From assembly GCF_028867705.1 (NCBI RefSeq), contig NZ_CP066171.1:744001-808000 (forward strand): DNA of 64,000 nucleotides, written 5' to 3'. Position numbers and translations under genes: made by a program. The stretch comes from Thermoleophilum album. GTDB taxonomy: Bacteria > Actinomycetota > Thermoleophilia > Solirubrobacterales > Thermoleophilaceae. Under the pieces are notes generated by a model. That model was given only the letters and a program-made list of their open reading frames with translations. It searched no databases and was not told where the DNA came from. Below, piece after piece: positions 1-64,000 of this stretch (within the stretch, counting starts at the first letter, position 1; each line of letters opens with the position of its first letter).

Positions 1-701
1 CGCTCCTGGAGCGCCACCTCGAGCTCGAGCGTTGCGGCGAGGGCGGGCTTGGCGACCTGGTCAAGTACGCGCTTGGCGCGACCGACGGCGAGCGGTGCGC
101 ACGCCAAAAGCTCGTCGCAGAGCTGGGCGGTGGTGGCGTCGATCTCGGCGGCCGGGGCGACGCGGTTGGCGAAGCCGATGCGATGAGCCTCGGCACCGTC
201 GATCAGCTTGCCGGTCATGATCAGCTCCTTGGCGTTGCCGAGCCCGACCACCGCTGGCAGCCGTGAGCTCCCGCCGACGTCAGGGATCAAGCCGACGCGC
301 GTCTCGACTATGCCGGCTGTCGCCTCGCGCGCCATAACGCGCAGGTCGCACGCCAGCGCCAGCTCGAACGCGCCGCCGAGGCAGACCCCCTCGATCTGGG
401 CGACGGTCGCCTTCGGCATCTCCTCGAGCAGGTTCCACCAGGCGATCAGCCGGCGGCGGAAAGCCCGCAGGCGCTCGGGAGCGCGCGAGAGCTCGCGCAG
501 CTCGCCGACGTCCATGCCCGACGAGAACACGCCGCCGTTGCCGCGCACCACGACGACGCGCACACCGTCGTCGTCGGCGGCGCGTTCGAGCTCGGCGCCG
601 AGCGCCGCGCACAGCTCTCCGTTCAGGGCGTTCCGCTTCTCGGGGCGGTTGAGCACCAGGTGCCGCACCGCCCCCCGATCGACGACCTCCACTAGCGCCA
701 T
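1..701 (-). CDS. Enoyl-CoA hydratase/isomerase family protein (3' end outside window)
   Basis: Read on the minus strand the protein begins MALVEVVDRGAVRHLVLNRP, the usual crotonase start with the LNRPEKRNAL motif. It continues with a GGVFSSGMDVGEL loop and, near residue 105, EGVCLGGAFELALACDLRV. That is the oxyanion-hole segment of crotonases, and GLIPDVGGSSRLP follows. The family hydrates enoyl-CoA or isomerises or cleaves related acyl-CoAs in the cytoplasm. About 233 residues are visible and the C-terminus is cut by the window edge. It is divergent from the acyl-CoA carboxylase gene with only 22 bases between start codons. With the acetoacetyl-CoA synthetase beyond, this suggests branched-chain acyl-CoA or leucine breakdown, but the substrate cannot be read from the sequence. 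Confidence 0.9.
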   Translation of the reverse strand, partial: MALVEVVDRGAVRHLVLNRPEKRNALNGELCAALGAELERAADDDGVRVVVVRGNGGVFSSGMDVGELRELSRAPERLRAFRRRLIAWWNLLEEMPKATVAQIEGVCLGGAFELALACDLRVMAREATAGIVETRVGLIPDVGGSSRLPAVVGLGNAKELIMTGKLIDGAEAHRIGFANRVAPAAEIDATTAQLCDELLACAPLAVGRAKRVLDQVAKPALAATLELEVALQE

Positions 702-723
702 GAGGGCAGCGTAACCGTCCCTC

Positions 724-2295
724 GTGGGACACTTCGCTTCCGTGGAAGCTCGAGGAGCCCAGGCAGGGGAGGTTCCGGCGCTCGCTGCAGCGATCGAGCG
801 CGCTCTAGCGGGAGGGCCCGAACACCACCGGCGCAAGGCCGCGGAACAAGGGAAGCTCCCTGTGCGCGAGCGGATCGCACGACTCGTCGATCCCGGCAGC
901 TTCTGCGAGGACGGCTTGCTCGCGCACGCCGAGGAAGAAGGGTTCGGGGCCGACGGCGTCGTCACCGGCACAGCGACCGTCGACGGTCGACCGATCTGCC
1001 TGATGGCCAACGATCCGACCGTCAAGGCGGGCTCGTGGGGGCCCCGAACGGTCGAGAAGATCGTGCGCATCCAGGAGCGAGCGCTGCGGCTCGAGGTGCC
1101 GATCGTCTACCTCGTCGACTCTGCGGGCGCGCGCATCACCGACCAGGTGCAGATGTTCCCCGGCCGCCGCCACGCCGGGCGAATCTTCTTCAACCAGGTG
1201 CAGCTTTCGGGGGTGGTGCCCCAGGTCTGCCTGCTGCTCGGCCCGTCGGCGGCCGGCGGCGCCTACATCCCCGCCTTCTGCGACGTCGTCGTGATGCATG
1301 CCGGTAACGCGTCGATGTATTTGGGATCGCCGCGCATGGCGGAGATGGTGATCGGCGAGCGGGTGACGCTCGAAGAGATGGGCGGTGCGCGCATGCACTG
1401 CGAGGTTTCGGGTTGCGGTCACTTCCTGGTCGCCAGCGACAGCGAGGGGATCGATCTCGTCCGCCGCTACCTCTCCTACATGCCGAGCAACTTCCGCGGC
1501 GAGCCGCCGCAGCTGCCGGCGCGACCGCCGAGCCCATCAGCGCGGCCGCTCGAGGAGGTTGTGCCCGACGACGAGAACCGCCCCTTCGACATGCGCGCGG
1601 TGATCGCGGCACTGGTCGACGAGGGCAGCTTCCTCGAGGTCCACGAGCGGTGGGCGCGCGAGCTGATCGTCGGCTACGCGCGCCTCGCCGGATCGGTGGT
1701 TGGGATCGTCGCCAACCAGCCGAAGGTGCGGGGTGGCGTGTTGTTCGTCGACTCGGCCGACAAGGCGGCGCGTTTCATCTGGACGTGCAACGCGTTCAAC
1801 ATCCCGCTGATCTTCCTCGCCGACGTTCCGGGCTTCATGATCGGCACGCAGGTCGAGCGCCAGGGGATCATCAGGGCGGGGGCGAAGATGATCTCGGCGG
1901 TGTCGGAGGCGACGGTCCCGAAGATCTCGGTGATCGTGCGCAAGGCGTACGGTGCCGGCCTGTACGCGATGGCCGGGCCGGCCTTCGAACCGGACGCGTG
2001 CCTTGCGCTCCCGTGGGCGCGGATCGCAGTGATGGGCCCCCAGGCGGCGGTGAACGCCGTCTACTACAACCGTTTGCAAGCGATCGACGATCCCGCTGAG
2101 CGCGAGCGCACGGCGGAGCGCTTGCGGGCTGAGTACGCGCGCGAGATCGACATCGTGCGGCTGGCGTCGGAGCTCGTCGTCGACGCCGTAGTCGCGCCGG
2201 AAGACCTGCGCGACGAGCTTGTGCGGCGCCTCGCCGCTGCGCGCAGCAAACGGCGCGACTGGCCGGCCAAGAACAACCCGGTCACTCCCGTCTAG
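724..2295 (+). CDS. Acyl-CoA carboxylase, carboxyltransferase (beta) subunit
   Basis: A 523-residue protein of the biotin-dependent acyl-CoA carboxylase carboxyltransferase family (PccB/AccD/MccB type). It moves the carboxyl group from carboxybiotin to an acyl-CoA. Both crotonase-fold halves are present. The N half has VDSAGARITDQVQMFPGRR and GPSAAGGAYIPAFCD, which form the acyl-CoA oxyanion pocket. The C half has the FLADVPGFMIG and KAYGAGLYAMAGPAF segments that hold carboxybiotin. The length is normal. No biotin carboxylase or biotin carrier gene lies nearby, so its partner is encoded elsewhere. The GTG start at 724 is the most upstream one and the ribosome site is weak, so the true start may be slightly later. 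The downstream acetoacetyl-CoA synthetase fits a leucine-type pathway; propionyl- or acetyl-CoA substrates are equally possible. Confidence 0.92.
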   Translation: MGHFASVEARGAQAGEVPALAAAIERALAGGPEHHRRKAAEQGKLPVRERIARLVDPGSFCEDGLLAHAEEEGFGADGVVTGTATVDGRPICLMANDPTVKAGSWGPRTVEKIVRIQERALRLEVPIVYLVDSAGARITDQVQMFPGRRHAGRIFFNQVQLSGVVPQVCLLLGPSAAGGAYIPAFCDVVVMHAGNASMYLGSPRMAEMVIGERVTLEEMGGARMHCEVSGCGHFLVASDSEGIDLVRRYLSYMPSNFRGEPPQLPARPPSPSARPLEEVVPDDENRPFDMRAVIAALVDEGSFLEVHERWARELIVGYARLAGSVVGIVANQPKVRGGVLFVDSADKAARFIWTCNAFNIPLIFLADVPGFMIGTQVERQGIIRAGAKMISAVSEATVPKISVIVRKAYGAGLYAMAGPAFEPDACLALPWARIAVMGPQAAVNAVYYNRLQAIDDPAERERTAERLRAEYAREIDIVRLASELVVDAVVAPEDLRDELVRRLAAARSKRRDWPAKNNPVTPV

Positions 2296-2425
2296 CAGTT
2301 AGCGGGTGCCACCGCGCGCTGGCGAGCGTCGCGCGACGGTTGCGAGCGTCCCGTCCCGGTCGCTAGCGACGCCGCGCGGTTGGCACGGCAGCGCTCGCCG
2401 CGAAGGCGCTACGCTGCCGTCCGCG

Positions 2426-4426
2426 ATGGGCCTGGCCAGGAGGGGGGAGGTCCTGTGGGAGCCCGACCGCGCGCTACGCGAGCGGACGGCGCTCGTGCGC
2501 TTCGAGCGTTTCATCGCCGAGCGGCACGGCCTCGAGTTCGGTGGCGACTACCACGCGCTCTGGCGGTGGTCGGTCGAGGCGCTCGAGGATTTTTGGCAAG
2601 CGATCTGGGACTTCTTCGCGGTCCATGCCACCACGCCACCGTCAGCGGTGCTGGCCGAGCGCAAGATGCCCGGAGCGTGCTGGTTCCCAGGCGCGCGCCT
2701 GAACTACGCCGACCACGTGTTTCGCGCCTGGGAAGGGCGTGAAACAGCGACAGCGCTGCACGCCTACTCGGAGACCCGGCCGCCGGCGACAGTGACTTGG
2801 GGCGAGCTGCGGGCGCTGGTGGCGCGGATCCGTGCCGGTCTGAGAGCGGCGGGCGTCGGTCCGGGCGACCGCGTCTGCGCGTACATGCCGAACGTACCCG
2901 AGACCGTGGCGGCGTTCCTCGCCACCGCGAGCCTCGGTGCAGTGTGGTCGAGCGCAGCGCCCGAGTTCGGCGTGCGCGCCGTGCTCGATCGCTTCGCTCA
3001 GATCGAGCCCAAGGTGCTGTTGGCGATCGATGGATACCGCTACGGGGGCCGCGACTTCGACCGTCTCGACGCCGTGCGCGCGCTCGCCGAAAACTTGCCG
3101 ACGCTCGGTGCCGTGTACGTCCTCGGCTATTTGCGAGGCGAACCACGCATCGCCGACATCCCGCGCGCTCGCCGCTGGGACGAGCTCGTCGCGGTCGAGG
3201 AACCGCTCGCCTGCGAGGCAGTGGCCTTCGATCACCCGCTGTGGGTGCTCTACTCGTCGGGCACGACCGGCCTGCCCAAAGCGATCGTGCACGGCCACGG
3301 CGGCATCCTCCTCGAGCATCTCAAGAAGATGCACCTGCACACCGACCTCCGGCCGGGCGACCGCTTTTTCTGGTTCACGACGACCGGCTGGATGATGTGG
3401 AACTTCCTGGTGTCGGGGCTCCTCGCCGGCAGCGAGCTCGTCCTCTACGACGGCAACCCCGCCTACCCCGACACGCTCGCCCTGTGGCGTCTCGCCGACG
3501 AGGTCGGCATCACCTGCTTCGGGACGAGCGCCGCCTTCATCCACGCCTGCATGAAGGCGGGCGCCAAGCCCGGGCGTGAGCTGTCGCTCGCCGCGCTTCG
3601 GAGCGTCGGATCGACAGGGTCGCCGCTGTCGCCGGAAGGGTTCGTGTGGGTGTACGAGGAGGTCAAGCGCGACCTCTGGTTGTTCTCGACTAGCGGCGGT
3701 ACCGACGTGTGCAGCGCCTTCGTTGGGGGTGTGCCGACGCTGCCCGTGTGGTGCGGGGAGCTGCAGGCGCGCGCCCTGGGGGCCAAGGTCGAAGCGTTCG
3801 ACGAGCAGGGGCGCAGCGTGGTCGGGCAGGTGGGCGAGCTGGTGATCACCGAGCCGATGCCCTCGATGCCCGTCTGTTTCTGGAACGACCCCGACGGCTC
3901 GCGCTACCGCCAGAGCTACTTCGACGTCTACCCGGGCGTGTGGCGGCACGGCGACTGGATCGAGATCACGCCGCGCGGCAGCGCCGTCATCTACGGACGC
4001 TCTGACGCCACGATCAACCGGCAGGGCGTGCGGATGGGGACGAGCGAGATCTACCGAGCTGTGCTCGCCGTCGACGAGGTCGAGGACGCGCTCGTCGTCG
4101 ACGTTCCGCGGGGCGACGGGGAATCTTGGATGCCGCTGTTCGTCGTTCTTCGCGACGGAGTCGAACTGGACGACGAGCTGCAGGCGCGTATCCGTAAGCG
4201 CGTGCGCGAAGACTGCTCGCCGCGGCACGTTCCCGATGCCATCTACCAGGTAGAGGCGATCCCGCGCACGCTGTCGGGCAAGACGCTCGAGGTGCCGGTC
4301 AAACGGATCCTGATGGGCACGCCGCCGGAGCGTGCCGCAAGCAGGGAATCGCTGAGCGACCCCGAGGCCTTCGATCGTTTCGTCGCCTTCCTCGAGACCT
4401 TGCCCGCAGTGCAGAACGCGCGTTAG
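2426..4426 (+). CDS. aacS: Acetoacetyl-CoA synthetase
   Basis: An adenylate-forming ligase of about 666 residues, the usual length for acetoacetyl-CoA synthetase. It activates acetoacetate to acetoacetyl-CoA at the cost of ATP. The P-loop-like AMP-binding motif YSSGTTGLPKAIVHGHGG lies near residue 275. The conserved TTTGWMMWNFLVSGLL and STSGGTDVCSAFVGG segments follow. The C-terminal hinge and catalytic lysine region are GRSDATINRQGVRMGTSEIY and PRTLSGKTLEVPVK. The frame is open further upstream, but homology-like sequence starts at the ATG at 2426 (MGLARRGEVLWEP). The gene follows the carboxylase by about 130 bases in the same direction. Together they could recover acetoacetate made by HMG-CoA cleavage. 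Confidence 0.93.
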   Translation: MGLARRGEVLWEPDRALRERTALVRFERFIAERHGLEFGGDYHALWRWSVEALEDFWQAIWDFFAVHATTPPSAVLAERKMPGACWFPGARLNYADHVFRAWEGRETATALHAYSETRPPATVTWGELRALVARIRAGLRAAGVGPGDRVCAYMPNVPETVAAFLATASLGAVWSSAAPEFGVRAVLDRFAQIEPKVLLAIDGYRYGGRDFDRLDAVRALAENLPTLGAVYVLGYLRGEPRIADIPRARRWDELVAVEEPLACEAVAFDHPLWVLYSSGTTGLPKAIVHGHGGILLEHLKKMHLHTDLRPGDRFFWFTTTGWMMWNFLVSGLLAGSELVLYDGNPAYPDTLALWRLADEVGITCFGTSAAFIHACMKAGAKPGRELSLAALRSVGSTGSPLSPEGFVWVYEEVKRDLWLFSTSGGTDVCSAFVGGVPTLPVWCGELQARALGAKVEAFDEQGRSVVGQVGELVITEPMPSMPVCFWNDPDGSRYRQSYFDVYPGVWRHGDWIEITPRGSAVIYGRSDATINRQGVRMGTSEIYRAVLAVDEVEDALVVDVPRGDGESWMPLFVVLRDGVELDDELQARIRKRVREDCSPRHVPDAIYQVEAIPRTLSGKTLEVPVKRILMGTPPERAASRESLSDPEAFDRFVAFLETLPAVQNAR

Positions 4427-4557
4427 GTTCAGCTCGAGCCGTTCGCGCCGGCTGCTGCGGCTCCGTTTTGCCGCCTGCTATCGGCGCCGCGCCGGCCGCA
4501 CGAGCGGGAAGAGCGTCCGCTGACGAGCTGTCGGCGGATTTTCCCGAAGGAGGAGTC

Positions 4558-5100
4558 ATGCAGGCAGAGTTGGGGCGCGTTACCCCAGCCGTGAAGATCG
4601 CGGCAGCTGGCGCTGTCGTGCTCGTCGTGTCCTTGTTCCTGCCGTGGTACGGGATAACTCTCGAGGGGCCTCTCGGCAGTAGCTTGGGCGGGCTCGACAC
4701 GACCGCGAGCGGGTGGGAGGCGCTCGAGCTGATCGACGTCCTTCTTTTCCTCGCGGCGCTGGTCGTGATCGCCGTAGCTGCAGCACAGGCGACCGGACGC
4801 GAGCTGCCCGTGCCCAGCGGCCGCGTTGTCGCCGGCGCCGCACTGCTAGCGCTGGCTCTCGTGCTCTACCGCCTGATCGATTCGCCGGGCCCGAGCGTGC
4901 CAGCGTTCCTCGAAGCAGCGGGAATCGATATCGGTCGCCGCTTCGGGGTATTCGTCGCTCTAGCGGCGGCGGTAGCGATGGCCTACGGCGGAGTGCGGGC
5001 GGCCGCCGGCGAGGCACCGCACGCTGCAGGCTCCGTCCCGCCCGTTCCTGGAGAGCCCTCGCGCTCGGAGGGCGAACAGGCGACTCCTTCGGCGCCGTAG
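4558..5100 (+). CDS. Small four-helix membrane protein of unknown function
   Basis: A 180-residue protein chosen to start at the ATG at 4558, because GAAGGAGGAG lies directly upstream. Four hydrophobic stretches are visible: about residues 13-35 (AAGAVVLVVSLFLPWYG), 57-77, 90-107 and 130-150. The first helix ends in FLPWYGITLEG, a pattern common in small actinobacterial membrane proteins. The C-terminus is a hydrophilic tail rich in Pro, Ser and Glu. No catalytic motif is seen and I do not recognise the family. It stands alone between aacS and a tRNA-Leu gene on the other strand. Confidence 0.75.
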   Translation: MQAELGRVTPAVKIAAAGAVVLVVSLFLPWYGITLEGPLGSSLGGLDTTASGWEALELIDVLLFLAALVVIAVAAAQATGRELPVPSGRVVAGAALLALALVLYRLIDSPGPSVPAFLEAAGIDIGRRFGVFVALAAAVAMAYGGVRAAAGEAPHAAGSVPPVPGEPSRSEGEQATPSAP

Positions 5101-5181
5101 GTTCTCGCCGTCGGGCGCGATCGACGTTTCGTCCTGGCGGCGCGAGGGCGTCGCCAAGACGAAACTCGTGCGTGCCGCCGA

Positions 5182-5265
5182 TGCCCGGGGTGGGATTCGA
5201 ACCCACACGCCCTCGCGGGCAAGGGATTTTGAGTCCCCCGCGTCTGCCAGTTCCGCCACCCGGGC
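5182..5265 (-). tRNA. tRNA-Leu (CAA)
   Basis: The minus strand folds as an 84-nucleotide class II tRNA. The acceptor stem GCCCGGG pairs with CCCGGGC, followed by discriminator A. The anticodon loop CTCAAAA gives anticodon CAA, read as Leu (UUG). A long variable arm (CCTTGCCCGCGAGGGCG) and the T-loop GGTTCGAATCC are present. No CCA is encoded. It is followed in the same direction by nothing but the opposing aacS-side genes. Confidence 0.95.
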
Positions 5266-5279
5266 TTGCGCGGCGAATG

Positions 5280-5813
5280 CTAGGCGCTCGCGCGACCGCG
5301 CAGGGCCGAGCCGTGCCAGTCGCCGCGGAAGTAGCGTCGCGCTTCTTCGTCGTCGAGCTCGACCTCGACGTTCCACTTCTGGGCAAATCCGCGCAGCGCG
5401 AACGCGACCAAAAGAAGCTGGACGGGCACGATCGCCAGCGTGAGCGTCCCGAGCAGCTCGGCGTCGATGTTCGATGGCTCGAAACCGGCGCGATCGCGGT
5501 CGAACCACGCCGGGCCCGCGATCGCAGCGATGACAGCGATCAGGGTCGCAAGCGCGGCGGCGACGGGCAGCACGCCGCGTCGCCAGCGCAACACCATGAT
5601 CGCGATCGTTCCATAGATCAGGGCGTACGCGAGCGGCACAATCTGCCCGCCCTGGAGCTGGGACCAGCCACCGATCGTGACGATCAGGAACAGCCCGATG
5701 CTGGCCACAAGCAGCGCGACAATAGCGACGCGCGTCGCCTTGGCAGCCGCTGTGTCGCGGTTCGGATGGACGACGACCGTCGGCGGCTGCTGCGTTCTAG
5801 CCCGACCCTCCAT
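5280..5813 (-). CDS. Membrane protein of unknown function
   Basis: A 177-residue protein starting at the ATG at 5813 (MEGRARTQQPPTVVVHPN). Longer readings would run into the tRNA-Leu(TAG) gene, so they are rejected. Four hydrophobic segments are visible: AIVALLVASIGLFLIVTI, IVPLAYALIYGTIAIMVL, VLPVAAALATLIAVIAAIAG and LTLAIVPVQLLLVAFAL. A charged C-terminal tail (VEVELDDEEARRYFRGDWH) follows. It lies between two tRNA-Leu genes on the same strand and may be cotranscribed with them. No known family is recognised. Confidence 0.75.
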   Translation of the reverse strand: MEGRARTQQPPTVVVHPNRDTAAAKATRVAIVALLVASIGLFLIVTIGGWSQLQGGQIVPLAYALIYGTIAIMVLRWRRGVLPVAAALATLIAVIAAIAGPAWFDRDRAGFEPSNIDAELLGTLTLAIVPVQLLLVAFALRGFAQKWNVEVELDDEEARRYFRGDWHGSALRGRASA

Positions 5814-5885
5814 CGCACCGCCGAGTCTACGGCGCCGCAGCGCCGAAAGTCGAGGTTCGATCGGCCATGTTGGGCAGCCCGGGAG

Positions 5886-5968
<83 letters not shown>

Positions 5969-5974
5969 CGGGCG

Positions 5975-5992
5975 CACGATTCTAGAATCGTG
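5975..5992. promoter_or_regulatory. 18-base palindrome carrying a -10-like hexamer on both strands
   Basis: CACGATTCTAGAATCGTG is a perfect palindrome between tRNA-Leu(TAG) (minus) and tRNA-Trp (plus). Its centre reads TAGAAT on each strand, about 9 bases before tRNA-Leu and 17 before tRNA-Trp. The same TTCTAGAATCG string precedes tRNA-Gly at 7475-7485. This suggests a shared -10 element used in both directions; that is inference. Confidence 0.55.
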
Positions 5993-6005
5993 TCCGCTGC
6001 AAGTT

Positions 6006-6079
6006 GGGGCAGTGGCCAAATTGGATAAGGCACCGGTCTCCAAAACCGGCGATTGCAGGTTCGAGTCCTGCCTGCCCCG
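6006..6079 (+). tRNA. tRNA-Trp (CCA)
   Basis: A 74-nucleotide tRNA. The acceptor stem GGGGCAG pairs with CTGCCCC and the discriminator is G. The anticodon loop CTCCAAA gives anticodon CCA, and the T-arm is AGGTTCGAGTCCT. No CCA tail is encoded. In many actinobacteria a tRNA-Trp gene sits just before secE; here it is followed by a different small membrane protein. Confidence 0.95.
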
Positions 6080-6175
6080 CTCCGTTCCGCTTCGCCCCCT
6101 CGGGCCTTTAGGATCGCCCCCGAGCGTCTCCGTGACGCGCCAGCGGAGGAGTCGATCGCACAAGAGGGGGCGGAA

Positions 6176-6436
6176 CTGGACGCCGTTGCCTACACACTGT
6201 TTTTCATCGGCGGGCTCGGCTTCGGCTACGCTGCGCCCGGTCTGTGGAAGGCCGCGTGTTTCGCGCTGCCGGTAGCGCTCGCGGTTCTGGCGATGACCCA
6301 GGACGGCGTGCAAGGCGCGATCGTCGCCGAGCTTGCGCTTGCGCTCGTCATCACCGCTGGGGGTCTGCTGGTCGGCATCGTTCTCGACCGCGGCACGCTG
6401 CGCGGACGTGATGGCAGCGATCGGCAGACCTCCTAG
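6176..6436 (+). CDS. Small two- or three-helix membrane protein, start uncertain
   Basis: An open frame ending at the TAG at 6436 encodes about 86 residues if read from a CTG at 6176, just after AGAGGGGG. No ATG, GTG or TTG is available in this frame downstream of the tRNA-Trp gene, so the start codon must be unusual or further in. The protein has hydrophobic segments VAYTLFFIGGLGFGYAAPG, CFALPVALAVLAMTQ and LALALVITAGGLLVGIVL, then a charged tail. Function unknown. It lies between tRNA-Trp and the phosphotriesterase-family gene. The weak start makes this a tentative gene. Confidence 0.45.
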   Translation: MDAVAYTLFFIGGLGFGYAAPGLWKAACFALPVALAVLAMTQDGVQGAIVAELALALVITAGGLLVGIVLDRGTLRGRDGSDRQTS

Positions 6437-6496
6437 TCGGGGCGAGCGCGGTGCTGCGCCGACCGGCGGGGTCGAATAGTCAAGGGGGGAGGCAGG

Positions 6497-7468
6497 ATGG
6501 CTGAGGTTGAAACGGTTACCGGACCGGTCCCGGCAGAGCAGCTCGGTTTGACGCTCGTGCACGAGCACGTGCGTTTCCGTGACGAAGCGGTCGCCGAGCA
6601 GTGGCCCCACCTCTACGACCGCGACGCCGAGCTCGCTGCCGCTGTCGAGGCGGTGAACGCCGCGAAAGCGCACGGTGTGAGGACGATCTGCGATCCGACG
6701 GCGATGTTCGGGGGGCGCGACGTGCGCTTCATGCGCGAGGTATCGGAGCGCACCGGCGTGCAGATCATCGCTTGCACGGGCATCTACACCTACGACCACC
6801 TACCGATGTTCTTCCGCACACGCGACGTCGACGCGATCGCAGAGCTCTTCGTGCGCGACATCACCGAGGGGATCCAGGGCACCGACATCAAGGCGGCCTT
6901 CATCAAGTGCGCGGCGGACGAGCCGGGGGTCAACGAGAACGTCGAAAAGATCCACCGTGCCGCGGCGCGCGCCAGCCGCGCCACCGGCGTGCCGATCATG
7001 GCGCATACGCGCCCTGCTTCGAACACCGGTCCCCGACAGCTCGAGATCTTTCTGGAGGAAGGCGTGGCGCCCGAGAAGGTCCAGCTCGCCCACACCGGCG
7101 ACAGCGACGATCTCGACTACATCGTGCCGCTCCTCGAGCAAGGGGTTTACGTCGGCCTCGATCGCTATGGCCTCGAGATGTTCCTGCCGCTCGAGCGCCG
7201 CAACGAGACGCTCTTGGCACTAGTCGAGCGCGGCTACGTTGATCGGCTCCTCGTCTCGCAGGACTTCTGCGCAACGATCGACTGGTTCCCATCCGAAGCT
7301 GTGGAGCAGCTCGTCGCTGGCGGCGCTGTGAGCCCGGACTGGAGCATGGTGCTGGTGTTCGAGAAGGTGCTCCCGGCCTTGCGCGAACGGGGGTTGTCCG
7401 CCGACGACGAACGCCGGATATTCGTCGACAATCCGCGCCGCTGGCTGACGGGTGAGCGACTCTCGTAG
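6497..7468 (+). CDS. Phosphotriesterase-family metal-dependent hydrolase
   Basis: A 323-residue amidohydrolase-superfamily protein of the phosphotriesterase/PHP group, of normal length. All expected binuclear-metal ligands are visible: H22 and H24 (VHEHVRF), the lysine that becomes carboxylated K137 (AFIKCA), H170 (IMAHTRP), H199 (LAHTGDS) and D256 (SQDF). The family includes lactonases and organophosphate esterases, and the real substrate cannot be deduced. The ATG at 6497 follows GGGGGAGGCAGG, a good ribosome site. The gene stands alone, and the tRNA-Gly gene begins 26 bases after its stop. Confidence 0.9.
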   Translation: MAEVETVTGPVPAEQLGLTLVHEHVRFRDEAVAEQWPHLYDRDAELAAAVEAVNAAKAHGVRTICDPTAMFGGRDVRFMREVSERTGVQIIACTGIYTYDHLPMFFRTRDVDAIAELFVRDITEGIQGTDIKAAFIKCAADEPGVNENVEKIHRAAARASRATGVPIMAHTRPASNTGPRQLEIFLEEGVAPEKVQLAHTGDSDDLDYIVPLLEQGVYVGLDRYGLEMFLPLERRNETLLALVERGYVDRLLVSQDFCATIDWFPSEAVEQLVAGGAVSPDWSMVLVFEKVLPALRERGLSADDERRIFVDNPRRWLTGERLS

Positions 7469-7477
7469 GGGAGTTTC

Positions 7478-7483
7478 TAGAAT
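7478..7483 (+). promoter_or_regulatory. -10-like TAGAAT before tRNA-Gly/tRNA-Pro
   Basis: TAGAAT lies 11 bases before tRNA-Gly inside TTCTAGAATCG, a string also found in the palindrome before tRNA-Trp. The recurrence suggests the -10 element of a tRNA promoter; no clear -35 is seen. Confidence 0.4.
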
Positions 7484-7494
7484 CGGCGGCGCAA

Positions 7495-7565
7495 GCGGGC
7501 GTGGTGTAGTGGCTGCACAGGAGCCTTCCAAGCTCCTAGGGCGGGTTCGAATCCCGTCGCCCGCT
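7495..7565 (+). tRNA. tRNA-Gly (TCC)
   Basis: A 71-nucleotide tRNA with acceptor stem GCGGGCG/CGCCCGC and discriminator T. The anticodon loop CTTCCAA gives TCC, and the T-arm is CGGGTTCGAATCCCG. tRNA-Pro begins three bases later, so the two are surely cotranscribed. Confidence 0.95.
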
Positions 7566-7567
7566 CC

Positions 7568-7641
7568 CGGGGCGTGGCGCAGCCTGGTAGCGCGTTCGGC
7601 TGGGGGCCGAAAGGTCGCCGGTTCAAATCCGGCCGCCCCGA
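7568..7641 (+). tRNA. tRNA-Pro (GGG)
   Basis: A 74-nucleotide tRNA with acceptor stem CGGGGCG/CGCCCCG and discriminator A. The anticodon loop CTGGGGG gives GGG, and the T-arm is CCGGTTCAAATCCGG. It forms a tandem pair with tRNA-Gly, two bases apart. Confidence 0.95.
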
Positions 7642-7743
7642 CTTCGCTCCGCAGTTGCGGCGAGGCACGGCGGCGCGCTGCGCTTGTGGCTGCTCGAGGC
7701 GGAGCGCTGGCCAGCGCCCGCTGGCGGCCGGCGAGGTCGAGCG

Positions 7744-8841
7744 ATGTTCGCGGGGAAATTCACGGCGCCCCCTAGGCGCACAAGACGACGGCCGCGGCTC
7801 TCGCCGATCGCCGCGACGCCGGGCTACGAGGAGCCCGAGATGGCGCGGCGGATCGCCAGCCTGATGCTTTTGGCCGGCGCGGTCACGGTGCTTTTGATCC
7901 TCCAAGCGCCGGACGTCGACCCGAGCGACCACGACGGCTTCCGTGTGATCGCGATCCTGGCTGCGCTCGGAGCGGCAGTGATCTGGTTCGGGCGTCTCGA
8001 GGGGCTCGCGGCGATTCTCGTCGGCGTCGTTTACGGCATCGGTCTTGTCAGCGCCGCCGTCTACGTCGCGAAACCGATCTCCGGGACCTCCTCCTTCTAT
8101 CTGTGGCCGCTGCTTTTCGGCGCCTACTTCTTGCGCTGGCGCTGGGTGGTCGCCATCGTCGCGCTCGCCTGGGCGAGCTTCGCGGGCGCGCTGGCGCTGC
8201 GTCCGGACATCGAGATGCGCGCAATTCTCTTCGTCGACACCGTCGTGACGGTGTCGGTAGCGGTCGCCGTGGTGGTGTACCTGCGCGAGCGGGTGGCCGA
8301 GCTCGTCGGGCACCTCCGCCGCAGCGCGATCACCGATCCGCTCACCGGGCTCGTCAACCGGCGCGGCTTCGAGGAGGCGCTGGAACGCGAGTTGGCGCGT
8401 GCCCAGCGCAGCGGTGCCCCGGTGGCGTTGGTCGTGTTCGATCTCGATCACTTCAAGCAGCTCAACGACACCCTCGGCCACGCCGCCGGCGACCGTGCGC
8501 TCGTGCAGTTCGCTCGCCTTTTGCGGCGCAGCGCGCGACGCGGCGACGTGCTCGCGCGGATCGGCGGTGAGGAGTTCGCGGCCGTTCTCTACGACGCTGA
8601 CGCCAACGACGCCCTGACCTTCGCCGAGCGCGTCGTCGCGCGCCAGCGCCAACTCGATCGCGAGACGCCGCTGACGGTGAGCGCGGGCGTGGCGGTCGGT
8701 CGCAGCCCCTATCCCACGCGCGACGAGATTTTCGACGCTGCCGATCGTGCCCTGTACGCGGCGAAGCGGGCGGGCCGGGCGCGGGCGCGGCTGGGCGAGG
8801 TACCCGCGAGAGCGACAGTCGCCACCAGCGGACCGGCCTGA
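7744..8841 (+). CDS. Membrane-bound diguanylate cyclase (GGDEF)
   Basis: A 365-residue protein that should make c-di-GMP from two GTP. The N-terminal half has about five or six membrane helices (MLLAGAVTVLLILQ, AILVGVVYGIGLVSAAVYV, VTVSVAVAVVVYL and others). A C-terminal GGDEF domain follows. DPLTGLVNRRGFE opens it, FDLDHFKQLND holds the metal site, and the active-site loop is GGEEF at about residues 274-278. An inhibitory I-site, RRGD, sits five residues before it (265-268), so product feedback is expected. The ATG at 7744 is preferred over a GTG at 7684. It lies just after the tRNA pair. It may supply c-di-GMP sensed by the MshEN-like protein encoded at 49.3-51.2 kb; that link is inference. 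Confidence 0.92.
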   Translation: MFAGKFTAPPRRTRRRPRLSPIAATPGYEEPEMARRIASLMLLAGAVTVLLILQAPDVDPSDHDGFRVIAILAALGAAVIWFGRLEGLAAILVGVVYGIGLVSAAVYVAKPISGTSSFYLWPLLFGAYFLRWRWVVAIVALAWASFAGALALRPDIEMRAILFVDTVVTVSVAVAVVVYLRERVAELVGHLRRSAITDPLTGLVNRRGFEEALERELARAQRSGAPVALVVFDLDHFKQLNDTLGHAAGDRALVQFARLLRRSARRGDVLARIGGEEFAAVLYDADANDALTFAERVVARQRQLDRETPLTVSAGVAVGRSPYPTRDEIFDAADRALYAAKRAGRARARLGEVPARATVATSGPA

Positions 8842-8985
8842 GGAGCGAACCGAGCCGGTGCTGTAGCGGGCGGTGCGCCGTCCGGCGGCGCGCCGGGACG
8901 GTCCGTCGCATTCGGCTGGCAAGGAGCTGGGAGCGTGTCGCGGGCCGGAACCGACCGCTATCCCAACCCCAGCAGGGGGATTTTG

Positions 8986-9004
8986 TTAGGTTTCCCTAAC
9001 CAAT
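8986..9004 (+). promoter_or_regulatory. Possible DtxR/IdeR-type iron box
   Basis: TTAGGTTTCCCTAACCAAT contains the inverted repeat GTTAGG/CCTAAC and matches 14 of 19 bases of the IdeR consensus as I recall it (TTAGGTTAGGCTAACCTAA). It overlaps the ATG of the epimerase gene at 9003. Iron control of this gene is a guess from one site. Confidence 0.4.
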
Positions 9005-10067
9005 GGAGCGCGTGACGGTAGGAGTCGAGTCCGGGCGAGCGGGGGTGTCGCCCCGGGGCTGGCGGAGTGGCGCGCGCCTGCGGGTGCTCGTTACGGGAGG
9101 GCTCGGCTTCGTGGGTTCCCACCTCTGCTTAACGCTCCGCGCTCGCGGCTTCGAGGTGACGGCGGTCGATTGCCTGCGCTCGTCGTACCTCCCGCCGGCG
9201 GGTCCCGCCGCGCTCGCGCGCTTCGCCGAACAGGACATCTGCGCTGTGCGCCTGCTCGACCTCGCCCGCTGCGACGTCGAGCGGCTCGTCGCAGGCCACG
9301 ACTGCGTCGTGCATCTCGCGGCGCTGCCGGGTGTGCGCCAGCGGGCGACGCTCGGCGAGCTCTGGCAGCAGAACGTCGCAGTCACGGCCGGCCTCGTCGC
9401 CGCGTGCGCGCGGCTCGGAAAAAGGATCGTCTTCGCCTCGAGCTCATCGGTCTACGGGGACGCCCCGGCTCTACCGACGCCAGAGGACGCTCCGCTCGCA
9501 CCCCAAGGGCTCTACGCCGCCAGCAAGGCGGCCGCCGAAGGTGTCTGTCGCCAGCTTCACCGTTCGCGCGGCGCCGACGTCGTGATCGTCCGTTTGTTTA
9601 CCGTGTTCGGACCCGGGCAGCGACCCGACATGGCGATCTCGCGCTGGATCGCCGCTCTGCTGCGTGACGAGCCGTTGCCGTGGAGCGCACCTTCGGGAGC
9701 GCGCCGCGAGCTCACGGTCGTCGAGGACGCTTGCGAAGGCATCGCGGCAGCGCTCGAACGCGGAGTAGCGGGCCGCACCTACAACATCCCGGGGTGCGGG
9801 TCCGTGGCGCTCGAGGATCTCGTGCCCGCACTCGAGCGACTGACTGGTCGCAAGGCCCGCACCGCCGCTCGCGAACAGCACCCTGCCGACGTTCTCGCTA
9901 CCGCCGCCTGCGGCGAGCGCGCACGACTCGAGCTCGGTTTCGCTCCGCGGCGATCGCTGCTCGACGGCTTGGCGCGCCAAGTCGAGGCGATGGCCGCAGA
10001 CCTCGCCGCCGGCGCCCGGAGTCGGCGCCAGCGGCTGCCGCTCTCGCCCACCCCGGCGGTCGCCTAG
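9003..10067 (+). CDS. NAD-dependent epimerase/dehydratase (sugar-nucleotide type)
   Basis: A 354-residue extended short-chain dehydrogenase of the GalE/UDP-glucose-epimerase group. The nucleotide-binding motif TGGLGFVG lies near residue 31, SSSSVYGDAP follows, and the catalytic YAASK comes at about residue 170. The substrate-loop RLFTVFGPGQRPDMAISRWI and the REL...VVEDACEGI segment are typical of UDP-glucuronate or UDP-glucose epimerases. The ATG at 9003 adds about 26 residues before the Rossmann fold; a GTG at 9012 or later is also possible because a palindromic box covers 9003. No glycosyltransferase lies nearby, so the sugar is unknown. Confidence 0.88.
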   Translation: MERVTVGVESGRAGVSPRGWRSGARLRVLVTGGLGFVGSHLCLTLRARGFEVTAVDCLRSSYLPPAGPAALARFAEQDICAVRLLDLARCDVERLVAGHDCVVHLAALPGVRQRATLGELWQQNVAVTAGLVAACARLGKRIVFASSSSVYGDAPALPTPEDAPLAPQGLYAASKAAAEGVCRQLHRSRGADVVIVRLFTVFGPGQRPDMAISRWIAALLRDEPLPWSAPSGARRELTVVEDACEGIAAALERGVAGRTYNIPGCGSVALEDLVPALERLTGRKARTAAREQHPADVLATAACGERARLELGFAPRRSLLDGLARQVEAMAADLAAGARSRRQRLPLSPTPAVA

Positions 10068-10109
10068 CGCCGGTCCCCACGCACGGCCGACGCTGCAGCG
10101 ACAGCAGCT

Positions 10110-10130
10110 AAATGAGAATCATTCTCATTT
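10110..10130. promoter_or_regulatory. Fur/Zur box
   Basis: A perfect inverted repeat, AAATGAGAAT and ATTCTCATTT around a single C, closely resembles actinobacterial Zur boxes (core TGAAAATCATTTTCA). It sits immediately before the metal-binding lipoprotein gene, and a Fur-family gene lies convergent just downstream. Repression of the transporter gene when metal is plentiful is the natural reading. Confidence 0.8.
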
Positions 10131-10138
10131 GCGCTAGA

Positions 10139-11170
10139 GTGACGCGCGTGTTCGCGCATCGATCGCTCTCGAGTTCTCCGTTCGTCCACAAGCGAGCGCG
10201 CTGGCGCCGCGCCCTCCTACCGCTGACAGCCACCCTCGTGATCGTCGCCGGCGGCTGCGCGGGAGGTGGCGAGGGTGCGGGCGAGGGAGCATCCCCTCGC
10301 AGCGGGAAAGCGGCCAGCGCCCAAGTTGTCGCTACAACCGCGGTCGGCGCCGACATCGCCCGCCACGTGCTCCCGTCGAACGTCGCGGTGCGCACGATCA
10401 TGGGTGCGGGCAGCGACCCGCACCACTTCGAACCGAAGCCGAGCGATGCGCGGGCACTAGCCGGCGCCGATCTCGTGGTGCGCTCGGGAGGCGACATCGA
10501 TCAGTGGGTGACACGCCTCCCCGGCTACGACGCGCAGCGTGCAGTCGACCTGGGTGCGGCCGCGGGCCTCGTCGGAGGCGACCCGCACTGGTGGCACGAC
10601 CCGCGCCGCGCCGCGCGCGCGGCGCGGGCGCTGGCGCTTCGTGCCGCCGAGCTGGGGGTGGCGCAGCGGGGAACGCTCGAAGGCCGCGCTGCCGCCTTCG
10701 CCGCCGCGCTCGGCCGCCTGTCTGCCGCCGTACGCGGCTGCATCGACCGGCTGCCGGTCCCTCGTCGCCAGCTCGTGACGACGCACCGCTCGCTCCAGTA
10801 CTTCGCGCGCCGCTTCGGTCTCGTCGAGGTGGGAGCCGTGATCCCCTCGCTCTCGACCGAGGCCGAGCCCTCGCCGCGTGACATCCAGCGCCTTGCTGCC
10901 GAGATGCGGCGACGTCGCGTGCCCGCCGTTTTCCCCGAGCACGGCTCCTCGGACCGGCTCGAGCGTGCGCTGGTGCGCGCCAGCGGAGCGCGGCTCGGGG
11001 AACCGCTCTACACCGATTCGCTTGCGCCGAGCGGTCGCGCCGCCAGCTACCTGGGCATGTTGGCGAGCAACGCCGACGCCGTCGTGCGCGGCCTCAGCGG
11101 CGGGCGCTTCGGCTGTCGCGCGGCGCTAGCGAGCGCGGCAGGCAGTCCGGACAGAGCCCGCGCAGGGTGA
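10139..11170 (+). CDS. znuA: Zinc/manganese ABC transporter substrate-binding lipoprotein
   Basis: A cluster A-1 (ZnuA/TroA) solute-binding protein of about 343 residues. It has an N-terminal hydrophobic signal ending in IVAGGC, a lipobox-like cysteine. Metal-ligand positions are visible as PHHFEPKPSD, DPHWWHDP, TTHRSLQYFARRF and FPEHGSS. The short His-rich loop of many ZnuA proteins is nearly absent. An ATG at 10112 lies inside the Zur box, so a GTG at 10139 (or 10148) is taken as the start. No ABC ATPase or permease gene is adjacent, so the rest of the transporter must be elsewhere. The last 77 bases overlap the convergent Fur-family gene. Confidence 0.88.
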   Translation: MTRVFAHRSLSSSPFVHKRARWRRALLPLTATLVIVAGGCAGGGEGAGEGASPRSGKAASAQVVATTAVGADIARHVLPSNVAVRTIMGAGSDPHHFEPKPSDARALAGADLVVRSGGDIDQWVTRLPGYDAQRAVDLGAAAGLVGGDPHWWHDPRRAARAARALALRAAELGVAQRGTLEGRAAAFAAALGRLSAAVRGCIDRLPVPRRQLVTTHRSLQYFARRFGLVEVGAVIPSLSTEAEPSPRDIQRLAAEMRRRRVPAVFPEHGSSDRLERALVRASGARLGEPLYTDSLAPSGRAASYLGMLASNADAVVRGLSGGRFGCRAALASAAGSPDRARAG

Positions 11171-11576
11171 CGTCGTGGTCGTCGACGGCGAAGGCGAGCC
11201 GCTCCGCCAGCTGCGCTAGGACGCGCTCGAGCTCGGGGTCCTCGAACGTCTCGACGTTGCCGCAGTTGCCGCAGACGGTGTGATGATGGTGGCTGCCGTC
11301 GGGCGCCGCCGGCTCGAAGCGACTGCTGCGTTCACCTGGCGCACCGATGCTGCGCACTAGACCGAGCTCGGCGAGCAGCTCGAGCGTCCTGTAGACGCTC
11401 GCAACGCCGATCCGCACACCGAGCTCCTCGACCGCGTCGCGGATCTCGCGCGCGCTCGCGCCACACTCGCGACGGGCGAGCGCGGCGACGACGGCGCGCC
11501 GTGCGCGCGACTCTCTGAACCCCGCTTCGCGTAGGCGGGCTAGCGCATGGGACTCCCACTCCGGCGGCGCGCCCAT
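11094..11576 (-). CDS. Fur-family metal-responsive repressor (Zur-like)
   Basis: A 160-residue Fur-family regulator. The N-terminal winged helix includes FRESRARRAVVAALARR and the recognition helix region VASVYRTLELLAELGLV. The C-terminal metal domain has HHHHTVCGNCG and a final CPDC, the two pairs of cysteines that hold structural zinc. The Fur/Zur box before the neighbouring ZnuA-like gene suggests that this protein is its repressor and senses zinc; manganese or iron cannot be excluded. The ATG at 11576 is preferred over upstream in-frame starts that lack family-like sequence. Its 3' end overlaps the convergent lipoprotein gene by 77 bases. Confidence 0.88.
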   Translation of the reverse strand: MGAPPEWESHALARLREAGFRESRARRAVVAALARRECGASAREIRDAVEELGVRIGVASVYRTLELLAELGLVRSIGAPGERSSRFEPAAPDGSHHHHTVCGNCGNVETFEDPELERVLAQLAERLAFAVDDHDVTLRGLCPDCLPRSLAPRDSRSARR

Positions 11577-11676
11577 GTCCGTAACGTTAGTGCGCGTGAC
11601 GCTCGCGCCCGGTAGGCGACCCCGAGCAGGGTTGCGCGGTCTTGCGGCGATCGCTGTACCCGCCCGCTTGCAGCAC

Positions 11677-11702
11677 AAAAAAGGGGCGGCTTGCGCCGCC
11701 CC
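11677..11702 (-). terminator. Rho-independent terminator of the superoxide dismutase gene
   Basis: On the minus strand GGGGCGGC-GCAA-GCCGCCCC is followed by a run of six T. It begins 24 bases after the superoxide dismutase stop codon. It also separates that gene from the Fur-family gene downstream. Confidence 0.88.
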
Positions 11703-11725
11703 TGACGCTTGGAGCGCCTAGTCGG

Positions 11726-12334
11726 TCAGCGCGCCACGCGCGCGAAGTCCTCGGCGACCTTCTTCCAGTTGACCACGTTCCACCACGCGTCGATGTAGTC
11801 GGGACGCCGGTTGCGGTACTTCAGGTAGTAGGCGTGCTCCCAGACGTCGACGCCAAGCAGCGGCGTCTTGCCGTCCGAGAGCGGGTTGTCCTGGTTGGGC
11901 GTGGAGACGATCGCAAGGCCCGATCCGTCCCACACGAGCCACGCCCAGCCGCTTCCGAACTGGTTGACGCCGGCTTCCTTGAACTTCGCTTTGAAGTCGG
12001 CAAACGACCCGAAGGTCGACTGGATCGCCTCGGCGAGCGCGCCCTCGGGCTCGCCGCCGCCGTCAGGCGACATCCACTCCCAGAACAGCGTGTGGTTGAG
12101 GTGGCCGCCGCCGTTGTTGCGCACGGCGGTGCGCACGTTCTCGGGCACCTGAGAGAGGTTGCGGATCACCTCTTCGATCGGTTTGTCCGCCCACTCGGTG
12201 CCCTCGAGCGCCGCGTTGACCTTGTCGACGTACGCCTGGTGGTGCTTGTCGTGGTGCAGCCGCATCGTCTCCTCGTCGATGTGCGGCTCGAGCGCGGCGT
12301 AGTCGTAGGGAAGGGGTGGCACCTCGTAAGCCAA
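11726..12334 (-). CDS. sodA: Superoxide dismutase, Fe/Mn type
   Basis: A 202-residue iron/manganese superoxide dismutase that converts superoxide to peroxide and oxygen. The start is a TTG at 12334: AAAGGAGG lies five bases before it and the protein then begins (M)[11 protein letters not shown], the family N-terminus. Metal ligands are visible as H27 (HHDKHH), the His of [10 protein letters not shown], and the Asp and His of [11 protein letters not shown]. Upstream open frame is only tRNA and intergenic sequence. It ends at a strong terminator. Neighbouring metal-regulator genes make regulation by metal plausible, but no box is seen directly upstream. Confidence 0.95.
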
Positions 12335-12382
12335 TGCAGCCTCCTTTCGGCCTTGGACGATCGCGAACGAGCGGGCTCGAAC

Positions 12383-12442
12383 TGTATGCGATCGCGACCG
12401 CGCCGACGCGCGTGTATGCGATCGCGACCGCGTCGACGCGCC
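12383..12442. repeat. Two tandem copies of a 30-base repeat
   Basis: Bases 12383-12412 and 12413-12442 are near-identical (two differences). Each begins TGTATGCGATCGCGACCGCG and contains the palindrome GCGATCGC. They lie upstream of superoxide dismutase and before tRNA-Leu. This may be a duplicated operator or a replication slip; no function is evident. Confidence 0.7.
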
Positions 12443-12474
12443 GCAAGCGGCGCTAACTTTTATCGCCGCACCGC

Positions 12475-12558
12475 GCGGATGTGGTGGAACTGGTAGACAC
12501 GCGGTCCTCAGGAGGCCGTGGGCGAAAGCCCGTGGGGGTTCGAATCCCTCCATCCGCA
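12475..12558 (+). tRNA. tRNA-Leu (CAG)
   Basis: An 84-nucleotide class II tRNA. The acceptor stem GCGGATG pairs with CATCCGC and the discriminator is A. The anticodon loop CTCAGGA gives CAG. The long variable arm is GTGGGCGAAAGCCCGT and the T-arm GGGGTTCGAATCCCT. It is the third Leu isoacceptor gene in the window. Confidence 0.95.
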
Positions 12559-12718
12559 CTGGTTTAGGCTTAGGTCGAGGCTGGCGCGGGCGATCCAAAC
12601 GGCTCGCGGCCGCGTGTTCGTGGCCACGCCACGACCCCATGTAGAGCGGCCCCCGCCCTGCGCTTCGACCGTCTGGCGTACCGGTCGCGTGCGGACGCGC
12701 GCTTGTCTGTTGTTCGCG

Positions 12719-13582
12719 ATGGTAGGCGACGCCTGGGTGCACGCTGTGCGCAGCGACGAGCGCGAGCTGCTGGTAGCCGCGCTGTCGGCGTTCGGGTATC
12801 ACTGTCGCCCGCTGGTCGCCCAGGGCTTCGCTGTTCTGGACGGCAACGACCCGCCCTTACAGGCGGGCGCGGCGTCGGCTGGCGAGTACGGCCGAGCCGG
12901 CGACCGTGTACCAGCGCTCGTAGCCGTCGCCATCGAGCGCGACCGGGAACCGTCGGAGCGCCTTGTTCGCACCGCCACGCGAGCGCAAGCCGCCGGTGCG
13001 GCGGTGGTCGCTGTCGCTGACCCTACGAGCGAGAGCCGGCTCGCGCTCGCCTGCGACGAGCTCGTAGTGCGGCCCTACGGACTCGCCGAGCTCGAGCTGC
13101 GCATCGCTCGTGCCTTGCGCGCCGCGAAACACCGCGCTGGTGTCAGCACGTCGGAGACGGAAGATGGCGCGGGGAGCATCGGTCGCGCTACCGGACCCGG
13201 CGGTGGCAACACGCTGCGGTGGGGGAGCGTCGAGCTCGACCTCGCTGCCCGCCGCTGCAGCGTCGAGGGGCGCGAGGTCGCCCTCACGCGCCTCGAGTTC
13301 GACCTCCTAGCCCACCTGGTCGCCAACTCGCGGCGCGTGCACTCCCGCGCGGGCCTGCTGCTGGCGGTGTGGGGATGCCAGGAGCCTGCCGGTGAGCGCG
13401 CCGTCGACGTGTGCGTGCAGCGCCTGCGGCGCAAGCTCGGCCCCGCCGGTCGCCACCTGATCGAGACCGTGCGCGGTGTCGGCTACAGGGTGGCGCCGGC
13501 GGGGCCGAGCCGTGCCGCTCACACGGTCGCCTCCGCCGCGATGCTCGGTACACGGCCGACGGCGAAGGAACGCCGCAGGTAG
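12719..13582 (+). CDS. Orphan OmpR-type regulator with degenerate receiver
   Basis: A 287-residue protein. Residues 1-140 look like a receiver fold that lacks the usual acidic pocket and phospho-acceptor Asp; instead it reads [18 protein letters not shown]. The C-terminal 100 residues are a clear OmpR winged helix ([46 protein letters not shown]). No histidine kinase is adjacent. This architecture resembles GlnR, the orphan nitrogen regulator of actinobacteria, and the neighbour is a nitrate transporter, so nitrogen control is a reasonable guess. The ATG at 12719 is chosen because longer readings enter the tRNA-Leu gene. Its last 64 bases overlap the convergent narK gene. Confidence 0.8.
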
Positions 13583-15108
13583 AAGAACCACGTCATCGCC
13601 GCGAAGACGGCGTAGCCGGCGCAGAAGACCGCTAGCGCCGGGATTGCCCAGTCGGCGTTGGCTTCCGCGATGCGCAGCTTTTCGGCGACCGTGTCGGCTT
13701 GCTTCATCGCGGCCGACACGCCCAAGCTCGCCTGGCGGAACACCAGCTGGATCAGGAAGCCGCCGAACGCGCCCACCGCGCCGGCGATGCCGATCACGGC
13801 GGCGGCGCGACGCTTGAACTCGTTTCGAACCGCGCTCTCGCTCTGTCCCGAGCTGCGCGCGTGGCGGCGCCCGAGCGTGGCGAAGATCGCCGGGATCATG
13901 CGGTAGGTCGAGCCGTTGCCCATGCCCGACAGCGTGAAGATCACGAGGTACGAGCCAAGGAAGAGCGGGAAGCTGCGGCTAGCGATCCCGGCGATCGCTA
14001 GCAGTGTGAAAGCGCCCATCCCGAGGAAACAGGCGAGCGTCACGCGCGCGCCACCCCACCTGTCGGAGAGCCAGCCGCCGAACGGACGCGACACCGAGCC
14101 CACAAGGGCGCCGAGGAAAGCGAGACCGCCCAGGTAGGTGGCGATGAACGGGTTCTCGGCCAGGAACTCAGGGAAGGTGTTCTTGATGACGAGCGGCAGC
14201 GAGAACGAGTAGCCGATGAAGGACCCGAAGGTGCCGATGTAGAGGATCGACATGATCAGCGTGTGCGGCTCCGTGAGCGCCTGCACGTAGCTGCGGCGGT
14301 CGGTGCGCGCATCGGCGATGCTGTCCATGAACAGCAGCGCACAAAGCGCCGCTACGACCAACAGCGGAACCCACATCCAGCCGGCGTAGGCGAGCTTGAC
14401 CTCGTGCACAGGATCGGCGAGCTCGGCTGCCGGCACGCCGATCACGATTACCAGCGGAACTACGAGCTGGGTGACGGCGACGCCCAGATTGCCGCCGGCG
14501 GCGTTGAGACCTAGAGGCAGGCCCTTCTTTCCGTCGGGATAGAAGAACGAGATGTTGGCCATCGACGAGGAGAAGTTGCCGCCGCCGAGGCCGGCGCTCG
14601 CGGCGCAGGCGAGCAAGATCCAGAACTGCGTGTCCGGGGCCTGTGCCGCGAGCCAGCCGCTCGGTACGACGAGCGCCACCGCCAGCGCCGGGATCAGCAA
14701 CAGGGCCGCGCTCGCGAACGTCCAGAGCCGCCCGCCGAAACGGGCGACCGCGAACGTGTACGGGATGCGGAGGAAGCTGCCGACGAGGTTCGGCACAGCG
14801 GTAAGCCAGAACTGCTCGGCAAGCGTGACGTCGATGCCCGCGTTCGGGAGGTTGACGACGAGGATCGTCCAGAGCACCCAGATGCTGAACCCGAGGTGCT
14901 CGGCGAAGATCGAGAACACGAGGTTCTTGCGCGCGATGCGCTTGCCAGCGATCGCCCAGAAGCGCTCGTCTTCGGGCTGCCAATAGTGCAGCCAGCGGCC
15001 GCGCAGCCAGTTTTTGCGTAGCTCGGCTGCCCGCGTTGCGACCGCGGCGTCGCGCGCTCCTGGCGAGGCAGTAGACCGGTTGGCCTGCGCTTGCGGGACC
15101 GCTTTCAT
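13519..15108 (-). CDS. narK: Nitrate/nitrite transporter, NarK type (major facilitator)
   Basis: A 529-residue major facilitator protein with about 12 membrane helices. The nitrate signature region is visible as SAGLGGGNFSSSMANISFFY with PDGKKGLPLGLNAAGGN, and a second copy reads TLSGMGNGSTYRMIPAIF. These Gly-rich helices and the adjacent Arg mark NarK/NasA proteins, which exchange nitrate for nitrite or import nitrate with protons. The ATG at 15108 follows AAGGGGG by six bases. The hydrophilic insert RRHARSSGQSESAVRNEFK between helices is typical of one NarK branch. No nitrate reductase gene lies in the window. It overlaps the convergent OmpR-type regulator by 64 bases. Confidence 0.93.
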   Translation of the reverse strand: MKAVPQAQANRSTASPGARDAAVATRAAELRKNWLRGRWLHYWQPEDERFWAIAGKRIARKNLVFSIFAEHLGFSIWVLWTILVVNLPNAGIDVTLAEQFWLTAVPNLVGSFLRIPYTFAVARFGGRLWTFASAALLLIPALAVALVVPSGWLAAQAPDTQFWILLACAASAGLGGGNFSSSMANISFFYPDGKKGLPLGLNAAGGNLGVAVTQLVVPLVIVIGVPAAELADPVHEVKLAYAGWMWVPLLVVAALCALLFMDSIADARTDRRSYVQALTEPHTLIMSILYIGTFGSFIGYSFSLPLVIKNTFPEFLAENPFIATYLGGLAFLGALVGSVSRPFGGWLSDRWGGARVTLACFLGMGAFTLLAIAGIASRSFPLFLGSYLVIFTLSGMGNGSTYRMIPAIFATLGRRHARSSGQSESAVRNEFKRRAAAVIGIAGAVGAFGGFLIQLVFRQASLGVSAAMKQADTVAEKLRIAEANADWAIPALAVFCAGYAVFAAMTWFFYLRRSFAVGRVPSIAAEATV

Positions 15109-15428
15109 CCACAACCCCCTTGGTGTCGGAACCGATCACGCTGCGGCCGTCGCGGCGAGGGGAGCGGCGACGCCCCGCGACCCGCGCCCGACCGCTTTGG
15201 CCGCTGCGGCCGATCATGCGCGGCGGGTGTTTCATGCGCGTTCCGCGCGTGTTGCAATTCCGTTACAGCCGCGGCAGTGCGTGTCGCGGGGGTGCTAGCT
15301 AGCTAGCTAGCTAGCCTCACCACCACCACCGGGTGGGGAACGCGCCTACCCGCGCTCGCGCCGGATCGGTGTCGCGCGAAGCGGGCCTGTGCGGGGAAAG
15401 GCGCGCTGTGGCGGAGCGAGCGTCGCGC
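15109..15428. other. Intergenic region upstream of narK, no gene seen
   Basis: About 320 bases hold the narK upstream region, a GCTA microsatellite and a short run of CACCAC repeats. I see no credible reading frame and no confident promoter. Any narK promoter must read leftward from here. Confidence 0.5.
15294..15315. repeat. GCTA tetranucleotide microsatellite
   Basis: Five and a half copies of GCTA in a row, followed by CTCACCACCACCACCGGGTGG. It holds five CTAG sites, a tetranucleotide usually avoided in bacterial DNA. It may vary in copy number by slippage. Confidence 0.85.
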
Positions 15429-16166
15429 CTAGGTGCCGGCGGTCTGCTCGGCGCCCTTGCGCTGGCGGCCGCCGCGCTGGGGGACGGTGCCGAAGACCAC
15501 GTCCCACCAGGGCGCGCTGATGCCGTAGCCGCGCGTGGCGTCCTGGAAGTGGTGGCGCATGTGCAGCTCGCGCAAGAGACGCATCAGTCGCGTCCGCGGC
15601 CGGTGATGGTGGACGCTGTAGTGGATCATGTCGTAGAGCAGGTAGCCGCCGTAGAACCCGGCGCCAAAAAAGTAGGCGTGCGGCGTGCCGATGACAGCGT
15701 CGAACCCCAGCCAGAAAAGCAGCGCCAGCGGCACGCTCACCGATGGCGGCATCACGAGCCGCTTGGGATCGTTCGGGTAGTCGTGGTGAACACCGTGAAT
15801 GATCCAGTGCAGGCGTGCGCCGAAGCCGCGCTCGGGCTCGAAGTGGAAGACAGCGCGGTGGATCCAGTACTCGCAGAACGTCCAGAACGCGTAGCCCCCG
15901 GCGACCAGCGCGAGTGCAGCGAGCGGCGCTACACCGCCATCGATCCCGAGGTACAGAAGCGCGAGCACGACCGGTCCGAAGATCACGACCGGCACGGCCG
16001 GATGCACCCGCGAGAGGAACTCGAGCAAGTCGTTCTCAAACATGCGCGGTGTCGCGCGCAGCTGGTCGACGCTACCGGCGTAGCGTCGCGGCCGTGCGCC
16101 CGTAGGGGCAGCGGTATGTCGCGCCGACGTTGCGGAGCTCTCGGGCGTTGACGTTCGACCTGCCAC
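15429..16166 (-). CDS. Fatty-acid hydroxylase/sterol-desaturase family membrane protein
   Basis: A 245-residue di-iron membrane hydroxylase. The conserved histidine clusters are all present: HRAVFHFE, HGVHHDYPND, HYSVHHH and HMRHHF. They are separated by membrane helices such as PVVIFGPVVLALLYLGI and SVPLALLFWLGFDAVIG. The order and the DYPNDPKRLVMPP segment resemble fatty acid 2-hydroxylase (Scs7/FA2H) without its cytochrome b5 domain. The GTG at 16166 is chosen because GAAGGAGGG lies five bases upstream; an ATG at 16043 is the alternative and would lose about 40 residues before the first helix. The product is probably a hydroxylated membrane lipid. Confidence 0.87.
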   Translation of the reverse strand: MAGRTSTPESSATSARHTAAPTGARPRRYAGSVDQLRATPRMFENDLLEFLSRVHPAVPVVIFGPVVLALLYLGIDGGVAPLAALALVAGGYAFWTFCEYWIHRAVFHFEPERGFGARLHWIIHGVHHDYPNDPKRLVMPPSVSVPLALLFWLGFDAVIGTPHAYFFGAGFYGGYLLYDMIHYSVHHHRPRTRLMRLLRELHMRHHFQDATRGYGISAPWWDVVFGTVPQRGGRQRKGAEQTAGT

Positions 16167-16337
16167 CGGTCCCTCCTTCGCCGGATCGACTCGCGATGCG
16201 GGCGCGCCACTTGTCGCGGTAGCGGCCACACTCCCGCGCACGTCGCGCTTAAGGCTAATTAGCACGAACGCGAGCGGTCGTCGTGCTGCGCGAACCTGCG
16301 AGGACCCACGCCCGGTTCCAGAGAGTCCCTGGGACGG

Positions 16338-16367
16338 CATCGGGGGCGGGTGATCCCGCCCCCGATG
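16338..16367. terminator. Strong 13-base-pair hairpin, probable terminator
   Basis: CATCGGGGGCGGG and CCCGCCCCCGATG form a perfect 13-base stem around TGAT. It lies 32 bases past the stop of the exported-protein gene and before the hydroxylase gene on the same strand. There is no T-run, so it would be a GC-rich, T-poor terminator or an mRNA-stabilising hairpin. Confidence 0.6.
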
Positions 16368-16402
16368 GTCAGCGTCGACTCTATGGTCCGCGTCGACTCT
16401 AG
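16367..16402. repeat. Two tandem 18-base repeats
   Basis: GGTCAGCGTCGACTCTAT and GGTCCGCGTCGACTCTAG follow each other directly, with two differences. The second copy includes the stop codon of the exported-protein gene. Likely a small local duplication. Confidence 0.65.
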
Positions 16403-16914
16403 TGCCCCATGCTCATGCCACCGCCCGACGAACCGGCCCCGCCACCTGCCCGCGGCACGACGATCGTCTTGGTTGCGGCGACCACCTTTCCCTTGCGCAC
16501 GTAGTCGCCGTGGTCGTTGCCGTTAAGGGTGACCCGCACCGTGTGCTTGCCAGGCGGCAGCAAGTCGGCTTTCAGGTAGTACCAAGGTCCGTACAGCCGT
16601 GTGATCTTCTGGCCGTCGATGTAGAGATGGGCGTGGCCTTCGCCAGGGCGGTGCTTGCCGTTGACGCGCTGCGGCGCCCAGCGGAACTTGCGCGTCCGCA
16701 CCTCGAGGTTCCAGCCGGACATAGCATCTTTGTGCAACCGGATTGCCACCTTCATTCCCGTGGGTGCGGGATGCGTCTTTGTGGACTCGTGTCCGGTGGC
16801 GATACCGGTCGCGGCGAACAGAACCCCTGCCGCACAGACGGCAGCGATCGCCACTCGCCGGTGGGTGCGCACCGTTCCGCCGCGCACGAAGGAACGCGAA
16901 AACGAGAGTTGCAC
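16399..16914 (-). CDS. Exported protein with Met/His-rich end, possible metal binding
   Basis: A 171-residue exported protein. The GTG at 16914 follows GGAGGAAAGG. An N-terminal signal (VAIAAVCAAGVLFAATGIATG) is followed by a single beta-rich domain. That domain holds GHAHLYIDGQKITRLYGPWY and LPPGKHTVRVTLNGNDHGDY. The C-terminus is Gly-rich and ends GGGMSMGH. The HAH, NDHGDY and MSMGH groups could bind copper or another metal; this is inference. It follows a four-helix membrane protein gene by about 90 bases on the same strand, probably one operon behind the palindrome at 17609. Confidence 0.75.
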   Translation of the reverse strand: MQLSFSRSFVRGGTVRTHRRVAIAAVCAAGVLFAATGIATGHESTKTHPAPTGMKVAIRLHKDAMSGWNLEVRTRKFRWAPQRVNGKHRPGEGHAHLYIDGQKITRLYGPWYYLKADLLPPGKHTVRVTLNGNDHGDYVRKGKVVAATKTIVVPRAGGGAGSSGGGMSMGH

Positions 16915-17003
16915 TGTGCCTTTCCTCCTCGTCGAGGTTGGACCTTCCCGCTGCTGGGCACAGAGCACCCGACGGATTGCCGGCGCGAGCCTCAGGCTCG
17001 CGG

Positions 17004-17603
17004 CTAACTCGCGGGGCTCTGGCAGCAGGCTGGAGGAGGCCCGCGCGGCTGCGGTGCTAGACGGTCGCGAAAGCTCGGTGGTGCGCCAGGCGCTGCTGAT
17101 ACGCCCACGAGGAGCGGCCGCAAGGAAGGCGCGGCGACCGGCTCGAGCGGTAGCTGGGCGCTCCGACAGAAGAGTCCTGTGGCACCGGCAAGCGCACCGA
17201 GGGCGCAAGCGACCACCGGACCCACCCAGCCACCGTGGGCGAAGACATAGCTCGTGATCGCGCTCCCACTGGCTAACGCCTCGACGGTCTCCTGAGCGAG
17301 GTAGACGAGGAGCGCGGAGAGCGAAGAAGCGGCGACCAGCCTCGCGCCGCCTTGGGATCGCCGGTTGCTGTGCGGTGGGCGTAGCGCGTAGGCGACGATC
17401 GCCCCGCAGGCTGTCGCGAACAGCGCCACCGCGACGAGGTCGAGCGGAGCCAAGTACCCGTGTGGGCGATCCGCCGCGACAGCAGGGCCGGCGAGCCGGT
17501 AGCGGAGCTCGTGGGCGATCAGAGCGGCGGCGAACGGCGCGACGGCGATCCACGACCTGGGCAGCCGACCGGCACGCCTTTCCCGCAGCGCCACGTTACG
17601 CAC
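17004..17603 (-). CDS. Membrane protein, about four helices, partner of the exported protein
   Basis: A 199-residue protein read from a GTG at 17603. Hydrophobic segments are WIAVAPFAAALIAHELRY, LAPLDLVAVALFATACGAIVAYAL, LVAASSLSALLVYLAQETV and WVGPVVACALGALAGATGLF. The tail is rich in Pro, Arg and Ser with two Cys (PPPACCQSPAS). It is the first gene of the pair with the exported protein at 16399-16914. A perfect palindrome ends six bases from its start, so the transcript leader must be very short. I do not recognise the family. The Cys tail and the Met/His partner hint at metal handling. Confidence 0.65.
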   Translation of the reverse strand: MRNVALRERRAGRLPRSWIAVAPFAAALIAHELRYRLAGPAVAADRPHGYLAPLDLVAVALFATACGAIVAYALRPPHSNRRSQGGARLVAASSLSALLVYLAQETVEALASGSAITSYVFAHGGWVGPVVACALGALAGATGLFCRSAQLPLEPVAAPSLRPLLVGVSAAPGAPPSFRDRLAPQPRGPPPACCQSPAS

Positions 17604-17608
17604 TGAGT

Positions 17609-17626
17609 GTTTTTGTACACAAAAAC
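17609..17626. promoter_or_regulatory. Palindromic operator candidate
   Basis: GTTTTTGTACACAAAAAC has 8-base perfect arms around AC. It ends six bases before the GTG of the membrane protein gene, where a repressor would block transcription. The core TTGTACACAA is AT-rich in a GC-rich region. The regulator is unknown. Confidence 0.5.
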
Positions 17627-17976
17627 GACCGCGCAGGTCAGCACGGTCGGCTTTTACCTGTGCTCACTGTCCGTGTCTCGCCCTAAACGGCTCCCCGGGC
17701 TCAGTCGTGCAGCGGCCGCTCGAGCATCTCAACCGCTTCTAGAGCGCCACACGCGGCGTATAGGAACCTGCAACGCGGTCATTGTTCGTCGCAGCGGCTG
17801 CTGCATGACCGCTGACTCGAGCCGGTCGAGAGGCGAGAGCAGGAGAGATCTACGAAGTCCCTAGAGCCGAGTGTTCATGCGGTCTTCGGACCTCAGCTTC
17901 AGCCGCCCCACACACGTGCCTACCGGGATCTTGCACACGGCAGCTGACGCCATCAGGATGAGGTAAGCCAAGGTGA
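17627..17976. other. Intergenic stretch with no gene, left edge of accessory region
   Basis: About 350 bases between the membrane-protein operon promoter and the unknown gene at 17977. CGACCG and CGGTCG at 17626-17650 can pair to form a weak hairpin with T-runs on both sides. I found no reading frame, tRNA fragment, integrase site or repeat that would define an island end. Confidence 0.45.
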
Positions 17977-18855
17977 TCAGTCGAGTTCGAGCTGCTCGAC
18001 CTCGAAGGGGATCTCGTCGTGCGATAGGACGACCGTGGCCTGCACCTCGGTGACGTCATGGATGTTCGGGTGGACCGAGTAGTCGCCGTCGCGGGTGAAG
18101 TGGTTGAGCGCCTTGGCGAGCCGGTTCTTCACCGCTTCAACGTCCTCTTCGGCGACCTTGTGCCGCTCACGGCGCGATGGATCCAGTAGCACCATGAGGC
18201 TGCAGTAGCTCTTGCCGGGTGACCAGTTCAGTCCGATGAACGCGATTGACGAGAAGACACCGGCGAAGCCCTCCTTCTGGCGGACGCGTTTGAGCGCGCT
18301 CTCGATCGGCCGAATAACCTGGCGCTCGATCTCATCTGGGAACGGCTTGCGGCCGAAGCGGTCGCCGAGGAAGTCCAGGAGGTCGTCGCGCTTGGGGCCG
18401 GAGAGCGGACACGGGATCCGCTCGATGTGAGGGGACAGCAGCGCGGTCTTCTCGAGGCTTGAGAGCACCCGCATGTCGACGACGAGGTTCTGCTGGTGCT
18501 CGTGCCCTTCGATCGGCGGATACGCGAAGAAGCGGGTGCTCATGTTGTCGGCCGCTTCGCGATACGTGGTCTCCTCCACTTCCGTTAGCGGAGCGACGAT
18601 GACGTACGGCTCGGTGTCCGGCATCCGCCGCAGGTCGCAGTCCTGGGAGACGATGACGCACAGTCCGCTCGGCAGCTGTGTCTCCATCGTCATCACGGGC
18701 TCATCGTGAGGGACGCCCTCGACCTCGTGCGGGTACGACGGCGTGTCGGGTGAGTAGAGCCGTACCGATTTCGCGACGTCGAGCACGTCGCCCTGGTGGA
18801 GATCCTTGACGAGCGCCCTGAGATCGTTCGGGTCTAGCTCGTGCGAGAGCTCCAC
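17977..18855 (-). CDS. Unknown soluble protein with SQDCD motif
   Basis: A 292-residue soluble protein read from a GTG at 18855, with AAGGAG nine bases before it. The N-terminal part reads DLHQGDVLDV and then GLCVIVSQDCDLRRMPD, followed by YVIVAPLTEVEE. A later part has FSSIAFIGLNWSPGKSYCSLMVLLDPSR and an acidic C-terminus ending VEQLELD. Proteins with a (V/I)SQ.CD motif occur as uncharacterised genes near defence and mobile regions, as I recall, but I cannot name the family. A short open frame ends directly at its ribosome site. It is divergent from the metal-resistance pair. Function unknown. Confidence 0.75.
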   Translation of the reverse strand: MELSHELDPNDLRALVKDLHQGDVLDVAKSVRLYSPDTPSYPHEVEGVPHDEPVMTMETQLPSGLCVIVSQDCDLRRMPDTEPYVIVAPLTEVEETTYREAADNMSTRFFAYPPIEGHEHQQNLVVDMRVLSSLEKTALLSPHIERIPCPLSGPKRDDLLDFLGDRFGRKPFPDEIERQVIRPIESALKRVRQKEGFAGVFSSIAFIGLNWSPGKSYCSLMVLLDPSRRERHKVAEEDVEAVKNRLAKALNHFTRDGDYSVHPNIHDVTEVQATVVLSHDEIPFEVEQLELD

Positions 18856-18867
18856 GCCGGCTGCTCC

Positions 18868-19018
18868 TTAGACCTCGCCCCCGTGCCCGACGATGAAGCG
18901 GCTGGAGCCCTTGATCCCGATGAACGGGATGGGTGCCACGGTTTCGCCCTGTGCGGCGCGCGCCTCGGCGATGGACGCACGCGTGATGCCGCGGCGCCGG
19001 CTACGACCGCGGCGCAGC
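18868..19018 (-). other. Short open frame without a start codon, possible gene remnant
   Basis: Directly before the gene at 17977-18855 a frame runs leftward and stops at TAA (18868-18870), which is fused to the next gene's AAGGAG site. The last part reads ETVAPIPFIGIKGSSRFIV, which looks protein-like. No ATG, GTG or TTG was found in a useful place. It may be a decayed gene or antitoxin-sized remnant. Confidence 0.25.
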
Positions 19019-19044
19019 GGAGCGGCCGGCGGCGGTGAGAACGT

Positions 19045-19085
19045 ATGAGCGTCGAGTCATGTCTAAAGCATTACCAGACGCTCAT
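19045..19085. promoter_or_regulatory. Interrupted inverted repeat in the cmtR/ctpG promoter region
   Basis: ATGAGCGTC (19045-19053) and GACGCTCAT (19077-19085) are perfect inverted copies, 23 bases apart. They lie 48-88 bases before the regulator start, close to the AT-rich stretch ATTCGTGTATAGTCATACG. They may form the operator of the ArsR-type regulator. Confidence 0.4.
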
Positions 19086-19103
19086 ATTCGTGTATAGTCA
19101 TAC

Positions 19104-19155
19104 GTGATGAGTTTTTCCACGGAGGTTCGGTGATGAGTTTTTCCACGGAGGTTCG
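19104..19155 (+). repeat. Exact 26-base tandem duplication over the cmtR start
   Basis: Bases 19104-19129 and 19130-19155 are identical and each contains GTGATGAG and the GGAGG ribosome site. Since 26 is not a multiple of three, the first copy gives an eight-codon frame (MSFSTEVR) whose TGA overlaps the start of the real gene. Confidence 0.9.
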
Positions 19156-19467
19156 CGCCGTGTTCCTGCACGGCCTGGCCGACCCGTCGCGGCTGGCGCT
19201 GGTCGAGCAGCTGGCCGACGGCAGCCGGCGTGTCTCAGACCTGGTCGACGCCACCGGGCTGACCCAGTCCAACGTGTCGCGGCATCTGTCGTGTCTGTGG
19301 GACTGCGGCCTGGTAGAGCGCGAGCGCCACGGCCGCGAGATCCACTACCGCCTCGTCGACGGCCTGGACGCGGTGCTCAGCGCCGTCGACAGCGTGCTCG
19401 AGCGGACCGCCGACCGGATCATGGCCTGCCCGCGCTACGGCGCGCTGGCCGCTCGGCGGGAGGCCGC

Positions 19468-19471
<4 letters not shown>
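19133..19471 (+). CDS. cmtR: ArsR-family cadmium/lead sensor, CmtR-like
   Basis: A 112-residue winged-helix repressor of the ArsR/SmtB family. The recognition region TQSNVSRHLSCLWDCGLV contains C54 and C58, and C99 lies near the C-terminus. In M. tuberculosis CmtR the metal-binding cysteines are C57, C61 and C102, which have the same spacing. Cd(II) or Pb(II) binding should release the protein from DNA. The start is the ATG at 19133 (a GTG precedes it) within the second copy of a 26-base duplication, using GGAGG of the first copy. Its stop overlaps the ATG of the P-type ATPase (ATGA), so the two are translated together. Confidence 0.9.
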
Positions 19472-21408
<1,937 letters not shown>

Positions 21409-21419
21409 GTCTCAGACGG

Positions 21420-23157
21420 TCAGAACGGCATGTCGTCGAGGTCGTCGACGTCGACCTCAGCGGCGTCCTTGCCGGGCTGGTCCTCGCGGTGGTCTTCGGT
21501 CTCGCCGGGCAGCTCGGGCGGCACGACCGGCGGCTCCTCGGGTTCCGCCGGATCGTCGGCGACGGCATCGGGGCTGAGCGCCAACGGCACGGCGGGCCCG
21601 ATGCCGAGTGCGACTGCCTTGGTGCCGAACGGCCGGTCCAGGCCGAGCTCGTGGCGCAGGTTCGCCAGCGAGCTGGCGTACCCGGTGCCGTCGTCTTCGA
21701 TGATGCGGTCGCGGTGCGGGACGCCGCGCGGCCGGCTGTCGGGCAGCCACTCCTCCCGCCAGCAGACCATGAGCCATTCGATGAGCAGCGCGGCGTTCGC
21801 GCGCAGCTGCTGGTTGTCGCGACCACGGCGCTTGGGGCGCAGCGCGTGATCGTCGGCGCCGGAACGCCAACGCACGCGCCAGTGATGATGGACGCGCTCG
21901 TAGCGGTGGTGGGAGTGACGCAGCGCGAGGTACGTCGGCGTGTCGCGCCACAGCGGAACCAGCATCCGCCAGGACACGTTGCAGCCGATGCTCTGGCGCG
22001 TCTCGCAGCCGGCCGTGATCGGCTGCAGGCACTGCACGTACAGCCGCGGGCCACGGTTGCCGCCGGCGGTGCGCGTGAACGAGATGAACCGGGTCGGAGA
22101 GCCGCAGTGCTTGCAGCGGACCACGCCGTGCCGGTCGTGCGTGTCGCAGTCCTCCATCTCGCGCTCGGGCCGCACGTTCGACGCCCGCCACGGGAACACC
22201 GACGCGACACCCAACCGGGTGTTGTGCTCAAAGGCCGGCGACACCGAGTAGCCGCGATCGCCGACGACCGCGCGCGGCAGCACGCCGGTGTTCTTGGTCG
22301 CCGCGTCGAGCAGCTCCGGGTACGTGTAGTACTCCTGCGTCGACGCGGACGTGACCCGGACGGCGACCGGGGCGCCGATGAAGTGGTCGATCGCCTTGGC
22401 GTTGTAGAAGCCGACCCAGAACCGCTTGACCTTGTTGCCGCGGACGTAGGCGCGCACGCCGGCGGTCGCGTCGAGCACCGCGTACCAGCAGCCGCCAACG
22501 CGGACGCGCAGCTTCCCGTCCGAGCGGTCGATCCGGTCGGCGTCGCCGATCTCGGTATCGGGCCGCATGTCCGACGGCTCAGGCTCGGGTGTCTCGGCGT
22601 CCAGGTGCCGTTCGGCGCGAACCATCGGCGTCATCGGCCCGGCGCTTACCCGCCGGCCGCGACCGCCGTTGAACTGCGTCGCCTTGCGCGCGTGACACGG
22701 CGAGCTGAATGAGGGTGGAGGCGACCTGTTCCATCGCCGCGATCACCGCAGGGTGCTCAAGCTCGGCAAAGCGCCGCTGGCACAACGCGTAGCTCGGCCG
22801 CTCCTTGAACCCCGACGAGCGCCAGATCGACCGGCCGGCGGTCTGCCACCACGGACGCACGTCCGGATGACGGCTGAAGACGAACGCCAGGTACGCGAGC
22901 TCGAAGCGGCCGGCGCCGCGAGGTCGCCCGAACCCGCTGCCTGCTTCCTTGGCTGCCTCCTCGACTGCTTGGTAGAGCGGGTCGAGCAGGCGGTGCGGCG
23001 GCCCCTCGTAGCGGCGCAGGGTCCGGATCACCCATACCGGATTGAAGATGTGGGCGTGGGTCTTGAATTTCGTCGCGTCCTGCAGCCACTCAGGAGCGTG
23101 GCGGTCGAGGGCCAATGTTCGAGTCTCTTCCGGGGCGGTCGCGGTGGAGGCGAACAT
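21420..23157 (-). pseudogene. DDE-type transposase in two frames, with zinc ribbon and SSB-like tail
   Basis: Two overlapping frames together look like one transposase. The first (ATG at 23157 to about 22700) reads MFASTATAPEETRTLALDR and has a helical N-terminal domain. The second, shifted +1, runs from about 22700 to 21420. It holds candidate catalytic acids in YAVLDATAG, VVGDRGYS and YERVHHHW. A zinc ribbon (RCKHCG with a later pair of Cys) is inserted before the last one. The C-terminus is acidic and ends DVDDLDDMPF, much like the SSB C-terminal tip. The frame change lies between about 22634 and 22720 and no classical slippery heptamer was seen. It may be a mutation, programmed frameshifting or two proteins. 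No clear terminal inverted repeats were found. Confidence 0.6.
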
Positions 23158-23334
23158 ACGTTCGCATACGTTGTCAGACCGGGCAGACGGACGCAAACGC
23201 CCGTTTCCGGCTGACGAGGGTGACAGCCCGCGCCGCGCGAGGGCTTCTCAGGGTGTAGCTATAGGCCCGCCCGTCCCGCGTGGACATCGCACCGGGCTGC
23301 GTTGTGTCCTGCGGCCGCGCAAGTCTCGCTCTCG

Positions 23335-24360
23335 TTGCCTCCGTTCACCGCCACTCACACCCCGCGCCAGCTGCTCGAGATCGTGCGGGCGGTCTCGTTG
23401 CACGCCGACGCTGATGCTCCGACGTCGGTCACCACGCGCGCGTGGAACGAGCACCGCGCGCCCGCCGGCTTTCCGGATGCACCGCAAGCGTTCTCCATGA
23501 CCAAACGCCTTGGCGTCTCGTGGGCGCAGCTGCTGCGTGCCGCCCACGCGCCGCCCGACGACGCGCTCCGTCAGCTACGCAACTTCCAGGCCGACAAAGG
23601 GCGCAAGGGGCTCACGCTCGCCGGCGTCTTCATCGCGCTGCGGCAGGCCGCACATCGCCTCGGTCAGACCAGTGTCAACCGCACCGATTACGTCCGCGCG
23701 CGTGATCTGATACTCGCCCCGAGCGCCAGGACCAGGCATGCGGCGACCGCGGCGCGTGCGATACCCGCGCTGACCGCGATCGACGATCTGCTGAAGCGCC
23801 ATGGTCTGAGCTGGGAGCAGGGACTCGAGCGCGCCGGATTGGAGCCGCCCGAACGCATCGTCCGAAGCGGCCTCTCACTCGAGGAGGCGGTGCGTGCGTT
23901 CGTAGAGGACACCGGCCGGCTGCCACGTTCACGACGGCAGATCTTCGACTGGGCCGACCACCGTGGTGTTGCGCTTCGACGCATCGACCGCTTCACGGAG
24001 GAGTTTCAGCGGGCGACCACGACGGTCCTGGCACAGCGGGAGCTCGACGGCCTGCCGCCGGTCGAGGTCGCGGACGCCGGCCTCCGGTTCGAGTCAGCCG
24101 CCGACGGGAGTATCGGGCCGCAGAAGGTTCGCCACCGCTGGACGCGCGAGACGCTGATCGCGGGCATGGCCCTCGCCATCCGGGAGCTTGGTCCCGGCCG
24201 GCAGCTCGACCAGCGCTCCCTCAAGCAGATCGCCGCCGACCGTCGCGATCTGCCGATCCCGTCGTACTCGGTCGTCTACCGCCATTTGCAGAAGCACCCG
24301 GACGACACCTGGGATCAGTGGCGACGCGAAGCCGAAGCACTCTCGCGGGCAAGCGCCTGA
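23335..24360 (+). CDS. Protein with repeats like those of homing-endonuclease-associated domains
   Basis: About 341 residues with no clear enzyme motif. At least three or four units of about 70 residues are visible. Each has a helical start and a Trp-containing end: RLGVSWAQLLRAA, HGLSWEQGLERAGL and DDTWDQWRREAEAL. In between come pieces such as RLPRSRRQIFDWADHRGV and IPSYSVVYRHLQKH. This pattern resembles the HNH-associated helix-turn-helix repeats that bind DNA, but no HNH nuclease is attached. The start is uncertain: a TTG at 23335 or 23302. The gene is divergent from the transposase with about 180 bases between starts and ends at a good terminator. It may bind the ends or promoter of the element; inference. 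Confidence 0.6.
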   Translation: MPPFTATHTPRQLLEIVRAVSLHADADAPTSVTTRAWNEHRAPAGFPDAPQAFSMTKRLGVSWAQLLRAAHAPPDDALRQLRNFQADKGRKGLTLAGVFIALRQAAHRLGQTSVNRTDYVRARDLILAPSARTRHAATAARAIPALTAIDDLLKRHGLSWEQGLERAGLEPPERIVRSGLSLEEAVRAFVEDTGRLPRSRRQIFDWADHRGVALRRIDRFTEEFQRATTTVLAQRELDGLPPVEVADAGLRFESAADGSIGPQKVRHRWTRETLIAGMALAIRELGPGRQLDQRSLKQIAADRRDLPIPSYSVVYRHLQKHPDDTWDQWRREAEALSRASA

Positions 24361-24400
24361 CGCCACGCCCACGACGCGCATCGCCCAGGCCGTCCCCCTG

Positions 24401-24426
24401 AAGTGACCGTGCCGCGGTCACTTTTT
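24401..24426 (+). terminator. Rho-independent terminator after the repeat protein
   Basis: AAGTGACCG and CGGTCACTT form a nine-base stem around TGCCG, followed by TTT. It lies 40 bases past the stop codon of the repeat-protein gene. Confidence 0.8.
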
Positions 24427-24512
24427 CCGACGTCCGCGCGGTCACCGCCAGCTATCCGGCGCGATCGCCCGCGAAGACTGGCAATTGCGCCGACCTGCCG
24501 CACGGTCAGACC

Positions 24513-24740
24513 ATGAACGACCTGACCGCTCTCGTCGTCGACGGGTACGGCTACTACCACCCCGAGTGCTGCCCGACATCCGAGACTGGCGACTCGCCCG
24601 TCGCGATGTACGACGACGACCTGGCGCACATCAGCGGAGACATCAGCTGCGAGGGGTGCATGCAGACCCTCAACGGCCACCTGACCGACTACGCCGAGCT
24701 TGCGGCCCTCAATCTGGCTCCCGGCCCCGGACGGCCGTAG
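24513..24740 (+). CDS. Small Cys-containing protein, unknown
   Basis: A 75-residue frame from an ATG at 24513 (MNDLTALVVDGYGYYHPEC). It contains PECC and a later CEGCM, four cysteines that could bind a metal, and an acidic middle (AMYDDDLAHISGD). Composition looks protein-like, but no strong ribosome site is seen. Such small proteins are common on actinobacterial plasmids and mobile elements. Function unknown. Confidence 0.45.
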   Translation: MNDLTALVVDGYGYYHPECCPTSETGDSPVAMYDDDLAHISGDISCEGCMQTLNGHLTDYAELAALNLAPGPGRP

Positions 24741-24856
24741 AGCTCGCCGGCGCCCGTGCCATCCGGCTGACGTGATGACGTGTCGCCCGCCTGAGCGCTG
24801 CGCCAATCTCGCATAAACACTGCGATTTTCGGCTCGGTGTGTGGGAGGGCTTCCCC

Positions 24857-24876
24857 ACGGCCTCGATGGAGGCCGT
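24857..24876. other. Perfect hairpin upstream of the tRNA-Glu terminator
   Basis: ACGGCCTC and GAGGCCGT form an eight-base stem around GATG. It lies just past the terminator downstream of tRNA-Glu (minus strand) and may mark the end of the accessory region. No function is known. Confidence 0.4.
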
Positions 24877-24889
24877 TACCTGCCACGAG

Positions 24890-24913
24890 AAAGGCCCGCG
24901 TTTGCGGGCCTTT
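24890..24913 (-). terminator. Terminator downstream of tRNA-Glu
   Basis: AAAGGCCCGC and GCGGGCCTTT form a ten-base stem around GTTT, with A and T runs on both sides, so it could work in both directions. It lies about 40 bases past the 3' end of tRNA-Glu on the minus strand. Confidence 0.85.
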
Positions 24914-24951
24914 TCCGGTACTTCGTAGAACTGTTCGTAGAACTGTCCGAG

Positions 24952-25024
24952 CACCGCCACCGGGATTCGAACCCGGGTTTCCGGCGTGAGAGGCCGGCGT
25001 CCTAGTCCCCTAGACGATGGCGGC
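24952..25024 (-). tRNA. tRNA-Glu (CTC)
   Basis: The minus strand gives a 73-nucleotide tRNA. The acceptor stem GCCGCCA pairs with TGGCGGT (first pair G-U), with discriminator G. The anticodon loop CTCTCAC gives CTC, and the T-arm is CCGGGTTCGAATCCCGG. It stands at the right edge of the accessory region, but no duplicated 3' end was found that would prove an attachment site. Confidence 0.93.
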
Positions 25025-25164
25025 TTGTGAGGCTTTACGAGCAGTTGCGGCCGCTGGCCGGCAACGGTGCGTGATTTTAGCCGCCCGCGGGGCACGAGCA
25101 CCGCTCCTGCCGCCAGTGCGCCCAGCGTCGCGCGCCGCGGCGGACAATCTCTAGCCTGCTGCAG

Positions 25165-26880
25165 ATGCCGAGCGGGGCAGAGAGCCGGGGCTTCGATCCA
25201 GCGCCCGTCGCGCTGGTCGCGTGCGCGCTGGTGTTTTGCGCACTCGCCGTCTTCGCCTACTCGGTGAGGTTGGGCGAGACGACCGATGCCCGCGCTCTCG
25301 GCGCGCTCGCCGCTGCGGTCGGCGGGCGCAGCGAGCGCCTCGCCGAGGCGGTCGTCGCGCTCGGCGATCCGCTTCCCGTCGCTCTCGCCTCGGGATCGCT
25401 CGCCTCGCTCGCAGTGGCGCGAGGTTCGCGCCGCGACGCGCTGCTCGTGCTCGCTGTGGTCGGTGGCGCCGCGGTGCTCGGCCAGGTCGCAAAAACGATC
25501 CTTGCGCATCCGCGCCCGGAGGCGAATGCCTACGGCGTGTTCGTGCAACCGCGCGCGTTGCCGAGCGGCCACGCGACGGGGGCCATGGCGCTGGCTCTTG
25601 CAGCCACCTTGGCGGTGCCCGACCGGCTGCGAACGGCCGTCGCGGGGTTGGGCGGGGGTTTCGCGCTGGCAGTGGGGCTCGCCACCGTCGTTCTCGGCTG
25701 GCACTTTCCGAGCGACGTCGCCGCGGGTTTCCTGTTCGCGGGCACGTGGGCGCTTGCGCTCGTCTGGGCCGTGTCAGGACGGCGTCTGCCCAGCGCTCGC
25801 GCCGGGATGGCGCTGCCCGTGCTGCTAGGGAGAGTGCGGCAAACGCTCGCCGTCGCGGTCGCCGCCGCCCTGGCGCTCGGAGCCGGCGGACTCGCCGTCG
25901 CTCGCCCCGACCCGCTGGCGGTCGCGCGCTTCGCTTTCGATCACCCTTCCGTGCTGGCGTGGCTCGCACTCGTGGTCGTTTGCGCGAGTGCGGTGCCAGC
26001 GGCGACGGTGGCTGCGCTCGCTGCTGGCCGTCCGCGCACGCGCCGGGTGCTGCCGATAGCGGCAGCGCTCGCACTCGCTCTGCTCGCAGGGGGATGCGGT
26101 AGCGAGCGTGCCACCGGCGGTGGGCGCGTCGAGGTCTTCGCGCTCGGCGGCCGCGAGGTCGCGCCGCCCCGCACCGTGCGTGCTCCCGCGACCGTATCTG
26201 CCACCCGGCCGGCGCCGGCCGAGGGGTCCACGATCCGTTTCGTTCCCTACGTGAACGGCCTGCGCGTAGCCGATCCACGCCGTTTCCGCATCGCCGCTGG
26301 CGACCGCGTCCAGTGGCTGCGCGTTCCCGCCGGAACGGCGCCGCCGCCGGCTGTGGTCGCTGCTTACCCGCAGCCGCTGGCCCAGGGGTTCGAGGGCGAG
26401 CGGCTGCCTGTGCGCCTAGAGTGCGCGGTGCCTTCGTCTAAGGCGTGCGGCCTCGCGCGGGAGCGACTGGCGGACGCTGGCATCCCGGTGAGCAGGTCGC
26501 TCCCCGGCACGTCGGCCGCGAGCGCCAGCGTGCGCGTCGTCGTCGGCGCCTGGCGCGACATCGCGCGCTTGCGAACGGTCGCGCTCCTCGGCACGCGGCA
26601 AACACCGCTCGGGGCGTTCTTCGCCGCTCCCGACAAGCTCGTTCTACTCGCCGCCGACGGCGCGGTGCGTATGCGGCTCGCTCGCGGTGCCGGACTCGTC
26701 GCCGCGGTCGTCGACACGAGCCGCGCGAAAGAACCCGGCGAGGGCTTCGCGTATGTCGTCACCGGCACCGACGAGCGCGGCACCGAGCGTGCGGCCGCCC
26801 TGCTCGGCTCGCCCCGACTCACTCGTGCCGTTGCAGTCGCGGTCACGGCGAGCGGAGCGCTCAGGCTGCCGCGCCCGTAA
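25165..26880 (+). CDS. PAP2-family phosphatase fused to a lipoprotein-like extracytoplasmic domain
   Basis: A 571-residue protein in two parts. Residues 1-220 are a PAP2 membrane phosphatase with the three signature motifs KTILAHPRP, PSGHA and GWHFPSDVAAG, which dephosphorylates lipid or prenyl phosphates outside the membrane. Further helices follow. At about residue 293-312 an internal signal-like helix ends in LLAGGC, a lipobox. After it come about 260 residues of soluble, beta-rich sequence with VNGLRVADPRRFRIAAGDRVQWLRVP. There is no stop or frameshift between the parts. It could be a real fusion or two genes joined. glpD follows ten bases later in the same direction, consistent with a phospholipid or glycerol theme. 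Confidence 0.8.
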   Translation: MPSGAESRGFDPAPVALVACALVFCALAVFAYSVRLGETTDARALGALAAAVGGRSERLAEAVVALGDPLPVALASGSLASLAVARGSRRDALLVLAVVGGAAVLGQVAKTILAHPRPEANAYGVFVQPRALPSGHATGAMALALAATLAVPDRLRTAVAGLGGGFALAVGLATVVLGWHFPSDVAAGFLFAGTWALALVWAVSGRRLPSARAGMALPVLLGRVRQTLAVAVAAALALGAGGLAVARPDPLAVARFAFDHPSVLAWLALVVVCASAVPAATVAALAAGRPRTRRVLPIAAALALALLAGGCGSERATGGGRVEVFALGGREVAPPRTVRAPATVSATRPAPAEGSTIRFVPYVNGLRVADPRRFRIAAGDRVQWLRVPAGTAPPPAVVAAYPQPLAQGFEGERLPVRLECAVPSSKACGLARERLADAGIPVSRSLPGTSAASASVRVVVGAWRDIARLRTVALLGTRQTPLGAFFAAPDKLVLLAADGAVRMRLARGAGLVAAVVDTSRAKEPGEGFAYVVTGTDERGTERAAALLGSPRLTRAVAVAVTASGALRLPRP

Positions 26881-26890
26881 GCTCAGCGCT

Positions 26891-28579
26891 GTGATCGACC
26901 GCACCACTGCGCTCGAGACGATCGCCGGCGAGGAGTTCGATGTCGTCGTCGTCGGTGGCGGCGTGACGGGCGCCGGGGTGGCGCTTGACGCAGCGGCGCG
27001 CGGTTTTACGGTAGCGCTCGTCGAGCGCGAGGACTACGCGGCCGGCACGTCGAGCCGCTCGTCGAAGCTCGTGCACGGCGGCCTGCGCTACCTGCGACAG
27101 TTCGAGCTCGGTCTGGTGCGCGAGGCGCTGCTCGAGCGGGCGCTGATGGTGAAGCTCGCGCCGCACCTCGTTCGCCCGCTGCCGCTGGTGGTCGCGGCCT
27201 TCGACGGCAAACGGCCCGACCGGCTGATCGGCGTCGGTTTGAACATGTACGACGTGATGGCCTGGCACCGCGGCCGCCGCAGCAAGGGGGAGGACGAGTG
27301 GAGCCCCGAGCGGCACCGGACGATCGGGGGCGACGAGGTGAGCGAGCTCTTGCCGGCGCTCGCGTCCCGACGCCCGAGCGGCGGCTACCTGTTCTACGAC
27401 TGCCAGACCGACGACGCGCGGCTCGTCCTGACGATCCTCGGCGAAGCCGAGCGCTACGGGGCGGTGTGCGCGAACCGTGTCGAGGCGAGGACTGTGCTGC
27501 GCCGAAGCGGGCGCGCCGTCGGCGTGCGCGTGGTCGACGTCGAGACCGGCGGCGAGTTCGACGTGCGCGCCCGCCACGTCGTCAACGCGACCGGTGTGTG
27601 GGCCGACCGGCTGCCGGCCGACGAGCTCCGCGACCTGCCCGGCGCGCCGCGCATCCGGCCGAGCCGCGGTACCCACGTGCTCGTGGCGCGTGAGCGGCTA
27701 CCGGTCGTGGCAGGGGCGATCGTTCCCGCCGGCGACGGCCGCTCGATCTTCGTGCTGCCCTGGCTCAGCCGGACGCTGATCGGGACCACCGACCGCGACT
27801 ACACAGGTGCGCTCGATCACGTGCCGCCCGCCGACGAGGACATCGCTTACCTCCTCGACGCGGTCAACGAGTTTTTCGGCAGCGACCTCTCGCCGGACGA
27901 TCTGGTCGGCGCGTTCGCCGGCGTGCGACCGCTCGTCGGCGGCGACGACCGCAGCTCGGTCGACATCTCGCGCCGCGCCGAACTCTTCGAATCGCCGTCG
28001 GGCGTCGTGACGATCACCGGTGGCAAGCTGACGACCTGGCGGCGCATGGCGGCGGCGGTGGTCGACCGCCTGGTCGAGCGCGAGGGCCGCCGCGCACCCT
28101 GTCGCACCGACGAGATCCCGCTCGGGATGCCGATCGATCCACGCCTGCTGCCCGAGGTCGAGGGCGTGAGCGGCGAATCGAAGAGCCATCTCGCTGCGCG
28201 CTACGGTCATGCCGCGCGCGAAGTGCTGGCGCTCGCCGCGAGCGACCGCGAGCTCGCCGTCCCGATCGTTGCCGGCGCGCCCGACCTCCTCGCCGAGGTG
28301 GCGTGGGCAGCGCGTCGCGAGCAGGCGCGCTCGCTCGCCGACGTCTTTCTTCGGCGCACGCGGTTGGGGTTGACGCACGCCAGTGGTGTGGCGGCTGACA
28401 GCGTCGCCGCCCGTCGCGCCGCAACGGTCTTCGCGCGGGAACTCGGTCGCGACACCATCGCGCTCGAGCGCGAGCTGCGGGGCTGGCAGGAGGTCGCGAA
28501 CGCTGAAGGGCTCGCGAATTGGCGAGCGGCTCCCGGCACCTCTTCCAGCCGAACCTCACCGGCCGGGGTGCGCACGTGA
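26891..28579 (+). CDS. glpD: Aerobic glycerol-3-phosphate dehydrogenase
   Basis: A 562-residue FAD enzyme that oxidises glycerol-3-phosphate to dihydroxyacetone phosphate at the membrane and passes electrons to quinone. The FAD-binding VVVVGGGVTGAGVALDAAARG lies at about residues 18-38. TSSRSSKLVHGGLRYL, the family's second signature, follows, then YDCQTDDARLVL and VTITGGKLTTWRRMA. The length is normal and the C-terminal domain is complete. It starts with a GTG at 26891, ten bases after the PAP2 fusion gene. Its stop overlaps the next gene's start (GTGA), so a three-gene operon is likely. Confidence 0.95.
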   Translation: MIDRTTALETIAGEEFDVVVVGGGVTGAGVALDAAARGFTVALVEREDYAAGTSSRSSKLVHGGLRYLRQFELGLVREALLERALMVKLAPHLVRPLPLVVAAFDGKRPDRLIGVGLNMYDVMAWHRGRRSKGEDEWSPERHRTIGGDEVSELLPALASRRPSGGYLFYDCQTDDARLVLTILGEAERYGAVCANRVEARTVLRRSGRAVGVRVVDVETGGEFDVRARHVVNATGVWADRLPADELRDLPGAPRIRPSRGTHVLVARERLPVVAGAIVPAGDGRSIFVLPWLSRTLIGTTDRDYTGALDHVPPADEDIAYLLDAVNEFFGSDLSPDDLVGAFAGVRPLVGGDDRSSVDISRRAELFESPSGVVTITGGKLTTWRRMAAAVVDRLVEREGRRAPCRTDEIPLGMPIDPRLLPEVEGVSGESKSHLAARYGHAAREVLALAASDRELAVPIVAGAPDLLAEVAWAARREQARSLADVFLRRTRLGLTHASGVAADSVAARRAATVFARELGRDTIALERELRGWQEVANAEGLANWRAAPGTSSSRTSPAGVRT

Positions 28580-29487
28580 CGCGACAAGCTGAGTTCAGAG
28601 CAGGGGACCGCGTTTTCTTCGCTCGCCCGTGGCGCCCGCTCGTCATGGGTGTACTAAACGCAGGCCCGGACTCGTTCTCGGACCCCGGGTCTCGCGACCT
28701 TCACCGCATCGTCGAGCAGGGACTGCGGCTGTACGAAGACGGCGCCGATCTGATCGACGTCGGGGGCGAGTCGGGGCGTACCGATCGCCCGCCGGTACCG
28801 GTCGAGGTCGAGATCGAGCGCGTCGAGCCAGTCGTGCGCGAACTCGCGCGACATGGCGTACCCGTCTCGATCGACACCTGGCGGGCGCCGGTCGCGAAGG
28901 CGGCGCTTGCCGCCGGGGCCGTGATGGTCAACGACATGAGTGCCCTCTCAGATCCCGAAATGCTCCCGCTGTGCGCGCGCTCGAACGCCGCTCTCGTCCT
29001 CTGTCACACCACGGTCCCGCCGAAACAGGAACTGCCCGACGACGAGCCGCGCGGCGACATCACAGCCGAGGTCTTGGGCACCTTGGCAGCGATGCGCGAC
29101 CGCGCGAACGAAGCCGGCATCGCGAACGACCGCCTCCTCGTCGATCCCGGTCTCGACGTGGGCAAGACTCCGTACCAGTCAGTGCGAATACTCCGGCAGC
29201 TCGAGCGGCTGCACGAGCTCGGCTGTCCGGTACTGCTCGCCTGCTCGCGCAAAGACTTCATTGGTGCGCTCTGCAATCGCCGTCCGAGCGAGCGCCTGGG
29301 TGGCACACTCGCCGCCGTCCTCCGCGCCGTAGAAGCGGGCGTGCAGGTAGTGAGGGTCCACGACGTAGCGCAAACGCTGGACTTCCTCCGTGTCTGGGCA
29401 GCGGTAGTCGGTGGCGAGCCGGTCGACCCTGACTTGCGTCTCGAACCGCACCTGCGGCGGGAATCAGGGCCGGTAGTGGTCGCCTAG
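28576..29487 (+). CDS. folP: Dihydropteroate synthase-like protein
   Basis: A 303-residue TIM-barrel protein of the dihydropteroate synthase family, whose members join p-aminobenzoate to pterin diphosphate in folate synthesis. The family motifs are present but unusual. The first reads MGVLNAGPDSFSDPG (normally NVTPDSFSDGG). The second is DVGGESGRTDRPP in place of GGESTRPG. DPGLDVGKT stands where DPGIGFGKT is expected. SIDTWRAPVAKAALAAGA, VNDMSAL and the phosphate-binding SRKDFIGAL are conserved. It may be a true FolP or a paralogue like the second FolP copy of some actinobacteria. No other folate gene is adjacent. The GTG at 28576 overlaps the glpD stop. Confidence 0.78.
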   Translation: MTRQAEFRAGDRVFFARPWRPLVMGVLNAGPDSFSDPGSRDLHRIVEQGLRLYEDGADLIDVGGESGRTDRPPVPVEVEIERVEPVVRELARHGVPVSIDTWRAPVAKAALAAGAVMVNDMSALSDPEMLPLCARSNAALVLCHTTVPPKQELPDDEPRGDITAEVLGTLAAMRDRANEAGIANDRLLVDPGLDVGKTPYQSVRILRQLERLHELGCPVLLACSRKDFIGALCNRRPSERLGGTLAAVLRAVEAGVQVVRVHDVAQTLDFLRVWAAVVGGEPVDPDLRLEPHLRRESGPVVVA

Positions 29488-29564
29488 CTCTTCCGCGCGG
29501 CCGGTGGGCCAAGAGGGGTAGGCTGCCGCCGTCACAGGTAACTAGCGAAGGCGTCGATCAACCC

Positions 29565-31025
29565 ATGACAGTCCTCCACCGCTCCGATCTCTTGGCAAGT
29601 CCTCTCGCCGACCTCCACGCCCTGGCGGCGGAGCTCGGAATCGAGGGCTACCGAACACTGCGGCGCAGCGCGCTGGTGGACGCGATCCTCGAACGTGGCA
29701 GTCGTGCCGAGGAGGCGCAGGAGCGCTTGGCTGCGGCCGGCAAGCTAGCGGGCGAGCGCAGCGAGGTGCGGGCGAGCGGCACCGCCGGCGGCGACAGAGG
29801 AGGCGCGGGGTCGCTCATGCGATCCGAAGCTGTCGGTGTAGTCGCGGACGCCAAGGGCGACGTCGAGACAGGGGTGCGTCCCGAGGACGCGTGGGGTCCC
29901 GGTGCCGGTATCGACGACCTCGTCGGTCACGAGAGAGACACCGACAACGGCGTCGGCGAGGCGGGCGCGTCCCGCGCGGGCGCGCGTGGTTCGGCGGCGG
30001 CGCGCGATCGCGAACGTGCCGGACGCCGCCGGTCGGGAAGACGCGGAGGCGAGCCGCCCAGCCAGCTCGACGCCAGCGATGAAGAGGTGGTCCCCGTGGC
30101 GGGTCGCTCCGCAGGGGAAGGTACGTCCGGCGACCAGGAGTCGCTTGTGAGCGGTGTCATTGACCTCCTGCCGAACGGCAGCGCGTTCGTTCGCGTCGAC
30201 CCGACCGGTCCCTCGCGCCGCGACGTCTACGTCTCGGCGGCGCAGGCGCGGCGCTGCGCGCTGCGTGCCGGCGATGAGGTGACGGGTCGTGCGCGGCCGG
30301 CGCGCCGGGGCGAGCGCCATCCCTCGCTCGTGCGCGTCGAGTCGGTAGCCGGCGGCCCCGCCGAGCCGCCGCTCGAGCGACCCCGCTTCGAGGAACTGTC
30401 GGCACGCTTCCCCGTCGAGCGCCTCCGCCTCGGCCCGCCGTTCGACCGCGTGCCGGTCGGCTACGGCTCGCGCGTCGCGGTCGTCGGCCCGCCGTGGAGC
30501 GGACGCAGCACGCTCCTGCGCCGAGTCGCCCGCGAGCTGTGCGAGCGGCGCGACGCGACGCTGCCGTTCGCCGGTCTCGAAGCCGCGCCCGAGGCAGCGA
30601 TCGTGGTGGCGGCACTCGCCGGCGTCCGCCCCGAGGAGCTCGGCGAGTGGCGGGCGATCGAGGGTCTTCGCCTGTTCGGCGGCTCGTTCGACGTGCCGGC
30701 CGAGAACGCGGCGCAAGCGGTCGAGCTCGCGGCCGAATACGCCAAGCGCTGGGCCGAGCGAGGCCGCGCGGCCGTGCTGTTGCTGGACAGCGCCGATGCG
30801 GTCGCTCCCGACGTCGCGCGCCGGGTATTCCAGGCGGGGCGCAGCCTCGAGGGGGCGGGAAGCGTCACGGTGTTCGCAGCTTGCTCGGAGCGTCGCGAAG
30901 AGCTCCTCGCGATGGCGACGACCCGGCTCGCGCTCGGCGAGCCCCCTCCGCACCGCCCGCCGGGCGAGGAGCTTGTCGTTCGCTACGAGCGCTCGGGCAC
31001 CCTGCGCGCTGACCTGCTTGCCTGA
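29565..31025 (+). CDS. Rho-like transcription terminator paralogue with degraded ATPase site
   Basis: A 486-residue protein with the full Rho layout. It has an N-terminal Rho_N helical domain (DLHALAAELGIEGYRTLRRS), a long Arg/Gly/Asp-rich linker of about 150 residues, and an RNA-binding cold-shock-like domain (SGVIDLLPNGSAFVR). RPRFEELSARFPVERLRL then opens the motor domain. The motor is damaged. Walker A reads GPPWSGRST, with Arg where the essential Lys should be, and Walker B is VLLLDSAD. The Q-loop after LLDS and the FFGAARN region are shortened or lost, and the domain is about 100 residues shorter than usual. It probably cannot translocate RNA alone. It may regulate or join the true Rho, or be decaying. 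Confidence 0.8.
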   Translation: MTVLHRSDLLASPLADLHALAAELGIEGYRTLRRSALVDAILERGSRAEEAQERLAAAGKLAGERSEVRASGTAGGDRGGAGSLMRSEAVGVVADAKGDVETGVRPEDAWGPGAGIDDLVGHERDTDNGVGEAGASRAGARGSAAARDRERAGRRRSGRRGGEPPSQLDASDEEVVPVAGRSAGEGTSGDQESLVSGVIDLLPNGSAFVRVDPTGPSRRDVYVSAAQARRCALRAGDEVTGRARPARRGERHPSLVRVESVAGGPAEPPLERPRFEELSARFPVERLRLGPPFDRVPVGYGSRVAVVGPPWSGRSTLLRRVARELCERRDATLPFAGLEAAPEAAIVVAALAGVRPEELGEWRAIEGLRLFGGSFDVPAENAAQAVELAAEYAKRWAERGRAAVLLLDSADAVAPDVARRVFQAGRSLEGAGSVTVFAACSERREELLAMATTRLALGEPPPHRPPGEELVVRYERSGTLRADLLA

Positions 31026-31114
31026 TCGTCCGCTGGTGGCACCTGGTCGCTAGCCGTGCGGGTGCCTGCCCAAGCCGCCTCCCGGTCGCTTTAGTGCCGT
31101 AGAGTCCCGGCGCG

Positions 31115-31918
31115 ATGCCAGGGACGGCAGTCTTCGAGCACCGCGGCGACGGCGTCTACGTAGCGAGCGAGTATGCGCGCGGACCGTGGGATCCCCGCGC
31201 CCAGCACGGCGGCGCGCCGGCGGCGCTGATCGTGCGCGTCCTCGAGCAGCTCGACCCCGACCCCGACCTGCAACTTGCGCGCGTCACCTACGAGCTTGTG
31301 CGTCCCGTGCCGCTCGGCGAGTTGCATCTCGAGACCTCGGTCCTGCGTCGCGGCCGGCGCGTCCACTTGCTCGAGGCGACGCTCGCCGATGCTGCGGGCA
31401 AGCCGCTGGTGCTAGCCCGGGCGCTGCGGGTCGCGCGAGCCGAGGTGACGAGATTGCCGGTAGAGGACCACCCGCCGCCTCCGCCCGACGCGGGCGAGCT
31501 CGCCGACGACCAGGAGGCGCGCGCGACGATTCCCGGTGTCGTGCGCCCGATGTTCGGCGGCGACGCGCTCGAGATCCGCTTCGTACGCGGCTCGTTCGCC
31601 GAACCCGGGCCGGCGACAGCATGGTTTCGCTTGCGCGTGCCGCTTGTCGCGGGTGAAGCGCCCTCGCCGCTTGTGCGACTGGCGGCGGCCGCCGACTTCC
31701 CGAACGGCATCGGCGCGAGCGTTCCTTGGTCGCAGTTCACGTTCCTCAACCCCGACCTCACGCTGACGATCGAACGCGAGCCCGAGGGCGAATGGGTGTG
31801 CTTGGACGCGGCGATGCGCGTGCACGCCGGCGGCGTCGGCGTCGCCGAGGCCACCCTCTACGACCGCAGCGGCCGTGTGGGGCGTGCCGTCCAGTCGGTG
31901 CTGGTTCAGCGGCGGTAG
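31115..31918 (+). CDS. Acyl-CoA thioesterase-like protein (double hot-dog)
   Basis: A 267-residue protein of the thioesterase superfamily that includes TesB-like double hot-dog enzymes. The N-terminal half has GPWDPRAQHGGAPAALIVRV, the substrate-entry motif of this family, then VTYELVRPVPLGELHLET. The second half carries RLAAAADFPNGIGASVPW and FTFLNPDLTLTIERE. Members cleave medium or long acyl-CoA or act in polyketide and lipid processing; the substrate is unknown. The ATG at 31115 is well placed. The last 13 bases overlap the convergent hypothetical gene. Confidence 0.83.
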   Translation: MPGTAVFEHRGDGVYVASEYARGPWDPRAQHGGAPAALIVRVLEQLDPDPDLQLARVTYELVRPVPLGELHLETSVLRRGRRVHLLEATLADAAGKPLVLARALRVARAEVTRLPVEDHPPPPPDAGELADDQEARATIPGVVRPMFGGDALEIRFVRGSFAEPGPATAWFRLRVPLVAGEAPSPLVRLAAAADFPNGIGASVPWSQFTFLNPDLTLTIEREPEGEWVCLDAAMRVHAGGVGVAEATLYDRSGRVGRAVQSVLVQRR

Positions 31919-32370
31919 GCGACGCTACGCCACGACGGTTCGGGGGCCAGCTCGATCAGCGCTCCGCCACGCTCGGGCTGGGCGTAGCCGAACGTGAGCG
32001 TGCGCTCGTCGAAAACGACGTCGAGCTCGCCCTCGAGCACGCGCTGGTCGAGCCAGGCGCCGCGAAAGACCAGTCGCCTCAACCAGTGCACGAGCGACTC
32101 GTCGGAGCGGCCGCAGATCTCGTCCCAGCACTCGTTGATGTGCTCTCCCAGGTCCGACCGGGGCGAGCGCACCTCGCCGTTGACCGCCAGCTCGACGAGG
32201 TCTTCGCGCTCGGCGTCGCCGAGCGGGCCGTCGACGAAGCCGAGCTTGATCGCAGCTTGTTCCACGCGCTCGACGAAGTCGCGCTCGTTGAAGGTGAAGC
32301 GCAGCTCGCCGTACTCGAGCACGTAGTCCGATCCCGACTCGTAGTTGCCTCTCCGTGCAGGTCTTCTCAT
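31906..32370 (-). CDS. Conserved-looking hypothetical protein
   Basis: A 154-residue soluble acidic protein from an ATG at 32370 (MRRPARRGNYESGSDYVLEY). It reads as one mixed alpha/beta domain, with GELRFTFNERDFVERVEQAA, CWDEICGRSDESLVHWLRRL and LDVVFDERTLTFGYAQPE. There is no membrane segment or catalytic motif that I recognise. It is divergent from the response regulator gene and overlaps the thioesterase gene at its 3' end. Function unknown. Confidence 0.7.
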   Translation of the reverse strand: MRRPARRGNYESGSDYVLEYGELRFTFNERDFVERVEQAAIKLGFVDGPLGDAEREDLVELAVNGEVRSPRSDLGEHINECWDEICGRSDESLVHWLRRLVFRGAWLDQRVLEGELDVVFDERTLTFGYAQPERGGALIELAPEPSWRSVAYRR

Positions 32371-32590
32371 CGCGCTTTGCCCGCCTTGGCTCGTCGCTCG
32401 GGCGCGATCGCTGGCGCCACCCGCAGGCGTCGGCATCTTAGGCGCGATTCCTGCCTCGAAAGAAGCTCTGAAACAGAGCTTGCAGCGCGCCGGTAGCGCT
32501 GAGTCGGCGCGGCCGCCGAAGGCTAGAGACACCCAAGATCTTGTGTCGGCACCTGGCGCGAAAGGGCGAGACGCCCGGCTCAGGGGGCGG

Positions 32591-32655
32591 AGTTGCCTGG
32601 CACCGGGGCCGAAGGTGCCTAGCAGCGGGTCCGAAGGTGCCGGGCACGGGGGCGA
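32591..32655. repeat. Three imperfect 22-base tandem repeats before the response regulator gene
   Basis: Units at 32591-32612, 32613-32634 and 32635-32655 share the pattern AGGTGCC(T/G)(A/G)GCA followed by CGGG..CGA. Each contains a GGTGCC/GGCACC-like half palindrome. They lie 29-93 bases before the likely GTG of the regulator. They could be operator sites or a local repeat family. Confidence 0.6.
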
Positions 32656-32683
32656 AGTCGGCGCCGCTTCTTCTTTAGATGGC

Positions 32684-33433
32684 GTGCGCCCTCTACCAGC
32701 AAGCGAACGCACCGCTTCCGAGCTGCACAGCGAAAAGCGGCCGCTTTTGCTCGTCGAGGACGACGATCGCCTGCGCACCTTCTTGCGCGACAACCTCGCC
32801 GCCGACGGATTCGGCGTGATCGAAGCCCGCGGCGTGCGCGAAGCGCTTGCCCGCGCCCACGTCCACCCGCCGGCGCTCGCGCTGCTCGACCTCGCGCTCG
32901 GCGAGGAGGACGGGCTTGCCTTCCTCGACGCCGTCCGCTGCGGCGACGGTGCGGCACGGCGGATCGACCCCGAGCTGCCGGTGATCGTGGTGAGCGGGCG
33001 CGGCTCTCCGCCGGAGCGGCTGCGGGGCCTTGTGCGCGGCGCCGACGACTACGTCGTGAAACCGTTCGCCTACGAGGAGCTCGTGGCACGCATCCAAGCG
33101 GTCTTGCGTCGCTGCGAAGGGCGTCGGCGCCAAGGGCTGATCGCGTACGGCGAGCTGTGCATCGACCCCGAGCGGCGGCGCGTGACGTTGGCAGGCGCGG
33201 AGGTGCGGCTCACGGTCAAGGAGTACGCGCTGCTCGTGACGCTGGCGCGCGACCCAGAGCGTGTGTTCACCAAGGAAGAGCTGTTGCGCGACGTGTGGGG
33301 GTTCCGCTCGCCGGGACGCACGCGCACGCTCGACGCGCACGCCTGCCGGTTGCGTGCCAAGCTCGCCGCCTCGCCGCGGCGCTGGATTGCGAGCGTGCGC
33401 GGCGTCGGCTACCGCCTTGCCGAGCCATGTTGA
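32684..33433 (+). CDS. OmpR-family response regulator
   Basis: A 249-residue regulator. The receiver domain has the acidic pair in LLLVEDDDR, the phospho-acceptor Asp in ALALLDLALGEEDG, the Thr/Ser position in VIVVSGRGSP and the lysine of VVKPFAYEELVARI. A winged helix follows (LTVKEYALLVTLARDPERVFTKEELLRDVWG, in parts) ending IASVRGVGYRLAEP. The GTG at 32684 is the best start; the frame stays open further upstream through the repeats, which look non-coding. The kinase gene overlaps its stop by seven bases, so the two form a two-component system. The next gene is the pilus gene cpaB. Confidence 0.88.
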   Translation: MRPLPASERTASELHSEKRPLLLVEDDDRLRTFLRDNLAADGFGVIEARGVREALARAHVHPPALALLDLALGEEDGLAFLDAVRCGDGAARRIDPELPVIVVSGRGSPPERLRGLVRGADDYVVKPFAYEELVARIQAVLRRCEGRRRQGLIAYGELCIDPERRRVTLAGAEVRLTVKEYALLVTLARDPERVFTKEELLRDVWGFRSPGRTRTLDAHACRLRAKLAASPRRWIASVRGVGYRLAEPC

Positions 33434-34206
33434 CCGCAAGCGCGAACGCAGAGGCGACCGTGGACCGGGCAAGGGGCGCCGCCGATCGCAGATTGGCCGA
33501 GTGCGAGCACGAGCTGCGCGCCGTCTGCCAGGTGCTGCGCCTCTCGCCGCTAGCGCCCGCGCTTGCCGCCGAGGTCGGGCGCCTCGAAGCGGTCGCGGCT
33601 GCGCTTGCCGAACTCGCTTCGGTGCCGTGCGAGGCCCATTCCGATTCGGTGCGCGAAATTCGCACGGCGAGCGACGACAACGCGCTCGGGCGGCAGCTCG
33701 CGACGGCCCGCGGGCGTCGCCCGCGCCGCGGCGCCGGCTCGCTGCTCGCAACCGCTTGCGGGGCGTTGGCGGCACGGGCGCACTCGCTGCCGTACGACGA
33801 GGTCGTGCTGCGTTGTATCGCGCCGGGCGCGGAAAGCGCGGCCGACCCAGCGACGCTCGGGGCTCTCTTCGCGAATCTGCTTGACAACGCGGTGCGCCAC
33901 GGACGCGGGTCGCTGCGCATCGCGATCACGCCCGCGCCGACCGACGGCGGGCGTTCGTTCGCAGCTGTCGAGGTCGCGAACACGGTCGCGCCGCACGGTG
34001 CGGGAGGTGCCACTGCCCGCATTCCTCCGCGGCGGCGTGGTGGCCTCGGTTTGCGCATCGCGGCGGACGCTGTGCGTGGCGTCGGTGGGGAGCTGACAGC
34101 TCGGGACGAGGGTGGCGAGTTCCGGGTTCGTGCGCTCGTGCCGCTCCTCCGGGATGCGACCAGGGAGTGGCCAGCGACGCTGCCAGCCACCGGCGCGGCG
34201 ATGTAG
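33427..34206 (+). CDS. Short soluble histidine kinase
   Basis: A 259-residue kinase with no membrane helix or sensor domain. The phospho-acceptor region is CEHELRAVCQVLRLSP, a reduced H-box. The ATP-binding half has the N-box NLLDNAVRHGRG and the glycine-rich RGGLGLRIAADAVRGVGG, so ATP binding is expected. The ATG at 33427 lies inside the last codons of the response regulator gene. With no input domain of its own, it may take its signal from a partner protein. It is followed eight bases later by cpaB, which suggests control of the pilus genes; inference. Confidence 0.8.
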   Translation: MLTASANAEATVDRARGAADRRLAECEHELRAVCQVLRLSPLAPALAAEVGRLEAVAAALAELASVPCEAHSDSVREIRTASDDNALGRQLATARGRRPRRGAGSLLATACGALAARAHSLPYDEVVLRCIAPGAESAADPATLGALFANLLDNAVRHGRGSLRIAITPAPTDGGRSFAAVEVANTVAPHGAGGATARIPPRRRGGLGLRIAADAVRGVGGELTARDEGGEFRVRALVPLLRDATREWPATLPATGAAM

Positions 34207-34213
34207 CGCGCGC

Positions 34214-34963
34214 ATGCGTGCGCTCGCCCGAAAACAGCGACTGCGCCGCGGCCTGGCCTTCCTCGTCGCGAGCGTGGTTCTGGCGGCGTTCGCTGTCGCC
34301 GAGGTCGAGCGCCGGACGCGCGCCGCCGACGAGATCGCCGGGCCGCGCCTCCCTCTCGTCCGCGCCGTGCGCGATCTGCCACCAGGCAGCCGGCTGCGCC
34401 CGAGCGATGTCGCCGTCGTCGGCGTGCCGGCCAGCTTCGCGCCGCCGAGCGCGTTCAGCGACCCCCGCCTCGTCGTCGGCAGGCGCCTGCGCGCCCCCCT
34501 GCTGCGCGGCGATCCCGTCACCGTCGCAGCGTTCGCGAGTCAGCAGAGCGCGCGCGGCGGCCGCTCGCTCGCACCCGGGCAGCGCCTGCTCGAGCTGCCC
34601 GTCGCGGGCGGCAGCGCGCTCGATTCGGTCGCAGCGGGGGCGCGCGTCGACGTGCTCGTCTCGGTCGAGGGCGGGGTCGATGGCGGACGGACCGAGGTTG
34701 CGGTCGAGAACGCCGAGCTCGCCGCGTTGCGACCGCTTGCCGCTGCTGCCGGGGAGGGGGACCTGGGCGAGCGGTCGACGGCGGGCGCGAGCGACGACGG
34801 TGCCGGCGCCCGCGCCACTCACCTGGCAACGCTCGTGGTTTCGACGCGGGCCGCCGTCCGTCTCACCGCGGCCGCCGTTTTCGCGCGCGAGGTGCGCCTG
34901 CTCGTGCGACCGGACAGCGACGAGCGGCCGGTCGGCCCTCTTGCCGCCGGCCCGGGAGGTTAA
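34214..34963 (+). CDS. cpaB: Tad/Flp pilus assembly protein CpaB (SAF domain)
   Basis: A 249-residue protein with one N-terminal helix (LAFLVASVVLAAFAVAEV) and a SAF domain: VRAVRDLPPGSRLRPSDVAV, then GRRLRAPLLRGDPVTVAAF. The C-terminal RcpC-like part reads LLELPVAGGSALDSVAAGARVDVLVS. CpaB/RcpC acts in the envelope to support Flp pilus assembly. The ATG at 34214 follows the histidine kinase stop by eight bases. The motor and platform genes cpaF, tadB and tadC lie 7 kb downstream, split from it by rpiA, lon and others. Pilin and secretin-like genes are not in the window. Confidence 0.82.
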   Translation: MRALARKQRLRRGLAFLVASVVLAAFAVAEVERRTRAADEIAGPRLPLVRAVRDLPPGSRLRPSDVAVVGVPASFAPPSAFSDPRLVVGRRLRAPLLRGDPVTVAAFASQQSARGGRSLAPGQRLLELPVAGGSALDSVAAGARVDVLVSVEGGVDGGRTEVAVENAELAALRPLAAAAGEGDLGERSTAGASDDGAGARATHLATLVVSTRAAVRLTAAAVFAREVRLLVRPDSDERPVGPLAAGPGG

Positions 34964-35003
34964 GCGCTGCACACACCGTGCGCCGCTCGCGGCGAGGGAC
35001 GGC

Positions 35004-35726
35004 TCAGGTACCGCGTCGCCGCAACGGCTCCCGGCCCAGCTCGCGCACGCTGCCGTTGGCATCGCCGACGAGGACAAGCGCCGCTTCGCTCAGAAAGAGC
35101 CCGTGGTCGCACACACCGGGCGTCTCGCGCAGCGCCCGTGCCAGGCCGTCGAGGTCGGCTGTGGGCGGGATCCGCCCGTCGACGAGGAAGTGCCCCTCGT
35201 CGGTCACGAACGGCTCTCCTTCCTCCGTGCAGCGCAGGCGTGGCTCGGCGAGAAGCGTGGCGAGCCGCGCGAGCGTCGCGCGCCAGCCGAACCGGACGAT
35301 CTCCACCGGCAACGGGAAGCGCTCGCCCAGGCGGCCGACGAGTTTCTCCTCCTCGACCATCACGACCAGCTCGCCGGCGGCCGCCGCGGCGATCCGTTCC
35401 CGCAGGAGCGCGCCGCCCGCCCCTTTGAGCAGTCGCAGATCGGGGTCGACCTCGTCGGCACCGTCGAAGGCGCGCGCCGGGTGCTCGCGGCCGTCGAGGT
35501 CGGCGACCGCGATACCGAGGTTCTCGCACACCGCGCGCGTGCGCTCCGACGCCACCACGGCACGGGGGCGCTCCGCGGGCGCGCGCTCGCCAGCGATCAG
35601 CTCGCAGAGGCGCCACACGGCCCGGCCCGAGCCGAGCGCCACGAGACCGCCGCGCGGCACGAGCGCTAGCGCCGCGCGCGCCGCCGCGTCGCGCGCCGGG
35701 GTCGAAAGGTCGCCGCCGCTAGCCAC
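35004..35726 (-). CDS. rpiA: Ribose-5-phosphate isomerase A
   Basis: A 240-residue enzyme of the pentose phosphate pathway that interconverts ribose-5-phosphate and ribulose-5-phosphate. The family signature DGADEVDPDLRLLKGAGGAL is intact, followed by RERIAAAAAGELVVMVEEEK. GLVALGSGRAVWRLCEL forms the N-terminal phosphate site (usually GTGST, here GSGRA). VDGRIPPTADLDGLARAL and the C-terminal VCDHGLFL are typical. It begins with a GTG at 35726. It is divergent from lon; the region between carries tandem repeats. Confidence 0.92.
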   Translation of the reverse strand: MASGGDLSTPARDAAARAALALVPRGGLVALGSGRAVWRLCELIAGERAPAERPRAVVASERTRAVCENLGIAVADLDGREHPARAFDGADEVDPDLRLLKGAGGALLRERIAAAAAGELVVMVEEEKLVGRLGERFPLPVEIVRFGWRATLARLATLLAEPRLRCTEEGEPFVTDEGHFLVDGRIPPTADLDGLARALRETPGVCDHGLFLSEAALVLVGDANGSVRELGREPLRRRGT

Positions 35727-35752
35727 GGCGGGAGGATCGCACGACGGGCGGC

Positions 35753-35819
35753 GAGACCCCGGTCTCGGAGAGACCCCCGCCTGGGCGGGACCCCGGTCTG
35801 GGCGGGACCCTCGTCTGGG
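35753..35819. repeat. Four imperfect tandem repeats between rpiA and lon
   Basis: Units of about 17-19 bases share GGACCCCGGTCTGGGCG, starting at 35753 and ending about 35819. Several contain the short palindrome GACCCCGGTC or a variant. They lie in the divergent promoter region of rpiA and lon and may be operators. Confidence 0.6.
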
Positions 35820-35845
35820 ACACCGGCGGGGACTGCCGATATCCT

Positions 35846-35860
35846 ACTTACGCGAAGTAA

Positions 35861-35862
<2 letters not shown>
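35846..35862. promoter_or_regulatory. Palindrome overlapping the lon start
   Basis: ACTTAC-GCGAA-GTAAGT is a perfect six-base inverted repeat; its right arm overlaps the GTG start of lon at 35861. A -10-like TATCCT lies just upstream (35839-35844), so transcription would begin inside or near it with almost no leader. It does not match the HspR HAIR consensus. The regulator is unknown. Confidence 0.5.
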
Positions 35863-38386
<2,524 letters not shown>

Positions 38387-38459
38387 GCGCGGGCTAAGCA
38401 CGGCTGCGGCCGGAGCGTCGCGCCGTCCCGGGCGTCGCGCCGGCGAATGTGCTTGTATT

Positions 38460-38599
38460 TGCGCCTAGTCGCCGAGTCTTCGCCGTTCCGGCGGCGGGGA
38501 GCGGGGGACCCATCGGGCGAGTCCGTCGCCCTGGGGCGAATCGCCGCACAAGCGGCGTAGCGCACGTGCGCGAGCCCGTCAGCTCACCCCGTAGGCGCA
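38460..38599 (+). promoter_or_regulatory. c-di-AMP riboswitch (ydaO/yuaA class)
   Basis: The closing stem P1 pairs 38460-38467 (TGCGCCTA) with 38592-38599 (TAGGCGCA). Inside are the class hallmarks GGGGGACCCA, CTGGGGCGAATCGCCGC and CCCGTCAGCTCACCCCGTAG, matching the conserved ydaO core (CCGUCAGCUAACCUCGUAGG). It ends 15 bases before the GTG of an Rpf-like transglycosylase gene. This is the usual gene type under this riboswitch in actinobacteria. c-di-AMP binding is known to lower expression in this class. Confidence 0.88.
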
Positions 38600-38614
38600 C
38601 AGGCAGAACGAACA

Positions 38615-39337
38615 GTGCTGACGCTCCGGCAAAAAATGCGCCAAGCAGGGCTTTCTGCGCGCACGACGCGTGCACGTCGTGTCGCCACGAGGCGGCCGTG
38701 CCGTCGGTCGGAGCGCGCGAGCCGGGTGACCTGGGGCCGAGCTCGTACCCTGGTTGCGGCGGCCGGCCTGGCCAGCATGGTCGTCGCGCTCCTGCTTGCC
38801 ACCGCCGGCCTTGCCCCCGCCGTTCCAGCGGCCAGCGCCAGCGGCGGTGCGGCGGCACCGCCGGTCGGTGCTCCCCTTCTGCGCCTCGGCTCTTTCGCCG
38901 ACAGCGTGCGCGCTGTGCAACGCCGGCTCCGCACCCGTTTTCGCGACGGGCTTTACGACGCTCTTACGCGCCGCGCCGTGGCGCGCTTTCAGCGCGCACG
39001 GCGGCTGCCCGCCACCGGCACCGTCGACTACCGAACCGCGCGTGCGCTGCGCATCGACCTCGCAGCCCACGCCGCGGCAGCCGACGAGCGGCCACGGGTG
39101 AGGGTGCCCGACGAACTCGAACGGATCGCTCGTTGCGAATCGGGTGGCAACCCGCGCGCGATCGGCGGGGGTGGACGCTTCCGTGGCAAGTACCAGTTCA
39201 CGCGCGATACCTGGCGGCGCCTCGGCGGCTGGGGCGATCCGGCCAAGGCGCCCGAGTTCGTGCAAGACGTGATCGCGCTGCGGCTGTGGCGGGCCGAGGG
39301 CGCGAAGCCGTGGCCGGCGTGCTCGCGCGCTTTGTGA
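38615..39337 (+). CDS. Rpf-like secreted peptidoglycan-cleaving protein
   Basis: A 240-residue exported protein. A twin-Arg-rich N-terminus leads to the signal helix LVAAAGLASMVVALLLATAG. A peptidoglycan-binding domain follows (LGSFADSVRAVQRRL, YDALTRRAVARFQRARRLPATG). The C-terminal transglycosylase-like domain has IARCESGGNPRAIGGGGRF, with the catalytic Glu of CESGG, then GKYQFTRDTWRRLGGWGDP. This is the resuscitation-promoting-factor type fold that cuts glycan strands and restarts growth. The GTG at 38615 lies 15 bases after the c-di-AMP riboswitch, so its expression should follow c-di-AMP level. Confidence 0.88.
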   Translation: MLTLRQKMRQAGLSARTTRARRVATRRPCRRSERASRVTWGRARTLVAAAGLASMVVALLLATAGLAPAVPAASASGGAAAPPVGAPLLRLGSFADSVRAVQRRLRTRFRDGLYDALTRRAVARFQRARRLPATGTVDYRTARALRIDLAAHAAAADERPRVRVPDELERIARCESGGNPRAIGGGGRFRGKYQFTRDTWRRLGGWGDPAKAPEFVQDVIALRLWRAEGAKPWPACSRAL

Positions 39338-39480
39338 CGGTTCGCTAGCGACGCGCCGGGCGCGGACAACGCGTCGCTCGCCGGCCAATCGCTGCTCGCC
39401 GACCGAGCACCGGTCGCCGACCAAGCTCTGCTCGCCTTCCAAGCGTGGCGCGACCCCGCGTGTGCGCGAAAATCGCGGCC

Positions 39481-40776
39481 GTGGCGGGATCGCTGCTCAG
39501 CGACCTCGTGGAGTTTCTGCGCATTCCCTCGGTGTCGGCGGGAGCGCCGCGGCCCGACGAGCTCGTGCGCGCCGCCCAGTGGCTCCGCCGCTACCTCGAA
39601 CCGGTCTGCGACGTGCAGCTCGTCGACGTCGGGGACGCCGGGCCGCTCGTCGTGGCCGACGCGGGTCCTCCCGACGCACCGGCACTCCTGGTGTACGGGC
39701 ACTACGACGTCCAGGATCCGGGACCGCGCGAGCGCTGGAGCTGCGATCCCTTCGCCGGCGTCGTGCGCGACGGGCGCATCTACGGCCGCGGCGCGGCCGA
39801 CGACAAAGGCAACATGCTGCCGCTGCTGGCGGCAGTGCGCGACCGCGCCGCCGCGGGCGAGCTCGCATTGCGCACGCGGATCGTCGTCGAGGGCGCGGAG
39901 GAAACCGGCAGCGCCGGCGCCTGCCGCTGGCTGCGCGACCACGCCTCGGGCTTCGCTGCCGCCGTCGTGTTCGACACGACGATGGCCGACGCCTCCACGC
40001 CGCTTCTGTGCATCGGCGCGCGCGGCCTGGTCATGCTGAGAGCGCGGATCGAGGTCGCCGCGCGCGACGTCCACTCTGGCCTCTACGGAGGAGTCGCGCG
40101 CAACGCCCTGCACGATCTCGGTAGCGCGATCGCGGCGCTCGCAGCTTGCGACCCGGCGTTCGGCGAGAAAGTCCGGCCGCCGCTCGCGATCGAGCGCGCT
40201 AGCTGGGCGCGGATGCGCAGTGGCGACGAGCTTCTGCGGGTGGCGGGCGCCGCCGGTGAGGGCGAGCGCTCGCAGCGCTTCTGGGAGCTCACGACGGCGC
40301 GGCCGGCGCTCGACGTGCACGAGGTCGCCGGCGGTGCGCCGCGCACGATCGTGCCGGCGCGCGCCGCGTGCACGCTCAGCGTGCGCCTGGTTCCCGACCA
40401 GCGTCCCGAGGCGGTGGCTGCAGCGGTAGCTGCGGAGCTGCGGCGCGCGTTGCCGGCCGACGTCTCGCTCGCGACCGAGACGATCGCGAGCGCCGCGCCG
40501 GTGCTCTTCGATCCGGAGGACCGCGTCCTGGCGGCAGCGCGGCGCGCCCTCGCCCGCGCCTGCGGTCGCGGGCCGGCAGTGGCGCGAAGCGGCGGCACGC
40601 TGCCGGTCCTCGCCGAGCTGGCGCACGCCGGCGTGCCGACCGTCTTCAGCGGTTTCGCGCTCGACGAGGACGCCGTCCACGGCCCCGACGAGAGCTTTCG
40701 CGTCGACGCGCTCGAGCTCGGCTATCGCGCAGCGGGCGAACTGCTGGCGGAACTGGAGCAGGTGCTACGGGCATGA
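39481..40776 (+). CDS. M20-family metallopeptidase (dipeptidase-like)
   Basis: A 431-residue zinc peptidase of the M20 family. The five metal ligand regions are intact: YGHYDVQDPG, GAADDKGNMLPL, VEGAEETGS, VVFDTTMAD and DAVHGPDESFRV. The lid domain begins about ARDVHSGLYGG. The closest type is dipeptidase/Xaa-His or CPG2-like M20 enzymes, which split small peptides or amides. The GTG at 39481 is preferred over one at 39445 because the usual N-terminus (SLLSDLVEFLRIPSVSAG) starts there. Its stop overlaps the start of the next gene (ATGA). Confidence 0.9.
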   Translation: MAGSLLSDLVEFLRIPSVSAGAPRPDELVRAAQWLRRYLEPVCDVQLVDVGDAGPLVVADAGPPDAPALLVYGHYDVQDPGPRERWSCDPFAGVVRDGRIYGRGAADDKGNMLPLLAAVRDRAAAGELALRTRIVVEGAEETGSAGACRWLRDHASGFAAAVVFDTTMADASTPLLCIGARGLVMLRARIEVAARDVHSGLYGGVARNALHDLGSAIAALAACDPAFGEKVRPPLAIERASWARMRSGDELLRVAGAAGEGERSQRFWELTTARPALDVHEVAGGAPRTIVPARAACTLSVRLVPDQRPEAVAAAVAAELRRALPADVSLATETIASAAPVLFDPEDRVLAAARRALARACGRGPAVARSGGTLPVLAELAHAGVPTVFSGFALDEDAVHGPDESFRVDALELGYRAAGELLAELEQVLRA

Positions 40777-41927
40777 GCGGTGAGGAGCGCACGCGAGCGC
40801 AGGCGGTGCTGGCCGACTATCTGGCGCTCGCGCGCTCGGCGCTCGACGAGCTCGTCGGCGTCCTCGCGCGCGACGGGGCCACCGCTGAGAGGGAGGGTTT
40901 TCGCGAGCGGATCGGCGCCCAGCTCGACGCGACCCGTGCCGCGCTCGCGCCGCTCGCCGAGCGTGCGCCGCTGCGTCGGGTCGAGCATCCGCGCGCCCGC
41001 GGGGCGCAGGCCGATCTCGCGCGGGCACTCGACCAAGCCGCCGTGGCAGGGCGAGCGGTCGCCGCGCTGCTCGCTGCCGAGACGGTGGCTACCGAGCTCG
41101 CCGAGCCGACGCTCGCGCGCGAACTGCACCGCATGCGCCGCGAGCAGGAAGCGTACGTGCGCTATCTCGAACGGCTCGTCGGCAAGCTGACACGGGCCGC
41201 GGTGCGCGACGAGGTCGGTCGCGACACCGTTCGGGCGCTGCACGCCGAGCTCGCGCGCAGCACTGCCAGCGAGCGGCGGGGCCACCGGTCGGGCTCCCCG
41301 GGCCTCGGTGACGACGACGACGGAGAGAACGGTCGCCTCAAGGCGCACCAAGCCGCCCTCCGCGCGGCCCTCGACGCCGAGCGGGCCGGTCACGAAGCGC
41401 TCCTCGCCGGGCGCCGGAGCGAGGCCGAAGCGCGTTACCGCGACGCCGCCGCGGCGTACTTCGCGAGCTGGCGCTCGGCGCCGCCCGAAAGCTACGGGCG
41501 GTTGATCGGCTACGTGAAGTGCGCCGTGCTCGCCGGCAGCAATGCGGCCGCGGCCGGCCGGACGGCCCTTGACGCGCTCAAGGCGGCCGGTGTCGATCTC
41601 GCCGGCGTGCTGCCGTCACCGGCGTGCGCCTACGCGGTGGCGCTCGCAGCTCTCGCTGCCGGCGAGCGCGAGCTCGCCCGCCGCGCCGCCGCCGCGATGG
41701 CTGCCGGAGGCGGCGCTTTCGAGCGCACGGCAGCAGCGATCGCTGCGATCGCGAGCGGCGACAGCGAGCGCTACGAACAGGCACTAGCGGCGATCGTCCG
41801 CGACTTCGAGCAGCGCGACGACCACCTCACCGGAATCGCGATCGCCGACACCGCTGTCGTCCTGCGGCGGCTCGGAGAGCGCAGCGGTCTCGGAACGAGC
41901 GTCGCCTCGCCGCTTCTCCCAAGCTGA
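40773..41927 (+). CDS. Alpha-helical hypothetical protein in the Tad operon
   Basis: A 384-residue, Ala- and Arg-rich, strongly helical protein with no membrane segment. It starts at ATGA overlapping the M20 peptidase stop. Helical blocks such as LADYLALARSALDELVGVL and LHRMRREQEAYVRYLERL suggest coiled coils. An acidic linker (GDDDDGENG) follows. The second half has a TPR-like feel (AEARYRDAAAAYFASWRSA; ALAALAAGERELARRAAAAM). cpaF begins five bases after its stop, so it belongs to the pilus operon by position. I do not recognise a family. Confidence 0.75.
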   Translation: MSGEERTRAQAVLADYLALARSALDELVGVLARDGATAEREGFRERIGAQLDATRAALAPLAERAPLRRVEHPRARGAQADLARALDQAAVAGRAVAALLAAETVATELAEPTLARELHRMRREQEAYVRYLERLVGKLTRAAVRDEVGRDTVRALHAELARSTASERRGHRSGSPGLGDDDDGENGRLKAHQAALRAALDAERAGHEALLAGRRSEAEARYRDAAAAYFASWRSAPPESYGRLIGYVKCAVLAGSNAAAAGRTALDALKAAGVDLAGVLPSPACAYAVALAALAAGERELARRAAAAMAAGGGAFERTAAAIAAIASGDSERYEQALAAIVRDFEQRDDHLTGIAIADTAVVLRRLGERSGLGTSVASPLLPS

Positions 41928-41931
41928 GCGC

Positions 41932-43233
41932 GTGGGGGGCGAAGGGGCGGACGCCGTTCCTTTATCGACACGGGTGAACAGGGAACTCGCTCCTGCCGAA
42001 GATCCGCTCGAGCAGCTCGCGCGCCGTTTGCGCGAGCGTCTGCTCGCCGAGGTGACCGAAGCGAGCGACGGGAGAGACGAGAGCGCGACCGCCGCGATCG
42101 ATCGCCTCGTCGCCCGCGAGGCCGGCGTGCTGCCGGCCGACACGCGTGCGCTCGTCGCCGACCGCCTGCGCGTTCTGGCGCACGGCTACGGACCGCTCGA
42201 GCCGCTCCTGGCCGATCAGGAGGTCGACGAGGTGATGGTGAACGGCCCGAACGAGGTCTGGGTCGAACGCTCCGGGCGCCTCGTTCGCACCGGCATCGCC
42301 TTCGCCAGCCGAGACGCGTTGCTCGACGTCGTCGAGCGGATACTCGCGCCACTCGGGCGTCGCGTCGACGAAGCCAACCCGATCTGCGACGCGCGTCTCC
42401 CCGACGGCTCGCGTGTCAACGTAATCCTCCCGCCGCTAGCTGTCGACGGTCCTTGTCTAACCGTCCGTCGCTTCCGCAAGCGTGGTTTCGCGCTCGCCGA
42501 GCTGGTCGAGCTCGGCACGCTCCCCGAGCGCGTCGCGCGTGAGCTCGTCGCGGCCGTGCACGAACGGCGCTCGCTACTCGTCAGCGGCGGTACGGGATCG
42601 GGCAAGACGACGCTGCTCGCCGCGCTCTGCCGCGAGATTCCGCCTGGCGAGCGTTTGATCACGATCGAGGACGCCGCCGAGCTGCGGCTCGAGCGCGAGC
42701 ATGTCGTGCGCCTCGAAGCGCGGCCGGCGAACCTCGAGGGGCGCGGTGCGGTCACGATCCGCGAGCTCGTGCGTAACGCCCTGCGCATGCGGCCCGACCG
42801 AATCGTGGTGGGGGAGGTGCGCGGCGGCGAGGCGCTCGACATGTTGCAGGCGATGAACACCGGCCACGAGGGCTCGCTCTCCACTATCCACGCCAACTCG
42901 CCGCGCGACGCGTTGCGGCGCCTCGAGGTCCTGGCGCTCATGGCCGACGTCGACCTGCCCCACGCCGCCGTCCGTGCCCAGCTCGAGGCTGCCATCGATG
43001 TTGTGGTGCACATGCGTCGCGAACTCGGTGGGCGGCGCGTGGTGAGTGAGGTCGTGGAGCTGGCGCGCGATGGAGCGCTCGGCTGCAACACGCTGTGGCG
43101 GCGCTCGCGCAGCGCCGCGCGTGCTGCGAACGGTCGCGAGCGAGGCAGCGCCGCGGCCCGCGCCACGGGCGGCGAGGGCGAGGGCACGGACGGGGAGCGA
43201 GCGGGGAGCGGCGGCCTCGGTGGGGAGCTTTGA
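41932..43233 (+). CDS. cpaF: Tad/Flp pilus ATPase CpaF (TadA)
   Basis: A 433-residue type II/IV secretion ATPase of the CpaF group that powers Flp pilus assembly. The N-terminal domain has YGPLEPLLADQEVDEVMVNG. The motor holds Walker A SGGTGSGKTT, the Asp box ITIEDAAELRL, Walker B RPDRIVVGEVRGGEALDML and the His box TGHEGSLSTIHANSP. All catalytic parts are intact. The last 45 residues are a Gly/Arg-rich tail beyond the normal end. It starts with a GTG at 41932 and overlaps tadB by 14 bases. Confidence 0.95.
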   Translation: MGGEGADAVPLSTRVNRELAPAEDPLEQLARRLRERLLAEVTEASDGRDESATAAIDRLVAREAGVLPADTRALVADRLRVLAHGYGPLEPLLADQEVDEVMVNGPNEVWVERSGRLVRTGIAFASRDALLDVVERILAPLGRRVDEANPICDARLPDGSRVNVILPPLAVDGPCLTVRRFRKRGFALAELVELGTLPERVARELVAAVHERRSLLVSGGTGSGKTTLLAALCREIPPGERLITIEDAAELRLEREHVVRLEARPANLEGRGAVTIRELVRNALRMRPDRIVVGEVRGGEALDMLQAMNTGHEGSLSTIHANSPRDALRRLEVLALMADVDLPHAAVRAQLEAAIDVVVHMRRELGGRRVVSEVVELARDGALGCNTLWRRSRSAARAANGRERGSAAARATGGEGEGTDGERAGSGGLGGEL

Positions 43234-44092
43234 CGCCGCGACCCTCTCGGCCGCCGGCGCCGCGGTTTGTGCCTGTGCAGCGCTGGCCGACGGAGCGGCG
43301 CTCGCGGCGCGGCAGCGCACACCGTTGCGCCCTCTGGTCGCGCTCGTCGGGCGCTGTGCGGAGGCGGTCAACGGTGCTCTACGCGGCAGCCCACCGGGGC
43401 GCGGAGCCGCGCTGTCGGCAGCGCTTTGCGCCTGTCTTGCAGCGTGTCCTCCGGCGCTCGCCCTGGCTTCGTGGCAGCCGATAGCTCTCGCCGGCGTCGG
43501 CGCCGTTCCCGCCCTCCACGCGCTTGCCCGGGCGGCCCGGCGGCGGCGGCAACGCGAAGCCGATGCCGAGGCTGGCAACCTCGCCACCGCGCTGGCCGAC
43601 TCGCTCGCCGCTGGCCACTCGCTGCGGGGCGCGCTCGGTCACGCCCGGGCGAGCGTGACGGGTGCGTTGCGCAGCGAGCTGGCGAGCGCGGCGGCGCTGA
43701 TCGAGCGCGGTGCCAGCACCGAAGCGGCGCTTGTCGCTCTACGCGAGCGCTGCCGCTCGCAGCGGGTCGCCACGATCGTCGCTGCCTGCCTCGTGCAGCA
43801 CCGTGTCGGCGGCAACCTCCCGGCGCTTTTGCGCGAGTGCGCGCGAGCGTTCGCCGAGCACGACCGGCTGGTGGGCGAGGCCCTAGCCGCCACCGCCCAG
43901 GCGCGGTTTTCGGCTGCGGTCGTCGCTGCCCTGCCCGTGGCGGGCGTGGCTTTCACTGAACTGATCAGTCCCGGCTACTTCGCGGGGCTTGTCGGCAACC
44001 CGATCACTGGCCCGCTGCTCGCGCTGTCGGCGCTCCTCCAGCTCGGGGCGTTTTTCGCCATCCGCGCGATCGCGCGCGCGGCCCAACGGTGA
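43220..44092 (+). CDS. tadB: Tad pilus inner-membrane platform protein TadB
   Basis: A 290-residue type II secretion F-domain protein. Membrane helices are at the N-terminus, about residues 72-95, and at the C-terminus (FSAAVVAALPVAGVAF, GPLLALSALLQLGAFFAI). The cytoplasmic F domain lies between them (NLATALADSLAAGHSLRGAL, RVGGNLPALLRECARAF). It forms the pilus platform together with TadC. The GTG at 43220 lies inside the end of cpaF. Its stop overlaps the tadC start (GTGA). Confidence 0.88.
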   Translation: MGSFDAATLSAAGAAVCACAALADGAALAARQRTPLRPLVALVGRCAEAVNGALRGSPPGRGAALSAALCACLAACPPALALASWQPIALAGVGAVPALHALARAARRRRQREADAEAGNLATALADSLAAGHSLRGALGHARASVTGALRSELASAAALIERGASTEAALVALRERCRSQRVATIVAACLVQHRVGGNLPALLRECARAFAEHDRLVGEALAATAQARFSAAVVAALPVAGVAFTELISPGYFAGLVGNPITGPLLALSALLQLGAFFAIRAIARAAQR

Positions 44093-44991
44093 GCACGCTC
44101 GCCCTCTACGGCTGCACCGTGGCGTCGGTCGTTTGCGCACTCGCCGGCGTCGCGCAGCTCACCGCCGCGTTGCGCGGCCCAGCGTGCACGCGGCTGTCAT
44201 GCATCCGCGGGCCGATCGTCGCTGCGCTCGCTCGCGGCCGGCGCACCGCCCTCTTGACACCGCTCCTCCGCCTGGTGGCGGCGCGCGTGCGTCTGCGCCC
44301 GCCACCGTATCTCGCACGTCTCCTGGCAGCAGCGGGCGCACCTACCTGGCTCGACGCCCGCGACCTTCTAGCGGTCAAGCTCGTTTGCGCCGCGCTGGCC
44401 CTGGCGCCCGCGCTCGCTGCGGGCGCGCTGCTGCCCGGCGCGGCAGCTGGTGTCGCGACGCTGGCGCTGCCGCTCGCCGGCTTCTTCGCGCCCGAGCTCT
44501 GGCTGGGCAGGCGCGCGCGCCTGCGGGCACTGCGCGTCGCAGCCGAGCTGCCGCCGCTGCTCGACCTGCTGCGCGTGTCCCTAGCCGGCGGCGTTCCTCT
44601 GATGCGTGCGATCGGATTGGTCGGCGACCGCAGCGACGGTGAGCTGGCGCGCGCCTGGGCGATAGCTTGGCGACGCCACGCGCGCGGCATGCCCGCGAGC
44701 GCAGCTCTTGCCGAGCTCGCCGCCGCCTTCCCGCAACCCGAGATCGAAGAGCTAGTCGCCGTACTGCTACGTGCGCTCCGCCACGGTACGCCGCTCGACG
44801 AGGTCCTCGCCCGTCACGCCACGCGGGCGCGCGACCGCGCAGCACGACGGATGCGCGAAGCCGCGGCGCGGGCCGGACCGAAGATCCAGCTCGTGGTCGC
44901 GCTCGCCATGGTGCCCGCGGTGATGCTCGTCGTTCTCGCCGCGGTGGTGCACGCCCTGCTCGCGAGTCGCGGCGGCCTGCTCGGTATCTGA
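44089..44991 (+). CDS. tadC: Tad pilus inner-membrane platform protein TadC
   Basis: A 300-residue F-domain membrane protein paired with TadB. It has an N-terminal helix (LALYGCTVASVVCALAGVA), a central pair of helices (AALALAPALAAGALLPGAAA) and a C-terminal helix (LVVALAMVPAVMLVVLAAV). The F domain reads AELPPLLDLLRVSLAGGVPL and LVAVLLRALRHGTPLDEVL. It is the last gene of the run cpaF-tadB-tadC. The Flp pilin and TadE-type pseudopilins that usually follow are absent; the next sequence is the mraZ upstream region. Confidence 0.88.
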   Translation: MSTLALYGCTVASVVCALAGVAQLTAALRGPACTRLSCIRGPIVAALARGRRTALLTPLLRLVAARVRLRPPPYLARLLAAAGAPTWLDARDLLAVKLVCAALALAPALAAGALLPGAAAGVATLALPLAGFFAPELWLGRRARLRALRVAAELPPLLDLLRVSLAGGVPLMRAIGLVGDRSDGELARAWAIAWRRHARGMPASAALAELAAAFPQPEIEELVAVLLRALRHGTPLDEVLARHATRARDRAARRMREAAARAGPKIQLVVALAMVPAVMLVVLAAVVHALLASRGGLLGI

Positions 44992-45065
44992 CCGCCGCGC
45001 CAACCACCCCCGGGGGCAACCTGCGCTGCATTCACGGGCGCAAGTTGTCTCGCAGGGGTGCTGCC

Positions 45066-45085
45066 TGCACGCAGCTTTGCGTGCA
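45066..45085. terminator. Hairpin downstream of tadC
   Basis: TGCACGCA and TGCGTGCA form an eight-base perfect stem around GCTT, 75 bases after tadC. There is no T-run, so terminator function is only possible. Confidence 0.4.
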
Positions 45086-45216
45086 ACAGGACCTGCTGCA
45101 CCGCTTCTTGCACTGCTCGGCTTCCACGGTCGTAACCGCGGTCGGCGCGTAAAGCGCGTAGCCAAGCGGGTTCGCGGGCGGGGGCGGCGGGCTGGTGGGG
45201 AGGGCAGGGGCAAATT

Positions 45217-45261
45217 GTGGGTAAAGGTGTTGCAGAGTGGGGCCGAGTGGGTTACTGTGGC
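45217..45261 (+). promoter_or_regulatory. Tandem MraZ boxes
   Basis: GTGGG occurs at 45217, 45237 and 45247 and GTGGC at 45257, with a degenerate GTGTT at 45227. That gives five units at exact ten-base spacing. MraZ proteins bind directly repeated (T/G)TGGG(A/T/G) boxes upstream of their own operon. The array lies about 85 bases before mraZ. Confidence 0.75.
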
Positions 45262-45343
45262 GACACGCACGGCCGGGGTGGCGGGGTTCCTCCCGCCCCG
45301 CCACCCCGGACCGGACCCACCGGCGCCGTAGGGGATCTCACCG

Positions 45344-45778
45344 TTGGCATTCAGAGGCCACTTCGAGCACACGCTGGACGCGAAGAACCGCCTCGCGATC
45401 CCGGCGAAGTTCCGCGCTGCTTTCGCCGACGGGGTCGTGCTCGCCAAGGATCCCGAGGCTTGCATCGCGATCTGGACCCCAGAGCGCCATGAGCGCATCC
45501 TCGAGCAGGCGCTCGCCGGTCTTAACCCGATGGGCTCGCGCTACCGCAAGGTCGCACGCTTCTTCCAGGCCAACTCGTTCGACGCCGAGCTCGACTCCGC
45601 CGGTCGCGTCACCCTGCCGCAAACGCTCCTGCAGCATGCCGGTATCGACCGGCAAGTCGTGGTGCTCGGCGTTGGCGACCACCTCGAGGTGTGGGCGCGC
45701 GAGCGCTGGGAGCGCGCCGCACAAGAGCTCGACGCCGAAATCGCGGAGGTGATCGAAGGTCTTGGCGATCCTTCTTGA
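45344..45778 (+). CDS. mraZ: Transcriptional regulator MraZ
   Basis: A 144-residue MraZ protein, first gene of the division and cell-wall cluster. Both AbrB-like halves are seen: FEHTLDAKNRLAIPAKFR and, near residue 80, FDAELDSAGRVTLPQTLL. Each has the conserved D..(K/G)R motif that contacts DNA. MraZ assembles into rings and represses the cluster through repeated GTGGG boxes, which are present upstream. The start is TTG at 45344 (LAFRGHFEH). Its end overlaps rsmH by 17 bases. Confidence 0.95.
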   Translation: MAFRGHFEHTLDAKNRLAIPAKFRAAFADGVVLAKDPEACIAIWTPERHERILEQALAGLNPMGSRYRKVARFFQANSFDAELDSAGRVTLPQTLLQHAGIDRQVVVLGVGDHLEVWARERWERAAQELDAEIAEVIEGLGDPS

Positions 45779-46751
45779 CGTGGGGGCGCGCGCGCATGTG
45801 CCGGTCATGGCCGCCGAGCTCGTCGAGCTTTGCGCGCCGGCGAGCGGCGACACCGTCGTCGACTGCACGTTCGGCCACGGCGGTCACGCGCAGCTGTTCG
45901 CGGAGCGGATCGGGCCGGACGGAACGCTGATCGCGATCGACCGCGATCCGCTCGTGCGCGAGCGTTTCGAGGAGCTTGCAGCCGACTGGCCGTGCGCCGC
46001 GCGGTTTGTGCGCGCCGACTTCGCCGACGCGCTCGCCGAGCTGCGCGAAGAAGGTGTCACGGCCGACATCGTCTACTTCGATCTCGGCGTCTCGTCGCTG
46101 CAGATCGACGAGCCGCGGCGCGGTTTCTCCTACACGCGCGACGCGCCGCTCGACATGCGCATGGATCCCGAAGCCCCGCTGTCGGCGCGGGACCTAGTCA
46201 ACGCCTGGGACGAGCGGGCGCTCGTGCGGGTCTTGCGCGAGTACGGGGAAGAACCGCACGCGACGCGCATCGCGCGAGCGATCGTCGCACGCCGCCGCGA
46301 GCGGCCGATCGAGACCACCGGCGAGCTCGTGGCCGTAATCGAGTCGGCCGTGCCGGCGGGCCGCAGGCTCGGCCACGGACACCCCGCCAAGCGCACCTTC
46401 CAAGCGTTGCGGATCGCCGTCAACCACGAGCTCGAATCGCTCGATCGCGCGCTGCCGGAGGCGTTTGGGCTGCTGGCCCCAGGTGGCCGCTTGGCTGCGA
46501 TCTCGTTCCACTCGCTCGAAGACCGCCGTGTCAAACGCTTCCTGCGCGAGCTCGCGCGCGGTTGCACCTGCCCACCCGACTTCCCGATCTGCGTCTGCGG
46601 CCGCCAGCCGCAGGCCGAGCTACTCACGAACCGTGCGGTGCGCCCGCGCGCCGGTGAGATTGCCGCGAACCCGCGCTCGGCATCGGCGCGCTTGCGGGTC
46701 GCGCGCAAGCTCGCGACCGGCGGCGCCGACGGGGGAGAGGAAGGCCGGTGA
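45762..46751 (+). CDS. rsmH: 16S rRNA (cytosine-1402-N4)-methyltransferase RsmH
   Basis: A 329-residue S-adenosylmethionine methyltransferase that modifies C1402 of 16S rRNA. The SAM-binding VDCTFGHGGHAQLFAE lies near residue 33, AIDRDPLVRERF follows, then FDLGVSSLQIDEPRRGFSY, a RsmH signature. HPAKRTFQALRIAVN and ISFHSLEDRRVKRF close the conserved part. A Cys pair region (CTCPPDFPICVCG) is present. It begins with a TTG at 45762 inside mraZ. The stop overlaps the next start (GTGA). Confidence 0.95.
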   Translation: MAILLDVGARAHVPVMAAELVELCAPASGDTVVDCTFGHGGHAQLFAERIGPDGTLIAIDRDPLVRERFEELAADWPCAARFVRADFADALAELREEGVTADIVYFDLGVSSLQIDEPRRGFSYTRDAPLDMRMDPEAPLSARDLVNAWDERALVRVLREYGEEPHATRIARAIVARRRERPIETTGELVAVIESAVPAGRRLGHGHPAKRTFQALRIAVNHELESLDRALPEAFGLLAPGGRLAAISFHSLEDRRVKRFLRELARGCTCPPDFPICVCGRQPQAELLTNRAVRPRAGEIAANPRSASARLRVARKLATGGADGGEEGR

Positions 46752-47638
46752 GTCCGCGCGCGGCGACCGTAGCGGCACGCACCCTCGTCGGCGAAGAGGA
46801 GCTGCCACCTCCGCAGGTTGCCGCGGCTGGGCGTGCTGCGCGCCCGCGGCCGAGCGCCGCGCGCCCGCGGACGAGCGCCACGCGCCCCCGGCCGGCTGCC
46901 CCCCGCTCACGGCCGGCCGCTGCGCCGCGGACGGCGCAGAAGACGCGACCGGCCAAGCGCCGCCCGCCGGCGCCGAGCGCGCGGCGGCGCCAGCAGAAGG
47001 CGCAGATCGGGGTACTGGCGCCGCCCGAGCCAGTCCGCCGGCCCACGGCGACGTTTGCACTGCCCGAGCGCGCCGTCGACCGCTTGCTGCGCACGCGCCT
47101 TTGGATCGGCACGATCGCGCTGCTTCTGGTCGGCATCGTCTTCCTCAACGTCGACCTTCTGCAGGTGAGCCGCCAGCTCGCCGCAGTCGCCGACCGCTCC
47201 GCCCAGGTGGAGGCCGACAACGCCCGCTTGCGTCGGGCGCTCGCGCGCCTCGACTCGCCCGACCGCATCCAGCGGCTTGCGAGCGAGCGCGGGTTCGTTT
47301 TGCCCGCGCCGGACGCCGTCCGCTATCTGCGACCCGACCCCGGCCGCGACGCGCTCCTGGCCGCCCGCAGGCTCGCGCAGCGCGCCACAGCGGGCACCGC
47401 GGGCACGGCGGCCTCGGCGGTCTCAGCGGTCTCGGCGGCTTCGGGCGCCGCTACCACGACCGCCACGCCCGCGCCGGGTGCCGCTGGCGGCGGTGCCCTG
47501 TCCGGCTCCTCGAGCGCCGGCGCCGCGACGGGCGGCCCGTCGGCTAGCGGAGCGACCGGCTCGTCCGCTCTCGGCACCGCCGGCGAGCAGGCCGCGGGTG
47601 GCGAGGGCGTGGTGGATAGTGCCGATGGGACACCGTAG
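46748..47638 (+). CDS. ftsL: FtsL-like division protein with long disordered tails
   Basis: A 296-residue single-pass protein in the position of ftsL. About 115 cytoplasmic residues rich in Arg, Pro and Ala precede one membrane helix (LWIGTIALLLVGIVFLNVDLL). A leucine-zipper-like stretch follows (VSRQLAAVADRSAQVEADNARLRRALARL) and then RIQRLASERGFVLP, typical of FtsL/DivIC. The last 90 residues are low-complexity Ala/Gly/Ser/Thr. FtsL joins FtsB and FtsQ to switch on septal wall synthesis. Both tails are longer than usual. It overlaps ftsI by 14 bases. Classed by position and topology more than by sequence. Confidence 0.75.
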   Translation: MSPRAATVAARTLVGEEELPPPQVAAAGRAARPRPSAARPRTSATRPRPAAPRSRPAAAPRTAQKTRPAKRRPPAPSARRRQQKAQIGVLAPPEPVRRPTATFALPERAVDRLLRTRLWIGTIALLLVGIVFLNVDLLQVSRQLAAVADRSAQVEADNARLRRALARLDSPDRIQRLASERGFVLPAPDAVRYLRPDPGRDALLAARRLAQRATAGTAGTAASAVSAVSAASGAATTTATPAPGAAGGGALSGSSSAGAATGGPSASGATGSSALGTAGEQAAGGEGVVDSADGTP

Positions 47639-49316
47639 GACGGGACGCAGGGTGCGCCTGGGGGCGCACGCGACCGGCGTGATCGACCGGCGCGTAGGCC
47701 TCCTTTTCGCGGTCTTTCTCGGCCTCTTCTTGGCTCTGGCGGCGCGCGCCACCTGGCTCACGACCGTGCGCGCAGGGACGCTTCGCGAACAGGCCCGCAG
47801 CCAGCACGACAGCAAGGTGGTCGAGCCCGGTCTGCGCGGTCCGATCCTCGACCGCCGCGGGCGCCAGCTGGCCGTGTCCGAGGAGGCGGTGACGGTTTAC
47901 GCGAACCCATTCCTGATCGAACGCCCGGCCGCTACCGCGGCGAGGCTCGCACCGCTCGTCCGTCTGCCCGAGGAACGCATCCTGGCGCTGATCTCCGACC
48001 GCTCGCGCGGTTTCGTCTACATCCGGCGCAAGCTGCCGCCCGAGGTCGGCGAGCGTCTCCGCAAGCTCGCCCTAGAAGGGGTTGGGACGCTCGTCGAACC
48101 GCGCCGCGTGTATCCGGGGGGAGCGCTTGCGACGCAGGTGGTGGGCGCGGTCGGCACTGACGGTTACGGACTGTTCGGGCTCGAGCAAGCGGCAGACCGG
48201 CTGCTGCGCGGTCGCGACGGCGAGCGCCGCGTGGTGCGCGACGCGCTCGGACGCCCCTTGCGCACGATCACTGTGCGCCAGCCGCGCCCAGGCCGCCCGC
48301 TGCGGCTGACGATCGACGCTGTGCTGCAGCGCCACGTCGAGGGGGTGCTGAAGGCGACCGCCGAGCGCTACCGGGCGCGCGGTGCGAGCGCGGTGGTGGT
48401 CGACCCGCGCGACGGTGCCGTGCTGGCGCTCGCGAGCTGGCCGACCGCCGCGCCCGACAGAAGTCTCGAGCTCGGTCCCGACGTGCGCCGCAACCGTGCC
48501 GTCGAGGACGCGTACGAACCCGGCTCCACGTTCAAGCCGTTCACGGTCGCAGCAGCGCTCGCCGACAGGGTGATCTCGCCGCTCGCTAGCTTCGACCTGC
48601 CGCCGACGATCCGTGTCGCCGACCGGGTGATCGGCGAGGCGCACCCGCGCGGTTGGGAGCGCATGTCGGTGGCCGACATCCTTGCCCGGTCGTCGAACGT
48701 GGGAACCGTGACGATCGGGCTCGAGCTCGGCGCGCGGCGGTTCGCGCGCTGGGTCGATCGCTTCGGTTTCGGCCGGCCCACCGGGATCGGCTTGCCGGGA
48801 GAATCACCCGGGATCGTGCCGCGGCTGCGCGACTACTCGGGTTCCTCGATGGGAAACCTGCCGATCGGCCAGGGTCTCGCCGTCACGCCGCTGCAGCTCG
48901 TCGCCGCCTACACCGCGCTCGCCGACCACGGCGTTCTGCACGAGCCCTACCTGATCGCCGGTCAGCGCCGCCCCGGCAAGCGCGTTTTGCGCCGTAGCGT
49001 GGCCGACACCGTCGCGCGCATGCTCGAGGGGGTCGTGGGACCGAACGGTACCGGCGCCGAAGCGCAGATCCCGGGCTACCGGATCGCCGGCAAGACCGGC
49101 ACGTCGCAGAAGCCCGATCCGCTCACGGGCACCTACTCCAAGACTCGCTACGTGGCGTCGTTCGTGGGGTTCGCGCCGGTCGGCGACCCGCGGCTGCTCG
49201 TCCTCGTCGCGGTCGACGAGCCACAGGGCGAGATCTACGGCGGCGTCGTCGCGGCCCCCGCTTTCGAGCAGATCGTGTCCTTCGCCTTGCCCTACCTGGG
49301 CGTTCCGCCGTCGTAG
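47625..49316 (+). CDS. ftsI: Division-specific transpeptidase FtsI (PBP3)
   Basis: A 563-residue class B penicillin-binding protein that cross-links septal peptidoglycan. There is one N-terminal membrane helix (VGLLFAVFLGLFLALAARATW). The pedestal domain follows (GLRGPILDRRGRQLAVS). The transpeptidase domain has the catalytic Ser301 in EPGSTFKPF, the SSN motif in ARSSNVGTV and KTG in RIAGKTGTSQK. The ATG at 47625 lies inside the end of ftsL. No C-terminal PASTA domains are present. The next two genes run on the opposite strand. Confidence 0.95.
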   Translation: MGHRRTGRRVRLGAHATGVIDRRVGLLFAVFLGLFLALAARATWLTTVRAGTLREQARSQHDSKVVEPGLRGPILDRRGRQLAVSEEAVTVYANPFLIERPAATAARLAPLVRLPEERILALISDRSRGFVYIRRKLPPEVGERLRKLALEGVGTLVEPRRVYPGGALATQVVGAVGTDGYGLFGLEQAADRLLRGRDGERRVVRDALGRPLRTITVRQPRPGRPLRLTIDAVLQRHVEGVLKATAERYRARGASAVVVDPRDGAVLALASWPTAAPDRSLELGPDVRRNRAVEDAYEPGSTFKPFTVAAALADRVISPLASFDLPPTIRVADRVIGEAHPRGWERMSVADILARSSNVGTVTIGLELGARRFARWVDRFGFGRPTGIGLPGESPGIVPRLRDYSGSSMGNLPIGQGLAVTPLQLVAAYTALADHGVLHEPYLIAGQRRPGKRVLRRSVADTVARMLEGVVGPNGTGAEAQIPGYRIAGKTGTSQKPDPLTGTYSKTRYVASFVGFAPVGDPRLLVLVAVDEPQGEIYGGVVAAPAFEQIVSFALPYLGVPPS

Positions 49317-49334
49317 AACGGGCTCGGACCGCGA

Positions 49335-51158
49335 TCAGCGCCAGATCGTCTGATCGCTCGGGTCGCCGCTGGCCGATGCTGACGCGTCAGGGCGCGCGCT
49401 CGCCGGTGACGAGGCATCGTCGGCTGCCGATGCCGCAGCGGATGCGCTGCCGCGAGCGGCAGTGGGGGCACCCGGTGCGGCGGCCGTGGGACCGATCGGA
49501 GCCGCTTGGTCGGCGCCGGCGCCGTCGCCGGCCAGGTCGGGTAGACGCGCGAGCGCGTCGAGCACCGCCTGCAGCTCGGTGCCCGCCGCCCGCACGCGGT
49601 CGAGCAGCGACTCGAGCGCCTCGCGCCGTGCCCGCTCGGACGCCACGGTCGCTCGCAGATAGCGCTCGGTGCGAGCCTGGTGCTCGCGCTCGCGCTCGAA
49701 CTCCTCGCGCATCTTCGCGAGCGTCGCGCGTGCACGCTCGGCGCGACGGTCGGCCTCCTCGAGCTCGAGCAACCGCTTGCGCGCCTGCTCGAGCGCCCGC
49801 TCGGCGCCCAGCGCCCGACGGTCGGCTTCCTCGCGCGCGCGTTCGAGCTCGGCGCGGACCTGTTCGAGCTCCTCGTCGCGGCCCTCGCGCAGCTTCTCGA
49901 TCTCGCCACGCAGCCGCTCGTTCTCGGCCCGCGCCTGCTCGAGATCTGCGGTCAACGCCTCGAGCTGCTCAGCCGACGACTCGAGCTCGGAGATGCGCGC
50001 GCGGAGCTTCTCGATCTCGGCGTTCGCAGCCTCGGCTTCGCCGCGCGCCGCGCCGGCCTCCTCTCGCAGCCGGTCGCTCTCCTCGCGCAGCCTCTCGAGC
50101 TCGGCGTTCAGGCGGTTAGCCTCGGCGCTCTTGGTGTCGAGCTCGGCACGTGCGATCTCGAGCTCGCCCCGCGTGCGCTCGAGCTCTCCGCGCATCCGCT
50201 CTAGTTCGACGGTGAGCTCGCCACCCCGTGCCTCGAGCTCCGCTAGACGGTTGCGGTCGGCACCGGCGCGGCTGCTCTCCTCACGCAGCCGCTCGAGCTC
50301 GGCTGTCGCCTCCTCCACCTCGCTGCGTGCTTGCTCGAGCTCGCTGCGCGTCTGCTCCGCTTCGCTCCGTGCTTGCTCGGCTTCGTCGCGCGCCTGCTCG
50401 AGCTCCTCCTGCAGGCGCTCCAGTTCCGCACGTAGCTCGGCGAGCGCGGCGTCGTCGACAGCGCCACCCGGGGCCGCCGCAGCGGGCGGGGGCGGAGGCG
50501 ACGGAGCTCGTGGGGGCGTGTGGGCGCTGGCTTGATGCGCGCCCGCGTCGGGGCTTGCTGGGCGCGACCCGATCTGCGGCGCGAGCGTCGCCCGTGCGGC
50601 TTCGCGAGCTGCCTGGCGTTCCTCGTCAGTGGTGCGCGGCAGCCGCTCGATCAGCGCCTCGACGGCGCTGCGGGTGGCGACGGCGGGCCGCACCTCGAGC
50701 TTCGTCATCACCGCGATGTCATCGATCGCGAGCGTGTCGGCCGGGTCGGTCATCGCCACCACGAGCGTGCCGTCGGGATCGAACGCCACCGGCACGGCGT
50801 GGTAACGCAGCGCGGTTTGCGGGCTGATGAGGTTGGCGGCGGCAACGTCGACCTCGAACTCGTCGAGGTCGATGTAGTCGAGTCCGTAGCGCTCGCCGAT
50901 CGCGCGTGCCAGCTGCTCCTCGGTGATCGCTCCCTGCTCGAGCAGGATCTGCTGGAGCGTGCGCCCTGGGACACGGGCAGCCTCGACCGCCTGCTCGACC
51001 GTTTCACGGTCGGCGAACCCGAGCTCGACAATCACGTCGCTCAGGAACGCCTGCCGGCCGCCCGGTGCCGAGGGCGGATAGACGCCCTTGCGTGCTGCGC
51101 CAGCGCCGGCGGCTGCCTCCCCTGTCGCCGTGCGCTGCTCGGTCCCCACCGCGTTCAC
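49335..51158 (-). CDS. GspE-N/MshEN-like domain fused to a long coiled coil
   Basis: A 607-residue cytoplasmic protein. Residues about 38-175 match the N-terminal domain of type II secretion/type IV pilus ATPases. They read LSDVIVELGFADRETVEQAV, then LQQILLEQGAITEEQLARAI, then YHAVPVAFDPDGTLVVAMTDP. In MshE this type of domain binds c-di-GMP. No ATPase follows; instead come a Pro/Ala linker (to about 235), about 300 residues of almost unbroken coiled coil rich in Glu, Arg, Ala and Leu heptads, and an Ala/Ser-rich tail ending DQTIWR. It starts one base after the GAF-GGDEF gene's stop. Both sit against the direction of the dcw cluster. A polar or septal scaffold that responds to a nucleotide is a reasonable idea; unproven. 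Confidence 0.82.
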   Translation of the reverse strand: MNAVGTEQRTATGEAAAGAGAARKGVYPPSAPGGRQAFLSDVIVELGFADRETVEQAVEAARVPGRTLQQILLEQGAITEEQLARAIGERYGLDYIDLDEFEVDVAAANLISPQTALRYHAVPVAFDPDGTLVVAMTDPADTLAIDDIAVMTKLEVRPAVATRSAVEALIERLPRTTDEERQAAREAARATLAPQIGSRPASPDAGAHQASAHTPPRAPSPPPPPAAAAPGGAVDDAALAELRAELERLQEELEQARDEAEQARSEAEQTRSELEQARSEVEEATAELERLREESSRAGADRNRLAELEARGGELTVELERMRGELERTRGELEIARAELDTKSAEANRLNAELERLREESDRLREEAGAARGEAEAANAEIEKLRARISELESSAEQLEALTADLEQARAENERLRGEIEKLREGRDEELEQVRAELERAREEADRRALGAERALEQARKRLLELEEADRRAERARATLAKMREEFEREREHQARTERYLRATVASERARREALESLLDRVRAAGTELQAVLDALARLPDLAGDGAGADQAAPIGPTAAAPGAPTAARGSASAAASAADDASSPASARPDASASASGDPSDQTIWR

Positions 51159-51159
51159 C

Positions 51160-52116
51160 TCACGAAGCTAACTCAGCTTCCCGCTCGGCCGCAAGCGCCG
51201 CCGCGGTTTCTAGATCAGCGCGCGCCGCCTCGAGCACCGCGACCGGCTCCTCGATGCCCCCGAGCGGACTGAACCCGAACACGGGGTGGGGCACCTCGGG
51301 GCGCTCGCGCGCGACGTGCGCGATCCGCGAGCAGAGCCGCGACACGAACGCCTCGGCCCCCTCGCGTCCCTTGCAACCGACGAGGATCACGCCCATCAGC
51401 TCGTCGTCGAGACGTCCGGTGTGGTCGGTCTTGCGGGCCACCGCTTGCAGCGCCTCGGCTACGTCCTTGAGCATCAGCGTGGCCATCGCTTCGCCGTAGC
51501 GCTCTTCGATCTCGCTGCGGTTGGGCAGCTTCAGCACCACCATGTGCGACTCGACAGCGCCGCGCTTGCAGAGGCGCCATTCACGCTCGAGCGCCTCGAG
51601 GAAGCTCTGGCGGTTGGGCAGACCGGTGACGTGGTCGGTGCGGTCGCGGTCGCGCAGCTGCTCGCGTAAACGCCTGAGGTCGGCGCGCAGCTGCACCCCC
51701 TCCCACTCGGCGGCGAGGAGCCTGGCGCACACCGCCACGAGCGCCCAGTCCTCCTCGCGGTAGGCGTTCTCGTCGGTCGACAGTGCCCACAGCGCTCCGA
51801 GCGCGTCGCCGTTGCTGGCAAGGAGGGGGACGGCGAGCCAGCTGCGGATCGCCAGCGCGTCGAGCAGCTCGACATCGGGGTTCGGTGCCTCGCGCGGCAT
51901 CGGCAGCACGGTGCCGCGGGCGAGCGCCTCGCTGGTGGCGCCGCGGACGTCGAGGACCCGATAGACGCGCTCGTCCTCGTCGAAGCGACCTAGCGCGACG
52001 ACCCCCGCGGGCAGGGACTCCTCGAGCAGGTCCAGCGCCTGGCCGGCGGCTTCCGAGAAGCTCTGGTATGTGCGCTCGGCAAGGCGCGCGAGGACCGTCA
52101 CCGCGGCGGCGCTCAT
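51160..52116 (-). CDS. GAF domain plus degenerate GGDEF protein
   Basis: A 318-residue soluble protein. Residues about 15-155 form a GAF-type sensor domain (SFSEAAGQALDLLEESLPAG; LAVPLLASNGDALGALWAL). Residues about 165-300 form a GGDEF-type domain (DHVTGLPNRQSFLEALEREW). The active-site loop reads RLDDELMGVIL where GGDEF is expected, so it is unlikely to make c-di-GMP. It may bind a nucleotide or serve as a partner. The ATG at 52116 is divergent from murE, with about 108 bases between starts. It is the first gene of a two-gene operon with the coiled-coil protein, one base apart. Confidence 0.85.
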   Translation of the reverse strand: MSAAAVTVLARLAERTYQSFSEAAGQALDLLEESLPAGVVALGRFDEDERVYRVLDVRGATSEALARGTVLPMPREAPNPDVELLDALAIRSWLAVPLLASNGDALGALWALSTDENAYREEDWALVAVCARLLAAEWEGVQLRADLRRLREQLRDRDRTDHVTGLPNRQSFLEALEREWRLCKRGAVESHMVVLKLPNRSEIEERYGEAMATLMLKDVAEALQAVARKTDHTGRLDDELMGVILVGCKGREGAEAFVSRLCSRIAHVARERPEVPHPVFGFSPLGGIEEPVAVLEAARADLETAAALAAEREAELAS

Positions 52117-52224
52117 GCGATTCCTATCGGCAGCCCGTGAGCGTCCTTGAGCTGCCGCTCCTGCGCCGCGAGGTGCCGCGACGCAGGCGCTGCGACCGGT
52201 CGCGTCTCTACACTCGCGCCGACC

Positions 52225-53688
52225 ATGGACCTCCGCCGGCTCGCAGAGGGGGTCGCCCGGGAGTTCCGCGGGGCCGGTGCCGAGACGGTCACGGTTTCCG
52301 CGCTCGCCTACGACTCCCGTCGCGTACGACCGGGAACGCTGTTCTTTTGCGTTCCGGGCATGACGACCGACGGCCATCGCTACGCAGGCGAGGCCGTCGC
52401 GAGGGGTGCGGTGGCGCTGGTTTGCGAGCGGCCCCTCGAACTGCCGGTGCCGCAGGTCGTCGTCGCCGACGCGCGCGCCGCGATGGCGGCGATCGCGGTC
52501 CGCTTCTACGGCGATCCCACCGCACGCCTGCGCGTCGTCGGGATCACCGGCACCAACGGCAAGACGACGACGGCTTTCCTGGTGCGCCACCTGCTCGAGA
52601 GCATGGGCGTGCGCTGCGGGCTGCTCGGCACTGTCGCGCAGATCGTCGGCGGCGAGGAGCGTCCGCCGGGGCGCACCACACCCGAGTCGCTCGATCTCCA
52701 AGCGACGTTCGCGGAGATGGTCGCCGCTGGCGACCGCGCCTGTGCGATCGAGGTGTCGTCGCACGCGCTCGAGCTCGGGCGGGTAGCGGGCACGCGTTTC
52801 GCCTGTCGCGTGTTCACGAACCTCTCCCAAGACCATCTCGACTTCCACGGCACGATGGAGCTCTACTTCGAGGCCAAGCGGCGGCTCTTCAGCGAGTTCG
52901 CGGGGGCGGCGGTTATCGGCGTCGATTGCGAGTGGGGGAGGCGCCTGGCGCGCGAGTTCCCGCACGCCGACACCTTCGCCGTGGAGCGCGATGCGACGCT
53001 GCGCGCGCGCGACGTCGAGTTCGACATCGACGGCGCCCGCTTCACGCTCGAAGCGCCCGAGGGGAGTTGGCGCTGCCGTCTGCCGCTGCCGGGCCGTTTC
53101 AACGTCGAGAACGCGCTCGCGGCATTGGGAGCGGTACGCGCTCTCGGTGGCAACCTCGCCCAGGCGGCCGCCGCCCTCGCCACCTTCGACCGCGTCCCCG
53201 GCCGCTTCGAGCGCATCGATGCGGGGCAGCCGTTCGCGGTCCTCGTCGACTACGCGCACACACCGGACTCGCTCGCGCGCGTGTTGGCGGCGGCGCGTCC
53301 GCTCTGCCGCGGACGCCTGTGGTGCGTCTTCGGCTGCGGGGGCGATCGCGACCGCGGCAAGCGGCCGCAGATGGGGCGCATCGCCGCCGAGCTCGCCGAC
53401 CGTGTGATCGTGACATCCGACAACCCGCGCAGCGAGGACCCGGAGGCGATCATCGACGAGATCGTCGCCGGTGTGAGCGGCCAAGCGCGGGCACGCCTGG
53501 AGCGCGAGAGCGATCGCCGCCGCGCGATCGAGCGTGCGATCGCCGCGGCCGAACCCGGCGATCTGGTGCTGATCGCGGGCAAGGGACACGAACAGGGACA
53601 GGAGTTCGCCGACGGGCGCGTCGAGCCGTTCGACGACCGCGAGGTCGCGCGCGAGGCGCTCGCGGCGCGGGCGGGGGCTGCCGCGTGA
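52225..53688 (+). CDS. murE: UDP-MurNAc-tripeptide synthetase MurE (meso-diaminopimelate type)
   Basis: A 487-residue Mur ligase that adds the third amino acid to the peptidoglycan stem. The ATP motif GITGTNGKTTT lies near residue 110. EVSSHALELGRV carries the carbamylated-lysine-linked region and FTNLSQDHLDFHG follows. The amino-acid pocket motif is DNPRSEDP near residue 400, the version that selects meso-diaminopimelate. The ATG at 52225 follows no strong ribosome site, and the frame stays open upstream by chance. The stop overlaps the murF start (GTGA). A promoter for this gene must lie between 52117 and 52224, since the upstream pair is on the other strand. Confidence 0.96.
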   Translation: MDLRRLAEGVAREFRGAGAETVTVSALAYDSRRVRPGTLFFCVPGMTTDGHRYAGEAVARGAVALVCERPLELPVPQVVVADARAAMAAIAVRFYGDPTARLRVVGITGTNGKTTTAFLVRHLLESMGVRCGLLGTVAQIVGGEERPPGRTTPESLDLQATFAEMVAAGDRACAIEVSSHALELGRVAGTRFACRVFTNLSQDHLDFHGTMELYFEAKRRLFSEFAGAAVIGVDCEWGRRLAREFPHADTFAVERDATLRARDVEFDIDGARFTLEAPEGSWRCRLPLPGRFNVENALAALGAVRALGGNLAQAAAALATFDRVPGRFERIDAGQPFAVLVDYAHTPDSLARVLAAARPLCRGRLWCVFGCGGDRDRGKRPQMGRIAAELADRVIVTSDNPRSEDPEAIIDEIVAGVSGQARARLERESDRRRAIERAIAAAEPGDLVLIAGKGHEQGQEFADGRVEPFDDREVAREALAARAGAAA

Positions 53689-55034
53689 GCGCCGATCGTC
53701 TCGACTCCGCGGCCGCCGTCGCGCGCGCCGCCGGCGCCGCCATGCACCACGGGCCCGGCGACCGGCCGGCTCCCGAGGGGGCAACCTGCGACTCGCGGCA
53801 GGCGGCGCCGGGACTGCTCTTCGTCGGCTTGCCGGGCCGGCGCACCGACGGCGGCGAGTTCGCGCCGGCCGCGCTCGCGGCCGGCGCGTGGGGGGTGATG
53901 GTCGAAGCGCGGCACGCCCGCGCGGCGGTGGCGGCTGCGGCGCCGGACCAGGTGGTGTTGGCGGCGGCCGACCCGTTGCGCGCGCTACAGCGCCTGGCCC
54001 ACGCCCGCGTCGGCGCGCTCGCTGCCGCCGGGGCGCGGGTGGTCGCGATCACTGGTTCCACCGGCAAGACGTCGACCAAAGACATCCTCGCTGCGCTGCT
54101 CAGCGCGAGCGGCGTGCGCGTCTACGCGAGCCCGCAGAACCTCAACACCGAGATCGGGTTGCCGCTAGCCGTTCTCGGCGCTCCCGCTAGCGTCGAGGTG
54201 CTGGTGCTTGAGATGGCGATGCGCGGCGAGGGGCAGATCGCCGAGCTGGCGGCGATCGCTCGCCCCGACGTGGGGGTGATCACCAACGTCGGCCCGGTCC
54301 ACCTCGAGCTGCTCGGTACCGTCGAGCGCATCGCCCGCGCCAAGGCGGAGCTGCTCGGGGCGCTCGCTCCCGGCAGCGGTGCTGTCGTGCCGGCCGACGA
54401 GCCGCTTTTGCGCCCCTACCTGCGGTCCGATCTGCGCACCGTCACGGTCGGGCCGGGCGGCGATGTGTCGGTGGCCACGAGCGGCGACGGCTACCTCGAG
54501 CTGCAGCTGCCCTGGGGACGGCTTAGCCTCGCCGTCGCCTACGACGAGCCGCACAACCTCGCCAACACCGCGTGCGCCGTTGCTTGTGCGCTGGCGCTCG
54601 GGATCCTCCCGCGCGGCCGCGTCGAGCCGCGCTTCTCGCGTCTGCGCGGCGAGACGATCGAGCGCGACGGGGTGCGCTTCATCCTCGACTGCTACAACGC
54701 CAACCCGATCTCGATGCGAGCAGCACTCGACAACCTCGCCCGCCAGCAGGCGCAGCGGCGCATCGCTGTGCTCGGAACGATGGCCGAGCTCGGCGAGCGC
54801 ACGGCCGAGCTCCACCGCGAGGTCGGGCGCGCGGCCGCGGAGCGCGGCGTCGACGTGCTGGTCTGCGTTGGCAAGGAGGCGCGCGAGTACGCGCAGGGCT
54901 TCGCCGGCGAAGCGCACCTCTGCTCCGCGCCCGAGGAGGCGCGTGCCCTGCTTGCGCGCTTGACGCGGCCGGGCGACGTCGTGCTGCTCAAGGCATCGCG
55001 AGCGGTCGGGCTCGAACGCGCGGTAGGACTGTAG
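53685..55034 (+). CDS. murF: UDP-MurNAc-pentapeptide synthetase MurF
   Basis: A 449-residue Mur ligase that adds D-Ala-D-Ala to UDP-MurNAc-tripeptide. The N-terminal domain has GATCDSRQAAPGLLFVGLPG. The ATP motif is AITGSTGKTSTKDIL and YASPQNLNTEIGLPL follows. EMAMRGEGQIAELAAIARPD and ITNVGPVHLELLG are MurF-type. LDCYNANPISMRAALDNL is a clear MurF signature. The GTG at 53685 overlaps the murE stop. mraY starts three bases after its stop. Confidence 0.96.
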   Translation: MSADRLDSAAAVARAAGAAMHHGPGDRPAPEGATCDSRQAAPGLLFVGLPGRRTDGGEFAPAALAAGAWGVMVEARHARAAVAAAAPDQVVLAAADPLRALQRLAHARVGALAAAGARVVAITGSTGKTSTKDILAALLSASGVRVYASPQNLNTEIGLPLAVLGAPASVEVLVLEMAMRGEGQIAELAAIARPDVGVITNVGPVHLELLGTVERIARAKAELLGALAPGSGAVVPADEPLLRPYLRSDLRTVTVGPGGDVSVATSGDGYLELQLPWGRLSLAVAYDEPHNLANTACAVACALALGILPRGRVEPRFSRLRGETIERDGVRFILDCYNANPISMRAALDNLARQQAQRRIAVLGTMAELGERTAELHREVGRAAAERGVDVLVCVGKEAREYAQGFAGEAHLCSAPEEARALLARLTRPGDVVLLKASRAVGLERAVGL

Positions 55035-55037
55035 GTC

Positions 55038-56006
55038 GTGGGCGAGCTACTGATCGGGGGCCTCGCCTCCCTGCTCATCTGCATGTTCCTGGGGCCGCGC
55101 GTGATCGCCTTCCTGCGCGAGCGCGAGTTCGGCCAGCACATCCGCGAGGAGGGGCCGGAGGGGCACAAAACCAAGGCCGGAACCCCGACGATGGGTGGTC
55201 TTTTGATCTTCGTCTCGGTGTGCGTGCCGTTCCTGATCCTGAGCGAGTACCGCGCCGCCAGCTTGGCGGTGCTCGCCACAGCCCTCGCTAGTGCCGCCGT
55301 GGGCTTCGCCGACGATGTCACCAAGCTGCGCCACCGCCGCTCGCTGGGCTTGTCGGGGCGCGTGAAGATCGCCTGCCAAGCGGCGATCGCGATCGGCCTG
55401 TGGCTTGCCGCGACGCAGTACGTCGGGCTCGAGGACACGTTGCGCCTGCGCTTTGTCGACGCCTCGATCGACCTCGGCGTCGCCTATCCGCTGCTGATCT
55501 TCCTCGTGCTCGGCGGGGCCACGAACGGCGTGAACCTCACCGATGGTCTCGACGGCTTGGCAGCCGGCTGCTCGGCGGTGGTGCTGCTCGCCTACACCGC
55601 GATGGCCTACATCACCACCGGCCAGCAGGACCTGGCGCTGCTCGGCGCCTGTCTCGTCGGGGCGTGCGTCGGGTTTCTGTGGTTCAACTCCTTCCCGGCG
55701 TCGGTGTTCATGGGCGACACCGGCTCGCTCGGCCTCGGTGGGGCGATCGCGGCGCTGGCGGTGATGACCAAGACCGAGCTGCTGCTCCTCGTCATCGGCG
55801 GGATCTTCGTGATCGAAGCGCTGTCGGTGGCGATCCAGGTCTTCGCTTTCCGCCGCTTCCGGCGCCGCGTTTTTCTGATGGCGCCGATCCACCACCACTT
55901 CGAGCTGCTCGGGTGGTCGGAAACCAAGATCATCCTGCGCTTCTGGATCGTCGCCGCGATCTGCTCGGCGATCGGTTTCACGATCTACCAAGCTTCGGTG
56001 CGGTGA
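55038..56006 (+). CDS. mraY: Phospho-MurNAc-pentapeptide transferase MraY
   Basis: A 322-residue membrane enzyme of about ten helices that makes lipid I by moving phospho-MurNAc-pentapeptide to undecaprenyl phosphate. EGPEGHKTKAGTPTMGGLL is the first family motif, and VGFADDVTKLR carries the catalytic Asp pair. TNGVNLTDGLDGLAAG and FMGDTGSLGLGG hold further conserved acids. HHHFELLGWSETKI near the end is the family's last motif. It starts with a GTG at 55038 in the tight murF-mraY run. Confidence 0.96.
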   Translation: MGELLIGGLASLLICMFLGPRVIAFLREREFGQHIREEGPEGHKTKAGTPTMGGLLIFVSVCVPFLILSEYRAASLAVLATALASAAVGFADDVTKLRHRRSLGLSGRVKIACQAAIAIGLWLAATQYVGLEDTLRLRFVDASIDLGVAYPLLIFLVLGGATNGVNLTDGLDGLAAGCSAVVLLAYTAMAYITTGQQDLALLGACLVGACVGFLWFNSFPASVFMGDTGSLGLGGAIAALAVMTKTELLLLVIGGIFVIEALSVAIQVFAFRRFRRRVFLMAPIHHHFELLGWSETKIILRFWIVAAICSAIGFTIYQASVR

Positions 56007-56070
56007 GAGCCGACCGGCGAGCGAGCGCTGCGCGCTGCCAGGGCAGACCAGCAAGGGAGGGGCGCCGGGC

Positions 56071-57429
56071 GTGACCGCGGACGCTAGCGACGCCGCTAGG
56101 CGCGGCGGCGGGCGACCGCCGCTGCCGCCGGGGCCCTACCTCGTCGTCGGGCTCGGCCGCTCGGGCCGCGCCGCGGCGCTGCTTCTTGCGCGCCACGGCC
56201 GCGTCCTCGCCTGCGACACCGGACCGGTCGCAGCCGACCTAGCCGCCGAGCTCGGACGCGCGGGCGTCGAGGTGCACGCCGAAACGAGCGGCGTCGAGCT
56301 GCTCGAAGCGGTCAGGACGGTGGTGAAAAGCCCCGGAGTGCCGCGCGACAGCGAGGTGGTGAGCGCGGCCCTGGCGCACGGACTCACCGTCACGGGCGAG
56401 CTCGAGATCGCCTGGCGGTCGCTACCCAACGTCGTCTGGGCTGTGACCGGCACGAACGGCAAGACCACCACGGTCGAGCTTGTCGCCGCGATCCTTCGCG
56501 CCGCCGGCGAACCGGCAGTGGCGGCCGGCAACGTCGGCACGCCGCTGGCGGCGTTGGTCGGCCAGGTGGACGCCGCCGCGCCGCTCGTCGTCGAAGCGTC
56601 GAGCTTCCAGATCGAGGACGCCCTCGCCTTCGCTCCCGAGCGCGCCGTGCTCGTCAACCTCGGTGTCGACCACATCGATCGCCACGGCTCGGTCGACGCT
56701 TACCATCGCGCCAAGCTGCGGCTGTTCGCTAACCAGACCGCCGACGCGCTCGCCGTTGCACCGGTGGGGATCGCGGTGCCGGGCGACGCCCGGCGCGTCG
56801 CGTTCGGGCCTGCGGGCAGCGGCGCCGAGCTCGAGTTCTCCGACGCGGGGCTCTTCTACAAGGGCGATCTCGTCGTCGAACGCGCGGCGATCGCGCTGCG
56901 CGGCCGGCACAACCTCGAGAACGCCGCCGCGGCAACGGTCGCCGCGCTGGCGGCGGGCGTACCGCTTGAGGCCGTGCGCGCGGCACTAGCCGAGTTCCGC
57001 GGCGTGCCCCACCGGCTGGAGGAGGTGGGGCGCGTCGGCGGCGTGCTGTACGTAAACGACTCGAAAGCGACGAACGTCGCCTCGACGGAACGGGCGCTCG
57101 AGTCTTTCGCCGGCGGCATCCACCTGATCGCCGGTGGCCGTCCCAAAGGTGGCGGTTTCCGCTCGCTGCGCACGCTGGTCGGCGAGCGCTGCCGCTGCGT
57201 GTACGCCATCGGCGAGGCGGCGGAGGAGATCGCCCGTGATCTCGATGGCGCGGTGGCGGTAGAGGTTTGCGGGACGCTCGAGCGCGCCGTCGCTCTCGCC
57301 AGCGAGCGCGCCGTTGCGGACGAGGTGGTGTTGCTGTCACCGGCCTGCGCCAGCTTCGACCAGTTCCGCGACTTCGAAGAGCGCGGCGAGCGGTTCCGCG
57401 CGCTCGTCGCGGCGCTAGGTTCCCGCTAG
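56071..57429 (+). CDS. murD: UDP-MurNAc-alanine:D-glutamate ligase MurD
   Basis: A 452-residue Mur ligase that adds D-Glu to UDP-MurNAc-L-Ala. The N-terminal Rossmann part is YLVVGLGRSGRAAALLLARHG. The ATP motif is AVTGTNGKTTT and AGNVGTPL follows. EASSFQIEDALAFAPERAVL and NLGVDHIDRHGS are MurD-specific. VNDSKATN and LIAGGRPKGGGF lie in the C-terminal domain. It begins with a GTG at 56071, 64 bases after mraY. Confidence 0.96.
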   Translation: MTADASDAARRGGGRPPLPPGPYLVVGLGRSGRAAALLLARHGRVLACDTGPVAADLAAELGRAGVEVHAETSGVELLEAVRTVVKSPGVPRDSEVVSAALAHGLTVTGELEIAWRSLPNVVWAVTGTNGKTTTVELVAAILRAAGEPAVAAGNVGTPLAALVGQVDAAAPLVVEASSFQIEDALAFAPERAVLVNLGVDHIDRHGSVDAYHRAKLRLFANQTADALAVAPVGIAVPGDARRVAFGPAGSGAELEFSDAGLFYKGDLVVERAAIALRGRHNLENAAAATVAALAAGVPLEAVRAALAEFRGVPHRLEEVGRVGGVLYVNDSKATNVASTERALESFAGGIHLIAGGRPKGGGFRSLRTLVGERCRCVYAIGEAAEEIARDLDGAVAVEVCGTLERAVALASERAVADEVVLLSPACASFDQFRDFEERGERFRALVAALGSR

Positions 57430-57499
57430 TTGCGAAGGCGCGGGGCAGCGCGCCCCGCGCCGCTGAAAGAGGCGCGCCGCGAGCGTCGAACTCCACGAC

Positions 57500-58810
57500 G
57501 TGGGCACTCGCGGGCGACGGGACGAACGACGACAGCCGGCCGTTGGGCGCCGGCGGACGGCGCCGCGCGGGGCTGCGGCTCGCGCTGTCGCCCCGCTCGA
57601 GCGGTCGCTGCTTCACACCGTCACGCTCTGCCTCGTAGCCGCGGGAGCGGTGATGGTGTACTCGGCAAGCTCAGCCGAGTTCGCGATAAGCGCCGGCGAC
57701 CCGGCGTTTTTCCTCAAGCGCTACGTGGGGTTCGGTGTCGTGGGGCTGCTCGTACTGTTCGTGGCGTCGCGCTGCGGGCTCGTTGTGGCGCGGCGCACGG
57801 CGCCGCTCGCGCTGCTCGCTGCACTCGCGCTGTGTGTCGCCGTGCTCGTCCCCGGGATCGGCGTGTCCGTGAACGGCGCGCGGCGCTGGATCGGGGCCGG
57901 GTTTCTCCAATTCCAGCCGTCGGAGTTCCTGAAGCTGGCGCTGGTCCTCTACGGCGCCCACCTGCTCGCGCGCGCACGGCCGCACGAGCGCACGCTCGGC
58001 GGTGCCGCGCTGCCGTTTTTGATCGCCGTCGCCGTCGCCGGGGCGCTGGTGATGGCGCAACCCGACATGGGCACGACGCTCGTGATCTGTGCGGCTGCGG
58101 GCAGCCTGCTGTTCGCGGCCGGTGTGCCGCTCCGGCAGCTGGTCGGTGCGCTGCTCGTGCTCGCCCTCGCGGCCACGGTGCTCGCGCTCGCCGAGCCCTA
58201 CCGGCGTGCGCGCCTGACAGCGTTCCTAGACCCCTCCCACGACCCGACCGGCGCCGGATTCCAGACGATCCAGGCGCTGATCGCGATCGGGTCGGGCGGT
58301 CCTTTCGGCGTCGGGCTCGGCGAGTCGGTGCAGAAGGTCTTCTATCTGCCCGAGGCCCACACCGACATGATCCTCGCGGTGATCGGCGAAGAGATCGGGC
58401 TGGTCGGCATCGTCGGGCTGCTCGCGCTCTATCTGGCGCTCGTCTACTGCGGGCTGCAGGTAGCGCGCCGCTCGCGCGACGAGTTCACGAAGCTCGCCTG
58501 CGCCGGTATCACGGCCCTCATCGCGAGCCAGACAGCGTTGAACTTCGCCGCGGTGCTGGGGCTCGCGCCGCTCACCGGCGTGCCGTTGCCGCTCGTCTCC
58601 TACGGCAGCAGTAGCCTGCTGACGATGCTCTGCGGGATCGGGATCGTGCTCGACGCAGCTGGCCGGCCGGCGGCAGCGCAGCGACGGCCGCGGCTGCGTG
58701 TAATCGAGGGGGCGGCCGCGCGCAGCGGCTCGGTGCGCCCGTCGCGCGGCGAGCGCGCGGCGGGGCGGTCGGGTGGCGGGCGCTCGGTCGGGCGACGCGC
58801 GGGTCGTTGA
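57500..58810 (+). CDS. ftsW: Septal glycosyltransferase FtsW
   Basis: A 436-residue SEDS-family membrane protein that polymerises lipid II at the septum with FtsI. About ten helices are visible. Family motifs are VNGARRWIGAGFLQFQPSE, AQPDMGTTLVI, GAGFQTIQALIAIGSGG (near the catalytic Asp-bearing loop), AHTDMILAVIGEEIGLVG and PLVSYGSSSLL. The C-terminal 70 residues are a basic Gly/Arg-rich tail. It begins with a GTG at 57500; a later start would still keep all helices. Its stop overlaps the murG start (TTGA). Confidence 0.95.
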   Translation: MGTRGRRDERRQPAVGRRRTAPRGAAARAVAPLERSLLHTVTLCLVAAGAVMVYSASSAEFAISAGDPAFFLKRYVGFGVVGLLVLFVASRCGLVVARRTAPLALLAALALCVAVLVPGIGVSVNGARRWIGAGFLQFQPSEFLKLALVLYGAHLLARARPHERTLGGAALPFLIAVAVAGALVMAQPDMGTTLVICAAAGSLLFAAGVPLRQLVGALLVLALAATVLALAEPYRRARLTAFLDPSHDPTGAGFQTIQALIAIGSGGPFGVGLGESVQKVFYLPEAHTDMILAVIGEEIGLVGIVGLLALYLALVYCGLQVARRSRDEFTKLACAGITALIASQTALNFAAVLGLAPLTGVPLPLVSYGSSSLLTMLCGIGIVLDAAGRPAAAQRRPRLRVIEGAAARSGSVRPSRGERAAGRSGGGRSVGRRAGR

Positions 58811-59997
58811 GCGCACGGCCGGCAGGAGCGCGACTGACGCGCCCGCGAGCGGCCGGCGCGCGGCCGCAGGGACCGCGACCGGCGAACGCGCGGCCGCTCG
58901 TCGCGATCGCTGCCGGGGGCACGGCCGGCCACGTCGTCCCGGCGCTCGCGATCGCCGGTGCCCTGCGTGAGCGTGGCGCCACGGTCGTTTTCTTCGGTGG
59001 CGACCGCGCCGAGGCGGAGCTCGTGCCAGACGCCGGGTACGAGCTCGTCCGGCTCGCCGTGCGCGGCCTCGACCGGCGCAACCCGCTGCGCGCCGCGAGC
59101 GCGGTGTGGCTCGCGGCGCGCGCGACCGTTCGTGCCCGCCGCGAGCTCGCTCGGCTCGGCGCCCAGGCGGTGGTCTGTTGCGGGGGGTATGTCGGCGTGC
59201 CCGTCGGTCTGGCGGCGCGCACTCTGCGCGTGCCGCTGTTCGTGACCGAGGCCGACAGCCATCTCGGTGTCGCCAACCGTCTGCTGGCGCGGTTCGCCGA
59301 GCGCGCTTTCCTCGCGTTCCCGATCGCTGGTGCCAGCGGCCGCCGCTTCCAGGTCGTCGGCCGGCCGCTGCCGCCGGAGCTCGTGCGCGGCGACCGCGAC
59401 GAGCTGCGCCGGACGGCTCGCGCCCGCTTCGGGATTCCGCCGCAAGCGGTGTGCGTGCTCGTGTTCGGCGGATCGCTGGGGGCGCGCTCGATCAACCACG
59501 CTACGGTCGCCGCTTTCGCGGAGCGACCACTGCCCGACGGTGTGCACGTGCTTCACGTCGCGGGGCGGCGCGACTATCGCGAGATCGCGGAGCGGCTTGC
59601 TCGTGCCGGCAATCCCTCCGCCTACCACCTGGTCGATTTCGTCAAGCCGTTTGCGCCGGCGCTCGCCTGCGCCGACCTCGTCGTGGCCCGCTCGGGCGGT
59701 TCGGTGCTCGAGGTGGCGGCGCTCGGGTTGCCGATGATTCTCGTGCCGTATCCCCACGCCGCGCAGGACCATCAGCGGGCGAACGCGCGCTTCGTTGCTG
59801 AGCACGGGGCAGCGATCGTGATCGACGACGCCGAGCTCGACGGCGACCGTTTGCGCGACACGGTGCTCGACCTGGTCGCCAACAGCGAGCGGCGGGAAGC
59901 GATGGCGAACGCTGCCAGGGCCCTGGCGCGCCCGGACGCAGCGCAGCGAATCGCCGTGACCGTGCTCGCCGCGTGCGGCTTGCGGGCGAGCGGGTGA
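58807..59997 (+). CDS. murG: Lipid II synthase MurG
   Basis: A 396-residue GT28 glycosyltransferase that adds GlcNAc to lipid I at the inner membrane. The N-terminal motif IAAGGTAGHVVPALAIAGAL and VVCCGGYVGVPVGLAA are present, with TEADSHLGVANRLLARFA between. The UDP-GlcNAc site has FGGSLGARSINHA, and ARSGGSVLEVAALGLPMILV with PYPHAAQDHQRANA follows. About 30 basic residues precede the first strand, from a TTG at 58807 overlapping the ftsW stop. Confidence 0.96.
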   Translation: MSARPAGARLTRPRAAGARPQGPRPANARPLVAIAAGGTAGHVVPALAIAGALRERGATVVFFGGDRAEAELVPDAGYELVRLAVRGLDRRNPLRAASAVWLAARATVRARRELARLGAQAVVCCGGYVGVPVGLAARTLRVPLFVTEADSHLGVANRLLARFAERAFLAFPIAGASGRRFQVVGRPLPPELVRGDRDELRRTARARFGIPPQAVCVLVFGGSLGARSINHATVAAFAERPLPDGVHVLHVAGRRDYREIAERLARAGNPSAYHLVDFVKPFAPALACADLVVARSGGSVLEVAALGLPMILVPYPHAAQDHQRANARFVAEHGAAIVIDDAELDGDRLRDTVLDLVANSERREAMANAARALARPDAAQRIAVTVLAACGLRASG

Positions 59998-60077
59998 GGG
60001 CGCACGGCCCCGAGGCCGGGCGGACGGAGGCTGCCCGCCCCTCGCTCGACGGTGCGCGCGGGTAAGGTCAGCAGCCG

Positions 60078-62594
60078 GTGACGAGCACGCAGCGGGCGCA
60101 GCGAGAGGCGCGGAAGGCCGCTCCCGGCGAGTGGCGGGGGCGGCGCTTGCACTTTGTCGGCGTCGGCGGGGCAGGGATGAGCGGCCTGGCGCTGGTGGCG
60201 GCGGGACTCGGCGCGACGGTGAGCGGCTCCGACCGCGAGGAGTCGCCGTATCTGGCGCTCGTCCGTCGCCACGGTGCGCGCGTCCACGTCGGCCACAGCG
60301 CCGACCAGGTGCCGCCCGACGCCGAGGTGGTCGTGTCGACGGCGATCGCCGCCGACAACCCCGAGGTCCAGGTGGCGCGCGAGCGCGGTCAGCGTGTGCT
60401 GCACCGCGCCGATCTGCTCGCCGAGCTCACGCGCCTGCGGCGCACGATCGCGGTGTCGGGCACGCACGGCAAAACGACGACCACGGCGATGATCGTCCAC
60501 GTTCTCGATCGCGCCGGCTGCGACCCGTCGTTCGTCGTCGGCGCGAAGCTGCGCGGGTTCGACACCAACGCCCGCCTCGGCGGCGGCGCCTGGCTGGTGG
60601 TCGAGGCCGACGAGTCCGACCGCTCGTTCCTCAAGCTCGACCGCGAAATCGCGGTGATCACCAACATCGAGCTCGACCATCACTCGACCTACCGCGATCT
60701 GGCTGAGCTCGAGGCGGCATTCGCCGAGTTCGCCCGACCAGCGCAGGTGCTCGTGCTGGGACCAGGCGTGCCGGTCGCAGGGGGCCCGGGGCAGCGCGTG
60801 GTCAGGGTCGCGGAGTTGGGCGAGTGGCGGAGCACGGCGAGCGACGAGCGGCCCGGTGCGAGCAGCGAGCGTGCCGGCGGTCAAACCGAGAACGCCGTCG
60901 CTAACGCCGAGCGCGCGGCCGGGCACGCTGATCGCACCGACGCAAGCGACGCCTTTTCCATACCGCTACCACCGCTGCCCGTACCCGGGCGCCACAACGT
61001 CCTGAACGCCCTGGCGGCGGTGGCGGCGGCCGAGGCGGCCGGTGTCGAGCGCGAACAAGCGGCTCGGGCGCTCGCCGATTTCGCCGGCACCGGACGTCGC
61101 CTCGAGTTCATCGGCCACTCACCGGACGGCGCGCGCGTATACGACGACTACGCACACCACCCGACCGAGGTAGCGGCGACGCTCGCGGCGGCGCGCGAGC
61201 TTATGGCTGCCGGCGTACCCCCCGGGCACGGCGCCTGCGCCCCCGGCGGTGTCTCCGCCCGCGGCGGCGTCCGCGCCGAGCAACGTGCCCGCCCGCGCCT
61301 CGTCGCCTGCTTCCAGCCGCACCTTTTCTCGCGCACGAAGGCGCTCGCGCGCGAGTTCGGCCGGGCGCTCGCCGCCGCCGACATTGTCGTCGTCACCGAC
61401 GTCTTCCCCGCCCGTGAGCGGCCCGAGGATTGGCCGGGCGTGTCCGGCCTCGACGTCGCACGAGCTGCGGCAGATCGCGCTGCGGGCAAGAGGGTTGTGT
61501 GGGCGCCGCGTCTGCGCGACGCCACCGAGTGCCTCCGGGCGCTCGTGGCGAAGGGCGACGCGGTAGTCGTGATGGGTGCCGGCAACGTCGACCGCGTCGC
61601 GCGCGCGCTGGCGAGAGGTGCCCCGCTCGTCGAGCGACCGCCGGCAGCGGTCGAGCGCGACAAACCGCTGGCGCGCCTGACGACGGTGCGCACCGGTGGC
61701 AACGCCCGCTTCTTCGCGCGCGCGGCGACGCTCGCCACGCTTCACGAGCTACTCGCCTGGGCGGCGTGCGAGGGCCTGGCGGTGGAGGCGATCGGATCGG
61801 GATCGAACCTGCTCGTCGCCGACGAGGGTGTCGACGGGCTGGTGATCAAACTCGAAGGCGAGCTCGCGGCGGTCGCGATCGACGGCGAGGAGGTGCTCTG
61901 CGGCGGCGGCGCGCGCTTGCCGCAGATCGCCGCCCGGACGGCGCGGGCCGGGCTGTCGGGACTCGAGTTCGCGGTGAACATCCCCGGTACGGTCGGCGGT
62001 GCGGTGCGGATGAACGCCAACGCCTACGGCGGCGAGCTCGCCAGCGTCCTCGTGTGGGTCGAGGTCGCAACGCCCGCGGGCGTACGGCGCCTCGCTCCCG
62101 ACCAGCTCGGTTTCGCCTACCGCCGCTCGGCGTTGCGACCGGGCGAGGTGGTCGCCCGCGCTCTCTTCCGCCTGCGCCGTGACGATCCCGCGGCAGTGCG
62201 CGCCCGCCTCGAGGCGATGCGCACGGCTAGGCGCGAAGCGCAGCCGTCGGGGATAAAGACCTTCGGATCGACGTTCACCAACCCCGACCCGGCCGACCCC
62301 CGTGTCGCTGGGCGCACCGCGGGGATGCTTCTCGACGCCGCAGGTTGCCGCGGCTTGCGTGTGGGCGGGGCGCGCTTCAGCGAAAAGCACGCGAACTTCG
62401 TCGAGAACCTCGGGTACGCGACCACGGCCGACATCGTGCGGTTGATGGCAGAGGGACGGCGTCGCGTTTTCGAACGTTTCGGCGTGGTGCTCGAACCGGA
62501 AGTGCGCTTCCTGGGCGCAGTCGACACCTCGCCGCTCGCGGCGGCGGTAGGCGCCGTAGGGGGCAGCGAGCCCACCGGCGAGCAGGGCGAGTAG
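60078..62594 (+). CDS. murC-murB: Fused MurC ligase and MurB reductase
   Basis: An 838-residue in-frame fusion of two cell-wall enzymes. Residues about 1-515 are MurC, which adds L-Ala to UDP-MurNAc. They include HFVGVGGAGMSGLALVA, SGTHGKTTTTAMIVHV, ITNIELDHHSTY and YDDYAHHPTEVAATLAA, with a hydrophilic insert of about 60 residues before LPVPGRHNVLNAL. Residues about 530-820 are MurB, the FAD/NADPH enzyme that makes UDP-MurNAc from its enolpyruvyl precursor. They include TTVRTGGNARFFARA, IGSGSNLLVADEG, NIPGTVGGAVRMNANAYGG, FGSTFTNPDP with the catalytic Ser, and SEKHANFVENLG. The GTG at 60078 is the start. No stop lies between the parts. Confidence 0.93.
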   Translation: MTSTQRAQREARKAAPGEWRGRRLHFVGVGGAGMSGLALVAAGLGATVSGSDREESPYLALVRRHGARVHVGHSADQVPPDAEVVVSTAIAADNPEVQVARERGQRVLHRADLLAELTRLRRTIAVSGTHGKTTTTAMIVHVLDRAGCDPSFVVGAKLRGFDTNARLGGGAWLVVEADESDRSFLKLDREIAVITNIELDHHSTYRDLAELEAAFAEFARPAQVLVLGPGVPVAGGPGQRVVRVAELGEWRSTASDERPGASSERAGGQTENAVANAERAAGHADRTDASDAFSIPLPPLPVPGRHNVLNALAAVAAAEAAGVEREQAARALADFAGTGRRLEFIGHSPDGARVYDDYAHHPTEVAATLAAARELMAAGVPPGHGACAPGGVSARGGVRAEQRARPRLVACFQPHLFSRTKALAREFGRALAAADIVVVTDVFPARERPEDWPGVSGLDVARAAADRAAGKRVVWAPRLRDATECLRALVAKGDAVVVMGAGNVDRVARALARGAPLVERPPAAVERDKPLARLTTVRTGGNARFFARAATLATLHELLAWAACEGLAVEAIGSGSNLLVADEGVDGLVIKLEGELAAVAIDGEEVLCGGGARLPQIAARTARAGLSGLEFAVNIPGTVGGAVRMNANAYGGELASVLVWVEVATPAGVRRLAPDQLGFAYRRSALRPGEVVARALFRLRRDDPAAVRARLEAMRTARREAQPSGIKTFGSTFTNPDPADPRVAGRTAGMLLDAAGCRGLRVGGARFSEKHANFVENLGYATTADIVRLMAEGRRRVFERFGVVLEPEVRFLGAVDTSPLAAAVGAVGGSEPTGEQGE

Positions 62595-62681
62595 CGCAAA
62601 AGCCCTTCTCGGCGGTGCGACCGCCGGGCGAGGGCGCTGGCCGGGCAGGGAGGCGGGCGGCCAGCGCGAACGCTCACTGTG

Positions 62682-63581
62682 ATGCCACGTCTCGCGCGCG
62701 CCCGTCGCCAGCCAGCCACAGCTAGCGCTGTGCGCCGTCGGGGCGGTTCGTCCCGGAAGCGCGTGCGTCCAGGTGGCGACCAGCGCTCTGCCTCGGTGAC
62801 AGGGGTCGCCCGCGGGCTGCGCCAGCTCGCCGTGTTCGGCTTGGCCGCCGCGGCGGTTGCGCTTGCGCTGTGGGTGGGCCGTGATCTTCCCTTCTGGCGC
62901 GTCGAGCGTGTAACGATCGTCGGTCTCGACGCGCGCGAAGCTGCCACCGCCCGCCGCGCCCTCGCGAGCGCTGCGCGGCGGATGACGGTCTTCCACGTCG
63001 ACCACTCGGAGCTGCGGGCGGCGCTCGCTTCCTACCCGGCTGCTGCCGACGTGACGGTCGACCGGCGGCTACCCGACGAGCTCGTTTTGCGCGTCCGCCT
63101 GCGCCGACCGGTCGCAGTGCTCGAAGGAGTGCGCGGACGTGTCGCCGTCGCCAGCGACGGAACCCAGCTCGGCGACCTGCCGACCCCTTCGTCGCTGCCG
63201 ACAATCGCGGTCGGCGATGGCCCCGACCCCGACGTCCGGCTGGCTGCGCCCGTGCGCGCCAAGGTGGCGGTTGCGGCCAGCGCCCCTGCGCCGCTCCGGA
63301 CTGCGCTCGCGCGCATCTCGCTCGACCGCGACCGGGGTCTCGTGGCTGCGCTTCGCTCGGGCCCGCTCCTGATCTTCGGTCGCGCGAATGATCTAAACCT
63401 CAAGTGGAGGTCTATTTCCACAGTGCTCGCACGCGACCCCGAAGCGTCCCGTGCCACGTACATCGACGTGCGCCTTCCTCGCCGACCTGTCGCTGGTGGC
63501 CTAGGGAATCCGGCGAGTGCGGCGCGCCCGTCGAGCGGCAGCACGATCGCAAACCCTCAACTGACACCGCAGTCTTTCTAA
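62682..63581 (+). CDS. ftsQ: Division protein FtsQ/DivIB
   Basis: A 299-residue single-pass division protein. A basic cytoplasmic N-terminus of about 45 residues leads to the helix LAVFGLAAAAVALALWVGRDL. A POTRA domain follows (WRVERVTIVGLDAREAATARRAL) and then the FtsQ domain (ASYPAAADVTVDRRLPDELVLRV, RVAVASDGTQLGDLP). FtsQ links FtsL/FtsB to the divisome. A GTG at 62679 precedes the ATG at 62682; the ATG is used. The Ser/Pro-rich C-terminus is poorly conserved. Confidence 0.85.
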   Translation: MPRLARARRQPATASAVRRRGGSSRKRVRPGGDQRSASVTGVARGLRQLAVFGLAAAAVALALWVGRDLPFWRVERVTIVGLDAREAATARRALASAARRMTVFHVDHSELRAALASYPAAADVTVDRRLPDELVLRVRLRRPVAVLEGVRGRVAVASDGTQLGDLPTPSSLPTIAVGDGPDPDVRLAAPVRAKVAVAASAPAPLRTALARISLDRDRGLVAALRSGPLLIFGRANDLNLKWRSISTVLARDPEASRATYIDVRLPRRPVAGGLGNPASAARPSSGSTIANPQLTPQSF

Positions 63582-63633
63582 GCCCATAAAGCTCATGTTT
63601 AGATAGAAGGTGCAAAGAACCTTGCAGCTTCGT

Positions 63634-63663
63634 TTGACAGTTGTGCCGATGACTCCCTACAGT
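63634..63663 (+). promoter_or_regulatory. Sigma-70-type promoter before ftsZ
   Basis: TTGACA at 63634-63639 and TACAGT at 63658-63663 are 18 bases apart, a good housekeeping promoter. It lies about 140 bases before ftsZ in an AT-richer gap and would let ftsZ be expressed separately from the rest of the cluster. Confidence 0.65.
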
Positions 63664-63800
63664 GCGTGGATCGAAGGGCGCAGCGCCAGGCGTGGCGCGC
63701 GCTCGCCGAAGCGGCCGCAGCTCGGAGATCCGCGCGCAAGTCGAACCTTGGGGCCGAGCGCGGCGAAACGAGACGGGAAAGGGAACGGCAACCGGTAGAG

Positions 63801-64000
63801 ATGGAAAGCGGCATCGGCAGCGGTGCAGGCACCGGCAGCTACCTCGCTGTGATCAAGGTCGTCGGTGTCGGTGGGGGCGGTACCAACGCCGTGAACCGGA
63901 TGGTCGACGCGGGCTTGCGTGGCGTCGAGTTCATCGCCGCCAACACCGACGCCCAGGCGCTGCAGATGTGCGACGCCGACGTCAAGCTGCAGATCGGCGC
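63801..64000 (+). CDS. ftsZ: Cell division protein FtsZ (5' part only)
   Basis: The first 66 codons of ftsZ are in the window. After a short Gly/Ser-rich lead, [20 protein letters not shown] opens the GTP-binding domain, and [20 protein letters not shown] follows, which is the family's N-terminal signature. FtsZ is the tubulin-like GTPase that forms the division ring. The ATG at 63801 is preceded by a purine-rich GGTAGAG. It has its own promoter about 140 bases upstream. The rest lies beyond the window edge. Confidence 0.95.

Follow-up and report, generated by a model that had tools for sequence, protein, structure and literature searches.

A degenerate GGDEF protein and a PilB-related coiled-coil protein form a conserved two-gene unit and a candidate c-di-GMP response module in Thermoleophilum album

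Between ftsI and murE, inside the division and cell-wall (dcw) cluster of Thermoleophilum album, two genes run on the opposite strand, which raises the question of what these two proteins do and what, if anything, their place in the dcw cluster means. The stretch of DNA that was analyzed (the window) is 64,000 nt long and comprises positions 744,001-808,000 of a single-contig genome of 2.11 Mb; coordinates below are window positions, and those within the two genes refer to the minus strand. The translated open reading frame of gene 1 (P0001; 52116..51160, minus strand; 318 aa) contains a GAF domain and a catalytically dead GGDEF domain, and that of gene 2 (P0002; 51158..49335, minus strand; 607 aa) an MshEN domain and a coiled coil. 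The GTG start codon of gene 2 lies one base beyond the end of gene 1. On one side, the pair converges with ftsI (47277..49316, plus strand, as the longest open reading frame; the coding part likely begins at about 47598), and on the other side it diverges from the murE reading frame (52225..53688, plus strand), with 108 bp between the starts of gene 1 and murE. Thus, the antisense two-gene unit between ftsI and murE that had been described in an earlier note was verified in its coordinates, strand and one-base gap. The order and the strands of the ftsI and murE flanks are alike in G115, a second species of the same genus, and in HR41/G201. A scan of genome contigs returned HR41 (L004) as the sole near relative; this is apparently the same record as G201 (the contig number and the murE coordinates match), and it was counted once. 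Scans for promoters and terminators gave no match, a result of little weight in an actinobacterium. Elsewhere in the window, the diguanylate cyclase noted before at 7.7 kb is present at 7744-8841 on the plus strand, with the motif GGEEF, and secretion-type T2SSE and T2SSF genes are located at 42.0-44.1 kb.

The protein encoded by gene 1 has the architecture of a diguanylate cyclase with the catalytic positions gone. Its Pfam matches are GGDEF (60.3 bits, cut-off 23.8) and GAF (31.3 bits, cut-off 22.4), and no EAL, REC or PAS domain was found in it by Pfam. In the AlphaFold2 model (mean pLDDT 87), the GAF domain, which Pfam and the model place at about residues 20-137 (51706..52059), includes a helix (H20-34) and the strands E39-46, E51-59, E92-99 and E105-113; a 39-residue helix (residues 121-159) connects it to the GGDEF fold at about residues 155-310 (51187..51654). 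Superposition of the latter on 3ign, a GGDEF domain with c-di-GMP, yielded a VIA-align Z of 22.6 and an rmsd of 1.7 over 155 aligned residues, so that by Pfam as well as by VIA-align gene 1 has the GGDEF fold of active cyclases. However, where an active cyclase has GG(D/E)EF, gene 1 has DDELM (residues 237-241; 51394..51408). The loss of the loop had been recognized earlier, but the form given then, LDDEL, was one position off the register of the intact relatives in alignment A3. At the same loop in A3, the solo relatives have GGDEF, and the paired proteins have DDELM, DEELM, GEDVF or GEATV. Similarly, the D, N and D that the solo relatives carry at the metal- or guanine-binding positions 196, 204 and 213 are K, E and T in gene 1. 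Over the eight catalytic columns compared (196, 204, 213 and 237-241), the window protein keeps 0, the G153 protein 4 and the G172 protein 1, and none of the eight is kept across all three paired lineages. Among the relatives of gene 1, the GGDEF motif was lost only in those paired with the coiled-coil gene. These comparisons suggest that gene 1 descended from an active GAF-GGDEF diguanylate cyclase, and that a transition from enzyme to receptor can be seen within one order; this belongs to a broader reading, set out below, which as a whole we put forward tentatively.

Standalone relatives of gene 1 with an intact GGDEF motif are found at L149:6964-7959, L076:9449-10681, L077:9835-10947 and L154:6122-7294. 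Two loci retrieved for a match to the GAF part of gene 1, in two genomes, have a pair of neighboring genes in a common order (L152:3437-4069 and 4092-4673; L151:8123-8692 and 7521-8102), which by their sequences may be a response-regulator-like gene and a ClpP-like one.

Part of the domain was nevertheless retained. Gene 1 has an RxxD motif, R228 (51433..51435) and D231 (51424..51426), and a second I-site arginine, R260 (51337..51339), 32 residues after R228. All three positions are invariant in alignments A1 and A3, with 9 of 9 sequences having them, and their spacing is that of R363, D366 and R395 in PelD of B. cereus, each of which is required for binding and for biofilm formation; replacement of any one of them by alanine abolished detectable binding (PMC7112168). 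With the catalytic positions gone and the complete I-site triad kept, gene 1 is most likely a c-di-GMP receptor, with the I-site as the predicted binding site. Only 15 of the 46 GGDEF-domain columns that are invariant in five solo relatives are kept throughout the three paired lineages. The contrast between the triad (3/3 kept) and the catalytic columns (0/8) gave p = 0.006 in a one-sided Fisher test on a small set of columns, picked from knowledge of the family and drawn from only three independent paired lineages; for the triad considered alone, p is about 0.03. The RxxD motif is ancestral, being present in the solo cyclases, so that retention of the triad could partly be inertia. Degenerate GGDEF domains that bind no ligand are known from other proteins, and the dead domain of gene 1 might similarly serve for dimerization or protein binding only, in which case the GAF domain, recognizing a small ligand or a redox state, would be the sensor of the pair. 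Such a role would fit the selection that acts on the GAF domain (dN/dS 0.158), and the retention of the triad does rest on three lineages; yet the triad is kept in every one of them, whereas about two-thirds of the positions that are invariant in the solo relatives differ in one lineage or more, and we regard a ligand-free GGDEF domain as rather unlikely here.

Turning to gene 2, the N-terminal MshEN domain (residues 38-178; 50625..51047) is of the PilB N-terminal-domain type according to AlphaFold2, Foldseek and phmmer. It belongs to the MshEN family (PF05157) with 71.3 bits against a cut-off of 23.1, the block was modeled with a pLDDT of mostly 96-98, and phmmer relates it to PilF/PilB. The top Foldseek match is 5htl_B, MshE with c-di-GMP (E 6.3e-11); the fold that had been proposed for this region is thus present in the model. 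A Pro/Ala-rich linker follows, seen in the translation at residues 179-236 (50451..50624), and then a heptad coiled coil (residues 237-530; 49569..50450), delimited by periodicity and dN/dS, in which proline is absent. Hydrophobic residues recur there with a period of exactly 3.50 and a power of 3.3, whereas none of 2000 shuffled sequences exceeded 1.05. The low-complexity C-terminal tail (residues 531-607; 49338..49568) stands out by dN/dS as fast-evolving. No Walker A motif exists anywhere in gene 2, in contrast to PilB/GspE ATPases, and no ATPase family is among the Pfam matches listed; a coil without an ATPase, as claimed before, is therefore what the protein has. Walker A is present in the PilB relatives compared, except in rows with a cut at a contig end or a broken frame.

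Does the MshEN domain bind c-di-GMP, as had been suggested from its family? In MshE, binding involves two copies of RLGxx(L/V/I)(L/V/I)xxG...L...L..Q (PMC5013675). The corresponding 53-residue site of gene 2 (residues 38-90; 50889..51047) is degenerate, both in the alignment and by NF053729: its two motifs read FLS...V...V..A and TLQ...L...I..R, so that Arg, Gly and Gln have been replaced in each of the two copies, with the hydrophobic positions mostly kept. The model NF053729, which covers RLG...L...L..Q twice, scores 32.8 bits, below the curated cut-off of 38. Canonical c-di-GMP binding by this domain is thus unlikely, which speaks against the MshEN domain as the proposed nucleotide binder; the likelier candidate would be the I-site of the dead GGDEF domain, which the earlier note had missed. 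The MshEN-coil protein might instead be a receptor in a non-canonical mode, with gene 1 as a local helper. The intact fold and the mostly preserved hydrophobic positions would allow this, and the GSPII-B domain of PilF, which has no motif arginines, binds c-di-GMP at 6 nM (PMC11731258). However, although the motif Arg is replaceable in PilF, its extended consensus retains Gly and Gln (PMC11731258), and gene 2 is changed at both; moreover, PilB of X. citri and XpsE, with similar changes, are reported to be motif-less or non-binding (PMC8389850, PMC5013675). Together with the low NF053729 score, these points make a receptor role of the MshEN domain very improbable. In the order's PilB-type ATPases compared in alignment A4, the motif Arg, Gly and Gln positions are mostly missing as well; a minority keeps the motif in part, including one from the same genome as the window (L003) and L079, L084 and L072.

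Both genes are under selection. Measured against G115, dN/dS is 0.123 for gene 1 overall (dead GGDEF domain 0.098, GAF domain 0.158) and 0.177 for gene 2 overall (MshEN domain 0.131, coil 0.097, linker 0.33 over residues 187-236); the neighboring genes give 0.144 (ftsI) and 0.22 (murE). The tail of gene 2 is the only part that drifts, with a dN/dS of 0.79 and 41% identity to G115. A pseudogene or a chance reading frame is ruled out by core-domain values of about 0.1 together with homologues in two families. In a tree of 63 MshEN domains, those of the MshEN-coil proteins form one clade (support 99/96) that falls within the order's MshEN domains of the PilB type, which shows a common origin with PilB domains; the exact placement is unsure because some branches are long. 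Likewise, among 28 GAF-GGDEF proteins the paired gene 1 proteins form a single clade (support 100/99), with the solo protein of G161 outside.

The question of whether the position in the dcw cluster is meaningful was addressed by the distribution of the two genes. Of the 232 genomes searched for the order, 6 encode MshEN-coil proteins (G000, G201, G115, G153, G172 and G161), which are separated from the PilB-type ATPases by a drop in bit score from 424 to 229. Among 396 sampled genomes of the phylum, the only protein of the coiled-coil type was that of the window itself. Other MshEN matches were rejected as members, nearly all of those compared carrying Walker A ATPases and the rest being truncated by a contig end or having a disrupted frame; in G163, the MshEN frame is split into two overlapping frames (L089:7936-8389), which might reflect a frameshift in a PilB gene or a fault of the assembly. 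Full-length relatives of gene 1 adjoin a gene of the gene 2 type in G000, G201, G115, G153 and G172, and G183 probably has the pair too, its contig ending within the gene and its neighbors being those seen in G153. The two genes are adjacent without overlap in G000, G201 and G115, and in G153 and G172 they share 4 bp; overlaps of this length are typical of translationally coupled pairs. The pair is thus co-located in three lineages of two families. Gene 1 relatives stand alone in G161 and in the f4 genomes; the f4 loci contain no MshEN gene, and the solo GGDEF genes there adjoin a gene that seems to resemble those of F420 biosynthesis.

Whether the pair stays in the dcw cluster received a divided answer: it does so within the genus (G000, G201 and G115) and in part in G161, but not elsewhere. 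In G161, of another genus, the coiled-coil gene alone lies antisense in the same ftsI-murE slot. In G153, of the same family, the pair is located away from the dcw cluster, with a PAC2-family gene on one side and a gene for a UvrD-type helicase on the other; in G172, of another family, it is flanked by a pyridine-nucleotide-disulphide oxidoreductase gene and, on the other side, past two small genes, by that of an AMP-binding enzyme. In 17 genomes of the family, ftsI and murE are directly adjacent. The dcw location is therefore striking but not general, and a general tie to the division cluster is not supported. Two independent arrivals in one gap are unlikely, and the dcw location therefore probably dates far back in the family and was often lost. 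In G161, the coiled-coil gene lies in the dcw cluster at L082:7954-8958, and an active-looking GAF-GGDEF relative is encoded on another contig (L149:6964-7959). To judge by the sequences, G161 may represent the arrangement that preceded the joining of the two genes, and because no dead partner lies beside its coiled-coil gene, gene 2 may work alone.

Two readings of the position have to be weighed. It may be incidental, that is, a place without functional meaning, a view that concerns location only and is compatible with a c-di-GMP module. Genomes of another genus carry unrelated genes at the ftsI-murE junction, namely a PD40 repeat protein in G121 (L107:3034-3885) and a pyridoxamine oxidase-like protein in G177 (L110:641-1327), and the gap thus seems to tolerate inserts in this family; mere chance is countered by the presence of the coiled-coil gene at this junction in a second genus and by the purifying selection on the pair. 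An incidental position is, in our view, a serious possibility, although short of probable. Alternatively, the place could be functional and the coiled-coil protein a division or polarity scaffold at the septum or the new pole, like proteins of the DivIVA type, with gene 1 tuning it. That the antisense slot is occupied by the pair in G000, G201 and G115 and by the coil gene alone in G161 would agree with such a role. Moreover, c-di-GMP enzymes are known at division sites: in E. coli there is YfiN (PMC4992967), and in M. xanthus DmxA, a protein that controls the placement of pili as well (PMC11255338). However, the pairs of G153 and G172 outside the dcw cluster and the 17 family genomes with ftsI next to murE speak against it, as does the lack of a division-protein domain among the Pfam matches listed for either protein. 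Those listed are 25 of 29, and DivIVA is not one of the 25. A division scaffold is an unlikely explanation, though, since DmxA unites the division site and pilus placement via c-di-GMP, not one that excludes a role in pili.

The reading that we favor, still with considerable reserve, is that the two proteins together make up a c-di-GMP response module acting on type IV pili, with a PelD- or FimX-like receptor and a PilB-derived scaffold; we infer the binding of c-di-GMP, the contact between the two proteins and the pilus target. Gene 1 would bind c-di-GMP at its I-site and act as a receptor as PelD does, and its GAF domain and connecting helix would supply dimerization or a second input. The coil of gene 2 would provide dimerization and reach, and its MshEN domain, which points to possible partners of the PilB (type IV pilus) type rather than to the Tad pilus considered in the earlier note, would take the signal from gene 1 and engage the partners of PilB (PilM) or compete with PilB. 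As the outcome, the placement or the assembly of type IV pili would be gated by c-di-GMP. PilM, PilB-type ATPases and EAL proteins are encoded in all five carrier genomes tested, which says little because most members of the order have type IV pilus ATPases; PilM of the T. album genome lies near 1.209 Mb, and none of the neighborhoods examined has pilus genes beside the pair. A bolder version, in which the cyclase turned receptor, left with its product-inhibition site only, and a motor-less docking domain on a coiled-coil rod would be a new effector that positions the pilus machinery at the site of division or at the new pole, with the dcw cluster as the ancestral setting, we consider improbable. 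As to the nucleotide-responsive scaffold suggested in the earlier note, the conserved unit, the scaffold-like coil behind the MshEN domain and the kind of reading, which is the best one, were upheld, and the MshEN domain as the binder was not.

Such a module could matter in two respects. The PilB N-terminal domains compared in the order mostly lack the c-di-GMP residues of MshE, although GGDEF and EAL proteins are numerous in these genomes, and the pair is a candidate route by which c-di-GMP could reach motif-less PilB machines. In addition, it may represent a case of an enzyme that became a receptor and kept only the allosteric site, with the solo relatives as a natural comparison of before and after. 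A literature search found no paper on an MshEN coiled-coil fusion or on a dcw-linked c-di-GMP scaffold. The two-gene module is real, rare and conserved, and, while its kind (a degenerate GGDEF receptor and an MshEN adaptor) is known, the combination appears to be new.

Several known systems resemble parts of the pair. PelD of P. aeruginosa and B. cereus, which serves the Pel polysaccharide, likewise has a GAF domain followed by a degenerate GGDEF domain and an I-site with R-xx-D plus R at +32 (PMC7112168), and the PelD structure 4dmz is among the fold matches of gene 1. Unlike PelD, gene 1 has no N-terminal membrane region, for which there is no room because the GAF fold begins near residue 20 and the two domains fill the 318 aa; it lies outside any pel-like operon, with ftsI, murE and gene 2 as neighbors, and its partner is the MshEN coiled-coil protein. 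Gene 2 shares the fold and family membership with MshE, PilF and NfrB (PF05157, NF053729) but differs from them by a coiled coil in place of an ATPase or glycosyltransferase and by the loss of the c-di-GMP motif positions. DmxA is, like gene 1, a GAF-GGDEF protein, but it has cyclase activity, a second GAF domain and a membrane domain (PMC11255338), whereas gene 1 is catalytically dead and leaves no space for a membrane domain. The nearest working analogy is FimX and PilB of X. citri, where the N-terminal domain of PilB has no c-di-GMP motif and the signal arrives via FimX, which combines a degenerate GGDEF domain with a c-di-GMP-binding EAL domain (PMC8389850). There, as proposed here, a cyclase-inactive GGDEF protein is linked to a motif-less PilB-type N-terminal domain (PMC8389850); in contrast to FimX, gene 1 has no EAL, REC or PAS domain, its predicted c-di-GMP site is the GGDEF I-site instead of an EAL domain, and the PilB-type domain that it would contact is carried by a separate, motor-less coiled-coil protein.
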